DNA of 64,000 bases from an uncultured Pelagibacteraceae bacterium (GTDB lineage Bacteria; Pseudomonadota; Alphaproteobacteria; Pelagibacterales; Pelagibacteraceae): positions 138,714 through 202,713 of the forward strand of contig CACNVG010000001.1 in the NCBI GenBank assembly GCA_902623785.1, written 5' to 3'. Position numbers and translations under genes: made by a program. The notes beneath the pieces are model-generated. The model was not told the origin of the DNA and ran no database searches. It was given only the letters and a program-made list of their open reading frames with translations. Shown piece by piece: positions 1-64,000 of the stretch. Position 1 is the first letter of the stretch. Each line of letters begins with the position of its first letter.

Positions 1-1703
1 AACATAAAACCGCTCTTTGCAGTAAAAAAACTATTATAAGTACTTCCACTCTTTTTCATAGGGTATGATAAGTCGTAAAATAGTGAGCCATAATTTTCAG
101 AACTTACATCATTTTTGTAATCTGAGGAATTTTTGCCTTCAGAGGTTACGTTTTTAAAAAGAATATTAAATTTTCTTAAAAAACCAGATGTGCTTACCTT
201 TACATCGGATGAATATTTTAGGTCGTTTATTAAGACTTTTTCAAAAATATTTGTCTCAAAATTCTTATAAAACCCATTTGAAACTAGATCAATATTTCCA
301 TATTCACCTGATGAGAAATTTTTTGAAAAATTAAAACTTGGAAAAAGAAACTCATATTTATCACTAGAATTGTCTTTGGTTAAATCTTCAAAAGCTTGTA
401 TTTTTGTTTCAAAATTTACGTCATCACTATTTCCTCTAAAAATTATAAAAGAGTCTAGTAAAGATTGATCGCTATTAATTTCAGAAGATATTTTATGAGA
501 TTTTAAATATGTATCATGAGAGGTGGTTTCAAGATTCACTTCTAGTTCACTTATCTCAAAGGAATCTAAATCTAAATTTGCAAGTGTATTAGAAAAAAAG
601 TGAGTTTTTGAACTTGATCCTTTTTTTTTAATGCTAAAATCAGATACGTGAGAAGAATTTTCGTTAACTTGCCTATATTCATTTTGGAATAAACCCTCAT
701 TTTCAGAGAAAATTCTTGGTGAAAATGTAAAATCTTTATTTTCAGAAATTACTTTATAATATGGTACTTTTACAGACATGCCTAAATTAGAAGACTCAAT
801 AATTTCAGGAATTAAAAAACCTGACTGTCTTTTAACAGTCGGATCGGGATGAAAAAATTTAGGAAAATAAAAAATTGGTTTTTCATAAATTTCTAACCAA
901 GCATTTTTATAGTTGATAATTTTTTTTTCTTTATTATGTTCTATTTCTTGAGCTTTTAGTTGCCACGGTGGACAATCATTGTTTTTCTTACATGTTGTAA
1001 ATACTCCTTTTTTAATCATTGTTTTATTTCCATCTCCTAAAACATAATTTCCTTTTAATCTTGGGTCATTTTGAGAATTTCCAAAAGTATTTTTAAAAAA
1101 ATCTATTTCAACTCCATCTCCTATAAATTTGTTTTTTGAGAAATCGATAATTGCATTAGTAAACCTATATTCATTTTTTTCCGCATCTATAATTTTTATT
1201 TTATTTGTTTTTAATAATTTTTCTTTAATAAGATATTTTAGTTCCTCTATTTTAAAAAAGTTTCCAAAATTATCATTTATCTCAGTCGGGCTTTTAATAT
1301 TTATTTCGCCGATATCCTTTTCAAAAATAACTTCTTGAGTTTTTAGAAAATATCTTTTTTCAAGGTTAATTACAACATTCCCAGAAGAAACTAACTTTTC
1401 TTGTTTCTTATCATAATTTAACTTATCACTATTTATTTTAATATTTCTAATTGAGTCTGTCACAGTTATATTTCCTGAAGCTTTTAAAATCTGTAACACT
1501 TTATCATAATCCATGTTATCGGCATTAATAACAATATCTTTTCCAGAAATTATTTTAACACCATTTTCTGCAATAACTTTTCTATCTTTGTCTAAAATTT
1601 CTATTGAATTTGCCTCGAATTTAAGATCCTCAGCAAATGCAAAAGTACAAATCAACAAATTTAAAAAAATATAAATTAGATAATTCTGAGGTTTATTTTT
1701 CAT
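1..1703 (-). CDS. lptD: LPS-assembly protein LptD (OstA-like), C-terminus beyond window start
   Basis: Minus-strand reading from ATG (cat at 1701-1703) gives MKNKPQNYLIYIFLNLLICTFAFAEDLKFEANSIEILDKDRKVIAENGVKIISGKDIVINADNM..., a signal peptide plus OstA/LptA-like repeats; directly downstream of lptG/lptF. Not in ORF track because it runs off the edge. Confidence 0.8.
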   Translation of the reverse strand, partial: MKNKPQNYLIYIFLNLLICTFAFAEDLKFEANSIEILDKDRKVIAENGVKIISGKDIVINADNMDYDKVLQILKASGNITVTDSIRNIKINSDKLNYDKKQEKLVSSGNVVINLEKRYFLKTQEVIFEKDIGEINIKSPTEINDNFGNFFKIEELKYLIKEKLLKTNKIKIIDAEKNEYRFTNAIIDFSKNKFIGDGVEIDFFKNTFGNSQNDPRLKGNYVLGDGNKTMIKKGVFTTCKKNNDCPPWQLKAQEIEHNKEKKIINYKNAWLEIYEKPIFYFPKFFHPDPTVKRQSGFLIPEIIESSNLGMSVKVPYYKVISENKDFTFSPRIFSENEGLFQNEYRQVNENSSHVSDFSIKKKGSSSKTHFFSNTLANLDLDSFEISELEVNLETTSHDTYLKSHKISSEINSDQSLLDSFIIFRGNSDDVNFETKIQAFEDLTKDNSSDKYEFLFPSFNFSKNFSSGEYGNIDLVSNGFYKNFETNIFEKVLINDLKYSSDVKVSTSGFLRKFNILFKNVTSEGKNSSDYKNDVSSENYGSLFYDLSYPMKKSGSTYNSFFTAKSGFM

Positions 1704-2775
1704 TTATTCTCACAAGACTAATTAAGGATATCAAAGAAATCATTAACAATGGTATCCATATTGATATCATTACTGGTATTTGTTCATTTTTTCCAAGTTC
1801 CTCAAAAAAGAAACTTAAGTAATAAATTATGACAGAAATTAGGATACCAAAAATCAGATGAAAAATTTTTGATCTATTTTGCTTAATATTCATCATTATT
1901 GCTGACGCTAATATTGTCATTAGTGTCAAATAAACGGGGAAAGCTAGTATTTTTTGCAATGCCGAATTAACCTCTATTGAAGAATAATTTATATCTTCAT
2001 ATTTCTTTTTAAGTTTTCCTAATTCGAAAATTGATAACGATGTCAGGTTCGAAAATAATGAATTTATATCCTCAAAGTTTATATTAGTTATTAATTCATA
2101 ATCTTTAATTATTTGATTTGAAGAAATCTCATTATTTATAATTCCTTTTTTAATCTTCCAATTTTTTTTTTCTATTAATACTTCTTTGCTTGAAATATTT
2201 TGGAGAAAATTAAACTTTTCATCAAATTGTATTATATCTACATTTTTTAAATACTTATTGTCTAGTTTTTCCGCATTCACAATACTAGTTACTCCTCTAT
2301 TTTCGTCCTTAATCCAAATTCCGTTTTCAGTAATTACAGCGAGGTATTTATTATCTTTTGCGTAAGAGTTTTTAATATTTAAGTAAGAGTGTTTTAAATT
2401 AGACGATAAATTGTAAAAAATAGTAACTATTAACACACCAACTAAAAAACTTATCGTAGAAAGCAATGATATAATTTTAAGATTACTCAAACCAAAGTTT
2501 TTGAAAGCAACATTTTCATTTTGCTCGATTAATCTTATAAAAAAAAATTGTGTTGCAATCAAAAAAATAAATGGGAATATTTCAAAAATAATTGATGGAA
2601 TATTTAGAAATGTTAAAAATATCGGCAATGTTAAAGATACTTCAAGATCTTTGAAAAAATTAATCTCTTCAAATATATTTAGAATAAATGCTAACCCGAT
2701 AAAAATAAAAACTGCTTTTATGAAAGTTATCAAAAAGGTTTTTCCTAAATAATTTTGGTATACTTTAAAGATCAT
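1693..2775 (-). CDS. lptG: LPS export ABC transporter permease LptG
   Basis: 360-aa YjgP/YjgQ-type membrane protein adjacent to a second paralog (LptF) and LptD. Confidence 0.85.
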   Translation of the reverse strand: MIFKVYQNYLGKTFLITFIKAVFIFIGLAFILNIFEEINFFKDLEVSLTLPIFLTFLNIPSIIFEIFPFIFLIATQFFFIRLIEQNENVAFKNFGLSNLKIISLLSTISFLVGVLIVTIFYNLSSNLKHSYLNIKNSYAKDNKYLAVITENGIWIKDENRGVTSIVNAEKLDNKYLKNVDIIQFDEKFNFLQNISSKEVLIEKKNWKIKKGIINNEISSNQIIKDYELITNINFEDINSLFSNLTSLSIFELGKLKKKYEDINYSSIEVNSALQKILAFPVYLTLMTILASAIMMNIKQNRSKIFHLIFGILISVIIYYLSFFFEELGKNEQIPVMISIWIPLLMISLISLISLVRINEK

Positions 2776-3917
2776 GATGTTTTAGAAATTGACTCCTTGC
2801 TATAAAAAAAATAAAGAAGAAAAAATAAAAATAAAGGCAATACTATTATCATTAAGTTTTGCGCTAAATCTATAGAAAAAAATTTTATAGATATTTCTGA
2901 TAAAGATAAAAATATAATACCTGAAGTGAAAATTTTTATTTTATATTTTGTATATCCAATAGAATTTTTAGATTTTACTAATAATAAACAAGCTATTACA
3001 GCGAGCAATGGAATATAAAAAGGTTTAAATACTCTACTAAAAAACTCTTGGGCTACATTGTTAAGCTGCTTTGTCGTGTTAGAGCATTGAAAGGTATATG
3101 AGCTACTGTCTTGTAAGATTACATTTGTTCTTTGATCCTCTGTGGCGAATAAACACTTAGTAAGAATTCTAAAATCAATTTCTTGTAGTTTAGGGAATTT
3201 AGTCGTTTTCGAACTATATTGAGATAAATTTATCTGAGTTTTATTAAAGTCAAAAACTGTGGTTTTACCTTTATTGATATTTAATATTTTTCCATCATTT
3301 AAAATTAAGATATTTTCGTCGTTGGCAATGGAAAAAAATCCATTTTTTGCATAAATAATTCTTGAGTCAGTCTTATTATATTCGTCTTTTATTATTATAT
3401 TTTCAAATTCACCATTTACATTTTTTTTATCAATATAGATAGTTAACTTTTCAACAGTATCCATAAACTTTTTTGGTTTCATGAGTGCAGGAAGAAATTC
3501 TATATTTGATTGTCTTATAAACGAGCGAGCCTTATCCTGAGTGAAAGGTACTATAAAAATATTCATTATCAGTTGTATCATTAAAAAAAATAATGAATAA
3601 TTTATAATAACATTTAAGAAAGATTTTTTTTTGATACCATTAGACCAAAATATAAGTATTTGGTTTTGTTCCTCGTATTTAACAAGTGTAAAAAATACAG
3701 AGAAAAAAAACATAAATGGTAGAAGTTTATTGAATATTTTTGGAAGACTTAAAAGGGTATAAAAAAAATATACTTTAAACCCATGACCATCTTCAGTTAC
3801 AAAACCTAGATAATTAACAGCTTGAATTACCCACACAATTAGTGCGACAGAACTACAGGATAATAAAAAAAATATTGTTGTTTCTAACAAAAAATTTTTA
3901 AAAATAATTTTTTTCAT
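2772..3917 (-). CDS. lptF: LPS export ABC transporter permease LptF
   Basis: 381-aa YjgP/YjgQ family membrane protein; overlaps lptG by 4 nt. Confidence 0.85.
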   Translation of the reverse strand: MKKIIFKNFLLETTIFFLLSCSSVALIVWVIQAVNYLGFVTEDGHGFKVYFFYTLLSLPKIFNKLLPFMFFFSVFFTLVKYEEQNQILIFWSNGIKKKSFLNVIINYSLFFLMIQLIMNIFIVPFTQDKARSFIRQSNIEFLPALMKPKKFMDTVEKLTIYIDKKNVNGEFENIIIKDEYNKTDSRIIYAKNGFFSIANDENILILNDGKILNINKGKTTVFDFNKTQINLSQYSSKTTKFPKLQEIDFRILTKCLFATEDQRTNVILQDSSSYTFQCSNTTKQLNNVAQEFFSRVFKPFYIPLLAVIACLLLVKSKNSIGYTKYKIKIFTSGIIFLSLSEISIKFFSIDLAQNLMIIVLPLFLFFLLYFFYSKESISKTS

Positions 3918-3973
3918 TGAAATTTTATAAAATAAACATATACACGTTTTAGTAGAAAATTGAACATAAAATT

Positions 3974-5434
3974 ATGCAATTAAAAGAAAATTATTTATCA
4001 CAAGGAAAATTAAGCAGGATAAAAGGCTGCATAGCATTTTTTACAAATGAAAAATTTGATTTTGGACATTTTAAAAAATTTTTTCCATTAAGTGACATTC
4101 AAATAATTAAAGATATCTTAAAAAATAAGAAAATTAAAAAAGACCATTATTCGTTTAATCTAAATTCAACACAAAAAATTATAATGATTTCATTAAAAAA
4201 AGGGTCTTCTTCTAATGAGATTGAAAAATCAGGTGGAATCTTTTTTGATTATTTAATTAAAGAAGATATTTCTGAAGTGCATATAGTCTCAGAAACAATT
4301 TTAATAAATCAAAAAATTGATAAAATATACGAGTTTATTCATGGTATGAAATTAAAATCATATTCTTTTGACAAGTATAAATCAAAAAAAGGCATTAAAT
4401 TACTTAAAATGAATATTCTTATGGTAAAAAAAATTAATAAAGAAATAAAAAAAAGATTTAATGCTTTAGAACAAGGAGTGAATTACACAAAAGATTTGGT
4501 ATCTGAACCAGGAAATATTTTACATCCAGATGAATATGCAAAAAGACTACTTAAATTAAAAAAGATTGGATTAAAGGTTACAGTTTATGATGAAAAAAAA
4601 TTAAAAAAACTTGGTTGCAATGCTTTAGTGGGCGTTGGTCAGGGAAGTGTGAGAGGATCTTATTTAGTTACTTTAGAATGGAATGGAAAAAAATCTAGTT
4701 CAAAACCATTAGCTTTTGTTGGTAAAGGTGTCTGTTTTGATACAGGAGGAATATCTTTAAAACCAGCTAGGTTTATGGAAGATATGACTTATGACATGGC
4801 AGGATCAGCTGTCGTTGTTGGTCTAATGAAAAATTTAGCACTAAGAAAAGCTAAAGTAAAAGCGGTTGGTGTTGTTGGATTGGTTGAAAATATGCCAGGT
4901 GGCAATGCGCAGAGACCGGGTGATATTGTAAAGTCCTATAGTGGAAAAACAATAGAGATTTTAAACACTGATGCTGAGGGAAGACTAGTACTAGCAGATG
5001 CAATAACTTTTACTGAAAAAAAATTTAAACCTAATTTAATAGTTGATTTAGCAACCTTAACTGGTGCAATAGTTGTAGCACTTGGATCTGAGTATGCTGG
5101 ACTTTTTTCGAATGACGATAAGTTGTCAAAACAAATCCATCAAGCAGGTGAAAAAGTAGGAGAGAAGGCATGGCGATTACCTTTACACGAAAATTATAAC
5201 AAACTAATGAATTCAAAAAATGCAGATATGCAAAATATAAACTATGTTGGTGGAGCAGGATCTACAACTGCCGCTGAATTTTTACAAAGGTTTATACTTA
5301 ATAATACTCCTTGGGCTCACCTTGATATTGCAGGCATGGCATTTTCAAAATATGCGGGAGCTTTAAATTCTGGAGGAGCTACAGGCTATGGCGTTAGACT
5401 TTTAAATAAATTTATAGAAGACAACTATGAGTGA
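3974..5434 (+). CDS. pepA: Leucyl aminopeptidase (M17)
   Basis: M17 motifs KGVCFDTGGISLKP and NTDAEGRLVLADA. Confidence 0.95.
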   Translation: MQLKENYLSQGKLSRIKGCIAFFTNEKFDFGHFKKFFPLSDIQIIKDILKNKKIKKDHYSFNLNSTQKIIMISLKKGSSSNEIEKSGGIFFDYLIKEDISEVHIVSETILINQKIDKIYEFIHGMKLKSYSFDKYKSKKGIKLLKMNILMVKKINKEIKKRFNALEQGVNYTKDLVSEPGNILHPDEYAKRLLKLKKIGLKVTVYDEKKLKKLGCNALVGVGQGSVRGSYLVTLEWNGKKSSSKPLAFVGKGVCFDTGGISLKPARFMEDMTYDMAGSAVVVGLMKNLALRKAKVKAVGVVGLVENMPGGNAQRPGDIVKSYSGKTIEILNTDAEGRLVLADAITFTEKKFKPNLIVDLATLTGAIVVALGSEYAGLFSNDDKLSKQIHQAGEKVGEKAWRLPLHENYNKLMNSKNADMQNINYVGGAGSTTAAEFLQRFILNNTPWAHLDIAGMAFSKYAGALNSGGATGYGVRLLNKFIEDNYE

Positions 5435-5837
5435 TACAGAACAAACATTATCAATTATCAAACCAGATGCTGTAGAGAGAAATTTAGAAGAACCAATTAA
5501 AGAACTATTTATAAAAAATAGTTTTAAAATAGTTAAGCAAAAAAAAGTTCAATTAGATAAAAAAGATGCTGAGCTATTTTATAAAGTTCATGAAACTAAA
5601 CCATTTTATAACGAACTTTGTACTTATTTATCCTCAGGACCCATTTTAGTGATGATACTAGAAAAGACTAATGCTGTATCAGAAAACAGAAGATTAATGG
5701 GTTCGACAGATCCTAAAAAAGCTGAGGAGGGAACAATTAGAAAAAAATATGGACTATCAATTGATAAAAATTCTGTGCATGGTTCAGATAGTCAAGAAAA
5801 TGCCCAAACTGAAATAAATTTTTTTTTTAAAAATTAG
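5427..5837 (+). CDS. ndk: Nucleoside diphosphate kinase
   Basis: TLSIIKPDAVERN and KYGLSIDKNSVHGSDSQENAQTEI (active-site NxxHGSDS). Confidence 0.95.
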   Translation: MSDTEQTLSIIKPDAVERNLEEPIKELFIKNSFKIVKQKKVQLDKKDAELFYKVHETKPFYNELCTYLSSGPILVMILEKTNAVSENRRLMGSTDPKKAEEGTIRKKYGLSIDKNSVHGSDSQENAQTEINFFFKN

Positions 5838-6399
5838 AAATTACTTTTTCTATAGCTTTAGAATAAGCTTCATGTTCTAGTTTTAAAACCTTTCTCTCCA
5901 GAGTTTTTATTGTATCTTTTTTTTTGATTTTTAATTTTTTTTTTAAAATAATTTTTCCATCATCCACTTTTTTTGATACAAAATGTACGCTGCAACCAGT
6001 ATATTTTTCTTTTGCTTTTAAAACTCTTTGGTGGGTGTTAAGCCCTTTAAATTTCGGCAATAGTGATGGATGAATATTGATTATTTTTTTTTTAAATCTA
6101 TTTAAGAAATATGGATTGAGTATTTTCATAAAACCTGCCAAGCATATAAGCATTACTCTCTTTTTTTTTAAAATCTTAAAAATTTTATTTACGATAAGTT
6201 TTGAATCAAAATTTTCGAAAATTAAAGATGGTATTTTATTGTTTTTAGCGTGACGCAAACCTTTAGCATCTTTATTATTTGAAATAACTAACGCTACCTT
6301 AAAGTTAAATTTTTTCTTTTTTGAATTAATGATTAAAGCTTTTAGATTTGAGCCTCTACCAGAGATAAAAACAGCAATATTTACTTTATTTTTACTCAA
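5827..6399 (-). CDS. purN: Phosphoribosylglycinamide formyltransferase
   Basis: FISGRGSNLKAL and NIHPSLLPKFKGLNTHQRVL; paired with purM. Confidence 0.93.
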   Translation of the reverse strand: MSKNKVNIAVFISGRGSNLKALIINSKKKKFNFKVALVISNNKDAKGLRHAKNNKIPSLIFENFDSKLIVNKIFKILKKKRVMLICLAGFMKILNPYFLNRFKKKIINIHPSLLPKFKGLNTHQRVLKAKEKYTGCSVHFVSKKVDDGKIILKKKLKIKKKDTIKTLERKVLKLEHEAYSKAIEKVISNF

Positions 6400-6400
6400 T

Positions 6401-7426
6401 TTACCAAGAAACTTTGCCCTTATAATGGACTTTAATTTTTTTTTTTATAATTCTCCCAATTATATATGGTTTATAAGTATTGGAAAAAATTTTCTTAACT
6501 TCATTTATTTTATTTTTATTCAAAATTAAACAAAAACCGACCCCACAGTTAAAAGTTCTTAACATTTCTTTATCGCTTACTCCCATAAGCTTTAACCATT
6601 TAAATATTTTAAGGGTTTTTAAATATGTTAAATTAATTTCTGCACACAAATTATTTGGTATTACTCTTTCTATATTTTCAGCAATTCCCCCTCCAGTTAT
6701 ATTAACACAACCATTAATCAAGTTTTTATCAAACATTTTAGAAAGTTCTTTGACATAAATCTTTGTTGGTCTTAAAAGTTCTTTTTTTAAAAAACTATTT
6801 TTTTTAATATTAATTTTTTTTTTCTTTAAAATATTTCTCACTAATGAATATCCATTTGAATGAATGCCATTAGATGGTATAGCTAAGATATAGTCATTCC
6901 TCTTAATTTTATTTTTACCTATAATTTTATTTTTATCTACCACACCCAAAGAAAAACCCGCCAGGTCAAACTTATCTTTAGAGTATGTTCCTGGCATTTC
7001 AGCTGTTTCACCACCAACTAATTGACAATTACTTTGATCACACCCTTTTTTAATACCTTTTATTATTTTTTTTAGTTTTGAAAGATTTATTTTATCAATT
7101 GAAATATAATCTAAAAAAATTAATGGCTTTGCACCTTGTACTAAGATATCGTTTACACACATAGCAACAAGATCAATTCCAATTGTATCAAATTTTTTTA
7201 AAGTGTTTGCTATCTCTAATTTTGTACCAACACCATCCGTGCTTGCAACTAACAAGGGATTAACAAACTTTTTAGGGATTGCAGTTATTGATCCAAAACC
7301 CCCAATATTTTTAAATTTGTTCTTTGAATTTCCTTTTTTTGTTAAGTTTGATATAAATTTGATAAACTTATTTGATGCATTTATGTTTACTCCGCTTTTT
7401 TGGTATGTAAATTTATCTTTTTTCAT
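6401..7426 (-). CDS. purM: Phosphoribosylformylglycinamidine cyclo-ligase
   Basis: ASTDGVGTKLEIA, LVGGETAEMPGTY, NITGGGIAENIERV. Confidence 0.95.
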   Translation of the reverse strand: MKKDKFTYQKSGVNINASNKFIKFISNLTKKGNSKNKFKNIGGFGSITAIPKKFVNPLLVASTDGVGTKLEIANTLKKFDTIGIDLVAMCVNDILVQGAKPLIFLDYISIDKINLSKLKKIIKGIKKGCDQSNCQLVGGETAEMPGTYSKDKFDLAGFSLGVVDKNKIIGKNKIKRNDYILAIPSNGIHSNGYSLVRNILKKKKINIKKNSFLKKELLRPTKIYVKELSKMFDKNLINGCVNITGGGIAENIERVIPNNLCAEINLTYLKTLKIFKWLKLMGVSDKEMLRTFNCGVGFCLILNKNKINEVKKIFSNTYKPYIIGRIIKKKIKVHYKGKVSW

Positions 7427-7434
7427 TATTTAAA

Positions 7435-8511
7435 ATGTATTTTAAAAACTTATTTCCGAGAAAGTTATCTTATCCAGTTTTAGTTTTATTTATACTACTT
7501 TTTGTAATTTTCTACCCATCTTTATCAATCAGTAAAATTTTTAAAATTCAAGATATTCAGATTGAAGAACCATTTAATTTAGATTTTGATAAAGAAAAAG
7601 TAATTAATAAAGCATTTGTCATAGCCTTTGATGAATTAGTCTCAAGTTTAATTACGTCAAAAGATCAAAATAAGATTAAAAATACCAGCCTTCAGGATAT
7701 TAAGTATCTCATTGATTCATTCACAATAAATAATGAACAATTTCAAAATAAGAACTATTTAGTAAATCTTGATGTTAACTTTAACAAACCAAATATCCTA
7801 AATTTTTTTGAAAAAAAAAATATTTTTCCATCAATTTTCAAAAAAAAAAACTTTTTAACAATTTTGATTTTAATAGACAATGACGAAAACAAAGTTCTTC
7901 TTTTTGAAAAAAATCCTTTTTATAGAAATTGGAATCAATCTGAAGATCAAAGTTCACAAATTAACTTTGTTTTACATGAAGATGACTTGTTTGATTTAAA
8001 AATGATAAATGAAAATAAAGACGACATAGAAAATTTTAAGTTTGATGAAATTATTAAAAAATATGACTTAAAAGATTATATTGTTTCAATTTATTTTAAA
8101 AACAAAAATAAAATTAATGTTTTATCAAAAATATTTTTTAATAACCAAATGAAAATTTTTAATTTATCATATAATGAAATTAGTAATTTAGAGGATCAAA
8201 AAGTGAATCTAATTATAAGAGAAAATAAAATTTTATTTGAGGATGTATGGAAAAAAGCAAATCAAATCAATACATCTATAAAACTTCCGATAAATTTAAT
8301 AATAAATTCAAAAGAAACAAACAAAATTTTAGAACTTGAAAAATATTTAAATGAAATTGACCTTGTTTCGAATTTTTTTGTAACAAACTTTAACAATCAA
8401 GAGACAACTTACAAGATTATTTTTAATGGTAGACCAGATCAATTTTTAGCTTTAATGGAAGAAAATCAATTTTATTTAAATATCGATGAAAAAATATGGA
8501 AAGTAAAATAA
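7435..8511 (+). CDS. DUF2066-like protein of unknown function
   Basis: 358-aa ORF with N-terminal hydrophobic segment; located between purM and a DnaA-like gene as in other alphaproteobacteria. Confidence 0.55.
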   Translation: MYFKNLFPRKLSYPVLVLFILLFVIFYPSLSISKIFKIQDIQIEEPFNLDFDKEKVINKAFVIAFDELVSSLITSKDQNKIKNTSLQDIKYLIDSFTINNEQFQNKNYLVNLDVNFNKPNILNFFEKKNIFPSIFKKKNFLTILILIDNDENKVLLFEKNPFYRNWNQSEDQSSQINFVLHEDDLFDLKMINENKDDIENFKFDEIIKKYDLKDYIVSIYFKNKNKINVLSKIFFNNQMKIFNLSYNEISNLEDQKVNLIIRENKILFEDVWKKANQINTSIKLPINLIINSKETNKILELEKYLNEIDLVSNFFVTNFNNQETTYKIIFNGRPDQFLALMEENQFYLNIDEKIWKVK

Positions 8512-9170
8512 AAGATCTAAGACAGCAAATTTTTAAATTTAAAAATAATAATGACTTTAATAAAAGTGATTTTTTTGTAAGTCAAAGTAATTTTTTTGCG
8601 TACAATTTGTTGAATAGTTGGCCTAAATGGGAAAAAAAGTTTATCAATGTTTTTGGAGAAAAAAAGTCCGGAAAAAGTCATTTGACTAATATCTTTTTAG
8701 AGGACAAAGGTGGAATTAAAATTTTATGCAAAAATCTTGATTTACACTTTCTAGATAATTTAAAGAATTATGAAAATATTGTTTTAGAGGATTTTGAGCC
8801 AAACTGCGATGAAAAACTAGTTTATTCTTTGTTAGATCTGGTCGAGAAAAATAATAAATATTTAATATTAACATCATCTAAAGCCGTAAATACAATGAAT
8901 TTTAATTTAAATGACTTAAAGTCGAGATTAAAAAACTGTTTAGTAGCTGAAATGACTAACCCAGATGATGATTTAGTATATGCCTTATTAATAAAAAATC
9001 TATCTGATAATCAACTGGTTTTAGATAATAAAATAATTAATTTTATAATTCAAAGAATACCAAGATCATATGGTAAAATATCAGATTTTATATGTACAAT
9101 TGATGAAATTAGTTTAAAAAAAAAAAAACCTATAAATTTGAAAATAATAAAAGAATTATTAAGGACTTAA
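8496..9170 (+). CDS. DnaA-related regulatory protein (Hda/HdaA-like)
   Basis: P-loop GEKKSGKSHLTNIF, short DnaA AAA+ like ORF without the DnaA DNA-binding domain; overlaps previous ORF. Confidence 0.7.
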   Translation: MESKIKDLRQQIFKFKNNNDFNKSDFFVSQSNFFAYNLLNSWPKWEKKFINVFGEKKSGKSHLTNIFLEDKGGIKILCKNLDLHFLDNLKNYENIVLEDFEPNCDEKLVYSLLDLVEKNNKYLILTSSKAVNTMNFNLNDLKSRLKNCLVAEMTNPDDDLVYALLIKNLSDNQLVLDNKIINFIIQRIPRSYGKISDFICTIDEISLKKKKPINLKIIKELLRT

Positions 9171-9171
9171 A

Positions 9172-10959
9172 TTGAATAAATATAGAACTCATACATGTGG
9201 AGAATTATCAAAAAATAATAAAAATGAAAGAGTTTTACTATCAGGATGGATTAATAAAAAGAGAGATCATGGTAACCTGTTGTTTATAGATTTGAGAGAT
9301 AATTACGGTTTAACACAATGCGTTGTAGACAATAAGAATAAAAATTTTAAAGAATTAGAGAAGCTTCAACTTGAAACGGTTATCAAAATTGATGGAAAAG
9401 TCTTAGAGAGAGAAGATCAGACAATAAACAAAGACCTTTCAACTGGTGAGATAGAAGTTTCAATCATATCATATGAAGTTTTGGGTAAGACAAAAGAATT
9501 GCCATTACCTGTTTTTTCTGATCAGGAATATTCAGAGGAAATCAGGTTGAAATACAGATTTTTGGATTTAAGAAGAAAACAAATTCACAATAATATAAAT
9601 TTAAGATCGAAAGTTATTTCATTTATCAGAAAAGAGATGGAGAGTATGAATTTTTACGAATTTCAAACTCCTATACTTACTTCATCTAGTCCAGAAGGTG
9701 CGAGGGATTTCTTAGTTCCAAGTAGATTAAATCCTGGGAAATTTTATGCCCTTCCACAAGCGCCACAACAATTTAAACAACTTATAATGATTTCAGGATT
9801 TGATAAATATTTCCAAATCGCACCATGTTTTAGAGACGAAGATGCAAGAGCTGACAGAAGCCCAGGAGAATTTTATCAATTAGATATAGAAATGTCATTT
9901 GTTGAACAGGAAGACATTTTTAAAGTTGTTGAAAAACTATTTATTAAACTTTTTAAAGAATTTTCAAATAAAAAAATTCTAAACACTAAATTTCCTAAAA
10001 TAAAATACGAGGAGTCATTACTTAAGTTCGGAACAGATAAACCAGATTTAAGAAATCCACTTATAATAAAAGATATATCAGATATTTTTTCAAGAGATGA
10101 CGTAAAATTTGATTTATTTAAGAAACTTACAAAACAAGGAAAAATTGTAAGATCTATAATCGCTCCTGGCACAAGAGACAAACCAAGAAGTTTTTTTGAC
10201 AATATTGACAAATGGGCAAAGGATGAAGGTTCAAATGGGTTGGCTTATTTTACTTTTCTTAAAGAAGGTGGAAAAATTTCAGGAAAAGGTCCTGTAGGTA
10301 AATTCTTTTCGAACGAAGCATGTGAAGAACTTATGAAGATTTGTGAAGCAAAAGATGGAGATAGTATTTTTATGTCATGTGGCGAAAAAAAAGATGTTGA
10401 AAATATCCTGTCTTTAGCAAGAAAAAAAATAGCAGAAGATTTGAATTTAATATCTGAAGATGCTTTTGCTTTTTGTTGGATAGTCGATTACCCTATGTTT
10501 GAATTAGATGAAAAAACGAATAAAATTAAGTTTAGTCATAATCCTTTTTCAATGCCTCAAGGTGATACTGAAAAATTAGATTTATCAAGACCTCTTAATA
10601 TAAAAGCTTATCAATATGATATTGTTTGTAACGGCATTGAGCTTTCTTCAGGCGCAATAAGGAATCATAAACCTGATCTGATGTATAAACTATTTGATTT
10701 AGCAGGGTACAATAAAAAGCAGGTAGATGAAAAATTTAGTGGAATGATTAATGCTTTGAGTTACGGAGCACCTCCTCACGGTGGCATAGCACCTGGCATC
10801 GATAGGTTAGTCATGTTAATAGCTAATGAAAAAAATATCAGAGAAATTACGATGTTCCCGATGAACCAAAACGCTCAAGATCTTATGATGAATGCCCCTT
10901 CTGAAATTGATGATCACCAACTTAAAGAATTAAAATTAAGTATCAATAAAAAAAAATAA
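9172..10959 (+). CDS. aspS: Aspartyl-tRNA synthetase
   Basis: MNKYRTHTCGELSKNNKNERVLLSGWINKKRDHGNLLFIDLRD, GIAPGIDRLVMLIA; probable TTG start. Confidence 0.96.
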   Translation: MNKYRTHTCGELSKNNKNERVLLSGWINKKRDHGNLLFIDLRDNYGLTQCVVDNKNKNFKELEKLQLETVIKIDGKVLEREDQTINKDLSTGEIEVSIISYEVLGKTKELPLPVFSDQEYSEEIRLKYRFLDLRRKQIHNNINLRSKVISFIRKEMESMNFYEFQTPILTSSSPEGARDFLVPSRLNPGKFYALPQAPQQFKQLIMISGFDKYFQIAPCFRDEDARADRSPGEFYQLDIEMSFVEQEDIFKVVEKLFIKLFKEFSNKKILNTKFPKIKYEESLLKFGTDKPDLRNPLIIKDISDIFSRDDVKFDLFKKLTKQGKIVRSIIAPGTRDKPRSFFDNIDKWAKDEGSNGLAYFTFLKEGGKISGKGPVGKFFSNEACEELMKICEAKDGDSIFMSCGEKKDVENILSLARKKIAEDLNLISEDAFAFCWIVDYPMFELDEKTNKIKFSHNPFSMPQGDTEKLDLSRPLNIKAYQYDIVCNGIELSSGAIRNHKPDLMYKLFDLAGYNKKQVDEKFSGMINALSYGAPPHGGIAPGIDRLVMLIANEKNIREITMFPMNQNAQDLMMNAPSEIDDHQLKELKLSINKKK

Positions 10960-11796
10960 TTACTTTTTGCCTTTAAGATTTATTCTAATGTCTGACAAAT
11001 CAACCAGTTTTGTCTTATAATCATTTCTTATAAAGCCTTTGCTAGTCATATCTTTTACAATTCTTATTAACTCACTGTTTTCCTCATTAAGATGGCTATT
11101 GTCATTTTCATTTGTTTCAGTCTTTCCTATTGATGGAGTGTGTGCTAAGTCTTCTCGATTTAAATACGAAATAGCTAGTTCCCTAAAAATATAGTCTAAA
11201 ATTGATGAGGCGGACAAAATTCTATCATTTCCAAAAACTTTTCCTGATGGCTCAAATTTAGTGTCGACATAAGCACTAACATACTCATCTAACGGAACTC
11301 CGTACTGAAGTCCCAAAGAAATAGCTATTGCAAAGTTATTCATAAGTGCTTTAACTAACTCGCCTTCTTTACTTGTATCAATGAAAATTTCTCCTATTTT
11401 TCCATCTTCATATTCGCCTGTATGTAAATAAACCTTATGGTCGCCAATAGTCGCTTTTTGAATATAGCCTTTTCTTCTGTCGGGCATTCCAAATCTTTTG
11501 TTTATTGAGTCGCTTAGATTTTTTGTAAAACCATTTTTTAATTTATTTTTTTTCTCATCTATCAAAGAAGTTTTCTTAAATTTAACCTCATTCTGATTAT
11601 TTTCCAAATTGTCGACTTTTTTTATAGATTTATCTAAACTTTTTGTTTTTCTATTATCGATTTTCATGTCTAAAATTTCAAATTGCCCATCTTCTTTTTT
11701 TTCTAAGTTGGCTAGTTCATTTTCATTAATATTGTCCAGGTAATGACTTACTTTAAAAGTGCATGTATAAAAGGTTTCTACAAGATATTTTGCCAT
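10960..11796 (-). CDS. Standalone TSCPD-type protein resembling the C-terminal region of vitamin B12-dependent (class II) ribonucleotide reductase
   Basis: [67 protein letters not shown] resembles the NrdJ C-terminal domain; no catalytic RNR domain in the ORF. Confidence 0.75.
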
Positions 11797-11906
11797 AAAA
11801 ATTTTCCTTTATTGTTTTGAGTCTGTTTCAAATTAATGTATATACAAATTTGATTTTTAGTCTAATCTAAATTTTACAATTTTGAATTGAAAAAAATAAA
11901 TATTTT

Positions 11907-12263
11907 ATGTTGACATTTGTTAAACAAATTTTTACGTGGTGGAATCATCAAACTCTTGGAACAAGATTTCACACCATTTTATTTGGAAAATTTAAAGGCA
12001 GAGATAATTTCGGTAATAAATATTATCAAAGTAAGTCAGGTAAAAGATGGGTTATTTATAATGGAGAAGTTGATTCATCAAAAATACCAAATGAGTGGTA
12101 TTCTTGGATACATTACACTCAAAATAAAATTGAAAAGGTTCATGATCAAAAAAAATTTCAATGGCAGAAAGAACACAAACCAAATTTGACAGGAACATCA
12201 AAAGCATACCATCCAAATAAAAACAAAAATGATTATAAGAAATATAAAACTTGGAAAGATTAA
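11907..12263 (+). CDS. NADH:ubiquinone oxidoreductase accessory subunit NDUFA12 family
   Basis: WWNHQTLGTRFHTILFGKFKGRDNFGNKYYQ...RWVIYNGEVDSSKIPNEWYSWIHY. Confidence 0.88.
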   Translation: MLTFVKQIFTWWNHQTLGTRFHTILFGKFKGRDNFGNKYYQSKSGKRWVIYNGEVDSSKIPNEWYSWIHYTQNKIEKVHDQKKFQWQKEHKPNLTGTSKAYHPNKNKNDYKKYKTWKD

Positions 12264-12636
12264 ATTTTATCTATCTTTATTATTAGTATTTATTTTAAGC
12301 CCAACTTCAGGTTATTCTTCATCAGAAAATATTGATTATTTTGGAAAATTTATTGATATAAAACTTTTAGATAAGTTAAGTTCAAAAAGCAAACTTTTGA
12401 AACTTGAAATAGGAAAAGACCATAAATATAAAAATCTTATCATTAAAGTTTTAAAATGTAAAAACTCTGAATTTGACGATAATCCTGAAATAACTAGTTA
12501 TTTGCAGGTTAAAGACTTTAATAATAAAGATAACAATGAGGTATTTGTTTTTAATGGCTGGACTTTTTCATCAAGTCCTTCAATACAAGTTTTCGATCAC
12601 CCAGTATATGATCTGTGGATTTTAAAGTGTTACTAA
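12229..12636 (+). CDS. DUF2155 domain-containing protein
   Basis: Signal-peptide-like start, LDKLSSKSKLLKLEIGKDHKYKNLIIKVLKCKNS, FNGWTFSSSPSIQVFDHPVYDLWILKC; position after NDUFA12 typical. Confidence 0.75.
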   Translation: MIIRNIKLGKIKFYLSLLLVFILSPTSGYSSSENIDYFGKFIDIKLLDKLSSKSKLLKLEIGKDHKYKNLIIKVLKCKNSEFDDNPEITSYLQVKDFNNKDNNEVFVFNGWTFSSSPSIQVFDHPVYDLWILKCY

Positions 12637-13970
12637 ACAATTTTTTCATTGTCCAACCAAGTAACATTAAATTTTGAGTCAATAAATTTTTCGTGATTCA
12701 AAAGTTTTTTATGCAACTTAATTGTCGTTGTAATTCCTTCTATTACAAATTCATCTAAAGATCTTAGAGTTCTTTGTATTGCCTCTGTTCTGTTTCTGCC
12801 ATGGCAAATTAACTTACAAACCATACTATCATAATAAGGTGTAACTTTAAAACCTTGATAAATGGAACTATCTACTCTAGTTCTAAACCCAGATGGTTGA
12901 TGACACATTCCAATTAACCCTGGTGATGGCTGAAAATTTCTACTTGGGTCCTCTGCGTTTATTCTACACTCGATAGCATGACCTCTTGGGTTAATATCAG
13001 ACTGTTCTAAAGCAGTATTTCCTGTAAATGCAATCCATATTTGTTCTTTAATAATATCTATCCCAGTGACCATCTCTGTAACTGGATGCTCCACTTGCAC
13101 TCTAGTATTCATTTCCAAAAAATAAAACTTACCATCCTCATAAATAAATTCTACTGTTCCAGCTCCCTCATAACCAATTTGAGATACCATATTAACTGTC
13201 CTATCGAAAAGATCTTTACGAATTTCATCAGTTAAAACCGGACTTGGAGTTTCTTCAATTAATTTTTGATGTCGTCTTTGAACGGAGCAATCTCTTTCAT
13301 GTAAGTGAACTGTATGATTTTTTCCTGAAAGTACCTGAACTTCAATATGACGTGGATTTTGAAAAAATTTTTCAATATATACCTCGTCATTTGCAAAAAA
13401 CTTTTTGGCTTCTGACTTAGCAGTCAAAAATAAGTTATCAAATTCTTTTTCAGATCTAACAATTTTCATTCCCTTTCCACCACCTCCACCAGCAGCTTTT
13501 ATTAGGATAGGAAAACCAATTTCTTTAGCTAACTTTTTACCACTTTCTAAATCTGAAATACCACCTTCTGAACCTTCGATAACAGGTAGACCATATTTTT
13601 TAGCAATTTTTTTTGCCTCAATTTTATCTCCCATCATTTTAATAAGTTTTGAGGACGGTCCAATAAACTTAATATTATTTTCTTCAAGCATACTGGCAAA
13701 ATTAAAATTTTCTGACAAAAATCCATATCCTGGATGAACTGCCTCAGAATTTGTAATTTCTATCGCTGATAATATTGCAGGAATGTTTAAATAACTATTA
13801 GCAGGTTGATGTGAGCCAACACAAACACTCTCATCAGCTAATTTAACATGCATACTTTCTTTATCTACATCTGAATGTATTGCAACTGTTTGAATTCCCC
13901 ACTCTTTACATGCCCTAATAATTCTAACAGCTATCTCACCTCTATTAGCAATTAAAATTTTTTTAAACAT
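12633..13970 (-). CDS. accC: Acetyl-CoA carboxylase biotin carboxylase subunit
   Basis: MFKKILIANRGEIAVRIIRACKEWGI, AAGGGGGKGMK, FLEMNTRVQVEHPVTEM. Confidence 0.96.
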   Translation of the reverse strand: MFKKILIANRGEIAVRIIRACKEWGIQTVAIHSDVDKESMHVKLADESVCVGSHQPANSYLNIPAILSAIEITNSEAVHPGYGFLSENFNFASMLEENNIKFIGPSSKLIKMMGDKIEAKKIAKKYGLPVIEGSEGGISDLESGKKLAKEIGFPILIKAAGGGGGKGMKIVRSEKEFDNLFLTAKSEAKKFFANDEVYIEKFFQNPRHIEVQVLSGKNHTVHLHERDCSVQRRHQKLIEETPSPVLTDEIRKDLFDRTVNMVSQIGYEGAGTVEFIYEDGKFYFLEMNTRVQVEHPVTEMVTGIDIIKEQIWIAFTGNTALEQSDINPRGHAIECRINAEDPSRNFQPSPGLIGMCHQPSGFRTRVDSSIYQGFKVTPYYDSMVCKLICHGRNRTEAIQRTLRSLDEFVIEGITTTIKLHKKLLNHEKFIDSKFNVTWLDNEKIV

Positions 13971-13972
13971 TT

Positions 13973-14389
13973 TTAATCGATTACGACAAGAGTCTGTCCA
14001 TATTCAACGGGCTGACCATCTTCAACGTTTATGCTCTTGACAACACCATCTTTTGGAGAGGGAACATGGTTCATTGTCTTCATAGCTTCAACTATCATAA
14101 CAGTGTCACCTTTTTTAATTTTTTTTCCAGTTTCAACAAATTTTTTTGCTCCAGGTTCGGGTGCTAAATAAGCTGTCCCAATAATTGGTGACTTGATTTC
14201 AGTTCCAGATACAGGCTCTGTTTTTTTATTATTTTTTTCAATTGTAATTTCTGGCGTTATATTTTGACTTACTTTACTCTGTCTAGACACTTTTATCTTT
14301 ATATCTTTTTCAGAATATTCAAGCTCAGTTAGCTTAAATTCTTCTAGATTATCAACCAGTTCTTTTATTAATTTTTTATTAATTTTCAT
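13973..14389 (-). CDS. accB: Biotin carboxyl carrier protein of acetyl-CoA carboxylase
   Basis: Biotinylation motif VEAMKTMN; adjacent to accC. Confidence 0.95.
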   Translation of the reverse strand: MKINKKLIKELVDNLEEFKLTELEYSEKDIKIKVSRQSKVSQNITPEITIEKNNKKTEPVSGTEIKSPIIGTAYLAPEPGAKKFVETGKKIKKGDTVMIVEAMKTMNHVPSPKDGVVKSINVEDGQPVEYGQTLVVID

Positions 14390-14825
14390 TTATTAAAAGT
14401 TTATGCATTGCTATTATGGCTAAAATATATCCTTCGCTTCCAAGGCCAAAAATTCCACCATTTACCACATCACTTATTAGTGATTTTTGTCTGAATTCCT
14501 CTCTTTTATAAATATTTGATATATGGACCTCTATTTTCTTTTTTTTATATATTTCTAACGCGTCTCTGATTGCTACGGATGTATGAGTGAATGCAGCAGC
14601 ATTAATAATAATTCCATCAAATTTATCGTTTGCTGATTGTATTATAGAAACAATTTCACCTTCTACATTGGACTGAGTAAATTCAACTTTAAGATCAAGT
14701 TCTTTACATTTCTCTTCGCATTTTTTTTTTAAATCTTCATAAGTAATAGAACCATATTGTGATTGTTCTCTTTGGCCTAATAGATTAAGATTTGGACCGT
14801 TTAGAAAAAGTATATTTGAACTCAT
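14379..14825 (-). CDS. aroQ: 3-dehydroquinate dehydratase type II
   Basis: LFLNGPNLNLLGQREQSQYG, INAAAFTHTSVAIRDAL, EVHISNIYKREEFRQKS. Confidence 0.95.
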   Translation of the reverse strand: MSSNILFLNGPNLNLLGQREQSQYGSITYEDLKKKCEEKCKELDLKVEFTQSNVEGEIVSIIQSANDKFDGIIINAAAFTHTSVAIRDALEIYKKKKIEVHISNIYKREEFRQKSLISDVVNGGIFGLGSEGYILAIIAMHKLLINEN

Positions 14826-14837
14826 AAGCTATACATA

Positions 14838-15056
14838 ATGAAAAAAACCAAAAAAATCAAAATTATTTTAAACGGAAAGCCGAGATCTTTGCAAAAGGTT
14901 ACATCAGTGTACGATTTAATAAGGTCTTTAAAACTATCAACAGACAAAGTTGCCATTGAATTAAATAAAGAAATAATAAATAAGAAAACAATTAAAAATT
15001 TATATTTAAAAAATAAAGATAAAATTGAAATAGTACATTTTATAGGTGGAGGGTAA
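14838..15056 (+). CDS. thiS: Sulfur carrier protein ThiS
   Basis: 72 aa ending in VHFIGGG (C-terminal GG); followed by thiG. Confidence 0.9.
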
Positions 15057-15826
15057 TGAAAGATTTTTTTAAAATTGCTAATAAAAAATTTAAGTCAAGG
15101 TTAATTGTAGGTACTGGGAAATATAAAAGTTTTTCAGAATGTGCAAAAGCAATTAAATATTCTGGCGCTGAAATCGTAACAGTAGCAGTCAGAAGAGTAA
15201 ATATAATTGACAAAAAAAAACCTATACTGATGGATTATATCGATCCAAAAAAAATAACTTACCTCCCAAACACAGCTGGATGTTTCACTTCAGAAGACGC
15301 ACTTAGAACTTTGCGATTAGCAAGAGAAATAGGGGGTTGGAAATTAGTGAAACTAGAAGTTTTAGGTGACAAAAAAAATTTATTTCCAGACATGATTGAA
15401 ACTTTGAGATCAACAGAGATTTTAACAAAGGAAGGATTTAAAGTTATGGTTTACTGCAGTGACGATCCTTTAATGGCAAAACGTTTAGAAGACTCAGGCG
15501 CAGTTGCTATTATGCCATTAGCCGCTCCTATTGGATCTGGTTTAGGAATTCAAAATTATACAAATATAAAGATAATCAGAAATCAAACCAAATTACCTGT
15601 TATAATTGATGCTGGTATTGGTCAAGCCTCAGATGCTGCTATCGCTATGGAACTAGGTTGTGACGGAGTTTTAATCAATACTGCAATCGCAAAGGCAAAG
15701 AAGCCATTTGAAATGGCACAAGCTATGAAGTTTGCAGTTATTGCTGGAAGAAAGTCTTTTGTGTCAGGAAGAATTTTAAAAACATTGCACGGATCTGCTT
15801 CAACAACAAATAAAGGGATTATCTAG
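15056..15826 (+). CDS. thiG: Thiazole synthase
   Basis: [24 protein letters not shown]-like region ([15 protein letters not shown]), [32 protein letters not shown]. Confidence 0.95.
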
Positions 15827-17588
15827 GTCTTTTTTTTTTATTTTTTACAAAAAATTTTTTCTTTTTAAAATTTTTTGATTTAAATTTTGCCTTACCTTTT
15901 ATATTTTTCTCAATTTTCTTCTCTGTTGTTATCTTTTTAAGTTCTACAATATTTTCAAGTTTCTCAAGAACTTTTTTACTTTTATTTAAGAATTCAATCT
16001 TATATTCAGGTACTATAAGAGATAAATCTCCTTCAAAAGTGATCTTAAATTTGTTTTTTTTTTCAATATAAAGTAAATCTTCTTTAAAATTTTCGTTAAG
16101 GAAATTCTTAATCTTTTCAGATATAACTATTTTCACTAACTTTGCCTTATTTTTAATAGCATTTATTTCAACAATTTTAATTACCTTTTGAGCAAATGAC
16201 TCATTAGTCAAAGAAATGTTCCATTGAACACTGCTTTCCCTAAGTCTTTGACGAGACATTTCAAGTAACCCAAAACTGCTAATTCTTCCAATTTGAATTC
16301 TTGCTCTATCTTTTCTACATCTTTCTTTTAATCGTCTCTCAACCTGTCTTCTATTGCCAAAACTCATCATATCTATAAAATCAATTATAATGAGTCCAGA
16401 TAGATCTCTGATCTTGATTTGTCTTGCAATTTCCTCTGCTGCTTCAAGATTTGTATCAAGCGCTGTACTTTCAACATTTTTTTGTTTAATTGATCTTCCA
16501 GAGTTAACATCTATCGAGACTAAAGCCTCAGTGGGATTAATAACTAAATATCCTCCCGAAGATAGTTTAACTTGTGTGTCATAAATATCAGTCAATTTAA
16601 TTTCAATATTTTCTTTAATAAATAATGGAACTTTATCTCTATACTTTTTAATTTTTTTAACATTACTAGGCATTAAAATTTTCATAAAACTTTTTGCTTT
16701 TTGGTACCCCTCATTACCATCTATAATTATATTTTGAGTTTCATCATCGTATATGTCTCTAAGAGTTCTCTTAATAATATCACTTTCCTGATGAATTAAC
16801 TTTGGTGCAATGGAATTCATTGCGTTTTCTTTAATTGTTTCCCAAGACTTTAGCAAACTTTGAAGATCATGATTAATTTCATTTTTACTTTTATTTGATC
16901 CCGCAGTCCTTACAATCAATCCCATTTCTTTTGGAATAATTATCTCATTTAAAATTGATCTTATTTTTTTTCTTTCTCCTGAGTGAAAAATTTTTCTTGA
17001 AATACCACCACCTTTTGGTGTGTTTGGCATTAAAACTATGTATTTACCAGCTATAGATATAAAAGTAGTGAGAGCTGCACCTTTCAAGCCCCTCTCATCT
17101 TTTAATACCTGAACTAGTATAACTTGATTTGGTTTTATCACTTCTTGAATTTTGTATCTCTTAGAGGGGGCTTTGCTTTGCTTATAATATCCTTCGTTTT
17201 GATTTTCTACCTCGGGCTTTTTTTCAACAACCTCATTATCATTTTTATCATTATCAATTTCTGACTCTTCTTTTTCACTCTGTTTGGCTAGTTCTTCTCT
17301 GACTTTTTTCTCCTCCTCTTTAATTTTCTCTAAATCACTTAACGGTATTTGGTAGTAGTCAGATTGTATGTCATTAAAAGATAAAAAACCGTGCCTATCT
17401 CTACCAAAGTCAACGAAAGCTGCTTGCAAAGAGGGTTCGATTCTACTTACTTTACCTAAATAGATATTATTTTTAATTAAGGTATTTTTTATACCTTCGT
17501 ACTCATAGTCTTCAATATTACCGTTTTCTTTAAGTACAACTCGCGTTTCATCTGGATGCGAAGCATCAATGTATAAATTCTTGTCCAT
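15819..17588 (-). CDS. rne: Ribonuclease E/G family protein
   Basis: S1 domain region [42 protein letters not shown], basic C-terminal tail. Confidence 0.88.
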
Positions 17589-17669
17589 AAGTGTATTGTT
17601 AAATTTTTCATTTTATTTTAAATTCTGATGTCATAACTTTAACAAATTCATTAATTAAATGAAACTAAA

Positions 17670-20015
17670 ATGAACAATTATTTTAAGAAAATACTAATAA
17701 TATCTGCCTCATCTATTCTACTATTAATGATTGTAGCTATTTCAATATTATGGGGTTTTTCAAATGATTTGCCAGATTACAAGTTCTTAAAAAGCTATAA
17801 AGCACCAGTTTCAAGCAAGGTATATTCTGGTAACGGTGAATTAATCCAAGATTTTTCTTCAGAAAAAAGGATTTTTATACCTTACAATTCAATTCCTGAT
17901 AAAATTGTAAATTCTTTTTTATCTGCAGAGGATAAAAATTTTTTTAATCATCCTGGAGTAGATGCAAAAGGTGTCTTGAGGGCAGTGATAAAAAATATCT
18001 CTAATATAATCAACTCAAAAAGACTAGAAGGAGCATCAACAATAACGCAACAAGTAGCTAAAAACTTTCTTTTGTCAAATGAAGTAAGTTTAAATCGAAA
18101 AATAAAAGAGGCAATTTTAGCATTTAGAATAGAGAGAAGTTTAAATAAAGAGAGAATTTTAGAGTTATATTTGAACCAAATATACTTAGGACAAGGAACA
18201 TATGGAATTGCTTCTGCAAGCTTAGAATATTTTGATAAATCTGTCGACGAACTAAATTATGAAGAAGCTGCATTATTAGCTGCTTTGCCAAAAGCCCCAA
18301 GTAAGTACAATCCTTATAAAAATAAAGAATTAGCTAAATTTAGAAGAGACTTGGTTTTAAAAAATTTGCAAGATAATAAATATATAAGTTCGGAGGAATT
18401 AGAGGTTTTTCAAAATACCAAAATAAAATTAAAAAAAAGAAAAAAAGTATATTTAGAAAATTCTAGATATTATGTTGAAGAAATAAGAAAAAATACAATT
18501 AAAAAATTTGGTTACGATAAAGTTTATAAAGAAGGCTTAAACATAAAAACGCCTTTAAACTTAAAATTGCAAAAATTAGCTTCAAACTCTTTAAGAGACG
18601 GAATAGAAAAATACGACCGGAGGAGAGGATTTAGGGGCGCTATGGATAACATTCCACTTTCCGAAAAAAATTGGAGCGAAAAGACAAAAATTAAAGAAGT
18701 TGAAAACAGTTTAAATTGGGAGTTAGCAAGAATTTTAAGTTTAGATAGTACGACATTAGAAATTGAAACTTCCACTAACAAAATAGGGTACATAAATCAA
18801 TCTGAACTTAAATGGATTAAAAAAGGAATTAATAATACTTTTAAAATTGGAGATATAATTTACGTAAAAAAACTTAAAAATGGACCTGGGTATACTTTGA
18901 AACAGTTGCCTTTAGCTAATGGTGCTATAGTTGTAATGGACCCATATAATGGAAGAGTTTTAGCATTAAGTGGAGGTTTTAGTTTTAAACAAAGTGAATT
19001 TAATCGAGCTACACAGGCATTGAGACAGCCCGGTTCAGCCTTTAAACCCTTCGTTTATGCAGCGGCGCTTGAAAACGGATATTCACCATCAACTTTAGTA
19101 TTAGATGCTCCTCTAGTACTTGAGCAAGGAACAGATCTTAAAATGTGGAAACCTGAAAATTACGGTAAAAAGTTTTATGGGCCGTCAACTCTTAGAATGG
19201 GATTAGAAAAATCAAGAAATTTAATGACTGTAAGAATTGCACAGGATTTAGGAATGAAAAAAATTGTAAACATTTCAAAAGAATTAAAAATTTATGAAAA
19301 TCCAAATGAACTTTTGTCTATTTCCCTTGGTTCAGCAGAAACAACCCTTCTGAAACTTACAAGCGCCTACTGTTCTTTTGTTAACGGTGGAAAATTAATT
19401 TACCCAAAACTAATTGATAGAATTCAAGATAGCGAAGGTAACACTATTTATAAAACTGAGGAAAGAAAATGTAATAACTGTGAAAATATTTCATTTTTAA
19501 GTAATGATGTTCCATCAATTAAAAACAATTCAAAACAGGTGTTTTCACCTCAAACAGCCTATCAAATTACATCAATTTTAGAAGGGGCAACAAAAACAGG
19601 GACAGCAAAAAAACTAAAAGATTTAAATTTAGATATCGCAGGAAAAACTGGAACTACTAACAAAAATACTGATACTTGGTTTATAGGCTTTACCTCTGAT
19701 TTGGTGATAGGTGTTTACGTAGGTCACGATGAACCAAAACCACTTGGAAAGTTCGAGACGGGGGCAAAAACTGCAATGCCTATTTTTAAAAAATTCCTAG
19801 AGCTCGCTTTAAAAAAGGAGAACACCAGACCATTTAAAGTTCCTGAAAAAATTACAATGATGGTCGTTGATTCTATTACTGGTAAAAAAGTTAATTTTAA
19901 CTCAAAGAAAACTTTAATTGAATCATTCAAAACCGAGGAACTTGAAGATAATATAGATATTTCAGAAAAAATTAATAATAGATTTAAGAATAATAATATA
20001 TTAAGATTTTATTAA
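17670..20015 (+). CDS. mrcA: Penicillin-binding protein 1A (transglycosylase/transpeptidase)
   Basis: EDKNFFNHPGVDAKGVLRA, EGASTITQQVAKNFLL, RQPGSAFKPFVYAAAL, AGKTGTTNKNTDTWFIGFT. Confidence 0.95.
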   Translation: MNNYFKKILIISASSILLLMIVAISILWGFSNDLPDYKFLKSYKAPVSSKVYSGNGELIQDFSSEKRIFIPYNSIPDKIVNSFLSAEDKNFFNHPGVDAKGVLRAVIKNISNIINSKRLEGASTITQQVAKNFLLSNEVSLNRKIKEAILAFRIERSLNKERILELYLNQIYLGQGTYGIASASLEYFDKSVDELNYEEAALLAALPKAPSKYNPYKNKELAKFRRDLVLKNLQDNKYISSEELEVFQNTKIKLKKRKKVYLENSRYYVEEIRKNTIKKFGYDKVYKEGLNIKTPLNLKLQKLASNSLRDGIEKYDRRRGFRGAMDNIPLSEKNWSEKTKIKEVENSLNWELARILSLDSTTLEIETSTNKIGYINQSELKWIKKGINNTFKIGDIIYVKKLKNGPGYTLKQLPLANGAIVVMDPYNGRVLALSGGFSFKQSEFNRATQALRQPGSAFKPFVYAAALENGYSPSTLVLDAPLVLEQGTDLKMWKPENYGKKFYGPSTLRMGLEKSRNLMTVRIAQDLGMKKIVNISKELKIYENPNELLSISLGSAETTLLKLTSAYCSFVNGGKLIYPKLIDRIQDSEGNTIYKTEERKCNNCENISFLSNDVPSIKNNSKQVFSPQTAYQITSILEGATKTGTAKKLKDLNLDIAGKTGTTNKNTDTWFIGFTSDLVIGVYVGHDEPKPLGKFETGAKTAMPIFKKFLELALKKENTRPFKVPEKITMMVVDSITGKKVNFNSKKTLIESFKTEELEDNIDISEKINNRFKNNNILRFY

Positions 20016-21113
20016 TGAGTGAAGAATTCTTTCAAAATGTGACTGAAGTCAAAAAAGTTAATCAAAGAATAAAGGAGTATCTTTGAAAAGCACGACTTTG
20101 AAAAAAAAATAGAAAATTATAATAACTTAATTTTATCGGAAAATTTTTGGAAGGATAAATCTGAGGCTCAAAAAGTTCTTAAAGAAAAAAAATTCCATGA
20201 AACTTTAATAAATTCTTATACAGAAACTACCAAATATTTAAAAGAGTTAGAGGAATTTTATAATCTAGCCTTAGAGGAAAATAATAAGAACTTAATTCAA
20301 GAAACATTAGAAAATATTAAAAACCTTAAAAATACAGTTAAGAAAAATGAGATTAAATGCTTTCTTTCAAAAGAAACTGATAGCAATGATTGTTTTTTAG
20401 AAATTCATGCTGGTGCTGGGGGAACAGAAAGTCAAGACTGGGCAGAGATGCTTAGGAGAATGTATATGAAATGGGCTCAGTCAAAAGAATTTAAAAACAA
20501 TATTATTAGTGAACATAAAGGCGATGAAGCAGGTCTTAAATCATCAACTATAAAAATATCTGGCGATTATGTTTTTGGATGGCTCAAAACAGAGTCTGGA
20601 ATTCATAGATTAGTAAGAATTTCTCCTTTTGATTCCGGTGCTAGACGGCACACAAGTTTTGCAAGTGTTTGGGTTTATCCTGTAGTTGATGAGAATATTG
20701 ATGTTGAAATTTTAGAAAAAGACCTAAGAATTGATACATATAGATCCAGTGGAGCTGGCGGACAACATGTAAATACTACTGACAGCGCTGTTAGGATTAC
20801 GCATCTTCCAACGAAAATAGTCGTACAGTGTCAAAATGAAAGATCTCAACATAAAAATAAAGAAACTTGTATGCAAATGCTCAAAGCAAGATTATATAAT
20901 TTTGAATTGGAAAAGAGAGAAAAAGAAAACGAAAACAAACAGGACTCTAAAAAAGACATAGGGTGGGGTCATCAAATAAGATCATATGTTTTACACCCAT
21001 ATCGATTAGTTAAAGACAATAGAACCAGCCATGAATCAAGTGATCCACAAAAGATATTAGACGGAGATATAGATAGCTTTTTAGAAAACTCTCTATTTAA
21101 ACTAGATGCTTAA
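20015..21113 (+). CDS. prfB: Peptide chain release factor 2, expressed via +1 programmed ribosomal frameshift
   Basis: Zero frame ATG 20015 reads MSEEFFQNVTEVKKVNQRIKEYL then TGA 20084-20086; shifting +1 after CTT (20081-20083) continues EKHDFEKKIENYNNLILSENFWKD...HAGAGGTESQDWAEML...RSSGAGGQHVNTTDSAVRI. GGAGTATCTTTGA matches the known prfB slippery context. Confidence 0.95.
20072..20086 (+). promoter_or_regulatory. prfB +1 programmed frameshift signal (internal SD-like AAGGAG + CTT TGA)
   Basis: aaaggagtatctttga: SD-like AGGAG 3 nt before CTT followed by in-frame UGA, as in the E. coli prfB recoding site. Confidence 0.93.
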
Positions 21114-23310
21114 AAAACTTTCTCAAATATTACTTATTATAATTTTCTTAATAATTTCGCTTTGTGTTTATCTAAGCGTTTACGGAATAAATACTGATAA
21201 GCTAAATGGAATTATCAATGAGAAAATCTCACAGAGAGATAGTGATTTCGATATTAAATTTAATAAGATTAAGATTTTTCTTGATATAGGAAGTTTTAAA
21301 TTAGAGGCTAAAACAAAAAATCCAATCATATTCTATAAAAAAAACAAAATAGAGTTACAAAGTATAAGCACTGCTTTACCTTTGTTATCTATTTTTACTC
21401 AAGAAGCAAAAATAGAAAATCTGAAATTTATTACCAAAAAAAACAAGGTAAAAGATTTAATTGAGTTTGGCAGAGGCTTTCAAAATACTCCTCAATTATT
21501 CATTTTAAAAAAGATAGTGAAATCTGGAGATATTTCTATAGAAGCCAAGATAAATTTTTCTGAGGATGGTAGTATCTCAAAAGATTATGTAATAGACGGT
21601 GATCTTGAAAATGTTAGTTTAAGGTTGATAAATAAAGATATTATTGAGAATATTAAATTTGGTTTCATCTTAAAAAATAATGATTACATCATTTACAATG
21701 CCTCATCCTTTTATCAGGATATAAAATTTAAATCAGACGAAATTCGAATAAAAGGAAAAGACAACACCTTTTTATTTAACGGTAATATTTCCACGTCAAA
21801 AGATGATCTCAGTCTTAAAACGATATCAAAAATATTCCAACATGATTTTGAGAGTATTAAAAATGATAAAATTGTATTTTCCTCAAATAATAAGTTTTCT
21901 TTTGAATTAAGCAAAAAGTTTAAATTTTCAAATATAAAAGCAAATTCAAAATTTAATATAGAAAGCTTGGAATACCCGAATTCTAGCTTAAAGGAATTTT
22001 TTCCAGGTTACAAAAATGGCGTAAAATTTGAAAATAATGTTGTAAATTTAGATTATCAAAATGGAAATTATAAAATATCAGGAGATAGTAAATTAAATAT
22101 TAATGAAGATATAGATAGCCTAAGTTATTCAATTGAGAAGAAAAAAGATAAAATTTTTTTTAAAACAGATTTTGAGGTCAAAAGTAACGCGTTAAATCTT
22201 GAACTTTTGAATTATACAAAAAAAAAGGATGTTAAAAGTAGTCTTATTGTGCAAGGAGTTGTAAATAAGAATAATTCAGTCTTTCTAAATAAAATAAACT
22301 TCGCTGAATCTAAAAATTTAATTCAAATTAAAAATATCAATTTAAATTCAAAAAAAAAGTTAAAAAGGATTGATCAAATTGAAATTGATCTCGTAAACAA
22401 TAATGATCAAATCAGTCAATTGAATATTAAAAGAAAAAAAAGTAATTATTCAATTAATAGCAAAATATTTGATGGAACAAAAATCCTCGATAGAATATTA
22501 TTTTCAAACAGTGATGGAAACTTTTTTGATGTCTTTGAAAAATTAAACTCTAAAATTACAATAAATTTTAATACCATTTATATTACAAATGAAGATTATT
22601 TAACTAATTTCAAAGCAGATATGATCGTTAATAATAATCAAATTAAAGATTTAATTCTATCCTCACAATTTGCAACTAAAGAAGATTTAAAACTTTCAAT
22701 AAAAACAAATTCAAATAATGAAAGGATAACAGACTTATTTGCAGGTAATGCAAAACCTTTAGTAAAAAAATATGATTTTATAAAAGGTTTTGAGGGTGGC
22801 TATTTAAAGTTTGACTCTGTTGAAAAAAATAAAGTTTCAAATTCAAATTTAAAAATTTTTGATTTTAAATTAAAAGAAGTACCGGCACTAACAAAATTGC
22901 TTACCCTTGCATCTTTACAAGGTATCGCGGATCTTCTTACAGGGGAAGGTATAAGATTTAATGAATTCGAAATGATTTTTAATAATAAAGACGGGCTTAT
23001 GACGATTGAGGAGATCTATTCTTTAGGGCCTTCGATATCTATACTGATGGATGGTTACATTCAAAAAGATGATTTGGTAAGTCTCAGGGGTACTCTGGTA
23101 CCCGCAACAACTGTTAATAAAGTCATAGGCTCAATTCCAGTAATTGGTGATTTGCTTGTTGGCAAAAAAGCTGGGGAGGGTGTTTTTGGAGTTAGCTTTA
23201 AGATTAAAGGCTATCCAGATAATTTGAAAACAACGGTAAATCCTATTAAAACTTTAACCCCTAGATTTATTACGAGAACATTAGAGAAAATAAAAAAATC
23301 TAGTCAATAA
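21106..23310 (+). CDS. AsmA/YhdP-like large envelope protein
   Basis: N-terminal membrane anchor; C-terminal LRGTLVPATTVNKVIGSIPVIGDLLVGKKAGEGVFGVSFKIKGYPDNLKTTVNP typical of AsmA-like C-terminal domain. Confidence 0.75.
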   Translation: MLKKLSQILLIIIFLIISLCVYLSVYGINTDKLNGIINEKISQRDSDFDIKFNKIKIFLDIGSFKLEAKTKNPIIFYKKNKIELQSISTALPLLSIFTQEAKIENLKFITKKNKVKDLIEFGRGFQNTPQLFILKKIVKSGDISIEAKINFSEDGSISKDYVIDGDLENVSLRLINKDIIENIKFGFILKNNDYIIYNASSFYQDIKFKSDEIRIKGKDNTFLFNGNISTSKDDLSLKTISKIFQHDFESIKNDKIVFSSNNKFSFELSKKFKFSNIKANSKFNIESLEYPNSSLKEFFPGYKNGVKFENNVVNLDYQNGNYKISGDSKLNINEDIDSLSYSIEKKKDKIFFKTDFEVKSNALNLELLNYTKKKDVKSSLIVQGVVNKNNSVFLNKINFAESKNLIQIKNINLNSKKKLKRIDQIEIDLVNNNDQISQLNIKRKKSNYSINSKIFDGTKILDRILFSNSDGNFFDVFEKLNSKITINFNTIYITNEDYLTNFKADMIVNNNQIKDLILSSQFATKEDLKLSIKTNSNNERITDLFAGNAKPLVKKYDFIKGFEGGYLKFDSVEKNKVSNSNLKIFDFKLKEVPALTKLLTLASLQGIADLLTGEGIRFNEFEMIFNNKDGLMTIEEIYSLGPSISILMDGYIQKDDLVSLRGTLVPATTVNKVIGSIPVIGDLLVGKKAGEGVFGVSFKIKGYPDNLKTTVNPIKTLTPRFITRTLEKIKKSSQ

Positions 23311-24532
23311 TTTTTATTAAAACGTGATTTTTTTTACCATGAGAAATTTTTAAAACGTCACCTTCAAAGTCAGATATATTAATTGCTAAATTTTCATCAG
23401 TAACTGTGGAGTTATTCATTTTTAAGCCAGAATTTTTTATTGTTCTTCTAATCTCACTTTTTGAACTAAACAAATTAGTTTTGATAGAGATATCAATTAT
23501 ATTTAAACCATTATTAATTTGATTTTTTTTAATCTTTATTACTGGCAACTCATCTCCTGAGCCACCCGCAAATGTTTTTTTAGCTGTCTCAGAAGCTTTT
23601 ACTGCAGCTGTTTTACCATGTAAAAGAGTAGTAGCTTCATTTGCCAAGAGAGTTTTTAAATCATTTATATTTTTATCTTTCATACTCTCAATTTCAGAAA
23701 CATCCTTATCTGTAAACATCTTTAAAAATTTAATAACATCTCTATCATCCGTATTTCTCCAAAATTGCCAGTAGTCATAAGAAGACAAAAGTTTTTTATC
23801 TAACCAAACAGCTCCCTTTTCAGTTTTCCCCATTTTTGTCCCAGATGCCAAAGTAATTAATGGCGTTGTTAAACCATAAACTTGCTTACTTGAATATCTT
23901 TTTACTAATTCAACACCATTAACGATATTACCCCATTGATCAGAACCACCAATTTGCATTAAACAATTTTTTGTTTTGTTAAGTTCTAAAAAATCATATG
24001 CTTGCAGTATCATATAATTAAATTCCATATAGCTTAAAGACTGCTCTCTCTCTAATCTCAGTTTGACACTATCAAAACTTAGCATTTTATTAATTGTGAA
24101 ATGTTTTCCAATTTCTCTTAAAAATTTTATATAATTAAGTTTTCCAAGCCATTTATAATTATTTACGTAAATAGGACGAGTTTTAGAGTTTTTGCTATCA
24201 AGAAATATTGAAAAGACTTTTTTAATATTTTTTATGTTTTTTTCGATTTCTTTTTCGGTAAGAATTTTTCTCGTTTCTTCTTTTCCTGAAGGGTCACCTA
24301 TTCTTGTAGTACCTCCTCCAAGTAATATAATTGGCTGGTGCCCATGTTTTTGCAACAATCTTAAACACATAATTTGAAGCAAACTTCCAACGTGTAAACT
24401 TTGGGCAGTACAATCGAAACCAATATAAGCCCTTATTTTTTTCTTATCCATTAATCCACTAAGGGACTCTAAATTAGTACATTGATTAAAATATTCTCTT
24501 TCATTAAACTCTTTAAGGAATGAATTTTTCAT
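23300..24532 (-). CDS. tyrS: Tyrosyl-tRNA synthetase
   Basis: YIGFDCTAQSLHVGSLLQIM, GGGTTRIGDPSGK, QIGGSDQWGNIVNG, SGTKMGKTEKGAVWLD. Confidence 0.96.
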   Translation of the reverse strand: MKNSFLKEFNEREYFNQCTNLESLSGLMDKKKIRAYIGFDCTAQSLHVGSLLQIMCLRLLQKHGHQPIILLGGGTTRIGDPSGKEETRKILTEKEIEKNIKNIKKVFSIFLDSKNSKTRPIYVNNYKWLGKLNYIKFLREIGKHFTINKMLSFDSVKLRLEREQSLSYMEFNYMILQAYDFLELNKTKNCLMQIGGSDQWGNIVNGVELVKRYSSKQVYGLTTPLITLASGTKMGKTEKGAVWLDKKLLSSYDYWQFWRNTDDRDVIKFLKMFTDKDVSEIESMKDKNINDLKTLLANEATTLLHGKTAAVKASETAKKTFAGGSGDELPVIKIKKNQINNGLNIIDISIKTNLFSSKSEIRRTIKNSGLKMNNSTVTDENLAINISDFEGDVLKISHGKKNHVLIKIID

Positions 24533-24593
24533 TTTTTTATAAAATAAGTCTGATTCAATATACCTATATTAACTTAATTAAAAAATAAATATT

Positions 24594-25727
24594 ATGTCTA
24601 AAAATTACTATAGCCTTGGTTTAATGAGCGGTACATCAGTAGATGGAGTTGATGCATCTTTAATAAATTCTGATGGGGATACAAATTATAAAGTAGAAAT
24701 TAACAAGTATTTTGAATATGAAAATAACTTTAGTCAAAAAATACACTCACTCAAAGAAAAAATTAATGCTGTCACTGATCTTGAGACATACTCCACTGAG
24801 CTTAAAGCTTTGGAGAGAGAATTAACTATTTTTCACTCAAAAGTAGTAATAGACATAGTTAAAAGCACAAAGAAGAAAATTGATTTTGTTGGTTTTCATG
24901 GTCAAACAATATTTCACGATCCCTCTAAAAAAATCTCTAAACAAATAGGAGATGGTAAACTTTTGTCCCAGCTTACACAAACAACTGTCGTTTATAATTT
25001 TAGACAAAAGGATATTCAAAATGGTGGTGAAGGAGCGCCATTAGCTCCTATTTTTCATAAAGTATTGGTAAAACAAAATAAAATTAAATTACCTGTATGT
25101 ATATTGAACATTGGTGGAATTTCTAATGTTACGATAGTTGAAGACTATCAGCAGAATAATCTTAAAAGTAGAGATTTAGGACCAGGGAATTGCTTAATTG
25201 ATGCATGGGTTAGAAAAAACAAAAAAGGAAATTTTGATAAAGATGGTGCTTATGCAAAAATGGGCAAAACAAATGATTTGATACTAAATCAAGCCCTGGA
25301 TAATTTTGATAATCGACCTGATAAGAATAGACTCTCCTTTGATACTAAAGATTTTGACGTAAACTTTTTAAGAGGTGTAAGTTTTGAAGATGGGGCCGCC
25401 ACTTTAACAGACTTATCAGGGATAATAATTGGAGGTGGCTTATTTTCTTTACTAGGCGAGAAAAGAAATGAGTCATTCAAAGTCTTAGTATCTGGCGGAG
25501 GAAGAAAAAATAAGTCTTTAATTCAAAGTATAAGGTCCAGAATACCACAAAAATTGTCAATTGAATCAATAGATGATTTTGGAGTGAATGGTGATTATGT
25601 AGAGTCCCAAGCCTTTGCCTATCTTGCAATTAGAAGATTTTTAGAGTTGCCAATATCTTTTCCTGACACAACAGGATGTAAAAGTCCTGTAACGGGTGGT
25701 GAAATAACACAAAATTTTTTAATATAG
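24594..25727 (+). CDS. anmK: Anhydro-N-acetylmuramic acid kinase
   Basis: GLMSGTSVDGVDASLI, VGFHGQTIFHDP, NIGGISNVT, DLGPGNCLIDAW. Confidence 0.94.
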   Translation: MSKNYYSLGLMSGTSVDGVDASLINSDGDTNYKVEINKYFEYENNFSQKIHSLKEKINAVTDLETYSTELKALERELTIFHSKVVIDIVKSTKKKIDFVGFHGQTIFHDPSKKISKQIGDGKLLSQLTQTTVVYNFRQKDIQNGGEGAPLAPIFHKVLVKQNKIKLPVCILNIGGISNVTIVEDYQQNNLKSRDLGPGNCLIDAWVRKNKKGNFDKDGAYAKMGKTNDLILNQALDNFDNRPDKNRLSFDTKDFDVNFLRGVSFEDGAATLTDLSGIIIGGGLFSLLGEKRNESFKVLVSGGGRKNKSLIQSIRSRIPQKLSIESIDDFGVNGDYVESQAFAYLAIRRFLELPISFPDTTGCKSPVTGGEITQNFLI

Positions 25728-26375
25728 AGCAGATTCTTTTTTTATATATTTGTCTAAAACTTTTTTAAGTCCAGCTTCTGATTTTGTAAAAAAATGGTTT
25801 GCATCTGTAACAGACTCGAATTCTACTTTTATACCTTTTTGTGATGATAGTCTTTTGTTCAATTCATTTATTTGTGCCTGAGGAACTAATTCATCCTTTT
25901 TTCCATAAACCATTAGACCTGAAGTAGGGCATGGGGATAGAAAAGAAAAATCATATACGTTTGGTTGAGGTGATATAGAAATGAATCTATTTATTTCTGG
26001 TCTTCTCATTAGTAACTGCATTGAGATCAAGGATCCAAATGAAAAACCGGCAACCCAACATTGAGAGTTGTCAAAATTTTCCCTCTCTAACCAATCTAAA
26101 GCAGCTGCAGCGTCTGCTAATTCACCTTGACCATTATCAAATTCACCATCACTTTTTCCCACTCCTCTGAAATTTACTCTACACACAGAAAATCCATTCT
26201 CCATAAAAGCATGAAAGGTATCAACAACTACTTTATTGTTCATCGTACCACCGTATTGTGGATGCGGCTGCAGAACTAAAGCAATTGGTGAAGTAATTTT
26301 TTTACTTTTATAATATTTAGCTTCAAGCCTCCCTGCAGGACCTGGTATAAAAATTTCTAAAATTTTATTTTCCAT
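25719..26375 (-). CDS. Alpha/beta hydrolase
   Basis: LVLQPHPQYGGTMNNKVV, NFRGVGKSDGEFDNGQGEL, GFSFGSLISMQL. Confidence 0.85.
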   Translation of the reverse strand: MENKILEIFIPGPAGRLEAKYYKSKKITSPIALVLQPHPQYGGTMNNKVVVDTFHAFMENGFSVCRVNFRGVGKSDGEFDNGQGELADAAAALDWLERENFDNSQCWVAGFSFGSLISMQLLMRRPEINRFISISPQPNVYDFSFLSPCPTSGLMVYGKKDELVPQAQINELNKRLSSQKGIKVEFESVTDANHFFTKSEAGLKKVLDKYIKKESALY

Positions 26376-26457
26376 TTTTGTTAATGATTATTATTCTCAC
26401 CAAAAAACTTTATTTATCATATTGCAGTGTCAATTTGCGAGTCTTTTTCTTTGATGT

Positions 26458-26482
26458 AATCTTGACTATTTTAGTCGGGTAT
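26458..26482 (+). promoter_or_regulatory. IscR type-1 (Fe-S regulator) binding box
   Basis: AATCTTGACTATTTTAGTCGGGTAT matches 23/25 positions of the type 1 IscR consensus ATASYYGACTRWWWYAGTCRRSTAT; overlaps a -35-like TTGACT and sits 27 nt upstream of the Rrf2/IscR start. Confidence 0.85.
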
Positions 26483-26509
26483 ATATATAAGTCCTGTAAA
26501 TTGCGGATT

Positions 26510-26932
26510 ATGAAGCTAAATACTAAATCACGATATGCTGTTATGGCTCTTGCTGATATGGCAAGATTTGATGGGAAAAACCCAGTCAGTTTAAGAGATA
26601 TATCTCTACGACAAAGTATATCCTTACTTTATCTGGAGCAGATTTTTTTAAAATTAAAAAAAAATAACATTGTTAAAAGTGTAAGAGGCTCAAATGGAGG
26701 TTACATGATATCTAAAAATATAAATGATTTGAAAATTTCAGATATTTTTTACGCTTTGGACGAAAAGGTCAAAACAGTAGGATGTAAAAAAGAGTCAAAA
26801 AAAAGTTGCAATGGCAAATCCTCAAAATGCTTAACCCACAATTTGTGGGATGAACTTGATTTACATATTAACTCATTTTTTGAAAATAAAAAATTGGGTG
26901 ATTTAATTAAAAAAAAAGAAAGTAGAAGTTAA
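26510..26932 (+). CDS. iscR: Rrf2 family Fe-S responsive regulator (IscR-like)
   Basis: [32 protein letters not shown]...; start reassigned from 26378 to 26510 (same frame); Cys residues in [23 protein letters not shown] fit an Fe-S ligand loop. Confidence 0.88.
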
Positions 26933-28368
26933 TGAGAGAAAAAGAGCTTGAAAAATTAAAGGATTATAAATACGGTTTTTCGACTGATATTGAAAACTTT
27001 AAAGCCCCAAAAGGTTTAAATGAAGATGTAATTAAATTTATATCTAATATCAAAAAGGAGCCTAAGTGGTTATTAGATTGGAGATTAAAAGCTTACAATA
27101 GAGTTAAAGTTTTAAAAGAACCGAATTGGCAGAAACCGAAATATCCAAAAATTGATTATCAGGATTTGTATTATTATTCGGCTCCAAAAAGCTTTAAAGA
27201 AAAACCAAAAAGCTTAGATGAATTGGATCCAAAACTAATTGAGACTTACAATAAGCTAGGTATTCCGCTGAACGAACAGAAAAGATTAAATGGTATAGCT
27301 GTTGATGCAGTATTTGACTCCGTTTCTGTAGCCACGACTTTTAAAGATACATTAACTGAGAAAGGAATTATTTTTTGTTCTATCTCTGAAGCAATCCAGA
27401 AACATCCTGATTTAGTAAAAAAATATTTAGGTTCTGTAATACCTATTACAGATCACTACTTTGCAACATTAAACTCAGCAGTTTTCACTGATGGATCATT
27501 TGTATATATTCCACCAGGTGTGAAATGCCCAATGGAGCTTTCAACATATTTTAGAATAAATGCTTCTGACACAGGTCAATTCGAGAGAACTCTTATAATT
27601 GCGGATAAAGGAAGTTATGTAAGTTATTTAGAGGGATGTACTGCGCCGATGAGAGATGAAAATCAGTTACACGCCGCAAACGTTGAATTAATTGCATTAG
27701 ATGATGCTGAAATAAAATATTCAACAGTTCAAAACTGGTATCCAGGTGATAAAGATGGAAAAGGTGGAATTTACAATTTTGTTACTAAAAGAGGGTTATG
27801 CAAAGGTAAAAATTCTAAAATTTCTTGGACACAAGTTGAAACCGGGTCAGCTATTACCTGGAAATATCCAAGCTGTATACTACAAGGTGATAATTCAGTT
27901 GGTGAATTTTATTCAATAGCAATTACAAATAATCATCAAAAAGCAGATACAGGTACAAAAATGATCCATCTAGGTAAAAACACAAAAAGTAAAATTATAT
28001 CAAAAGGTATTAGTGCGGGTTTTTCTGATATGACTTATAGAGGATTAGTTGATATTTCACCAAAATCAATGAACTCTAGCAATTATACCCAGTGCGATTC
28101 ATTGCTAATGGGAAACAAATGTGGCGCACATACAATTCCTTACATTAAAAATAAAAATGCTAATTCTAATATTGCACATGAAGCTACAACTTCAAAAATA
28201 AGCGATGAACAATTGCATTATTGTCAACAAAGAGGACTAAATTCTGAGGAAGCGGTAAGTTTGATTGTAAATGGTTTTTGTAAAGAAGTTCTTCAGCAAT
28301 TACCTATGGAATTTGCAGTAGAAGCGCAAAAACTTGTTGGTATAAGTTTAGAGGGGAGTGTTGGCTAA
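26932..28368 (+). CDS. sufB: Fe-S cluster assembly protein SufB
   Basis: [43 protein letters not shown]. Confidence 0.96.
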
Positions 28369-29102
28369 TGTTAAAAATCAATAACCTTAATGCAAAAATT
28401 GAAAATAAATCAATTTTAAATGGTTTCTCTCTTGAAATTAAACCCGGAGAAGTTCATGCAATAATGGGTCCTAATGGATCAGGAAAAAGTACACTATCTA
28501 ATATTTTATCTGGAAAAAAAGGGTATGACGTAACAGGGGATGTTTTATTTGAAAATAAAAATTTATTTGATCTTGAGACGGAGGAAAGAGCTCATAAAGG
28601 AATATTTTTAGCTTTTCAATATCCTCTTGAAATTCCAGGAGTGAATACAAACATCTTTTTGAAAACTTCTTTAAACGCTATTAAAAAAGCGCGTGGTGAA
28701 AAAGAATTAGACGCATTAGAATTTCTGAAATTAGTAAAAGAAAAAGCCAAAAATCTTAAGTTCGACGAAGAGAAACTTAGCAGACAACTGAATGTTGGCT
28801 TTTCGGGTGGAGAAAAAAAAAAGAATGAAATTTTACAAATGTCTATCTTAGAACCAAAATTATCAATTTTAGATGAAACAGATTCAGGACTAGATATTGA
28901 TGCATTAAAAATTGTTGCAGATGGAGTTAATTCATTAAGAAAAAAAGATAATTCTTTTTTAATAATCACTCACTACCAAAGATTACTTAATTATATAAAA
29001 CCTGATTTTGTTCATGTTTTGATGAATGGAAAAGTAGTTAAATCAGGAGGACCGGAGTTAGCGCTAGAGTTAGAAAAGAAAGGTTATGAAAACATAAACT
29101 AA
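28368..29102 (+). CDS. sufC: Fe-S cluster assembly ATPase SufC
   Basis: MGPNGSGKSTLSNIL Walker A; NVGFSGGEKKKNEILQM signature; between sufB and sufD. Confidence 0.96.
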   Translation: MLKINNLNAKIENKSILNGFSLEIKPGEVHAIMGPNGSGKSTLSNILSGKKGYDVTGDVLFENKNLFDLETEERAHKGIFLAFQYPLEIPGVNTNIFLKTSLNAIKKARGEKELDALEFLKLVKEKAKNLKFDEEKLSRQLNVGFSGGEKKKNEILQMSILEPKLSILDETDSGLDIDALKIVADGVNSLRKKDNSFLIITHYQRLLNYIKPDFVHVLMNGKVVKSGGPELALELEKKGYENIN

Positions 29103-30352
29103 TGGAAAATTTTAAAACAGACTTTGAGAAAACATTAAAAAATAATAATTTATCTGATAAGGAAATTGCTTTCAAAAATCTTAATGCAAAAGAATTCTCG
29201 AGCCACGGTTTCCCAAATAGGAAAGACGAGGATTGGAAATTTTCTGATATTAATCAAATTATAAAAAAAGAAATTGGAGAATTAAATTTTTACAGTGAAC
29301 AATTAAAAAAAAGTGAAATAGATAAAAATATTCTACTAAATGAAATAGAACATAACAAATTGTTTTTTATAAACGGTCAATTAGTACAGATTGACTTTAA
29401 TTCTGAGGATAAAGATAAAATAGAATTTTTAACTAATCAAAATAATATAGATGAAAAATTAGCAGATAATTCTTTGATAAATTTGAATAACGCTTTATCA
29501 AATAAAAGTTATAAATTATTGGTTAAGAAAAATTATCAAATTAAAAAACCTCTTATTATTTACCACACCACTAACAGTGTATTAACATCGCAAAACATAA
29601 ATTTAAAAATTAACTTTGAGTTAGAGGAAAACAGTACTTTAAAGTTAATTGACCTTGTAAAAGACGAAGGTAACAAAAATTTTATTAATATTTTTTACAA
29701 TTTTTCTTTAGAAAAAAATTCAATTTTAAAAAACTACAAAATTGATCAGTTTGAAAATGAAAATATTAGATACATGTTTAACAACATAAAACAATCTTCT
29801 AATAGTGTTTCAGAAACGTTCTATTTATCTAAAGGATCAACTTTTTCAAAAAACGAGATCTTTTGCGACTTAAAAGGAGAACACTCCTCAGCTTTTGTGA
29901 ATGGCATATTTTCACTTGATAAAAGCAAACACCACGAGATTAAAACAAAAATTAATCATTTTGTTGAGAATACAAAAAGCTATCAATTAGTGAAAAGTGT
30001 TTTAGAAAATAAATCAAGATCAGTCTATCAAGGAAAAATATATGTAGACTCGAAAGCACAAAAAACAGATGGCTATCAATTAAGTAAAGCAATATTGGTT
30101 GATGATACAACAGAGTTTAATGCAAAACCTGAGTTAGAAATTTACGCAGATGATGTAAAATGTTCACATGGATCTGCTTCTGGAAGTTTAGACGAAAATT
30201 CAATATTTTATTTGATGTCTAGGGGGCTAAGTTACAAAGAGGCAAGAGAATTATTAATTAATGGTTTTCTTGTTGAAGTAATCAATCAAATAACTGATGA
30301 ACCAATTAAAAAACTTATTAAAAATTTATATGGATTAAAAAATGAATATTAA
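29102..30352 (+). CDS. sufD: Fe-S cluster assembly protein SufD
   Basis: C-terminal AKPELEIYADDVKCSHGSASGSLDENSIFYLMSRGLSYKEARELLINGF. Confidence 0.94.
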   Translation: MENFKTDFEKTLKNNNLSDKEIAFKNLNAKEFSSHGFPNRKDEDWKFSDINQIIKKEIGELNFYSEQLKKSEIDKNILLNEIEHNKLFFINGQLVQIDFNSEDKDKIEFLTNQNNIDEKLADNSLINLNNALSNKSYKLLVKKNYQIKKPLIIYHTTNSVLTSQNINLKINFELEENSTLKLIDLVKDEGNKNFINIFYNFSLEKNSILKNYKIDQFENENIRYMFNNIKQSSNSVSETFYLSKGSTFSKNEIFCDLKGEHSSAFVNGIFSLDKSKHHEIKTKINHFVENTKSYQLVKSVLENKSRSVYQGKIYVDSKAQKTDGYQLSKAILVDDTTEFNAKPELEIYADDVKCSHGSASGSLDENSIFYLMSRGLSYKEARELLINGFLVEVINQITDEPIKKLIKNLYGLKNEY

Positions 30353-31559
30353 AGATATTAAAAAAGAATTTCCGATATTTGATAATAAAGTTCATAATAA
30401 TGATCTGGTTTATCTAGATAGTGCTAATTCATCTCAAAAACCTAAAGTTGTTGTAGATAGAATTTATGATTTTTATACTAAAGAATTTTCAAACGTAGGT
30501 CGTAGCGTTCATTACTTAGCTGTAGCAGCAACAAATTTATATGAGAATACAAGGGTTTTAGTTCAAAAATATATAAATGCAAAAGATCCAAACGAGATAG
30601 TTTTTACAAAAGGTGCAACCGAGGCAATAAATTTAGTAGCAAATACTTTCGGTCAAAAATATTTAAAAGAAGGTGATGAAATTTTAATTACAGAATTAGA
30701 ACACCATTCAAACTATGTTCCTTGGCATTATTTAAGAAAATCAAAAGGTGTTAAGATTAATTTTGCAGATGTAGATGAGAACGGTGATATTAGTATTGAA
30801 AGTATTGAAAAGAAAATTACTCCTAAAACAAAAATTTTGGCTATCACTCATCTATCTAATGTTACAGGCGCAATTCTTCCTATTAAAGAAATTATTCAAT
30901 TAGCGCATTCAAAGAATATTCCTGTTCTTGTTGATGGTTGTCAGGGAGCTCCACATCTAAAATTAGATATGCAAGATCTTGATTGTGATTTTTATGCAAT
31001 ATCTTGCCATAAAATGTATGGACCTACTGGTCTTGGTGTTTTGTATGCTAAAAAGAAATGGTTAGAGGAACTGCCTCCTTACCAAGGTGGTGGCGGAATG
31101 ATTGGAGAAGTTAAAAAAGAAGGAATTACTTTTGGAGATCTTCCCAATAAATATGAAGCAGGTACAATGGCAACTGCACAAGTGATTGCTTTCGGTGAGT
31201 CAATTAATTTCATAAACAAACTTGGTATAAAAAAAATTGAGGAACATGAAAGAGAATTGACAAAATACGGAGAAGAAATTTTAAGGAAAAATAATTCTGT
31301 CAAACTAATCGGAAATCCAAAAAATAAGGGATCAGTTTTATCATTTACTTTAGATGGAGTTCATCCACATGATATAGCGACTATTTTAGATGAAGATGGT
31401 GTTGCAATAAGAGCTGGGCATCATTGTTGCCAAATCTTGCATGAAAAATTAGGATTACCTGCAACAGCTAGAGCATCTTTGGGTGTTTACAATACTAAAG
31501 ATGATCTTGATCAATTAAATAACTCAATTAACAAATGTATAAAAATATTTAATTCATAA
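30342..31559 (+). CDS. sufS: Cysteine desulfurase SufS
   Basis: YLDSANSSQKP, DFYAISCHKMYGPTGLGVLY (PLP lysine), RAGHHCCQILHEKLGLPATARAS. Confidence 0.95.
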   Translation: MNIKDIKKEFPIFDNKVHNNDLVYLDSANSSQKPKVVVDRIYDFYTKEFSNVGRSVHYLAVAATNLYENTRVLVQKYINAKDPNEIVFTKGATEAINLVANTFGQKYLKEGDEILITELEHHSNYVPWHYLRKSKGVKINFADVDENGDISIESIEKKITPKTKILAITHLSNVTGAILPIKEIIQLAHSKNIPVLVDGCQGAPHLKLDMQDLDCDFYAISCHKMYGPTGLGVLYAKKKWLEELPPYQGGGGMIGEVKKEGITFGDLPNKYEAGTMATAQVIAFGESINFINKLGIKKIEEHERELTKYGEEILRKNNSVKLIGNPKNKGSVLSFTLDGVHPHDIATILDEDGVAIRAGHHCCQILHEKLGLPATARASLGVYNTKDDLDQLNNSINKCIKIFNS

Positions 31560-32029
31560 TGGACTTAAAAGATTTATATCAAGAAATAATTTTGGAACAC
31601 GGCAAAAATCCAAAAAATTTAGGAAAGTTTGAAAACTTTAACAAAGATGCTAAAGGACATAATCCTTTATGTGGAGACAAAGTTCACATCTATCTTAAAG
31701 TAGACGAAAATAAAAAGATTTCAGATATTAAATTTGAAGGACAAGGTTGTGCAATCACGATGGCATCAGCTTCAATTATGACAGAGTTAATGAAGGAAAA
31801 AGATGAAAAAGATGTGAATGAATTAATTGATGATTTCTTAAAGATGATAAAAGATAACCCTGAGCTTAAGTCAAAACTAATAAGTGATGATGATAAAACA
31901 AAGTTAATGTCTTTATCTGGTGTAAAAAAATATCCTATGAGAGTTAAGTGTGCTACATTACCATGGCATACACTAATCTCTGCAATGACAAATAAACCAG
32001 GAGAAGTTAATACTGAAAAGGAAGATTAA
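31559..32029 (+). CDS. sufU: SUF system scaffold SufU/NifU-like
   Basis: LYQEIILEHGKNPKNLGKF, NPLCGDKVHIYL, FEGQGCAITMASASIM, RVKCATLPWHTL. Confidence 0.92.
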   Translation: MDLKDLYQEIILEHGKNPKNLGKFENFNKDAKGHNPLCGDKVHIYLKVDENKKISDIKFEGQGCAITMASASIMTELMKEKDEKDVNELIDDFLKMIKDNPELKSKLISDDDKTKLMSLSGVKKYPMRVKCATLPWHTLISAMTNKPGEVNTEKED

Positions 32030-32329
32030 ATGGAATTAAAAGATAAAGTCATCACAGAAATTAAGAAAATCTATGATCCAGAAATACCGGTCAATATTTA
32101 TGATTTGGGTTTAATATATGACGTTAAAGTTAATCAAGAAAATGTTGTAGAAATTAAGATGACACTTACTACTCCAAATTGCCCAGTTGCTGAAAGTTTG
32201 CCAAAAGAAGTAGAGGACAGCGTTAAGGGTATTAAAGAAGTTAAGGATGCAAAATTAGAATTAGTTTGGGAGCCACCATGGGATAAGTCAATGATGTCTG
32301 AGGCTGCTAAATTGGAATTAAATTTATGA
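32030..32329 (+). CDS. SUF-associated DUF59/MIP18 family protein (SufT-like)
   Basis: KIYDPEIPVNIYDLGLIYDVKV, MTLTTPNCPVAESLP, LVWEPPWDKSMMSEAAKLELNL. Confidence 0.9.
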   Translation: MELKDKVITEIKKIYDPEIPVNIYDLGLIYDVKVNQENVVEIKMTLTTPNCPVAESLPKEVEDSVKGIKEVKDAKLELVWEPPWDKSMMSEAAKLELNL

Positions 32330-32655
32330 GTCAAATAATTAAACTTAGTGATAAAGCTGCAGATAGAATCAAGTCGATTTTATCAAATGACAAAACATCT
32401 TTAGGAGTAAGAATTGGAGTAAAGAGTGGGGGATGTGCCGGCATGTCTTATGTGATGGAATACGCAAAATCTAAAAATCCAAATGATGAAATGATTGAAG
32501 AAAAAGGTGTTAAAGTTTTTATAGATCCTGGTGCTGTAATGTATTTGTTAGGCACTACAATGGATTTTAAAGAAGAGGAATTTTCATCTTCTTTCGTATT
32601 CAATAACCCTAATGAAACTGAGCGTTGTGGGTGTGGAGAATCTTTTAAAGTCTAA
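32326..32655 (+). CDS. sufA: HesB/IscA/SufA family Fe-S carrier
   Basis: LGVRIGVKSGGCAGMSYVMEY, NPNETERCGCGESFKV (conserved C, CGC). Confidence 0.93.
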   Translation: MSQIIKLSDKAADRIKSILSNDKTSLGVRIGVKSGGCAGMSYVMEYAKSKNPNDEMIEEKGVKVFIDPGAVMYLLGTTMDFKEEEFSSSFVFNNPNETERCGCGESFKV

Positions 32656-32714
32656 GTCCCATTTTGAGCATATCAGTATTGCAATAATCGCATATCTTTA
32701 GTATTATAGTGTTA

Positions 32715-32885
32715 ATGAATCTTTTTGAATTTAAAAACTTGCTAAAGTCAGAAGATAAAAAAGAGAAGAGAAAATCTTTTTTTAGAACTCTGATTAAATC
32801 TGTTGAAGCAGGTGCAAACGGGACACAAGATTACGTGGTTAAAAAAGGTCCTAACAAAGATAAGATTGCATCAACTGATCAGTAA
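32715..32885 (+). CDS. Small basic 56-aa ORF, unknown function
   Basis: ATG 32715 to TAA 32883-32885: MNLFEFKNLLKSEDKKEKRKSFFRTLIKSVEAGANGTQDYVVKKGPNKDKIASTDQ; fills the sufA-glnA gap and abuts the glnA stop. Confidence 0.5.
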   Translation: MNLFEFKNLLKSEDKKEKRKSFFRTLIKSVEAGANGTQDYVVKKGPNKDKIASTDQ

Positions 32886-34292
32886 TCAGCAACTGTAATA
32901 CATATCGAACTCTATAGGGTGTGGTGTGTGTTCGAAGTTGTGTATTTCCTCAAATTTTAATGCAATATAAGCATCAATCTGATCATCAGTAAATACGTTT
33001 CCTTGTTTTAAGAAATCTCTATCTTTATCTAAACTCTCCATTGCTTCTCTTAAAGAGCCACAAACAGTTGGAATTTTTTTTACCTCTGCTTCTGATAATG
33101 CATAAAGATCTTTATCAAAAGATTTACCAGGATCAATTTTATTTTTAATTCCATCAAGCCCAGCCATTAACATTGCTGCAAAAGTTAAATAAGGATTACC
33201 AGCAGCATCACCAAATCTTACTTCACATCTTGCTGCTTTTTTACTTAATGTAATTGGTATTCTGCATGATGCAGATCTGTTTCTTGCTGAGTAAGCTAAT
33301 AACACAGGAGCCTCAAAACCTGGAATTAATCTTTTATAACTATTTGTTGTTGCATTCGCAAATGCATTAATAGCTTTCGCATGTTTTAAAATACCACCGA
33401 TATAATTTAAAGCTAAATCTGAAAGTCCAGCATATTTATCTCCTGAAAATAATGCTTTATCACCTTTCCAAATTGATTGGTGCACGTGCATACCAGAACC
33501 GTTATCACCTTTAACAGGTTTTGGCATAAATGTAGCTGTTTTGCCGAATGAATGAGAAACCATGTGAACTGCATATTTATAAAGTTGTAAGTTATCTGCT
33601 TGATCTACCAATGTTCCAAAGTACATTCCTAATTCGTGTTGGCTTGGTGCTACTTCATGGTGATGTTTTTCAACTTTAATACCCATATCTCTCATAGCTT
33701 TTAAATACTCGCCTCTCATGTCTTGAGCGCTATCAACTGGAGGGACTGGAAAATATCCACCCTTAATTCCGGGTCTATGACCCATATTACCATTTGGATA
33801 ATCTTTACCTGTGTTGTAAGGACCCTCTGTGCTGTCGATTTTAAAACCTGTTTCATTCATATCGTTTTTGTATTTGACATCATCAAATACAAAAAATTCT
33901 GCTTCTGGTCCGAAAAACGCCTTATCTCCAATTCCTGATTGTTTTAAATAAGCTTCAGCTTTTTTTGCTGTTCCTCTTGGATCTCGTTCATACGGATCTT
34001 TTTTGATTGCATCTAAAATATCACAAAAAATGTTTAAAGTATTATGTGATGTAAAAGGATCAACAACCAATCTGCTTAAATCAGGTTTCAATATCATATC
34101 AGACTCGTTAATTGCCTTCCATCCCGCGATTGAAGATCCATCGAAAAATATACCTTCATTTAACATTTCATCGTCTACAATTTTTGCATCCATTGTTACA
34201 TGTTGAAGTTTACCTCTTGGATCCGTAAATCTTAAATCTACGTACTCGATCTCTTTATCTTTTAGTGTTTTTAATACATCATTAGCGCTCAT
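32886..34292 (-). CDS. glnA: Glutamine synthetase type I
   Basis: [37 protein letters not shown], adenylylation-site-like loop. Confidence 0.96.
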
Positions 34293-34361
34293 AAAATTCC
34301 TTTAATTTCATGGATTACTATCAAAAAAAATTATAATTTAATCTCGTTTTTAATTAATATC

Positions 34362-34384
34362 TCCTATGCAATTTAAGCATAGGA
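34362..34384. repeat. Perfect inverted repeat TCCTATGC-AATTTAA-GCATAGGA
   Basis: 8-bp arms, 7-nt spacer in the divergent glnA / YbaK-family intergenic region. Confidence 0.85.
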
Positions 34385-34423
34385 CTTAACAAGAAATATA
34401 GGGGTATTACAATCACTGAAAAG

Positions 34424-34912
34424 TTGAAAATGGAAGAAATTATCAACAAAGAACCAGTTCAAAGAGTTATCAAAGCTTTAGAGGTATTTGATAAAAATTT
34501 GAAAGTTCAAATTCTTCAAGAAACTGCCAGAACAGCAAAAGATGCAGCAAATGCCTTAAATTGTGAGGAGGGCGCTATCGTTAAAAGTTTAGTATTTCGG
34601 GCAGAAACAAAATTCCTAATTTGTCTTGTATCTGGTGATAAAAGGTGCTCTCTAAATAAGCTTAAAAAGGTTATTTCAAAAAAAGATGTTTCAATGGCAA
34701 GCGCAGATGAGGTTAAAGCTCAAACTGGCTTTACTATTGGTGGTGTTTCACCCGTAGGTCATATAAATGAACTTGATATAATTATAGATAAAACACTTGA
34801 AAGATTTCAAATTGTATATGCTGCTGCGGGACACCCTAATAGTGTATTTAATATAGGTTTTTCAAAATTAAAAGATCTAACAAAAGGAAGGATTGAAGAC
34901 ATTACTGAATGA
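34424..34912 (+). CDS. YbaK/aminoacyl-tRNA deacylase family protein
   Basis: VQRVIKALEVF...CEEGAIVKSLVFRAE, GFTIGGVSPVGH, YAAAGHPNSVFNI; likely starts at 34424 or 34430. Confidence 0.88.
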   Translation: MKMEEIINKEPVQRVIKALEVFDKNLKVQILQETARTAKDAANALNCEEGAIVKSLVFRAETKFLICLVSGDKRCSLNKLKKVISKKDVSMASADEVKAQTGFTIGGVSPVGHINELDIIIDKTLERFQIVYAAAGHPNSVFNIGFSKLKDLTKGRIEDITE

Positions 34913-35814
34913 GACAACCTACTTTAACAGATTATTCATTGTTAGTTTTTCTAGCAGTAGTTTGGGCTTCTGCTTTTTTTAATATTAAATTAGCTACAGA
35001 CTCATTTGGTCCTATAACTATTGCATTTATAAGAGTGTTATTGGGATCTCTCCCTTTAATAATTTTATGCGTATACAAGAATATTAAAATTGAAGTTTTC
35101 TCAAAGGACTGGCCATGGTTTGCAGCAATAGGTTTTGTAAATTTAGTTTTTCCTTTTTTCCTAATAGCTTATGGGGTTAAGAATGTTCAAAGTAATTTAG
35201 CAGCAATATTAATGTCTACCTCTCCTTTAACATCAACCTTGCTAGCACACTTTTTTATCAAAAATGAAAAAATAAATTTACTTAAAGTAATTGGGGTTTC
35301 AATTGGTTTTGCAGGAATAGTTTATCTATTTTCTGACAACTTCTTAATAAATGAAAATAATCTATTTTCAGCACTATGTATTTTAATTGGTTCTTTAGGA
35401 TACGTAGTTGGAGGGATCTTAACTCTTAAGATTAGTAATAAAAAAAATGAAAATGTTACTGCATCAATTTTGATTTGGGCAACTATAATTTTATTGCCAG
35501 TTTGTTTTTATTTTGAAAAACCATGGAACTACAATCCATCATTGATATCAGTAATTTCAATTACGTACTTAGGAATTATAGCCACAGGGTTAGCTTGGGT
35601 GTTAAGATTTAAAATATTAAAAGATAACGGTTTAGTTTTCCAGTCACAAGTAGCTTATTTAATTCCTATTTTTGGAGTGATTTTAGGTTATCTAATTTTA
35701 GATGAATTAATTACCTTTAAAGTATTAGTAGCACTTATTGCAATTATAATTGGAATATATTTCGTCAAAAAATCTACATCTTCTAAAAAGATCTTAAGTC
35801 AAAAAAATATTTAA
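34909..35814 (+). CDS. EamA/DMT family transporter
   Basis: 10-TM DMT pattern, LLVFLAVVWASAFFNIKLA. Confidence 0.88.
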   Translation: MRQPTLTDYSLLVFLAVVWASAFFNIKLATDSFGPITIAFIRVLLGSLPLIILCVYKNIKIEVFSKDWPWFAAIGFVNLVFPFFLIAYGVKNVQSNLAAILMSTSPLTSTLLAHFFIKNEKINLLKVIGVSIGFAGIVYLFSDNFLINENNLFSALCILIGSLGYVVGGILTLKISNKKNENVTASILIWATIILLPVCFYFEKPWNYNPSLISVISITYLGIIATGLAWVLRFKILKDNGLVFQSQVAYLIPIFGVILGYLILDELITFKVLVALIAIIIGIYFVKKSTSSKKILSQKNI

Positions 35815-36658
35815 TATTTGCATATAATTTTATTAAATTAATAAAAGATTTTTTTAAATTTAGTATTAATAAATATGTGACAAATCTAAAAAGATATCTT
35901 ATTTGTTTATACATTAAAAAACTAGAAAATTTCTTAACATTAAAATAAATTAAGGGCGAATATTCAGAATAGAATGTTTTAATTATAAAATTTTTTATAT
36001 TTTTTTTTGAAGACTGTCCTTGTTTATGAACTGCTAAAGAGCTTGGGCTTATTATCACACTGTGTTTTTTAGATCTAAATCTTCTGCACAAATCAATTTC
36101 CTCCCAAAAAAGGAAATATCTTTCATCAAATTTACCTATTTTTTTGAAGTATTCTGAATTTAATAAAAGAGCACATCCTTTTGCTACATCTACACAAATT
36201 TCACCATCAATATTTGAATTTTGAAGTAAATTCCTACATCTAATTTCATTTGGTTCCTTTATTTTTTTTGTATTTTTTTCTGGAAATAATCCATAGAAGT
36301 CCTTGTCAGGCTTAGTTATTGGAGCAACAATACCAGCGTCTGGGTTTTTAGTTATCAAGGTATATAAGTCGTATATTGATTTTTCTGATATGACCAAATC
36401 AGGATTTAATACAAAAAAGTATTTAGATTTAATTTTTTCAAATGCAAAATTTATCGCGCGCCCATATCCCAAATTTTTTTTTTGAGTAATTACTTTTACG
36501 TTCTTAAAGTCTGATAATTTTTTGAGTATCTGATCGTTATTACCATTATCTACTACAATAACTTTAAAATTTATAAGATTTTTTAGAAGGTCATTAATCA
36601 ATTCAGAGGAGTCATATAAAACAGTTACAATGGTTAAGTCCTCATAAATCTTATTCAT
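35783..36658 (-). CDS. Glycosyltransferase family 2
   Basis: TIVTVLYDSSELINDLL, VVDNGNNDQ, FFVLNPDLVIS, DERYFLFWEEIDLCRR. Confidence 0.88.
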   Translation of the reverse strand: MNKIYEDLTIVTVLYDSSELINDLLKNLINFKVIVVDNGNNDQILKKLSDFKNVKVITQKKNLGYGRAINFAFEKIKSKYFFVLNPDLVISEKSIYDLYTLITKNPDAGIVAPITKPDKDFYGLFPEKNTKKIKEPNEIRCRNLLQNSNIDGEICVDVAKGCALLLNSEYFKKIGKFDERYFLFWEEIDLCRRFRSKKHSVIISPSSLAVHKQGQSSKKNIKNFIIKTFYSEYSPLIYFNVKKFSSFLMYKQIRYLFRFVTYLLILNLKKSFINLIKLYANIKYFFDLRSF

Positions 36659-36661
36659 ATG

Positions 36662-37393
36662 TTAAGAAATTCTATAATCTTTTATCAATTCAAAAAACTT
36701 GTTGTGATCAATCAAATTGAGATATTTATCAAAATTTTGATAATAATTTTCATAACTTAAATCTTTGAATATAAAATTATTATCTTCAGAAAGTTTTAAT
36801 ACTTGATCGTTTTTTCTTTTTAAAATCATACCTATACCTTGATCAAAGCAGCCAACACAGGTAAAAACGTCATTTCTAGCTCGTAATTCTACAATCGATT
36901 TCCATACATCACCGTTCCACTTTCTTTGCCCTCTTGGAATTGCCTGATCAAGATATGAAAGTGGCATACAATCATGGATTAATATAATGCCTTTTGAATT
37001 CAGTATTTTAAGGCTATTAATTATGTCTTTTTTAACTTGGGAGTATTCGTGCAATCCGTCTATAAAAATTAAATCAAAAAAATCACTGTTTTTTTTAAAG
37101 AATGCATCACTTGTTGATCTTACATTCCCTCCACTAACAGGGTCTACCCCTACTTTATTTTCTATGTTAACTTTGGAGAAAACTTCATCTTGATCACATC
37201 CAATCTCAAGATAGGACTTTAGCTGAAAATCACTTATTATTTTATTAATTAGATTTAATCTGTGAATTTTACTGTCAAATATTTTTGGCACAGATATTTC
37301 TTTACGAAATTTTTCACCAAAAAATTTGTGATAAAAAGATATTAACCTTAAATAGTTTTTACTTGTTACAAGTCTATTAATTTTATTTTTCAA
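36662..37393 (-). CDS. Class I SAM-dependent methyltransferase
   Basis: SYLEIGCDQDEVFSKV, FDLIFIDGLHEYSQVKKDI. Confidence 0.75.
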   Translation of the reverse strand: MKNKINRLVTSKNYLRLISFYHKFFGEKFRKEISVPKIFDSKIHRLNLINKIISDFQLKSYLEIGCDQDEVFSKVNIENKVGVDPVSGGNVRSTSDAFFKKNSDFFDLIFIDGLHEYSQVKKDIINSLKILNSKGIILIHDCMPLSYLDQAIPRGQRKWNGDVWKSIVELRARNDVFTCVGCFDQGIGMILKRKNDQVLKLSEDNNFIFKDLSYENYYQNFDKYLNLIDHNKFFELIKDYRIS

Positions 37394-37495
37394 TTTTTTA
37401 TTACAATTTATAGTAGCAAAGAATTAAAAAAATATACTAGATGTAGTCAGATTTGTAAATTTTATTAATATTTTCAACTTGAGGTTTTTCTGTGG

Positions 37496-37507
37496 TTTCA
37501 CGTGAAA
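37496..37507. repeat. Perfect 12-bp palindrome TTTCACGTGAAA
   Basis: Located 22 nt upstream of an EamA transporter start. Confidence 0.8.
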
Positions 37508-37529
37508 ATACTATAGGTTTGGCAAACTA

Positions 37530-38381
37530 ATGAATAAATTTTTACCTTTAATATTTGTTTTACTTTGGTCCTCCGCATTTGTTACAACAAAACCGATAGT
37601 AGATAATAGTGATCCCTTTGCAGCTTTAGCTTTTAGATTTTTTATAGTTGCTTTAGGTTTTTTAATTTATTCTGTTTACAAGAACTTATCTCTAAAATTA
37701 AATAGCAGAGACTTTATTCAATCTTTTTTAAGTGGAGTTTTATTTCATGGAGTTTATTTAGGGGGTGTTTTTTTCTCTATTTCAAAAGGTATTCCAACAG
37801 GCATAACTGCACTTATTGTTACAATGCAACCTATCTTAACAAATGCTTTAGCAGGACCTTTTCTTAAAGAGCATGTTGGCTGGAAACAGTGGATTGGGGT
37901 TGCTCTTGGATTTATAGGGTCAGCATTAGTATTGGGAGTGGATATTGGAGGCGTTCTTCCAACGATCGGAATTATAGCTTCATTCATTGCTTTAATATCC
38001 ATCACATCTGCTACACTTTTTCAAAAAAAGTTTAGTGGCAATATCCCTTTATCTGTCAGCAATACTTACCAGGCTGCAGGAGGATGTTTTTTTCATTTAA
38101 TAATAATCTTATTTTTTGTAGATCCGTTTATTGAATTCAATCCAAGTTTCTTAATAGCAATGGGTCATCAAATTTTTCTTGTATCATTCGGAGCATTTAC
38201 AATATTAATGTTTCTTATCAAAAATAACTCAGCAAGCAAAACAGTAACAGTATTCTTTTTAATACCTGCAACATCTGCTTTTATTGCTTGGATATTTTTA
38301 AACGAGCAACTATCATTAATTGACGTAATTGGTTTCATTGTTGCCTCACTTGGAGTATTTATCGCAACACGAAAATCTTAA
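37530..38381 (+). CDS. EamA/DMT family transporter
   Basis: PLIFVLLWSSAFVTTKPIVDNSDPFAALAFRF. Confidence 0.88.
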   Translation: MNKFLPLIFVLLWSSAFVTTKPIVDNSDPFAALAFRFFIVALGFLIYSVYKNLSLKLNSRDFIQSFLSGVLFHGVYLGGVFFSISKGIPTGITALIVTMQPILTNALAGPFLKEHVGWKQWIGVALGFIGSALVLGVDIGGVLPTIGIIASFIALISITSATLFQKKFSGNIPLSVSNTYQAAGGCFFHLIIILFFVDPFIEFNPSFLIAMGHQIFLVSFGAFTILMFLIKNNSASKTVTVFFLIPATSAFIAWIFLNEQLSLIDVIGFIVASLGVFIATRKS

Positions 38382-38481
38382 AGCATTCAAATTATTGATA
38401 AAAAACATTTCAACTTAAAATTGAAATATATTTTGCGCATTTACATCATGTCCAAAAAGGGCTTAAATTGGATTTATACAA

Positions 38482-40194
38482 ATGGCTAAGAAGAAAAAAA
38501 AAGCTGTTAAAAAAAGAGGAAAGAAAACCAAAAAGTCGATTAAGAAAAGATCAAAAACTTTTAAAAAAGCGACTAGAAAACTTTCTAAAAAAGCAAACAG
38601 AAGAAAAATTCTTAAGCCAAAACTCAAAAAACGTAAAACAAATGGAGGAAAAATGAGTGCAGAGATGAAAGTGTCATCTGTTCTAGATACCTCTCATTTG
38701 AAGGTTAAATTTCCGTTTAAAGCAAAATACGGAAACTACATTAACGGAAAATTTGTAGAGCCTAAATCTGGTAAGTATTTTGATAATACTTCTCCGATCT
38801 CAAATGAAGTTATCTGTTCAGTTGCGCGATCTAACGAAAAAGACGTGGATGCAGCATTAGATGCAGCTCACGCAGCTTTCCCAACTTGGGGAAAGACATC
38901 AATAACTGAAAGATCAAACATTCTATTAAAAATAGCAGATGTATTAGAAAAAAATCTGAATACATTAGCGGTAGCAGAATGTTTAGATAACGGTAAGCCA
39001 ATCAGAGAATGTATGGCTGCAGACTTACCTCTTGTAATAGATCACTGGAGATATTTTGCAGGAGTAATTAGAGCAGAAGAAGGTTCAGTTGCTGAAATCA
39101 GTAATGGTGAATATTCTTATCACATTCCTGAGCCACTTGGTGTGGTTGGTCAAATTATACCTTGGAACTTCCCATTACTAATGGCAACTTGGAAACTTGC
39201 TCCGGCATTAGCTGCTGGTAACTGTGTGGTATTAAAACCTGCAGAGCAAACTCCAGCGTCTATCATGGTAATGATGGAGTTAATTGGCGATCTTTTACCA
39301 AAAGGTGTTGTAAATATTGTAAGCGGTTATGGTTTAGAAGCTGGTAAGCCTTTAGCGTCTTCTAAGAGAATAAGAAAAATTGCTTTCACTGGTGAAACAA
39401 CAACTGGTAGATTGATTATGCAATATGCATCACAAAACTTAATTCCAATAACTTTAGAATTAGGTGGTAAATCTCCTAACATTTTCTTCGAAGACGTCAT
39501 GGAAAAAAATGATGACTTCTTTGATAAGTGTTTAGAGGGTTTTGCAATGTTTACATTAAACCAAGGAGAAGTTTGTACTTGTCCAAGTAGAGTACTAGTT
39601 CAAGAGTCTATCTATGACAAATTCATGGAAAAAGCTATTGCTAGAACTAAAGCTGTAAAACAAGACAACCCTTTAAAAATGGAGACAATGATTGGTGCGC
39701 AAGCTTCATTAGAACAAATGGAAAAAATTAAATCTTATCTTGATTTAGGTAAGAAAGAGGGTGCCAAAGTTCTATGTGGAGGAAATGTTGCAAAAATCAA
39801 TAGTGGTTTAGAAAAAGGAAACTACATTGAGCCAACTATTTTCGAAGGTAAAAACAACATGAGAATATTCCAAGAAGAAATTTTTGGACCAGTTGTTTCT
39901 GTAACTAAATTTAAAGATGAGAAAGAAGCATTGGAAATTGCTAATGACACTCTTTATGGTTTAGGTGCAGGAGTATGGACTAGAAATGGAAATCTTGCGT
40001 TTAGAATGGGTAGAGAAATTCAAGCTGGTAGAGTTTGGACAAATTGTTACCATGCTTATCCTGCTCATGCTGCTTTCGGTGGATATAAACAATCTGGTAT
40101 CGGAAGAGAAACTCATAAAATGATGCTTAACCACTACAGACAAGTGAAGAACTTACACGTGTCTTACAGTGAAAAGAAATTAGGCTTCTTTTAA
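38482..40194 (+). CDS. NAD-dependent aldehyde dehydrogenase with Lys-rich N-terminal extension
   Basis: ALDH motifs [54 protein letters not shown]; residues 1-57 extremely basic; alternate start at 38653 preceded by GGAGG. Confidence 0.93.
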
Positions 40195-40213
40195 AAGATA
40201 ATTAATATATAAT

Positions 40214-40235
40214 GGCCCGTGAGGAATCACGGGCC
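40214..40235. other. Strong GC-rich hairpin GGCCCGTGA-GGAA-TCACGGGCC
   Basis: 9-bp perfect stem, GGAA tetraloop, between ALDH and DUF779 genes; no strong U-tract follows. Confidence 0.85.
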
Positions 40236-40243
40236 GTATATTT

Positions 40244-40594
40244 ATGAAAGTAAAAGCAACAGAATCAGCATTAAAACTAATTGAAGATATTAAAGCTCAA
40301 CACGGTGATGAGCTTTTATTTCATCAATCGGGCGGATGTTGTGATGGAAGCGCTCCAATGTGCTATCCCAAAAAAGAATACATGGTAGGAAACAGCGATG
40401 TAAAACTTGGTGAGATTGGTGGAGTTCCTTTTTATATGAATGATGACCAATATGAAAAGTGGAAACATACTGATTTAACTATCGATGCTGTTAATGGTAT
40501 TGGCGGAATGTTCTCTTTAGATAACGGAACAGGTCGCAGATTTCTGACTAAATCAGAAATCTGCTTAGTCGTTGATAACGACAAAAAAAATTAA
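40244..40594 (+). CDS. DUF779 domain-containing protein
   Basis: LLFHQSGGCCDGSAPMCYP; typical companion of aldehyde dehydrogenase genes. Confidence 0.9.
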   Translation: MKVKATESALKLIEDIKAQHGDELLFHQSGGCCDGSAPMCYPKKEYMVGNSDVKLGEIGGVPFYMNDDQYEKWKHTDLTIDAVNGIGGMFSLDNGTGRRFLTKSEICLVVDNDKKN

Positions 40595-40602
40595 ATAATC
40601 TT

Positions 40603-40920
40603 TTATTGTCCTGGAGCTTTGTAGCCAATTTTACCTGCTTTAGCTGTAGCTTTTGAAAAATCAATCGCCTCAAGTATTGTTAAATTTTTAACAGCACCTG
40701 ATCCTTCTACAACAAGTTTAATTGCAGCAAAATCATCAAATGATGAAAGTTCTGCAACAACAACAAAATCATAAGATCCTCTAACGATGTCCATGCTGTG
40801 CATCGTTCCACCCATAGCTTTTGTTAATTGCTCTACAACTGCTTTTCTGTCAGTTCCTGGATCTTTCAAAAATCCTTGAAAAGCTTTCTCTGTGTAGTTT
40901 CCCATTATATATGCTTTCAT
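40603..40920 (-). CDS. GYD domain-containing protein
   Basis: MGNYTEKAFQGFLKDPGTDRKAVVEQLTKAMGGTMHSMDIVRGSYDFVVVAEL. Confidence 0.82.
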   Translation of the reverse strand: MKAYIMGNYTEKAFQGFLKDPGTDRKAVVEQLTKAMGGTMHSMDIVRGSYDFVVVAELSSFDDFAAIKLVVEGSGAVKNLTILEAIDFSKATAKAGKIGYKAPGQ

Positions 40921-41023
40921 GTTATACTCCTTATATTATGATCTATAGTATCGAGTTTATGGGTTTTATGTATATGATTTATTTGCACACTAGACACTTT
41001 AAAAGCTCATGTTAGATTAAATT

Positions 41024-42466
41024 ATGTACGAAAAATTTGGTCAATTCATAGATGGTAAGTGGCTCAAATCCTCCTCAGGCGAAACTTATGAAGTTATCAA
41101 TCCAGCTAACGAGGAGATTATAGGTCAAGCCTCTAAAGCTTCACCTGAGGACGTTGATAAAGCTTTGTTGTCTGCTCAAAAAGGACTAGAGGTTTGGAAA
41201 AAAACACCACCATGGCAACGTGCTTATATTTTAAGAAGAATTGCTGACAAGATGAGAGAAAAGCAAGACATACTTGCTAAATGGATGACTCTTGAAGTTG
41301 GAAAACCGTTTGCAGAAGCAAAAGGTGAAGTTAACGGAGCTGCAGATATTTATGAGTGGAATGCAGAGGAGACAAAAAGAATTTATGGTCAAACTGTAGA
41401 AAGTAGATTTGAAGATACTAGAGTTCATGTTTATTACCAACCTGTTGGAGTTGTAGCTGCATTAGTTCCATGGAACTTTCCTTTAGTTTTATCTGCTAGA
41501 AAAATTTCTACAGCATTAGCAGCTGGCTGTTCAGTAATTGTAAAACCAGATGTAATAACTCCTGGTGTTGTTATGGAACAAGTTGAGATTTGTAGAGAAT
41601 GTGGAGTTCCTCCAGGTGTTGTAAATTTATTATCAGGGGACCCTCCAAGTATTGCCCAACAATTAATTGCCTCTGATATAGTAAAAAAGATTTCAATTAC
41701 AGGATCCTCAAGAGTCGGAAAATTAATTTTAAAACAGGCAGCAGACAAAGTTCAAAGAGTTACAATGGAATTAAGTGGTCACTCTCCATTTATAGTTTTT
41801 GATGACGCAGACATTAAAAAGGCTACCGATATGGCGATTGCTGCTAAGTTTAGAAATAATGGTCAAGTTTGTATTTCACCCAATAGATTTTACATCCAAG
41901 AAAATAAAAAAGATGAATTTGTTAACTTGTTTGTAGAAAAAACTAAGAAATTAAAAATTGGTGACGGTATGGATCCTTCAGTTCAACTTGGACCACTAAC
42001 AACAAAAAAAAGATTAAATGAAATTGAAGAATTAGTTGAAACAACAAAAAAAGAAGGTGCAAAAGTTTTGTTAGGTGGAAAAAGACCGTCAGGTTTCAAT
42101 AAAGGTTATTTTTATGAACCTACAGTTTTTGATAACGTTAAAGATGATTATACAATAATGAAAGTTGAACCATTTGGACCTTTGGTTCCTATGCTATCAT
42201 TTAAAAGTTTCGATGAAGTAATTGAAAGAGCTAATAATCATGAATTAGGATTATCAAGTTATATTTGTACCAACTCTATGGAAAAAGCGCATAGAGCTTC
42301 AGAGTTGATGGAAACTGGAACAGTGGCAGTCAATACACCTTTAGTAGCTTTAGCAGAAGCACCTTTTGGAGGTATCAAACAAGCAGGATACGGAAGGGAA
42401 GGTGGTTCTATGGCAATAAAAGATTATCTTAACGTTAAGTACACTCACCTTGGTTTAAAAGGTTGA
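41024..42466 (+). CDS. Aldehyde dehydrogenase (succinate-semialdehyde dehydrogenase-like)
   Basis: VVAALVPWNFPLVLSARKISTALAAGCSVIVKP, VTMELSGHSPFIVFDDADI, FRNNGQVCISPNRF. Confidence 0.9.
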   Translation: MYEKFGQFIDGKWLKSSSGETYEVINPANEEIIGQASKASPEDVDKALLSAQKGLEVWKKTPPWQRAYILRRIADKMREKQDILAKWMTLEVGKPFAEAKGEVNGAADIYEWNAEETKRIYGQTVESRFEDTRVHVYYQPVGVVAALVPWNFPLVLSARKISTALAAGCSVIVKPDVITPGVVMEQVEICRECGVPPGVVNLLSGDPPSIAQQLIASDIVKKISITGSSRVGKLILKQAADKVQRVTMELSGHSPFIVFDDADIKKATDMAIAAKFRNNGQVCISPNRFYIQENKKDEFVNLFVEKTKKLKIGDGMDPSVQLGPLTTKKRLNEIEELVETTKKEGAKVLLGGKRPSGFNKGYFYEPTVFDNVKDDYTIMKVEPFGPLVPMLSFKSFDEVIERANNHELGLSSYICTNSMEKAHRASELMETGTVAVNTPLVALAEAPFGGIKQAGYGREGGSMAIKDYLNVKYTHLGLKG

Positions 42467-42471
42467 TCTAA

Positions 42472-43179
42472 ATGACAGAATTAATTTTGGCTTTAGGTGC
42501 GGGCCTTCTAAGTTTTTTATCCCCATGCGTTTTACCTTTAATACCTGGGTATATATCTTACGTATCGGGAAAATCTCTAAATGAACTACTTGAGGAAAAA
42601 AGAGTTAATATTTTACCAATAGTTCTATTTACAGTTGGTTTTTCTTTAATTTTTATTGCATTTGGTGCAACTAGTTCTCTTATAGGAAAAATTTTGTTAA
42701 ATAATTCAATTGAGTTAAGAATATTTTCTGGTTTAGTTATTATCTTTTTTTCTCTTCAAATAATTGGAATAATAAACTTAAACTTCTTGAACTTTGAAAA
42801 AAGATTTCAAACACAAAAAAGTACTAATATTTTAAGTTCTGTTTTAGTTGGAATGGCTTTTGGATTTGGCTGGACTCCATGTATTGGACCTATATTGGGT
42901 TCCATACTAGCCCTTGCAGCTGTTGAACAAACATTATTAAAAGCAGTATTATTATTGTTATTTTATTCATTAGGGCTGGCGATCCCATTTATTTTATCGG
43001 GCTTCTTGATACAAAAATTTATGCTTGTTTCAAAAAACCTTAAAAGAAATATTAATATTATTTCAAAAACCGGTGGATTTATTTTATTGGGAACAGGTAT
43101 TTTAATACTTACAAACCAACTTCAGGCAGTTGGTTTTTATTTGTTAAAATCATTACCTTTTTTACAAAATCTTGGTTAA
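42472..43179 (+). CDS. ccdA: Cytochrome c biogenesis protein CcdA
   Basis: GLLSFLSPCVLPLIPGYISYVSG and FGFGWTPCIGPILGSIL (paired TM cysteines). Confidence 0.93.
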   Translation: MTELILALGAGLLSFLSPCVLPLIPGYISYVSGKSLNELLEEKRVNILPIVLFTVGFSLIFIAFGATSSLIGKILLNNSIELRIFSGLVIIFFSLQIIGIINLNFLNFEKRFQTQKSTNILSSVLVGMAFGFGWTPCIGPILGSILALAAVEQTLLKAVLLLLFYSLGLAIPFILSGFLIQKFMLVSKNLKRNINIISKTGGFILLGTGILILTNQLQAVGFYLLKSLPFLQNLG

Positions 43180-43209
43180 AAAAATCATCTTTTTTGGTAT
43201 AATCAAAAT

Positions 43210-44229
43210 ATGTCATTAAGTTATTTAATAAATCAATCTAGCAAGTTTATCTGGTACTCTGCGCATTACATTATTTCCTTTAAGTATGCGACACCTATAA
43301 AAATAGATAAGTCTAATCCACCCCCATTTTATGGAAAGATGCCATCAGGTAAAAAACTATTTTTTGAAATGATGAAGCTTTTAAATGAAGAGAGAAAACT
43401 AATTAATTCAAAATTCTATAAAATACCAAGGACAGAATTGAAAGATTTAATAAATACAGCCAAGGGAAGCTTTGATTTTTTCCTTGATTTACCAAAAATT
43501 GACAAAAGAAGAACGTCAGGAAAATTTTCTGAAGTTAAAACTAATAAAGATTTACCAAAATATTTCTTAAGAAATTTTCACTATCAAACTGATGGTTACT
43601 TAAGTGAAAAATCTGCAAGATTATATGAGTTTCAGGTTGAAACATTATTTTCAGGGTGTGCTGCAACAATGAGAAGATTTTCAATGATCCCTTTAATTAA
43701 ATTTATTAAAGATGAAAACTTACCTAGGACTAAGTTGTTAGATATTGGTACTGGGACAGGAGATATAATCGAAACATATAAATTAAATACTAAAAATTTA
43801 GAAGTCACTTGTTCTGATTTATCTGAAGAGTATTTAAATGTAGCAAAAGAAAAATTAAAGAAATTCTCAGATATAAACTATGTAAATTGCAAAGGGGAAG
43901 AGCTTCCATTTGATGAGAAATCTTATGATATTGTTACTTCTACCTATGTTTTTCATGAGGTTCCCTCTGCTATTAGAAAAAAAATTTTTAGTGAAATTTC
44001 AAGAGTACTTAGAAAAGGAGGGATTTTTATTCTAACAGACTCTTTGCAAATGGATGATAATCCAATTTTAAATCCATTATTAGAATTTTTTCCTTATTCT
44101 ACACATGAACCTTATTATCCTAAATATATAAGAGAAGATCTTGCTAACGTTGCTAGACAAAGCGGACTAGAACTTTTTTATTCTAAGAATGCTTATCTTT
44201 CTAAAAGCCTAGCTTTCAAAAAAATTTAA
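43210..44229 (+). CDS. SAM-dependent methyltransferase (UbiE-like domain)
   Basis: KLLDIGTGTGDIIETY, EELPFDEKSYDIVTSTYVFHEVP. Confidence 0.85.
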   Translation: MSLSYLINQSSKFIWYSAHYIISFKYATPIKIDKSNPPPFYGKMPSGKKLFFEMMKLLNEERKLINSKFYKIPRTELKDLINTAKGSFDFFLDLPKIDKRRTSGKFSEVKTNKDLPKYFLRNFHYQTDGYLSEKSARLYEFQVETLFSGCAATMRRFSMIPLIKFIKDENLPRTKLLDIGTGTGDIIETYKLNTKNLEVTCSDLSEEYLNVAKEKLKKFSDINYVNCKGEELPFDEKSYDIVTSTYVFHEVPSAIRKKIFSEISRVLRKGGIFILTDSLQMDDNPILNPLLEFFPYSTHEPYYPKYIREDLANVARQSGLELFYSKNAYLSKSLAFKKI

Positions 44230-45345
44230 TTAACTAAATTTTCTTAATAGATGTCTAAGTTTACCTTCTGATGAATCGTAATCTATATAGCAACCTTGTA
44301 AAAATCTATTACCCTCATTAGGATTAAATTCTGTTCTACCGTGAAGTAATCTATAATTATCCATCATCAGTAAGTCACCTGGATTTAATTTGAATTTTAT
44401 TAAAAATTTATCTGAGTTATAAATTTCTGAAATTTTATTTCTTGCTTTATAATATAAGTCTAGCCTATCTTTTTCTAAGGCTGGAACAAAATCCAGTCTG
44501 GTACTAAATCTTACTTGTTTAACTTGTTTATTTTGATCTAACTCAATAAGTTCTCCGTAATTTTCTAAAACAACACTTTTATCTGCAAATCTAAACTTAA
44601 CTTTTACTTCTGTGAGTATTTTGAAAAATTCAGGAAATTCTTTTTTTAAATTTTCTGCTACAGCAAATCCATCGACCAAAGTGGAAAATCCACCTTTAAC
44701 CTCATTTTCAATACAATGTAATAACTGAATATTGGGAACTGGTTTTCTGTAAGGATTGTCAGTGTGAGGTGAAAGCGGAAGAGGTGTATAAGCCAAATCA
44801 TTTGGATTTGGTTTTGACTTAACATTAAAGTATTCACCAAAATTTGTCCTTCTAATGCTGCCAATTGAATTAGCAAAATTTACAATGAAATTATCTTTAG
44901 TTGGAACATTTGAAATAATAATAAAACCATTTTTATAGAATGATTTTAAAAGCTCAAGCATCTCACCGCTTTCTAAAAAATTATCATCATATTTAAAATT
45001 CTTAATATTCTTAAGGTCAGAATTCCAAAGCGTTGGTTGCATTAATCTTTCTAATTCCTCATCTGAAGAAAACTCTTTTTCAATTTTTTTAATGTCAAAT
45101 TTAGACTTTACTCCGTCACTAAATTCGAGATTTAAAAGATCATTATCTATTTTAACATCCTTAATTGTAATATTTTTTAGAAATGATGGATCAAAAAGTC
45201 TTTGTTCAGTATTAGCATCAAGATGTTCTTTTTCAGATACTCTTTCTCTTAACCAAATAGGATGCAGTTCTTTCTTTTCTGATCCTTGAAACACAAATAT
45301 TTTATTATTCTTTTCTAATTGTATTTTCATACTGCTGATTAACAT
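44230..45345 (-). CDS. TauD/TfdA family Fe(II)/2OG dioxygenase, gamma-butyrobetaine hydroxylase-like (with N-terminal DUF971-like domain)
   Basis: N-terminal LHPIWLRER; PLSPHTDNPYRKPVPNIQLLHCIEN (HxD), RLLHGRTEF (distal His). Start more likely MKIQ at 45330. Confidence 0.82.
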   Translation of the reverse strand: MLISSMKIQLEKNNKIFVFQGSEKKELHPIWLRERVSEKEHLDANTEQRLFDPSFLKNITIKDVKIDNDLLNLEFSDGVKSKFDIKKIEKEFSSDEELERLMQPTLWNSDLKNIKNFKYDDNFLESGEMLELLKSFYKNGFIIISNVPTKDNFIVNFANSIGSIRRTNFGEYFNVKSKPNPNDLAYTPLPLSPHTDNPYRKPVPNIQLLHCIENEVKGGFSTLVDGFAVAENLKKEFPEFFKILTEVKVKFRFADKSVVLENYGELIELDQNKQVKQVRFSTRLDFVPALEKDRLDLYYKARNKISEIYNSDKFLIKFKLNPGDLLMMDNYRLLHGRTEFNPNEGNRFLQGCYIDYDSSEGKLRHLLRKFS

Positions 45346-45413
45346 TTCAATAAAAAATAGCTTTAATCAAGTAAAATTAAATAGTAAGAAGGCGACATAA
45401 TAAATCAAAACAA

Positions 45414-46199
45414 ATGAAAAATATTGAATTTTATAGATTTTTAATCTCTTTAGCTAAAGACTTAAATAGATTTTACAAAAAGAATTTAAACAAACCTTTT
45501 AAAGCCTTTAACAAAGGCAAAGGCTCTAACTATGACCCAGTCACTGTAGCTGATAAAAAATTTGAAAAATTCATAAGATCGAAAATTGGTAAAAAATATC
45601 CATCTCATTCAATTGTTGGCGAGGAATTTGGAAAGAAAAAGACTAAAAGTGACTACTCATGGGTAATAGATCCAATTGATGGGACGAGATCTTTTGTAAT
45701 TGGTAATCCGTCATGGAGCAATCTTGTAGCTGTTTGTTATAAAGGGCAACCAATTTTCGGGTTAGCAAATTTTCCTGAATTAAACAAATTTTATATAAAC
45801 AAAAACACTAAAGAGGCATTTTTATTTAAGGATAACAAAAAGACAAAATTAAAATCTTCAAATGAAAAAAATTTTAGTAAGATGAAACTTTCTGGAAACT
45901 TTCATGGTCATTTTTCTTTAGACAGGCTCAAGAAAGTAAAAAAAATTCTACCAATGATGCAATTTCCTTGCATGGATGCATTAAGTTATTCTCATTTTTG
46001 TGAAGGAAAAATTGATGTTGTTTTTCAATGTGGAAATAAAATTTGGGATATTTTTCCATTGATACCAATAATAAGAGCTTCAGGCGGAATAGTTACAAAT
46101 TGGAAAAATCAATTTAATTTTAAAAGTGGAAATGTTTTGGTCTCTCCAAACAAATTCTTACACTCTAAGATGCTGAGAATGCTTAGACCCCTAAATTAG
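45414..46199 (+). CDS. Inositol monophosphatase family phosphatase (histidinol-phosphatase-like)
   Basis: DPVTVADKKFEKFI, SIVGEEFG, WVIDPIDGTRSFVIGNPSW, WDIFPLIPIIRASGG. Confidence 0.88.
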   Translation: MKNIEFYRFLISLAKDLNRFYKKNLNKPFKAFNKGKGSNYDPVTVADKKFEKFIRSKIGKKYPSHSIVGEEFGKKKTKSDYSWVIDPIDGTRSFVIGNPSWSNLVAVCYKGQPIFGLANFPELNKFYINKNTKEAFLFKDNKKTKLKSSNEKNFSKMKLSGNFHGHFSLDRLKKVKKILPMMQFPCMDALSYSHFCEGKIDVVFQCGNKIWDIFPLIPIIRASGGIVTNWKNQFNFKSGNVLVSPNKFLHSKMLRMLRPLN

Positions 46200-47074
46200 T
46201 TATTATTAATAAAAGATTTAATGTAGTCTCTGAGTTTGATTTTACCAAAATGTTTATAAACTTTATTTGATAAATTCATTGTAGTAAGCGCTGATGCATA
46301 TCTTTCACCAGGTCTTTTTGATAAAAGTCTAATTCGTTTCTTAAACATCTTCGCAACTTCTAAAATCGTAAAACTCTGTTTATGAGAAATACTATAATGT
46401 CTGCATAGATTTTTTTTCCAAGCGACATAACAAACATTAACTGTATCATCAATGTGAGTAAATCTTCTTGATTGTGTACCCGGCTTGACCACTGGCAAAG
46501 CTTTATTTTTTTTGTAACAGTCTTCGAATATTCCAATTACAGTAGCCATATTTCCTTTACTAATTTGATTAGGACCATATACATTATAAAAATAAATCAC
46601 CTCATATTTAAACTTAAACCATTTTTTTAAATTTTCTAATAACTCTAAATTCTTTGCCTTTGTGAATGCATATGGGGATAAATTTTTGTCATTTCCTTTG
46701 TTGCCAAGTGACGCGGATGTTGCGCTATAAATTAGTTTAATTTTGTTCTTAAGACAAAAATTTAAAACAGCGTTTGTTCCAATTGAATTCGACTCGATAC
46801 ATTTGTCCATTTGTAAAAAACTTTGATAAATTCTTGCAAACTCACCAAAGTGAAAAATCGAATGAATTTTTTTTGGATTTAACACTGATGAGATATTTTT
46901 TGTGTGGGCTTTAATGTATTTTACCCTGGAATTTTTAATATGATTTTTACGTGTGCTAGAGCTGTAATCATCAATTGAAATTAATTTGTAGCTTGTTTTT
47001 TTTAAAAGTAATTTTATTAGATTAGTACCAACAAAACCTGCGCCACCTGTGATTACTATCTTTTTTGAGCTCAT
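46196..47074 (-). CDS. NAD-dependent epimerase/dehydratase
   Basis: KIVITGGAGFVGTNLIKLL, YFYNVYGPNQISKGNMATVIGIFED. Confidence 0.87.
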   Translation of the reverse strand: MSSKKIVITGGAGFVGTNLIKLLLKKTSYKLISIDDYSSSTRKNHIKNSRVKYIKAHTKNISSVLNPKKIHSIFHFGEFARIYQSFLQMDKCIESNSIGTNAVLNFCLKNKIKLIYSATSASLGNKGNDKNLSPYAFTKAKNLELLENLKKWFKFKYEVIYFYNVYGPNQISKGNMATVIGIFEDCYKKNKALPVVKPGTQSRRFTHIDDTVNVCYVAWKKNLCRHYSISHKQSFTILEVAKMFKKRIRLLSKRPGERYASALTTMNLSNKVYKHFGKIKLRDYIKSFINNN

Positions 47075-47150
47075 TAGCTTTTTATCTATTAATTTAAATA
47101 TTTATTTATGTAAATAACTAAATTACAATGTATTTAAAAAGAGGAGGAAT

Positions 47151-47543
47151 ATGGAAATTTTTAAACCAATTAACGAAAAAAAAGCGAATACAAAAGTAAA
47201 AAGAATTTTTAATGAAATTAAGAAAACGAGGAAAATTACTAAAATTCCAAATTTTTGGAAATCTATAGCACATAACCCACAACTTTTAGAGAGAACTTGG
47301 AATAATCTTAAACAAATTATGAAAGATGGTGCGCTAGATTCAGTTACTAAAGAATTAATTTATGTTGCTGTATCAATTACAAATAGTTGCAGTTATTGTA
47401 CTAGATCCCATACTTTTGCTGCTAAAAAAAAAGGTGCAACTGATGAAATGATAAAAGAAATGATAGATGTAGTTGGTATCGCTAATCAAAACAATAAACT
47501 TGTTGAAGCGTATCAAGTTGAGGTAGATAAGATTTATAAATAA
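47151..47543 (+). CDS. Carboxymuconolactone decarboxylase (AhpD-like) family protein
   Basis: SNSCSYCTRSHTFAAKKKGATDEMIKEM; upstream SD gaggagg. Confidence 0.87.
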   Translation: MEIFKPINEKKANTKVKRIFNEIKKTRKITKIPNFWKSIAHNPQLLERTWNNLKQIMKDGALDSVTKELIYVAVSITNSCSYCTRSHTFAAKKKGATDEMIKEMIDVVGIANQNNKLVEAYQVEVDKIYK

Positions 47544-47546
47544 ATA

Positions 47547-47882
47547 ATGACAAATATTCTTGGATATACATACCTTTTGTTAGCCGTAATATTAGGAATT
47601 ACTTCTAATGGTTTTTTAAAAACAACCAATGGATTTACAAATTTTGTACCAACCGCAATGTGTATTATAACAATTGTTCTTTGTATATTTTTTCTAGCCA
47701 AAGCAATGATGACAATACCTGTAGGTTTTACTTACGCAACATATGGAGGTTTAACTATAACTGCAGTGACGATATTTGGAATATTAAAATATAATCAAGT
47801 TCCAAATATATATGGGATTATAGGTATATCTTTGATTATAATTGGCGTAATACTGGTAAACTTTTTAGGAAAAACAAACTAA
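47547..47882 (+). CDS. SMR (EmrE/SugE) family transporter
   Basis: 111-aa, 4-TM; TYLLLAVILGITSNGFLK, GFTYATYGGLTI. Confidence 0.82.
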   Translation: MTNILGYTYLLLAVILGITSNGFLKTTNGFTNFVPTAMCIITIVLCIFFLAKAMMTIPVGFTYATYGGLTITAVTIFGILKYNQVPNIYGIIGISLIIIGVILVNFLGKTN

Positions 47883-47884
47883 AT

Positions 47885-48121
47885 TTATTTAGTAATTTTA
47901 TCTACAAAATTTTTAGTTATTGGACCAACCACCAAGGCAGCTACAATTGCAATAGGAAGACTAACAACCCAAGCCTTTAAAAATCTATTTATGTATTCGC
48001 TATCCATTCCTGTGTTTATATATGTGATAATCAGCGTCATCATAAGGCTCATTCCAAAGCCCATGATTAATATAAATAATAAATTAGAATATTTTTTTGG
48101 AAACATTCGATAATTTATCAA
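47885..48121 (-). CDS. DUF2798-like small membrane protein
   Basis: 78-aa two-TM ORF FGMSLMMTLIITYINTG...FLKAWVVSLPIAIVAALVVGP. Confidence 0.65.
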   Translation of the reverse strand: MINYRMFPKKYSNLLFILIMGFGMSLMMTLIITYINTGMDSEYINRFLKAWVVSLPIAIVAALVVGPITKNFVDKITK

Positions 48122-48124
48122 ATT

Positions 48125-48541
48125 CTATACGTAAATTTTATCAGCTAATCCGTAACAAAGAACGGCACTAATAATAACCAGAACTAATGGAGCATATATT
48201 CCATCATTCCTAGTTTTCTCAGTCAGACCAGTTTTATCAATTTTTAAAGTATAAAAATTTGCACATAATATTGTGACATTAATTATAAAAACTAAATTAA
48301 AAAATGCCCAAGTAGCATCTAAACCACCTGATCTAATGAAAGCGATATATATTGCCATTAAAACCATTGCAATCATGAACGAACCAGCAAATCTTGTTAG
48401 CAGGGTAGCTGTTTTATCTACTCCTCTACCTTCAAGAAATTTTTGAGTACCAAAAACCAATTGGAATGCGTAGCTTCCAACAATAATGAAATGAACTAAG
48501 TAAATTATTAAGTAAAATATATTTCCAAACTTATCTATCAT
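48125..48541 (-). CDS. Hypothetical membrane protein (4 TM)
   Basis: 138-aa hydrophobic ORF, compact operonic placement. Confidence 0.65.
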   Translation of the reverse strand: MIDKFGNIFYLIIYLVHFIIVGSYAFQLVFGTQKFLEGRGVDKTATLLTRFAGSFMIAMVLMAIYIAFIRSGGLDATWAFFNLVFIINVTILCANFYTLKIDKTGLTEKTRNDGIYAPLVLVIISAVLCYGLADKIYV

Positions 48542-48553
48542 GTTATCTCCTTT

Positions 48554-48841
48554 TTATATCCCTTTAATAATTATTATATTACCTTCAGATCCTTTTTGGC
48601 GCAATTCTTTTAAAGGTTTGTATAGGTCAGAATTGTACCATTCTAACGCTTTTTCATAAGTTGGAAATTCAATAATTACATTTCTTGTGAAATCCCACTT
48701 TCCTTGCATTGATTTAAATTCTCCAGCTCTAACTAAGTACTTACCACCAAATTTTTTTACAGACTCAGGCACTGTTTCAGCATAAAGCTTAAAACTTTCT
48801 TTGTCTGTCATGTTGAGTTGAGCTATTAGGTAGCCGCTCAT
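48554..48841 (-). CDS. DUF1330 family protein
   Basis: GYLIAQLNMTDKESFKLYAETVPESVKKFGGKYLVRAGE...NVIIEFPTYEKALEWYNSDLYKPLKELR. Confidence 0.9.
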   Translation of the reverse strand: MSGYLIAQLNMTDKESFKLYAETVPESVKKFGGKYLVRAGEFKSMQGKWDFTRNVIIEFPTYEKALEWYNSDLYKPLKELRQKGSEGNIIIIKGI

Positions 48842-48844
48842 TTG

Positions 48845-48934
48845 CTAAAATGCCAAAGCTAATGAAAAAATAAATAAACTGAACAGTATGATTAATAAAA
48901 ATGAGAAGAAATTTTTTTTAAGTAGTTCGTTCAT
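48845..48934 (-). CDS. 29-aa single-TM small ORF
   Basis: MNELLKKNFFSFLLIILFSLFIFSLALAF; stop 3 nt before the DUF1330 start codon. Confidence 0.4.
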   Translation of the reverse strand: MNELLKKNFFSFLLIILFSLFIFSLALAF

Positions 48935-49011
48935 AATCTTAAATAATAAAATTATTTAACTACAATATTATTGTTATGTAAAAGAATTATTAAAAACTGC
49001 GTGAAAAAAAA

Positions 49012-50028
49012 TTAAATCCAAGCGGGAATTGGAAGACCTTTTTCTTGTAAAAACTTCTTATTAAACAGCTTAGAGTTGTATTTATCTGATCTGTCACAAA
49101 GAATAGTAACAATTGTCTTACCCGGTCCTAATTTTTTACCAAGTCTAATAGCTCCAGCAATATTTACACCACAACTCGTTCCTAAACTTAAACCTTCGTT
49201 TTGAATAAGGTCATATAACACTGGCAAAGACTCTTTATCCTCTATTGAAAATGCTCCATCAATTTTTGCCTCAGCAAAATTAGCTGTAACTCGACTTGAT
49301 CCTATACCTTCAGTTATAGAATTACCTTCACCTTTCAATTCTCCATTTTCAATGTAGTTATAAAGGGATGATCCAGCAGGATCTGATAAATAAATCTTAA
49401 TATTTTTGTTTTTTTCTTTCAAAAAACTACTTACACCAGCAATAGTTCCACCTGTGCCTGATGAACAAACAAAACCATCAACCTTTCCATCAGTTTGCAT
49501 CCATATTTCTGGTCCTGTCGTCTCGTAATGTCCTTTGGAATTAGCGGTATTATCAAATTGATTAGCCCAAACCACTCCGTAATTGTTGCTACTCTTTAAT
49601 TCATCTGCAAGTCTACCCGCTACTTTTACATAATTGCCATCATCTTTGTATGGTTTAGGTGGGACTAACCTTAAATCAGCCCCCATGTTCTTTAACATAT
49701 CTTTTTTTTCCTGAGTTTGATTATCATTCATCACAATAATTGTCTTATACCCAATAGAATTTCCTATTAAACAAAGACCGATACCAGTATTCCCAGCTGT
49801 ACCTTCAACAATCGTTCCACCTTTTGAAATTAATTTTTTTTCTTGAGCATCTTTAATTAATGCTAAAGCGGCTCTATCCTTTACAGATCCACCCGGATTT
49901 AAGTATTCTGCTTTACCATATATATTGCATCCAGTTATTTCTGATGCTGCTCTTAATTTTACTAATGGTGTATTACCGATCCCTTCAATAAAATTGTTTT
50001 GAGCATTTTTCATATTAATTTTTATCAC
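49012..50028 (-). CDS. cysK: Cysteine synthase A
   Basis: [63 protein letters not shown]. Confidence 0.93.
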
Positions 50029-50596
50029 TTTCAGGTGTTATACCATAAGGTTTGAAATTCTCATCTGAGCTTGAAGTTTCACCAACATTTTTCGCTGGTA
50101 TTCCAACCATCACTGCGTTTTCTGGAACATCTTTAGTGACAACTGCGTTTGCACCAATTTTTGCATTTTTGCCGACAGTTACTGGCCCAAGTATTTGTGC
50201 ACCAGATCCAACTACAACATTATCTTTAAGTGTAGGATGTCTTTTAATATTTCTTTGTTCATTAGAATTTACGCTTGGTGAGATACCACCTAATGTTGCC
50301 ATATGATAAATAGTTACATTATCTCCAATTTCTGAAGTTTCACCAATCACAACTCCCATTCCATGGTCTATAAATAAATTTTTACCAATGTTAGCTCTTG
50401 GATGAATTTCTATTCCAGTTAAAAATCTTGAAAACTGAGAAATTATTCTTGCAACTAAATTAAATTTTGCGATTGCAAAAAAATTTGCAATTTTGTGGAA
50501 AAAAACAGCCTTAGCACCAGGATAAGTTAAGATAATACTTAGCTTTGATTTGGCAGCAGGATCTCTCTTTATAATAGACTCTAAAAATTCATTCAT
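50015..50596 (-). CDS. cysE: Serine O-acetyltransferase
   Basis: Hexapeptide-repeat acyltransferase, [43 protein letters not shown]; overlaps cysK. Confidence 0.95.
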
Positions 50597-50621
50597 AATT
50601 TTGTGAAATTAAATTAGCTTA

Positions 50622-50738
50622 CTAATTGCAACAACAACAAACACTTTCAGGTTTGCAATTACATTGCACATCCCCGTCGCAGGCACATGTCTCGTTAGTG
50701 CAGTTTGTGCAAATACATTTTGAATTGTCGCAAGCCAT
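50622..50738 (-). CDS. Cysteine-rich 38-aa peptide, metallothionein-like candidate
   Basis: Reverse strand ATG...TAG: MACDNSKCICTNCTNETCACDGDVQCNCKPESVCCCCN, 12 Cys/38 aa, CxCxxC, CxC, CxC and CCCC motifs; absent from ORF track because short. Confidence 0.8.
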   Translation of the reverse strand: MACDNSKCICTNCTNETCACDGDVQCNCKPESVCCCCN

Positions 50739-50788
50739 AATTAATATATAGAGTTAATAACTTAATAATCAACCCAAATTTTGTCGCT

Positions 50789-51481
50789 TTAAATTTGATT
50801 TAAAGTAAGGCCTTTTACGTTTGCAGGTACAGCCACATCCATCATTTTTGGATTAGCTAATTTTAAATTATTCATGATCTCTACATATTGATCTATTGAA
50901 TTTACTTGTAGTCTTGGATTGTTCTTAATTTCGTTTCCAATCGTAGAATTCTTTTTTCCATTATAATCATGCGCTGGAAAAACAACTGTTTTCTCTGGAA
51001 GTTTAAGTAATTTATTAAATAATGAATCGTATTGTTGTTTAGCATTTCCATTTTGAAAGTCAGTTCTTCCAGTTCCATTTATTAATAATGTATCTCCAGT
51101 AAAAACTCTATCTTCCATTAAAAAACTATAAGAACAATCTGTGTGTCCAGGTGTATATAAGACTTTTAATTCAATACCATCTAATTTAATTTTTTCATTT
51201 TCTTTCACTCTTAAATCAACAACTTCAGATTTAGAATTTTCACCCATTATTTTTGTACAACTAGTTCTTTTACTTAACTCATTTAATCCAGTTATATGAT
51301 CAGCATGAATGTGAGTGTCTATTACTTTAACTAATTTTAATTTTAATTTTTCCAAAAGTTTTATGTACTCCTCAGTATGTTCTATTACTGGATCAATGAT
51401 TAAAGCTTCACGACCCTCACCACTTGACAGTATGTACGTATAGGTTGAAGACTTAGTATCGAATAGTTGTTCAAAAATCAT
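50789..51481 (-). CDS. MBL-fold hydrolase, ETHE1/persulfide dioxygenase-like
   Basis: MIFEQLFDTKSSTYTYILSSGEGREALIIDPVIEHTEEYIKLL, DTHIHADHITG, TPGHTDCSYSFLM, VFTGDTLLINGTGRTDFQNG; start moved from 51520 to 51481. Confidence 0.88.
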   Translation of the reverse strand: MIFEQLFDTKSSTYTYILSSGEGREALIIDPVIEHTEEYIKLLEKLKLKLVKVIDTHIHADHITGLNELSKRTSCTKIMGENSKSEVVDLRVKENEKIKLDGIELKVLYTPGHTDCSYSFLMEDRVFTGDTLLINGTGRTDFQNGNAKQQYDSLFNKLLKLPEKTVVFPAHDYNGKKNSTIGNEIKNNPRLQVNSIDQYVEIMNNLKLANPKMMDVAVPANVKGLTLNQI

Positions 51482-51556
51482 ATTAATCATCATCTTATAA
51501 AAAATTGCATAGTAAATCAATCTTGCATATAATTTGTTTTTAAAAAGGAGATGTAA

Positions 51557-52219
51557 ATGACTCTAAAAATAAATAGTTTAGCGCCAGACTTTAAAGCTAA
51601 AACGACTATTGGTGATATTTCATTTCATGAATGGTTAGGTGATAGTTGGGGTGTATTATTTTCACATCCAAAAGACTTTACGCCTGTTTGCACAACAGAA
51701 TTAGGTTCTCTTGCAAAATTAAAACCTGAATTTGAAAAAAGAAATGTAAAAGTTATTGGCCTAAGTGTTGATCCGGTTTCAGATCACGTAAAGTGGTTAG
51801 AAGATATAAAAGATGTAACTGGAAAAAAACCAGACTATCCAATTATAGCTGATGAAGATCTTAAAATTGCAAAACTTTATAACATGTTAGAAGGAGATGC
51901 TGGAACTACTTCAATGGGTAGAACTGCAGTTGACAATCAAACAGTTAGAACAGTTTTTATCGTAAGACCTGACAAAAGAATTGGCTTATTCTTAACATAT
52001 CCAATGGCGACAGGAAGAAACTTTATGGAATTATTGAGATCAATTGACTCAATGCAGCTTACTGCAAAACATAAAGTTGCAACACCTGCAGATTGGAAAA
52101 AAGGTGAAGAGGTTATCATTGTTCCTGCTGTGAAGGATGATGAAGCTAAAAAATTGTTTCCTAAAGGTTGGAATGCAGTTAAACCTTATTTAAGAAAAGT
52201 ACCAGATCCATCAAAGTAG
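51557..52219 (+). CDS. Peroxiredoxin (1-Cys Prx6-like)
   Basis: LFSHPKDFTPVCTTELGSLAKL, GRNFMELLRSIDSMQL; SD aaggaga upstream. Confidence 0.93.
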   Translation: MTLKINSLAPDFKAKTTIGDISFHEWLGDSWGVLFSHPKDFTPVCTTELGSLAKLKPEFEKRNVKVIGLSVDPVSDHVKWLEDIKDVTGKKPDYPIIADEDLKIAKLYNMLEGDAGTTSMGRTAVDNQTVRTVFIVRPDKRIGLFLTYPMATGRNFMELLRSIDSMQLTAKHKVATPADWKKGEEVIIVPAVKDDEAKKLFPKGWNAVKPYLRKVPDPSK

Positions 52220-52220
52220 A

Positions 52221-52874
52221 TTGGATAACGAAATTTTAAACCAGCAATCTCAGCATTGGGAAAGCAATTTCTCGAGTAAGCCTGAGATGTTTGGGCTTGA
52301 ACCAAGCTACTCAGCTGTAAAAGCCTTAGAATTTTTTAAAAAGAATAATATCAATAATATAATCGAATTAGGTGCCGGACTTGGTAGAGATACGATTTTT
52401 TTTGCCAAAAATTCAATTAATGTACATGCAATTGATTATAGTAAATCAGCAATAAAAATAATTGAGACAAAGTCAAAAAAATACGATTTAAAAAAGTTTA
52501 TTAAGACAGACATTTTTGATGTAAGAAAAAAACTAAGATTTAAAGATGAATACTTTCAAGCTTGTTATTCACACATGCTTTATTGTATGGCCCTTACGAA
52601 TCACGATTTGAAAAATTTGAATGACGAAATAAAGAGAGTTTTGAATAAAAATGGAATTAATATTTATACAGTAAGAAACCAAACTGATGGAGATTTTAAA
52701 AAGGGCAATCATAGGGGAGAAGATCTTTACGAAATGAATGGTTTTATAGTCCATTACTTTTCTGTGGAGAAGATAAAGAGTCTTTTAGATGGATTTTCAA
52801 ATATAAGCATTGAACATTTCGACGAGGGGTCATTTCCAAGAAAATTGACAATGGTTATTAATCGCAAAATTTAA
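52221..52874 (+). CDS. Class I SAM-dependent methyltransferase
   Basis: NIIELGAGLGRDTIFFAKNSINVHAIDYSKSAI; probable TTG start near 52221. Confidence 0.82.
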   Translation: MDNEILNQQSQHWESNFSSKPEMFGLEPSYSAVKALEFFKKNNINNIIELGAGLGRDTIFFAKNSINVHAIDYSKSAIKIIETKSKKYDLKKFIKTDIFDVRKKLRFKDEYFQACYSHMLYCMALTNHDLKNLNDEIKRVLNKNGINIYTVRNQTDGDFKKGNHRGEDLYEMNGFIVHYFSVEKIKSLLDGFSNISIEHFDEGSFPRKLTMVINRKI

Positions 52875-52916
52875 TTATCCTTATATACCAACATTTCTGG
52901 AAGCGATTTTATCTCA

Positions 52917-53651
52917 TTGGAATTTTTCGAATTCATACTAAATAAGTCGGGTATGAACGAACTAAATAAACATTTCGAACCAAAAAATTTGAGTGACAAG
53001 GTAGCATTATCTTTTACTAAATTTTTAAGGTTTTTAGCTGATACTTTTTTTAAGAAAAGATATGGGCATAGAGCGGTAGTACTTGAAACTGTAGCAGCAG
53101 TTCCAGGAATGGTCGCAGGTATGCTAATTCATTTAAAATCTTTAAGAAAAATGGAAGATGACAGAGGATGGATTAAAACTTTGTTAGATGAAGCTGAAAA
53201 TGAAAGAATGCACTTAATGACATTTATTCATATTGCAAAACCAACTTGGTTAGAAAGAGTTATTATACTAACAGCGCAATTTATTTTCATAGTCACATAC
53301 GCTTTAATTTATTTAATTTCACAAAGAACAGCACATAGAATTGTTGGATATTTTGAGGAAGAAGCTGTTAGAAGTTACACTGAATATTTACACGAATTGG
53401 AAACTGGTAAAATTAAAGATCAACCGGCGCCAGAAATCGCGATCAATTACTGGAATTTACCACTTCATTCTACATTAAAAGATGTTGTTAGAGTTATAAG
53501 AGATGACGAGGCAGGGCACAGAGATGTAAACCATAATTTTGCTGACGTAATTGATACTAGAGTAAGATTAAAAAGAAGCGCAAATATAGAGAAAAAAGAA
53601 AAATCAAAAAATACAAACTTAAAAAATGATAAGGAATTAAAAAAAAATTAA
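52917..53651 (+). CDS. aox: Alternative oxidase (AOX) family di-iron protein
   Basis: [68 protein letters not shown] (di-iron ligands). Confidence 0.93.
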
Positions 53652-53652
53652 T

Positions 53653-54099
53653 ATGAGCAAAAATATAAATATTTTATGGGCATCAATGGGTGGCACAGCA
53701 GAAGGAGTAGCTGATAGATTAAACGATAAAGCTACCAAAATGGGATTTACAACTAATCAACAAGAACTTAATGATGTTACAATGGGTGATTTTTCAAAAA
53801 TGGATAATGTTGCAATCGTCACCTCTACAACTGGAGAAGGTGACCTTCCAACAAACGGTGAAGACTTCTGGTTAGATTTAAAAGAGTCTAATAATTCTTT
53901 AAAAACTTTAAACTACAGTGTTTGCGCTTTAGGTGATAGATCGCATGATACTTTCTGTGGAGCAGGAAAGAAAGTTGATGCAAAATTAGTAGAATTAGGA
54001 GCAAACAAAGTTTTAGATAGACAAGAATGTGATGGATCAGATGAAGGTTCTGATCAATGGGGAAATCTATTCTTAGAAAAAATAAAAACTGTACAATAA
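53653..54099 (+). CDS. Flavodoxin domain protein (MioC-like)
   Basis: ILWASMGGTAEGVADRL, TSTTGEGDLPTNGEDFW, CALGDRSHDTFCGAGKKVD. Confidence 0.87.
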   Translation: MSKNINILWASMGGTAEGVADRLNDKATKMGFTTNQQELNDVTMGDFSKMDNVAIVTSTTGEGDLPTNGEDFWLDLKESNNSLKTLNYSVCALGDRSHDTFCGAGKKVDAKLVELGANKVLDRQECDGSDEGSDQWGNLFLEKIKTVQ

Positions 54100-54112
54100 T
54101 ATTAATATATTA

Positions 54113-54619
54113 ATGTTTAAATCATTCTCATACATAATTTTATTATCATTTTTCATTTCCACAGCTCATGCTGATATGAATATGAAAATAGGTTCAAAAG
54201 GTAAACTTTCTGAAGTAGATAGAACTATCCAAGTTAAGATGTTTGATAACTATTATGAACCAAAGTCCTTTAATATTAAAAAAGGTGAAACGATAAAATT
54301 CGAAGTAGTTAATGTAGGCAACCTTGTACATGAATTTAATATTGCTAATGCAATGATGCATAAAAAACATCAGCCTGAAATGGAAAGAATGGTTGAGAAT
54401 GAAATTTTATTAGCAGATTCAATTGATAGAGAGAAGATGAAAAAAATGGCAAAAATGGATAAAGCAATGGGACACTCTCACAGCAATAGTGTTCTTTTAG
54501 CTCCAAATGAAAAAGGGGATTTAATTTGGAAGTTTGACAATGCAATGAATATTGAAATTGCTTGTAATGTGCCTGGCCATTATCAAATTGGAATGGTAGC
54601 TAAAATAGAGTTAGAATAA
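54113..54619 (+). CDS. Periplasmic cupredoxin-like copper protein
   Basis: Signal peptide; VNVGNLVHEFNI and CNVPGHYQIGM cupredoxin Cu ligands; Met/His-rich middle. Confidence 0.87.
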   Translation: MFKSFSYIILLSFFISTAHADMNMKIGSKGKLSEVDRTIQVKMFDNYYEPKSFNIKKGETIKFEVVNVGNLVHEFNIANAMMHKKHQPEMERMVENEILLADSIDREKMKKMAKMDKAMGHSHSNSVLLAPNEKGDLIWKFDNAMNIEIACNVPGHYQIGMVAKIELE

Positions 54620-54643
54620 CCTTATTAAAATTATTTTACTTAA

Positions 54644-55087
54644 ATGAGTTCAGAGAGTTTAAACTTTAATTGGACATGTAAACACACATGGAAAAGAAGT
54701 GCAAAAAATACCGCATGGTGTTTGCTTGGGTGTTCTATTGGAGATTTTGGAACAATCTTATTTTTTCAACTGTCTAAAATTCCATTTCCAGTTCTTGGAA
54801 TAATGACTTTAGCAATTATCAATGGATTAATCACAAGTATAATTTTGGAAACAGTTATACTTGTGAGACAAAATTTTGATTTTAGAAAAGCATTCAATAC
54901 AGCAATAGGGATGAGTTTTATATCTATGATCAGTATGGAAGTTGCAATGAATTTAACAGATTATCTTTTAACAGGTGGAGCAATATTAACTTGGTGGGTT
55001 GTTCCATTAATGTTAATTGTGGGTTTTGTAACGCCTTGGCCTTATAATTATTGGAGATTAAAAAAGTTTAATATAGCTTGTCACTAA
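54644..55087 (+). CDS. DUF4396 membrane protein
   Basis: KHTWKRSAKNTAWCLLGCSIGDFGTI, WWVVPLMLIVGFVTPWPYNYWRL. Confidence 0.8.
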   Translation: MSSESLNFNWTCKHTWKRSAKNTAWCLLGCSIGDFGTILFFQLSKIPFPVLGIMTLAIINGLITSIILETVILVRQNFDFRKAFNTAIGMSFISMISMEVAMNLTDYLLTGGAILTWWVVPLMLIVGFVTPWPYNYWRLKKFNIACH

Positions 55088-55102
55088 CCTAGATAAAAAA
55101 AG

Positions 55103-56524
55103 TTATTTTTCATATAGATAGGTTACGATTAATTTGTGATTAATTTTACTCACGTTTTTCCATGTTGAAAAAATGAAATTATTAGCTGAACAATCATATC
55201 CATTTATTGGCTGATAACAAATAAGCCAGATATTTTTTAAATTATCTATTTCATCAATCGATTTAAAAAAATTTATATTATTTTTTTTTGAAACTTTAGT
55301 ATTTTCAGCATAATTAATAATAATTTTTTCTGTTATTTCTGCCTTTGTTTTAAAAATTACATTTTTATCTTCAAATTTTGATATATGGCCTAATGATTTA
55401 CTAAATTCCGGTTTAGATATTTCTCTATTAAAAATTTCAATATAATTGTTGATTACCGAGGATCCTAAAATAATAAACAAGATTAAAATTTTCTCTCTAT
55501 TATTGTTTATATTAAAAATTAAATTTGAGACTAAAATAATAACTGGTATTAAAACAAAGATTATATACCTGTCAGTTAAAATAGGTTTCTGAAAAATGCT
55601 ATAGACAATAGGTAACAAATATGAAAACATTAAAATTAGAATTAACAAAAAGTACCTATTATTATATTTGAATACTAAATTTCTATTGCGATAAATTAAA
55701 TACAATAACACAGATAAATAGATAGCCCCCATGATTTTTGATCCAAAAAACCTCGAGAAAAAAAAATCATAAAAAAAATCTAAATTAATCTCAGGCATCC
55801 AAAATTCTCTAATACTCATTTGCAAAAATAAGAAGTCATACATTAACAATATATATAAACATATTGAGACAATAATGCATGATAAATTAAAATATATTTT
55901 TTCTTTTTCAAAAAATTTTTTTATAAATAAAAATATAATTTGAGAAAAGGTAATCATAAAAAAAAAGACATGTAAGCAATTACCTAAAATTGAAAAGGAT
56001 ATGTAAAAAATAGAAAATATAATTTTATGTTTATCTAAATTTTTATTCTCACATAATTTGAAAAAAAAAATTAAATTTAAAATACTTACTAAAAATAACA
56101 AAGAGTATAATCTTGTCTCCTGCGAATAACTTATTAAATAAAAGTTAAAAGAGCATAAAATTGCTGTTATTAAAAAACTTTTATTTTTATCAATTTGGAA
56201 TGACAAATAACTTAAGGCTGGTATACATAAAATACCAAAAATAAATGGTAAAACCCTTCCTAAATTTGGATCATAACCAAAATAATAAAAAAATTCTTTT
56301 AGTATAAGGTTAAATACTAAATTTGTTCCTCTACCTACAACTTTTGCTCTTTCTAAAGTTTCTGAAAAAATAATTGTTGGGTCAGCTACATAAAAACCAG
56401 CCTGTTCATCAAGCCAATAGTCTTCTAGATTTAAATTATAAAGTCTTAATAAAATTCCTGAAATAAAAATTAGAAAAAAAAAAATTATATATTTTATGGA
56501 TAAATTACTTTTCTGAGTAACCAT
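55103..56524 (-). CDS. Multi-TM glycosyltransferase-like (ArnT/GT39/GT83-type) protein
   Basis: N-terminal GILLRLYNLNLEDYWLDEQAGFYVADP acidic motif after TM1, ~10+ TM. Confidence 0.7.
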   Translation of the reverse strand: MVTQKSNLSIKYIIFFFLIFISGILLRLYNLNLEDYWLDEQAGFYVADPTIIFSETLERAKVVGRGTNLVFNLILKEFFYYFGYDPNLGRVLPFIFGILCIPALSYLSFQIDKNKSFLITAILCSFNFYLISYSQETRLYSLLFLVSILNLIFFFKLCENKNLDKHKIIFSIFYISFSILGNCLHVFFFMITFSQIIFLFIKKFFEKEKIYFNLSCIIVSICLYILLMYDFLFLQMSIREFWMPEINLDFFYDFFFSRFFGSKIMGAIYLSVLLYLIYRNRNLVFKYNNRYFLLILILMFSYLLPIVYSIFQKPILTDRYIIFVLIPVIILVSNLIFNINNNREKILILFIILGSSVINNYIEIFNREISKPEFSKSLGHISKFEDKNVIFKTKAEITEKIIINYAENTKVSKKNNINFFKSIDEIDNLKNIWLICYQPINGYDCSANNFIFSTWKNVSKINHKLIVTYLYEK

Positions 56525-57794
56525 ATTTTCTTAATCTGGCATCACCAGTTCTTGCATGTGCTTCCATCCCTTCATATCTTGAAATTCTTGCAGCAGCTGC
56601 GCCAACTTCTTTAGTAGATTGCTTCGTCATTCTTTGAAAACTTAAAGTCTTAATAAATTTTCCTACAAATAAGCCACCTGTATATTTTCCAGCTCCTTTA
56701 GTGGGCAATATGTGGTTAGTACCTGAACATTTATCACCGTAAGCAACAGTAGTTTCTTCACCTATAAATAATGATCCATAATTTTTTAATCTTTCGTGGA
56801 ACCATTTTAAATTTTTTGTTTGTAACTCTAAATGTTCTGGAGCATAATCATCACTCACTTTGACCATTTCTTCGTTGGTATCACATAAAATAACTTCACC
56901 ATAATCTCTCCATGCCGCTTCAGCACTTAATCTTGGGACTTCTGGTAATTCTTCAATTAGTTCAGGAACCCTTTTCATAACTGCATCAGCTAACTTTGAA
57001 CTTGTTGTATATAACCAAGCAGGTGAGTTATAACCATGTTCAGCTTGTCCTACTAAGTCAACTGCTACAATTTCTGGATCTGCAGTTTCATCAGCTATAA
57101 TTCCAATTTCTGTTGGTCCAGCAAATAAATCAATACCAACTTTACCAAATAAAATTCTTTTAGCTTCAGCAACAAATTGATTTCCAGGTCCAACTAAAAT
57201 ATCAGCAGGGGCGTTACCAAATAAACCGAATGTCATCGCAGCTATAGCTGGTACTCCACCTAAATTCAAAATTACATCTGCACCACATAAGTCAGCTGTA
57301 TAAATTATAGAAGGGTGGGCACCTATATTTTCTTTCGGTGGACTGCATGCGATAATATTTTTAACACCAGCAACTTTTGCAGTAGTCACACTCATAACAG
57401 CTGAAGCAATGTGTGCGTATCTTCCTCCAGGTATATAACACCCAGCGGTATTAACCGGTACTAGTTTTTGACCAGCATATAATCCATTTGAAAGCTCAAC
57501 TTCAAAGTCTTGTCCGTAGTTTTTTAATTGAGCTTCAGCAAATTTTTTAACTCTGTCGTAAGAAAATTTAATATCGTCTTTAGTCTTTTGATCTAATTTT
57601 TTTTTGATCTCTTCAATTTTTTCTCTAGATACTATTATCTCTCCATCGTATTTATCGAATTTTTTTGTTAATTCTTTACAACCTTCTTCTTTTGATTTTT
57701 CAAGTTCTTTTAAAAGATTTTGAACGATCTCTTTAGTTTTAGTGTCATCTGTTGAAGCTGTCTTAGTTGCTTTTTTTAAATATTTTATTGTCAT
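56505..57794 (-). CDS. HisD-family dehydrogenase (sulfopropanediol dehydrogenase HpsN-like candidate)
   Basis: NTAGCYIPGGRYAHIASAVM, VGPGNQFVAEAKRILFGKVGIDLFAGPTEIGIIAD; no other his genes nearby. Confidence 0.8.
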   Translation of the reverse strand: MTIKYLKKATKTASTDDTKTKEIVQNLLKELEKSKEEGCKELTKKFDKYDGEIIVSREKIEEIKKKLDQKTKDDIKFSYDRVKKFAEAQLKNYGQDFEVELSNGLYAGQKLVPVNTAGCYIPGGRYAHIASAVMSVTTAKVAGVKNIIACSPPKENIGAHPSIIYTADLCGADVILNLGGVPAIAAMTFGLFGNAPADILVGPGNQFVAEAKRILFGKVGIDLFAGPTEIGIIADETADPEIVAVDLVGQAEHGYNSPAWLYTTSSKLADAVMKRVPELIEELPEVPRLSAEAAWRDYGEVILCDTNEEMVKVSDDYAPEHLELQTKNLKWFHERLKNYGSLFIGEETTVAYGDKCSGTNHILPTKGAGKYTGGLFVGKFIKTLSFQRMTKQSTKEVGAAAARISRYEGMEAHARTGDARLRKYGYSEK

Positions 57795-57817
57795 TTATAT
57801 AAATTTATATTTCATTC

Positions 57818-58729
57818 TTAATCTAATGCAACAACTGCTGCGGCTATAGAAGCTAGTCTTGCAACTGCTTCATCCGATCTACTTGTTATAACTACTGGAA
57901 CCTTTCCACCAACTACAACGCCTGCTGCGCAAGCTCCCATGAAATAGATCATCATTTTAACTAAAGCATTACCAGTTTCAACACTTGGAACTAACAAAAC
58001 ATCAGCATCACCTGCAACAATATTCTTTATTCCTTTTATTGAAGCTGATTTTCTAGAAATACTATTATCAAAGGCTAGGGGACCAAAAACGTCAGCCTCT
58101 AATTTTTCTTTTTTAGATAATTCAGTTATTTCTTTTGCTTCCATTGAACTTTGTATACTATCAAGAACTTCTTCAGTCGCAGATAAGACAGCAACTTTTG
58201 GTCTATTGTTTCCTATTCTTTTTGAAAAACCAATTACATTTTTTAAAATATGCATCTTAGTTTTAACGTTTGGCATAACATTTAATGCGCCGTCCGTAAT
58301 GATTAACGGCTTATCATCTTTATCTAAAGTCATATGCCAAATATGGCTTAGTCTAGTCTTTCCTAAAAGTTGGTATTCTCTTTTTAAAACTTCTTTCATT
58401 AATATATCAGTATGAATGTGACCTTTTACTATAATCTTTATTTTTCCTGCCTTTGCTAATTTAGCAGCAACAATTGCAGTATTATTTTCTACCGGTTCAT
58501 GAATAATTTCATACTGAGAAATATCAAATTTAATATCTTCAGCACATTTTTGTATTTGTTCCTTATCTCCAATAAAAATTGGTTTAACTAGATTTTCTTT
58601 AACTGCATCCATCACTGAGAGCATCGGCAAAGGCTTTCCAGCATTTACAATTGCTGCACTAACCCCCTTCTTTTTGCTAGCCGCATCCAATAGATTATTA
58701 GGGCACACTATTTGCTTATCTGAAATCAT
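57818..58729 (-). CDS. Phosphate acetyl/butyryltransferase family protein
   Basis: VKGHIHTDILMKEVLKRE, LIITDGALNVMPNVKTK, DVLLVPSVETGNALVKMMIYFM. Confidence 0.87.
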   Translation of the reverse strand: MISDKQIVCPNNLLDAASKKKGVSAAIVNAGKPLPMLSVMDAVKENLVKPIFIGDKEQIQKCAEDIKFDISQYEIIHEPVENNTAIVAAKLAKAGKIKIIVKGHIHTDILMKEVLKREYQLLGKTRLSHIWHMTLDKDDKPLIITDGALNVMPNVKTKMHILKNVIGFSKRIGNNRPKVAVLSATEEVLDSIQSSMEAKEITELSKKEKLEADVFGPLAFDNSISRKSASIKGIKNIVAGDADVLLVPSVETGNALVKMMIYFMGACAAGVVVGGKVPVVITSRSDEAVARLASIAAAVVALD

Positions 58730-58798
58730 AAAAAAATCTTATATTTGTTTTTATAATGAGTATAAAGGAATTTGAGCATATTTGTGGTAATATAAAAG

Positions 58799-59662
58799 AT
58801 GGAAATTGTAACAAAAATAACACCGATAATCCTTGCATTAATAATGCTTGGTTTAGGATTAGGTTTAAAACTCGAAGATTTCACAAGAGTATTAAAAACA
58901 CCTAAAGATTTTATTGTTGGTTTTATTTCACAATTAATAATCCTTCCACTTGTTGCTTATTTATTAATTTTAATTTTAAGAACACCTCCTGAAATCGCAA
59001 TTGGAGTAATGATTATTGCAGCAGCACCAGGAGGAGTGACTTCAAATGTAATGACTAAATTTGCAGACGGTGACGTGGCATTATCAATTTCTTTAACAGC
59101 TATAATAAGTTTATTAAGTATTATTACAGTTCCTTTTATAATTTTTACATCTGCAGATTTGTTTGGAATTACCAATATTGCAGAAAATATATCAATGATT
59201 GGTATCGCATTTAAGATGTTTTTAGTTGTTACTGTGCCAGTTATATTAGGAATGATTATAAGAAAATTTGCAGAAAGTTTTGTAGCCTCAAAAGTAGAAA
59301 TATTTAACAAACTTAATATTGTATTATTTGCAGTTTTTTTCTTTGCTGCATTTTATGAGGAAAGAGAAAACTTAATAAATTTATTGAAACAAGCAGGTCT
59401 AATTACCTTGATTTTAAATGTTACTATGATGGTTATTGCATATTATCTCGGTAAAATTTTTGCATCAGGAGTAAAGCAGCTTAAATGTATTGCTTTAGAA
59501 TGTGGTTTACAAAACGGAACTTTGGCGCTGTTTGTTTCTACTCAAATATTTGGGTCCAATATATTGTATGCAATACCTACCGGTGCATATGCACTGATAA
59601 TGTATATAACTGGATTTACTTTTGTATTTTTATTAAGACGAAGCACTAATCAAATTTTCTAA
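58799..59662 (+). CDS. Bile acid:sodium symporter (BASS) family transporter
   Basis: IMLGLGLGLKLEDFTRVLKTPKDFIVGF, AAAPGGVTSNVMTKFADGDVALSISLTAI, ECGLQNGTLALF. Confidence 0.9.
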   Translation: MEIVTKITPIILALIMLGLGLGLKLEDFTRVLKTPKDFIVGFISQLIILPLVAYLLILILRTPPEIAIGVMIIAAAPGGVTSNVMTKFADGDVALSISLTAIISLLSIITVPFIIFTSADLFGITNIAENISMIGIAFKMFLVVTVPVILGMIIRKFAESFVASKVEIFNKLNIVLFAVFFFAAFYEERENLINLLKQAGLITLILNVTMMVIAYYLGKIFASGVKQLKCIALECGLQNGTLALFVSTQIFGSNILYAIPTGAYALIMYITGFTFVFLLRRSTNQIF

Positions 59663-60652
59663 ATCTTTTTCTATTTCTTTAGGTAAATAAATTTTCTTTT
59701 TAGAGTTTTTTGAAAATCTTTTTGCTTTATTTTCTCCAGGATAAGAAATTGAGGCAAAACCTTTAGCCCGAGGAAGCTTTTTTATAATTCTAATATTTTC
59801 TTTTATTCTTTTGATATAATTTTTTCCAATAAATATATTAGGTTTAATAGCTAAAAATAAATGGCCAACGTTTTGTGGTCCTCTAAAATCATCAAATGGA
59901 TCTCTAACTTTTCCACCGTGAGCAGCTCCTGTAATCACTCCACTTAAAATATCTACCATCCACGCAAGACCTGATCCTCTAAAACCTGCAATCGGAAGCT
60001 GAACTCCTTCTAAAGCTTTTTTAGCATCTGTGGTGGGGTTTCCACTTTTATCTAAGGCGACACCGGCAGGAATTTTTTTACCCAGTCTTGCAGCAACTCT
60101 AATTATACCTCTGTTTATCATTGATACAGATGTGTCTAAAATAAATGGAACTTTTCCTCCTGATGGTGTTCCAAAGCAGATAGGGTTAGTACCGAACAAA
60201 GTTTTTTTCGCCCCGAAAGGTGCGATTGCAGGTGGTGCATTAGTAAAACACCAAACCATTAAATTTTTTTTAACCGCTTGTTCAACGTAATAACCTGACA
60301 AACCATAATGTCCTGAATTTTTTACACCGACTAATCCAATACCTGTTTTTTTTGTACTCTTTATTAAAGTCTTAATAGCTGTATCTGCTGCAACAAATCC
60401 AATTGAATTGTTTGCATCAATAAAAGATATTGAGTTAGATATTTTCTTAATCTTAATTTTTGGTTTTGGATTGATAACTTTTTTCTTAATTCTTTCACAA
60501 TACATTTTAAGTCTTGATATACCATGACCATATGCACCAACATACTCAGCATTAATTAAAGCATTAGCACTTATTGTTGCATGAGAGAGACTCAATCCTC
60601 TTTTTTTTAAAATTTGGATAACAATTTTTTTTAGTTTTTTTCCATCAACCAT
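59633..60652 (-). CDS. Ldh2/malate-L-lactate-sulfolactate dehydrogenase family
   Basis: GVKNSGHYGLSGYYVEQAVKKNL, GTNPICFGTPSGGKVPFILDTSVSMINRG, PIAGFRGSGLAWMVDILSGVITGA. Confidence 0.88.
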   Translation of the reverse strand: MVDGKKLKKIVIQILKKRGLSLSHATISANALINAEYVGAYGHGISRLKMYCERIKKKVINPKPKIKIKKISNSISFIDANNSIGFVAADTAIKTLIKSTKKTGIGLVGVKNSGHYGLSGYYVEQAVKKNLMVWCFTNAPPAIAPFGAKKTLFGTNPICFGTPSGGKVPFILDTSVSMINRGIIRVAARLGKKIPAGVALDKSGNPTTDAKKALEGVQLPIAGFRGSGLAWMVDILSGVITGAAHGGKVRDPFDDFRGPQNVGHLFLAIKPNIFIGKNYIKRIKENIRIIKKLPRAKGFASISYPGENKAKRFSKNSKKKIYLPKEIEKDLENLISASS

Positions 60653-61692
60653 AGACCGTCCTGACCAAGAAAATAAATCTTTCCATTGACGGGATGAACC
60701 TGAATATCTCTAATTCTTCCAATTTGATTTTGAAATACAATTTCTTCTCGCACATTTTTCATGTTAGAAAAATCAAGCTTTCTTAAAGACATATCTTTTA
60801 AAGATGTTACTAATGCTTGACCATCCCACTCTTTAAATTCATTACCTTTATAAATTGTTATTGCACTTGTTGCAATTGAAGGAACCCAATATTTAATAGC
60901 TTTTGTATACCCTGGCATCCATTTTGGTCCTATCTTAGTTCCACTATAATTTGTTCCACCCCAACCTAATATTTTCCAGCCATAATTTTCACCCTTTTTA
61001 ATTTCTCCAAACCAATCACCACCTTTTGCTCCGTGATTACTTGCATAAACTTTCTTATCAAATTGGGATACCGTTAAACCTTGTGGATTTCTTATACCAA
61101 TTTGATAAATTTCGGGTAGCCAATTCTTTTTATCAATAAATTTAGGATTATCTTTAGGAATTCCTCCGTCTAACTTAATTCTTATTATACTACCGGGATG
61201 TTGAGTTGGATCTTGTGCTATCATTCCTTTTCCTCTTTCACCAACGGATGCAAAAAGAAACTCATCTTTAACTGCCAGTCTGGAACCAAAATGATAACCT
61301 GAATTAATAGGAGGCTGAGCAACAAATATATTATCAAATTTTAATTCACTTCTATCTAAATTTGCTCTTGCAATAGAAGTAGTAGATTTAAATTTTCCGT
61401 GATCCTCTGAGTAGCTAACAAAAACAATTTCATCTTTATATAAGATATCTAATAATCCACCTTGACCATCCTCTAATATTTTAAGATTATGAATTACTTC
61501 AGAAACATTTCCAGCGCTCAGATCTATTAATTTAATTTTTCCTGACTTCTCAGTAATCAATAATTCTTTATCAGATATGAAAGTTGAGCCCCAAGGAGCA
61601 TCTAAATCTGCGATTTTATTTATTCTAAATTCTTGTGCTTCAGCTGATACTGAAAATATAAATAAAAATAGAATTAACCTTTTCCACGCCAT
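60631..61692 (-). CDS. PQQ-dependent sugar dehydrogenase-like beta-propeller (GSDH/sorbosone dehydrogenase family), secreted
   Basis: Signal peptide; IADLDAPWGSTFISDKELLITEKSGKIKLIDL, EIYQIGIRNPQGLTVSQFDKKVYASNHGAKGGDW. Confidence 0.88.
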   Translation of the reverse strand: MAWKRLILFLFIFSVSAEAQEFRINKIADLDAPWGSTFISDKELLITEKSGKIKLIDLSAGNVSEVIHNLKILEDGQGGLLDILYKDEIVFVSYSEDHGKFKSTTSIARANLDRSELKFDNIFVAQPPINSGYHFGSRLAVKDEFLFASVGERGKGMIAQDPTQHPGSIIRIKLDGGIPKDNPKFIDKKNWLPEIYQIGIRNPQGLTVSQFDKKVYASNHGAKGGDWFGEIKKGENYGWKILGWGGTNYSGTKIGPKWMPGYTKAIKYWVPSIATSAITIYKGNEFKEWDGQALVTSLKDMSLRKLDFSNMKNVREEIVFQNQIGRIRDIQVHPVNGKIYFLGQDGLWLMEKN

Positions 61693-63599
61693 GGAATAGT
61701 TTTATCTATTATTTTTCTTAATGTAACGTCGAATAATAGTCCCAGCATACCCATAATGAAAATAGTTATCCAAATAACTTCATATTGGAAATATTTTTTT
61801 GCGACATTTTCAACAAATCCAATTCCCGTAGTACCTGCTAAAAATTCTGCTGCAACAAGTGTTCCCCAACACATTCCAACTGCAACTCTAATTCCTGTGA
61901 GAATTTCTGGTAAAGAATTAGGAAAGATTACGTATCTTAAAATTTGTTTTTTGGATGCACCTAGTGAATGAGCTGCATGAATTTTTGATAGTTGAGTTCC
62001 AGATGCACCAGCTCGTGCAGAGATAATCATAATTGATAATGAGACCATAAATAACAAGAATACTTTTCCAGTATTATCGATACCTAAAACTGAAATGATT
62101 AAAGGAGCCCATGCTAATGGTGGTACAGGTCTGTAAAGTTCAATTAAAGGATCAAAGAAGCCTTTAGCAAATCTATTTAAACCCATAAATAATCCAAGCG
62201 GAACTCCAATTAAAATTCCAAAGATAAGTCCTAGAAATACTCTTAAAAATGAATCCCAAATATGTCCGTAAGGAACTGGAATTTTAAATAATTTAAAATC
62301 TCCTGTAACAACTTTGAGAACTCTTCCTTTAAAGTTTTGCTCAACTACACCATCTTTAGTGTGAATAGGGTATTCCCCTGGAAGAATATCGGCAATCCAA
62401 TCTGGTAAAATAAATCCAATTATTTTACTTACATCCATCATATCAATCCAAAGTAAAGGTATATTTTTGTAACCGACACTTGGTTTTGACATTAAGATAA
62501 ATTTATTAAGTGTATCTGATGGTTTAGGCAACCATCTTCCAGAACCTTGCTCAGAGCAACTCGTACCACTAGATACAATTGTTCCCGCAGGAAATAAAAA
62601 CATATCTACAAACCTTAATCCACCCTGTTCAGATTTTTGAACATTATCGAATTCAACAATTGCATTTTGCATTTCATTTAATGCATTTGGCGGATAAATA
62701 CTTGCAAATTCTATTCTTCTTGCAATCTTTACAATATTTTTTGCAAAGGTAGACGCTACTTCTTCTGTATCATCTAAGCCACCTCTATATTCTTTAATTT
62801 TATCCTTTAAAGCTTTAATAGAATTTTTAAATTGTGGATTATGATTTCTTAACTTAAAGAATTTATCGTTAATTATTTCAAGCTCTTTTGCGGCAGCATC
62901 AAATTTAAGACCTTTATTAGTAGCTGGAACTAAAGGGACTTCAATTGTGTTTTCTATTGAACCTGTACCAGATTGAACTTTTGTAATACCCCAACCACCT
63001 TCTTCAGCTACCGCTCTAAGTCTCTCATTTTTTTGTTCATCAGTTTCAAATGGGTAATCGTTTTTTTTAAAGTTTGAAGTTAAAAGCCTTATTTCTTCAG
63101 TCATCTCTTTAATCTGAATTTTTGTATCTGTTTCCATTAAATTTTCATTTGTTAATAATGGAATTAACTGTCTTGTCTCGTTTATAAATCCAACTAAAGT
63201 TGTTTTCTGTGGACTACTTAAGTCTGTAGAGCTTTGTATTTCGTTAGTGATTATTTGAAGGTTTTTATTTTCAATTTTTATTATTGAAGTACTTTTAAAT
63301 TCTCTTTCTTCTATTGGAAACTGATACTTTAAACCTAAAAGAGATTCATTAACTTTTGCAACCTGGCACAATTCATTAGCAGATTTAGGGTAAAATCCTT
63401 TAGCTATATCCCAAGAATAATATAACCAAATTAATAGTATCGCACTGCTTCCAACAATAATCCAATGCGTTCCACCTTTAGCTCTTTCAGGGTTTCCAAA
63501 TACAGCATCAACTTTTTCTGTACGAATTAATCTTCTTCCGTAAAGAATACATCCAACAATCGATACTAGTATTAATATTGTAATAAATTGGGTAAACAT
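61674..63599 (-). CDS. ABC transporter permease, NitT/TauT (TauC/SsuC) family, with long N-terminal extracytoplasmic region
   Basis: C-terminal LGLIFGILIGVPLGLFMGLNRFAKGFFDPLIELYRPVPPLAWAPLIISVLG and LGASKKQILRYVIFPNSLPEILTGIRVAVGMCWGTLVAAEF; ~400-aa N-terminal region precedes it. Confidence 0.9.
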   Translation of the reverse strand: MFTQFITILILVSIVGCILYGRRLIRTEKVDAVFGNPERAKGGTHWIIVGSSAILLIWLYYSWDIAKGFYPKSANELCQVAKVNESLLGLKYQFPIEEREFKSTSIIKIENKNLQIITNEIQSSTDLSSPQKTTLVGFINETRQLIPLLTNENLMETDTKIQIKEMTEEIRLLTSNFKKNDYPFETDEQKNERLRAVAEEGGWGITKVQSGTGSIENTIEVPLVPATNKGLKFDAAAKELEIINDKFFKLRNHNPQFKNSIKALKDKIKEYRGGLDDTEEVASTFAKNIVKIARRIEFASIYPPNALNEMQNAIVEFDNVQKSEQGGLRFVDMFLFPAGTIVSSGTSCSEQGSGRWLPKPSDTLNKFILMSKPSVGYKNIPLLWIDMMDVSKIIGFILPDWIADILPGEYPIHTKDGVVEQNFKGRVLKVVTGDFKLFKIPVPYGHIWDSFLRVFLGLIFGILIGVPLGLFMGLNRFAKGFFDPLIELYRPVPPLAWAPLIISVLGIDNTGKVFLLFMVSLSIMIISARAGASGTQLSKIHAAHSLGASKKQILRYVIFPNSLPEILTGIRVAVGMCWGTLVAAEFLAGTTGIGFVENVAKKYFQYEVIWITIFIMGMLGLLFDVTLRKIIDKTIPWRGKG

Positions 63600-64000
63600 T
63601 TAATTATCTTTCCCCATTATTTCTTCTTCCATGTTCCATATCATGGATAGTATTTCTTCTCGTTTTGATGAAAATTCTTTATTTTTTTTAATTTCTCTTA
63701 AGTCTTCTTTTAAACCCATTTCTGCAAATGGAAGTTTATATTCTTTATGAATTCTGCCTGGCCTTGGTGCCATCACATATAATCTTTCACCCAATAACAA
63801 AGCTTCTTCAACCGAGTGAGTAATTAAGATAATTGTTTTTCCAGTTTCTTTCCAAATTTTTAAAACAAGTGATTGCATCTTTTCTCTAGTTAAAGCATCT
63901 AATGCACCTAAAGGCTCATCCATTAAAATTAAATCAGGATCATTAATTAAACATCTTGCAAGCGCTACTCTTTGCTGCATACCACCTGATAATTGATAAG
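63600..64000 (-). CDS. ABC transporter ATP-binding protein, NitT/TauT (TauB/SsuB) family, partial at window end
   Basis: MQQRVALARCLINDPDLILMDEPLGALDALTREKMQ; upstream codons (LSGG..) continue beyond 63980 to window edge. Confidence 0.9.
   Translation of the reverse strand, partial: YQLSGGMQQRVALARCLINDPDLILMDEPLGALDALTREKMQSLVLKIWKETGKTIILITHSVEEALLLGERLYVMAPRPGRIHKEYKLPFAEMGLKEDLREIKKNKEFSSKREEILSMIWNMEEEIMGKDN

Follow-up and report, generated by a model that had tools for sequence, protein, structure and literature searches.

A cysteine-rich, metallothionein-like peptide gene beside cysE-cysK in Pelagibacter, with relatives in marine viral contigs

Does a short open reading frame (ORF) in the spacer between an ETHE1-like gene and cysE encode a real protein and, if so, what would so cysteine-rich a peptide do there? 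The ORF lies in a 64,000-nucleotide stretch of DNA from an uncultured Pelagibacteraceae bacterium (the window). It was overlooked by annotation, and SAR11 is among the most abundant groups of ocean bacteria. The locus contains the following features.

50622..50738, reverse strand: cysteine-rich peptide gene (metallothionein-like), 38 aa, 12 Cys, supported by translation, orthologs and codon-level purifying selection
50745..50750, reverse strand: -10 box TATATA, at -12 to -7 from the ATG; TATAT at -12 to -8 in 86-94% of 65 distinct sequences
50767..50772, reverse strand: -35 box TTGATT, at -34 to -29 from the ATG, with a 16-nt spacer; TTG at -34 to -32 in 82-95% of 65 distinct sequences
50789..51490, reverse strand: ETHE1/Blh/GloB-like metallo-beta-lactamase-fold gene, directly upstream, persulfide-dioxygenase-like (PF00753; conserved neighbor)
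50015..50596, reverse strand: cysE, serine O-acetyltransferase (EpsC type), next downstream (NF041874 and TIGR01172 above cut-off; conserved neighbor)
49012..50028, reverse strand: cysK, cysteine synthase (NF007989 above cut-off; conserved neighbor)
51557..52219, forward strand: divergent peroxiredoxin gene, the conserved edge of the locus beyond the ETHE1-like gene (PF00578, PF10417; conserved neighbor)

Translation of window positions 50622-50738 on the reverse strand yields MACDNSKCICTNCTNETCACDGDVQCNCKPESVCCCCN, followed by a stop codon. Cysteine makes up 31.6% of this peptide, compared with a mean of 1.3% for the ATG-initiated ORFs of the window. This was by far the highest content of any ATG-initiated ORF in the window, the runner-up among those of at least 25 aa reaching 16%, and the binomial expectation for such cysteine richness over 228 window ORFs was approximately 1e-11. 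The gene is separated by 50 nt from the ETHE1-like gene and by 25 nt from cysE, all on the same strand.

A first homology search, run on 61 relatives, recovered both near and distant copies of the peptide. The peptide profile was matched (E<=0.01) by 82 of 399 Pelagibacter genomes, or about a fifth; this is a lower bound, as these genomes are mostly incomplete. One of the two weakest of the 82 matches (G025) is a true divergent copy at the same place with an extra cysteine stretch, while the other (G290) is partial and remains undecided. A scan of a species-genome collection returned 56 loci, every one from a record titled Pelagibacteraceae or Pelagibacterales and most from single-cell genomes. 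Across the wider order, matches were limited to the same genus and one sister-genus genome (G590), and no match was obtained in the further genomes sampled, 344 from the class and 348 from the phylum. Weak matches in G001, G011, G032, G035, G104, G142 and G504 were rejected on the basis of internal stops or partial cover. The G025 copy (L104), located upstream of cysE, is an enlarged, cysteine-richer variant of 44 aa, MTCNNKSCNCKNCDPKKCKCSSDGNCACNSCKCSPNSTNCCCNN, in which a cysteine stretch has been inserted.

The order ETHE1-like gene, peptide gene, cysE, cysK, on one strand, was found in all cellular homologs with enough flanking sequence, with the exception of contig L085, in which the ETHE1-like gene was absent beside the peptide locus. 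The product of the ETHE1-like gene contains THxHxDH and GRTDFQ motifs, which we take to fit a persulfide-dioxygenase-like protein; it matched the NCBIfam GloB and Blh models below their cut-offs, and the ETHE1 label is tentative. Two ETHE1-like types were distinguished in Pelagibacter (201 genomes): a cysE-linked type with at least 74% identity to that of the window, found in 68 genomes, and a second type with approximately 59-68% identity, found in 83 genomes and sited away from cysE where checked. The peptide was carried by 42 of the 68 genomes with the cysE-linked type and by none of the 83 with the other type, although these counts were made by hand and relatedness of the genomes inflates the association. 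In G016, G032, G035, G010, G013 and G018, the ETHE1-like gene and cysE lie 24-43 nt apart and the peptide is missing. The peptide is a clean presence/absence polymorphism at the ETHE1-cysE junction, and since many close relatives lack it at an intact junction, it is dispensable. The adjoining ORFs, whose translations were inspected without a targeted regulator search, included no recognizable ArsR/SmtB-type metal sensor and no recognizable metal exporter. A CopI-like cupredoxin (window positions 54113-54619, forward strand; below the NCBIfam cut-off) lies approximately 3.4 kb from the peptide gene and is retained near many, but not all, peptide-bearing loci.

Members of the SAR11 family are 36-44 residues long, mostly with 11-12 cysteines at fixed spacing, and have the core C3-x-N5-x2-C8-x-C10-x-N12-C13-x4-C18-x-C20-x5-C26-x-C28-x6-CCC(C). 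Selection was analyzed in 65 distinct nucleotide sequences, corresponding to 56 proteins. Cysteine columns 3, 8, 10, 13, 18, 20, 26 and 28 and the final CCC contained only 3 exceptions in 715 cells, and both TGT and TGC were used in every cysteine column. Asn5 and Asn12 were invariant and Pro30 nearly so, while His was absent from 61 of 65 members and aromatic residues (F/W/Y) from 52 of 65. Among close pairs, the Nei-Gojobori dN/dS was 0.24 overall, 0.007 in the cysteine columns and 0.37 elsewhere; the signal is one-sided, even though the pairs are non-independent. A minority type (L011, L012) has SC-x2 in place of x4, a shorter loop and one cysteine gained.

The ORF is a real gene under selection, restricted to its lineage and set in a fixed sulfur locus. 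The original prediction of a 38-aa, 12-Cys reverse-strand ORF, co-directional between an ETHE1-like MBL-fold gene and cysE-cysK, held exactly in translation, coordinates and strand, and the proposed co-location with cysteine synthesis and the ETHE1-like gene proved to be conserved across homologs. A terminal CCCC, also predicted, held only in part: the tail is CCC in about half of the family and the fourth cysteine is optional. Two outcomes had been named as refuting the gene, namely the lack of orthologs retaining start, frame and cysteine pattern, and a Ka/Ks near 1. The gene passed both tests: dozens of relatives retain these properties, and dN/dS lies well under 1.

No SD-like motif precedes the ATG in any of the 65 distinct sequences. 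Since a transcription start 6-7 nt past the -10 box would coincide with the ATG, the peptide mRNA is likely leaderless, an inference made from sequence alone and without expression data. Some genomes lacking the peptide have a similar TTAATAACTATATAG directly before cysE. The peptide appears as if slotted between promoter and cysE. An AT-rich near-palindrome (ttgattatttaaataaatcaa) is present in the short peptide-cysE spacer of several clades (e.g., L005, L025 and L029) and absent from the clade of the window.

Relatives of the peptide were also found in viral contigs. A scan of these contigs with the SAR11 profile detected three loci bearing MACENEKCKCENCTCDPCLCTEDKQCECAKE, a degenerate DNA pattern search detected 26 contigs with peptide relatives, and a profile scan detected 89 relatives, of which 80 were kept. 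The approximately 50 distinct phage peptides are shorter than the SAR11 form and follow, with small variations, the pattern C-x-N-x2-C-x-C-x-[ND]-C-T-C-[DN]-P-C-x-C-x5-C-x-C. All contain exactly 9 cysteines except for one longer, fusion-like ORF with 12. The phage peptides have no CCC tail and carry an extra cysteine at position 15, which is also present in a few SAR11 copies (L011, L012 and L096). Viral contigs with 9-Cys peptides were L134, L148, L153, L155, L156 and L170-L243. The phage ORF of L219 consists of a 9-Cys module followed by approximately 33 residues with three more cysteines, perhaps a small zinc-ribbon-like tail.

Alignment of the host and phage profiles by hhalign gave a probability of 97.6% over 31 ungapped columns, with Met1, Asn5 and Asn12 included. 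Profile scores among cysteine-rich peptides are inflated by composition, human MT2 reaching scores similar to those of the phage peptides, and HMM scores uncorrected for composition were considered unreliable; host-phage homology is therefore argued from register, Asn5/Asn12 and specificity, and not from score alone. In a blind search of 101 Pelagibacter genomes, the phage profile returned two matches, both at the known peptide locus. It had no match in 146 genomes of the class, a weak result because most host copies, including that of the window, were missed at E<=0.01. Host and phage peptides have the same Cys/Asn register, which may reflect common descent or convergence, there being no tree or transfer evidence. 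Viral contig L148 resembles the pelagiphages HTVC008M and Mosig (71.5% across 38% of the 8 kb used as query). Whole-genome scans of the isolate phages HTVC008M, Mosig, Melnitz-1 and C48C1 with the phage profile found no copy. A tblastn search of INPHARED phages with the window and phage peptides gave nothing useful, a weak negative, as the low-complexity filter may mask such peptides.

Pfam confirmed NifU, NifU_N (IscU) and Fe-S_biosyn (IscA) proteins adjoining the phage peptide. Of the 26 contigs in a first set of phage loci, 14 had a same-strand IscU, NifU or IscA gene within approximately 0.05-2.2 kb, as did 37 of the 74 loci in a second set, which overlaps the first. The arrangements differed, with Nfu approximately 0.1 kb downstream, IscU approximately 0.05 kb upstream or 0.6-1.4 kb downstream, or IscU-IscA 1-2 kb upstream. 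Taken from the iscU side, 24 of 79 phage iscU loci had the peptide within 4 kb, always on the same strand. Because marine viral contigs often carry iscU (436 relatives) and are related to one another, the Fe-S link is a strong lead and not proof. IscU and an Fe-S insertion gene (iscU, erpA) are reported from HMO-2011-type marine phage genomes (PMC9038755). A small cysteine-rich companion peptide was not found in the passages of that paper examined, and no PHROG was found for it. The phage relatives and their link to Fe-S assembly genes fell outside the original prediction, which was made from the window alone.

Neither the window peptide nor its relatives matched any entry in Pfam, NCBIfam, PHROGs or PDB sequences. 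The window peptide had no Pfam hit of any kind at E<=10, and PF02069 did not match four further SAR11 members or one phage peptide either. With 36-44 aa and mostly 11-12 Cys at fixed spacing, the SAR11 family satisfies the broad-sense metallothionein criterion of small size and approximately 20-33% Cys as CxC/CxxC/CC, and, given the dN/dS of 0.007 in the cysteine columns, also that of selective cysteine conservation. In SmtA-type bacterial metallothioneins, His residues are among the ligands and the fold is that of a GATA-like zinc finger (PMC10612145). Like the SmtA/BmtA/PmtA type (PF02069), the SAR11 peptide is small, cytosolic and cysteine-rich, and SmtA, which holds four Zn, has a CxCxxCxC stretch. 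In contrast to this type, the SAR11 peptides are shorter, end in a CCC tail and contain almost no His or aromatics, and they do not fulfill the SmtA-type criterion of His ligands with an aromatic/hydrophobic zinc-finger core. A hand-entered SmtA sequence scored 12.5 bits against the SAR11 family profile, under the median of shuffled cysteine-rich peptides. MymT, the mycobacterial Cu(I) metallothionein, is likewise a small, cysteine-rich, Cu-thiolate protein. Its length and cysteine pattern, compared without alignment, differ from those of the SAR11 peptide, and no family-database link between the two was found.

The domain clusters of animal metallothioneins are M4Cys11 and M3Cys9 (PMC10612145). 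The SAR11 peptide shares with these alpha (M4Cys11) and beta (M3Cys9) domains a chemistry of cysteines alone, in CxC/CxxC/CC arrangements and with neither His nor aromatics, and the cysteine counts of the SAR11 (11) and phage (9) forms equal those of the two domains. However, animal metallothioneins are two-domain proteins with no demonstrable shared descent, and the likeness is one of composition and cysteine count. By analogy, the SAR11 peptide may resemble animal domains in how it works, but not in membership. No description of a metallothionein-like peptide of SAR11 or marine phage was found in the open-access literature searched, which mostly excluded subscription papers. The predicted separation from SmtA-type families held, with no PF02069 match and with His and aromatics virtually absent; for MymT only an unaligned comparison agrees. 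The suggestion of a new class is met by the lack of any known-family match; the peptide reads as a new kind of metallothionein, with binding inferred.

We favor the reading that this real and selected gene encodes a small cytosolic all-thiolate metallothionein-type peptide, which we consider likely (probability approximately 0.68), with metal binding inferred and not shown. In this view, the promoter would drive a leaderless mRNA from or near the peptide ATG into cysE-cysK, and a single transcript would have the thiol supply and the thiolate peptide made together. The 11 invariant cysteines would wrap approximately four divalent ions (Zn, Cd) in one M4Cys11-like thiolate cluster or, as an alternative cargo of this host form, a larger number of Cu(I), while in phages the 9 cysteines would accommodate three ions in an M3Cys9-like manner. 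The peptide would buffer thiophilic metals (Zn/Cu/Cd), shielding metal-sensitive sulfur chemistry such as persulfides and Fe-S scaffolds, and phage-encoded IscU/NifU would receive the same protection from the phage copy during infection. A metal (Zn/Cu/Cd) or sulfane-sulfur sink had been judged plausible at the outset and is supported as an interpretation, although the ligand is not decided by sequence. If the favored reading is true, a metal-buffering peptide under a cysteine operon would bear on Zn, Cu, Cd and sulfur handling in streamlined cells. The relatives in phages suggest a small viral auxiliary gene tied to Fe-S assembly and missed by annotation for its length. A bolder reading, which is no more than possible, is an undescribed oceanic host-virus family of micro-metallothioneins: an 11-Cys, four-metal SAR11 form made with the cysteine biosynthesis genes, and a 9-Cys, three-metal phage accessory to Fe-S assembly that would take over or protect sulfur/metal traffic during infection.

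Since the conserved neighbors are sulfur genes, a thiol or sulfur role fits as well. The peptide could be a metal-free sink or carrier of sulfane sulfur or persulfide, taking up polysulfide sulfur for delivery to the ETHE1-like enzyme or into cysteine or Fe-S biosynthesis. Its fixed site between the ETHE1-like gene and cysE-cysK, its restriction to the cysE-linked ETHE1 type and the proximity of phage copies to iscU/iscA/nifU favor this alternative. However, one or two reactive cysteines are the norm in persulfide carriers, not 9-11 with strict CxC/CxxC spacing, and the strict spacing and CCC tail better suit the geometry of a metal cluster. Further, ETHE1-cysE loci without the peptide indicate that it is not needed for the pathway, and the co-occurrence with ETHE1 is mostly one physical linkage in related clades. 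We consider this explanation unlikely.

Equally improbable in our judgment is an Fe-S accessory, in which the peptide would carry Fe or Fe-S transiently, or act as a metal decoy that protects IscU, in phages with their own scaffold, and the host copy would serve the same pathway, made with cysteine as sulfur donor. The same-strand Fe-S genes at about half of the phage loci in both sets, in several arrangements, and the peptide-bearing fraction of phage iscU loci, with scaffolds confirmed by Pfam, support this proposal. Against it, many of the common viral iscU loci lack the peptide and half of the phage peptide loci have no such gene nearby, while the conserved host neighbors found were ETHE1, cysE, cysK and peroxiredoxin, not isc/suf, which were not specifically searched for.

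A regulatory leader peptide of cysE-cysK, that is, a Cys-codon-rich uORF sensing charged tRNA-Cys via ribosome stalling, would account for the many Cys codons, the separate promoter and the position just upstream of these genes. This very unlikely idea was rejected: non-Cys residues are also under purifying selection (dN/dS 0.37, with Asn5 and Asn12 fixed and Pro30 nearly so), the cysteine register is common to phage proteins without recognized downstream cys genes, and no conserved attenuator was seen by eye in the 25-40 nt before cysE. Finally, a chance ORF in the spacer, for which only the short length and missing annotation speak, is all but excluded, being contradicted by the orthologs, fixed locus, conserved promoter and cysteine-content statistics and refuted by codon-level selection.
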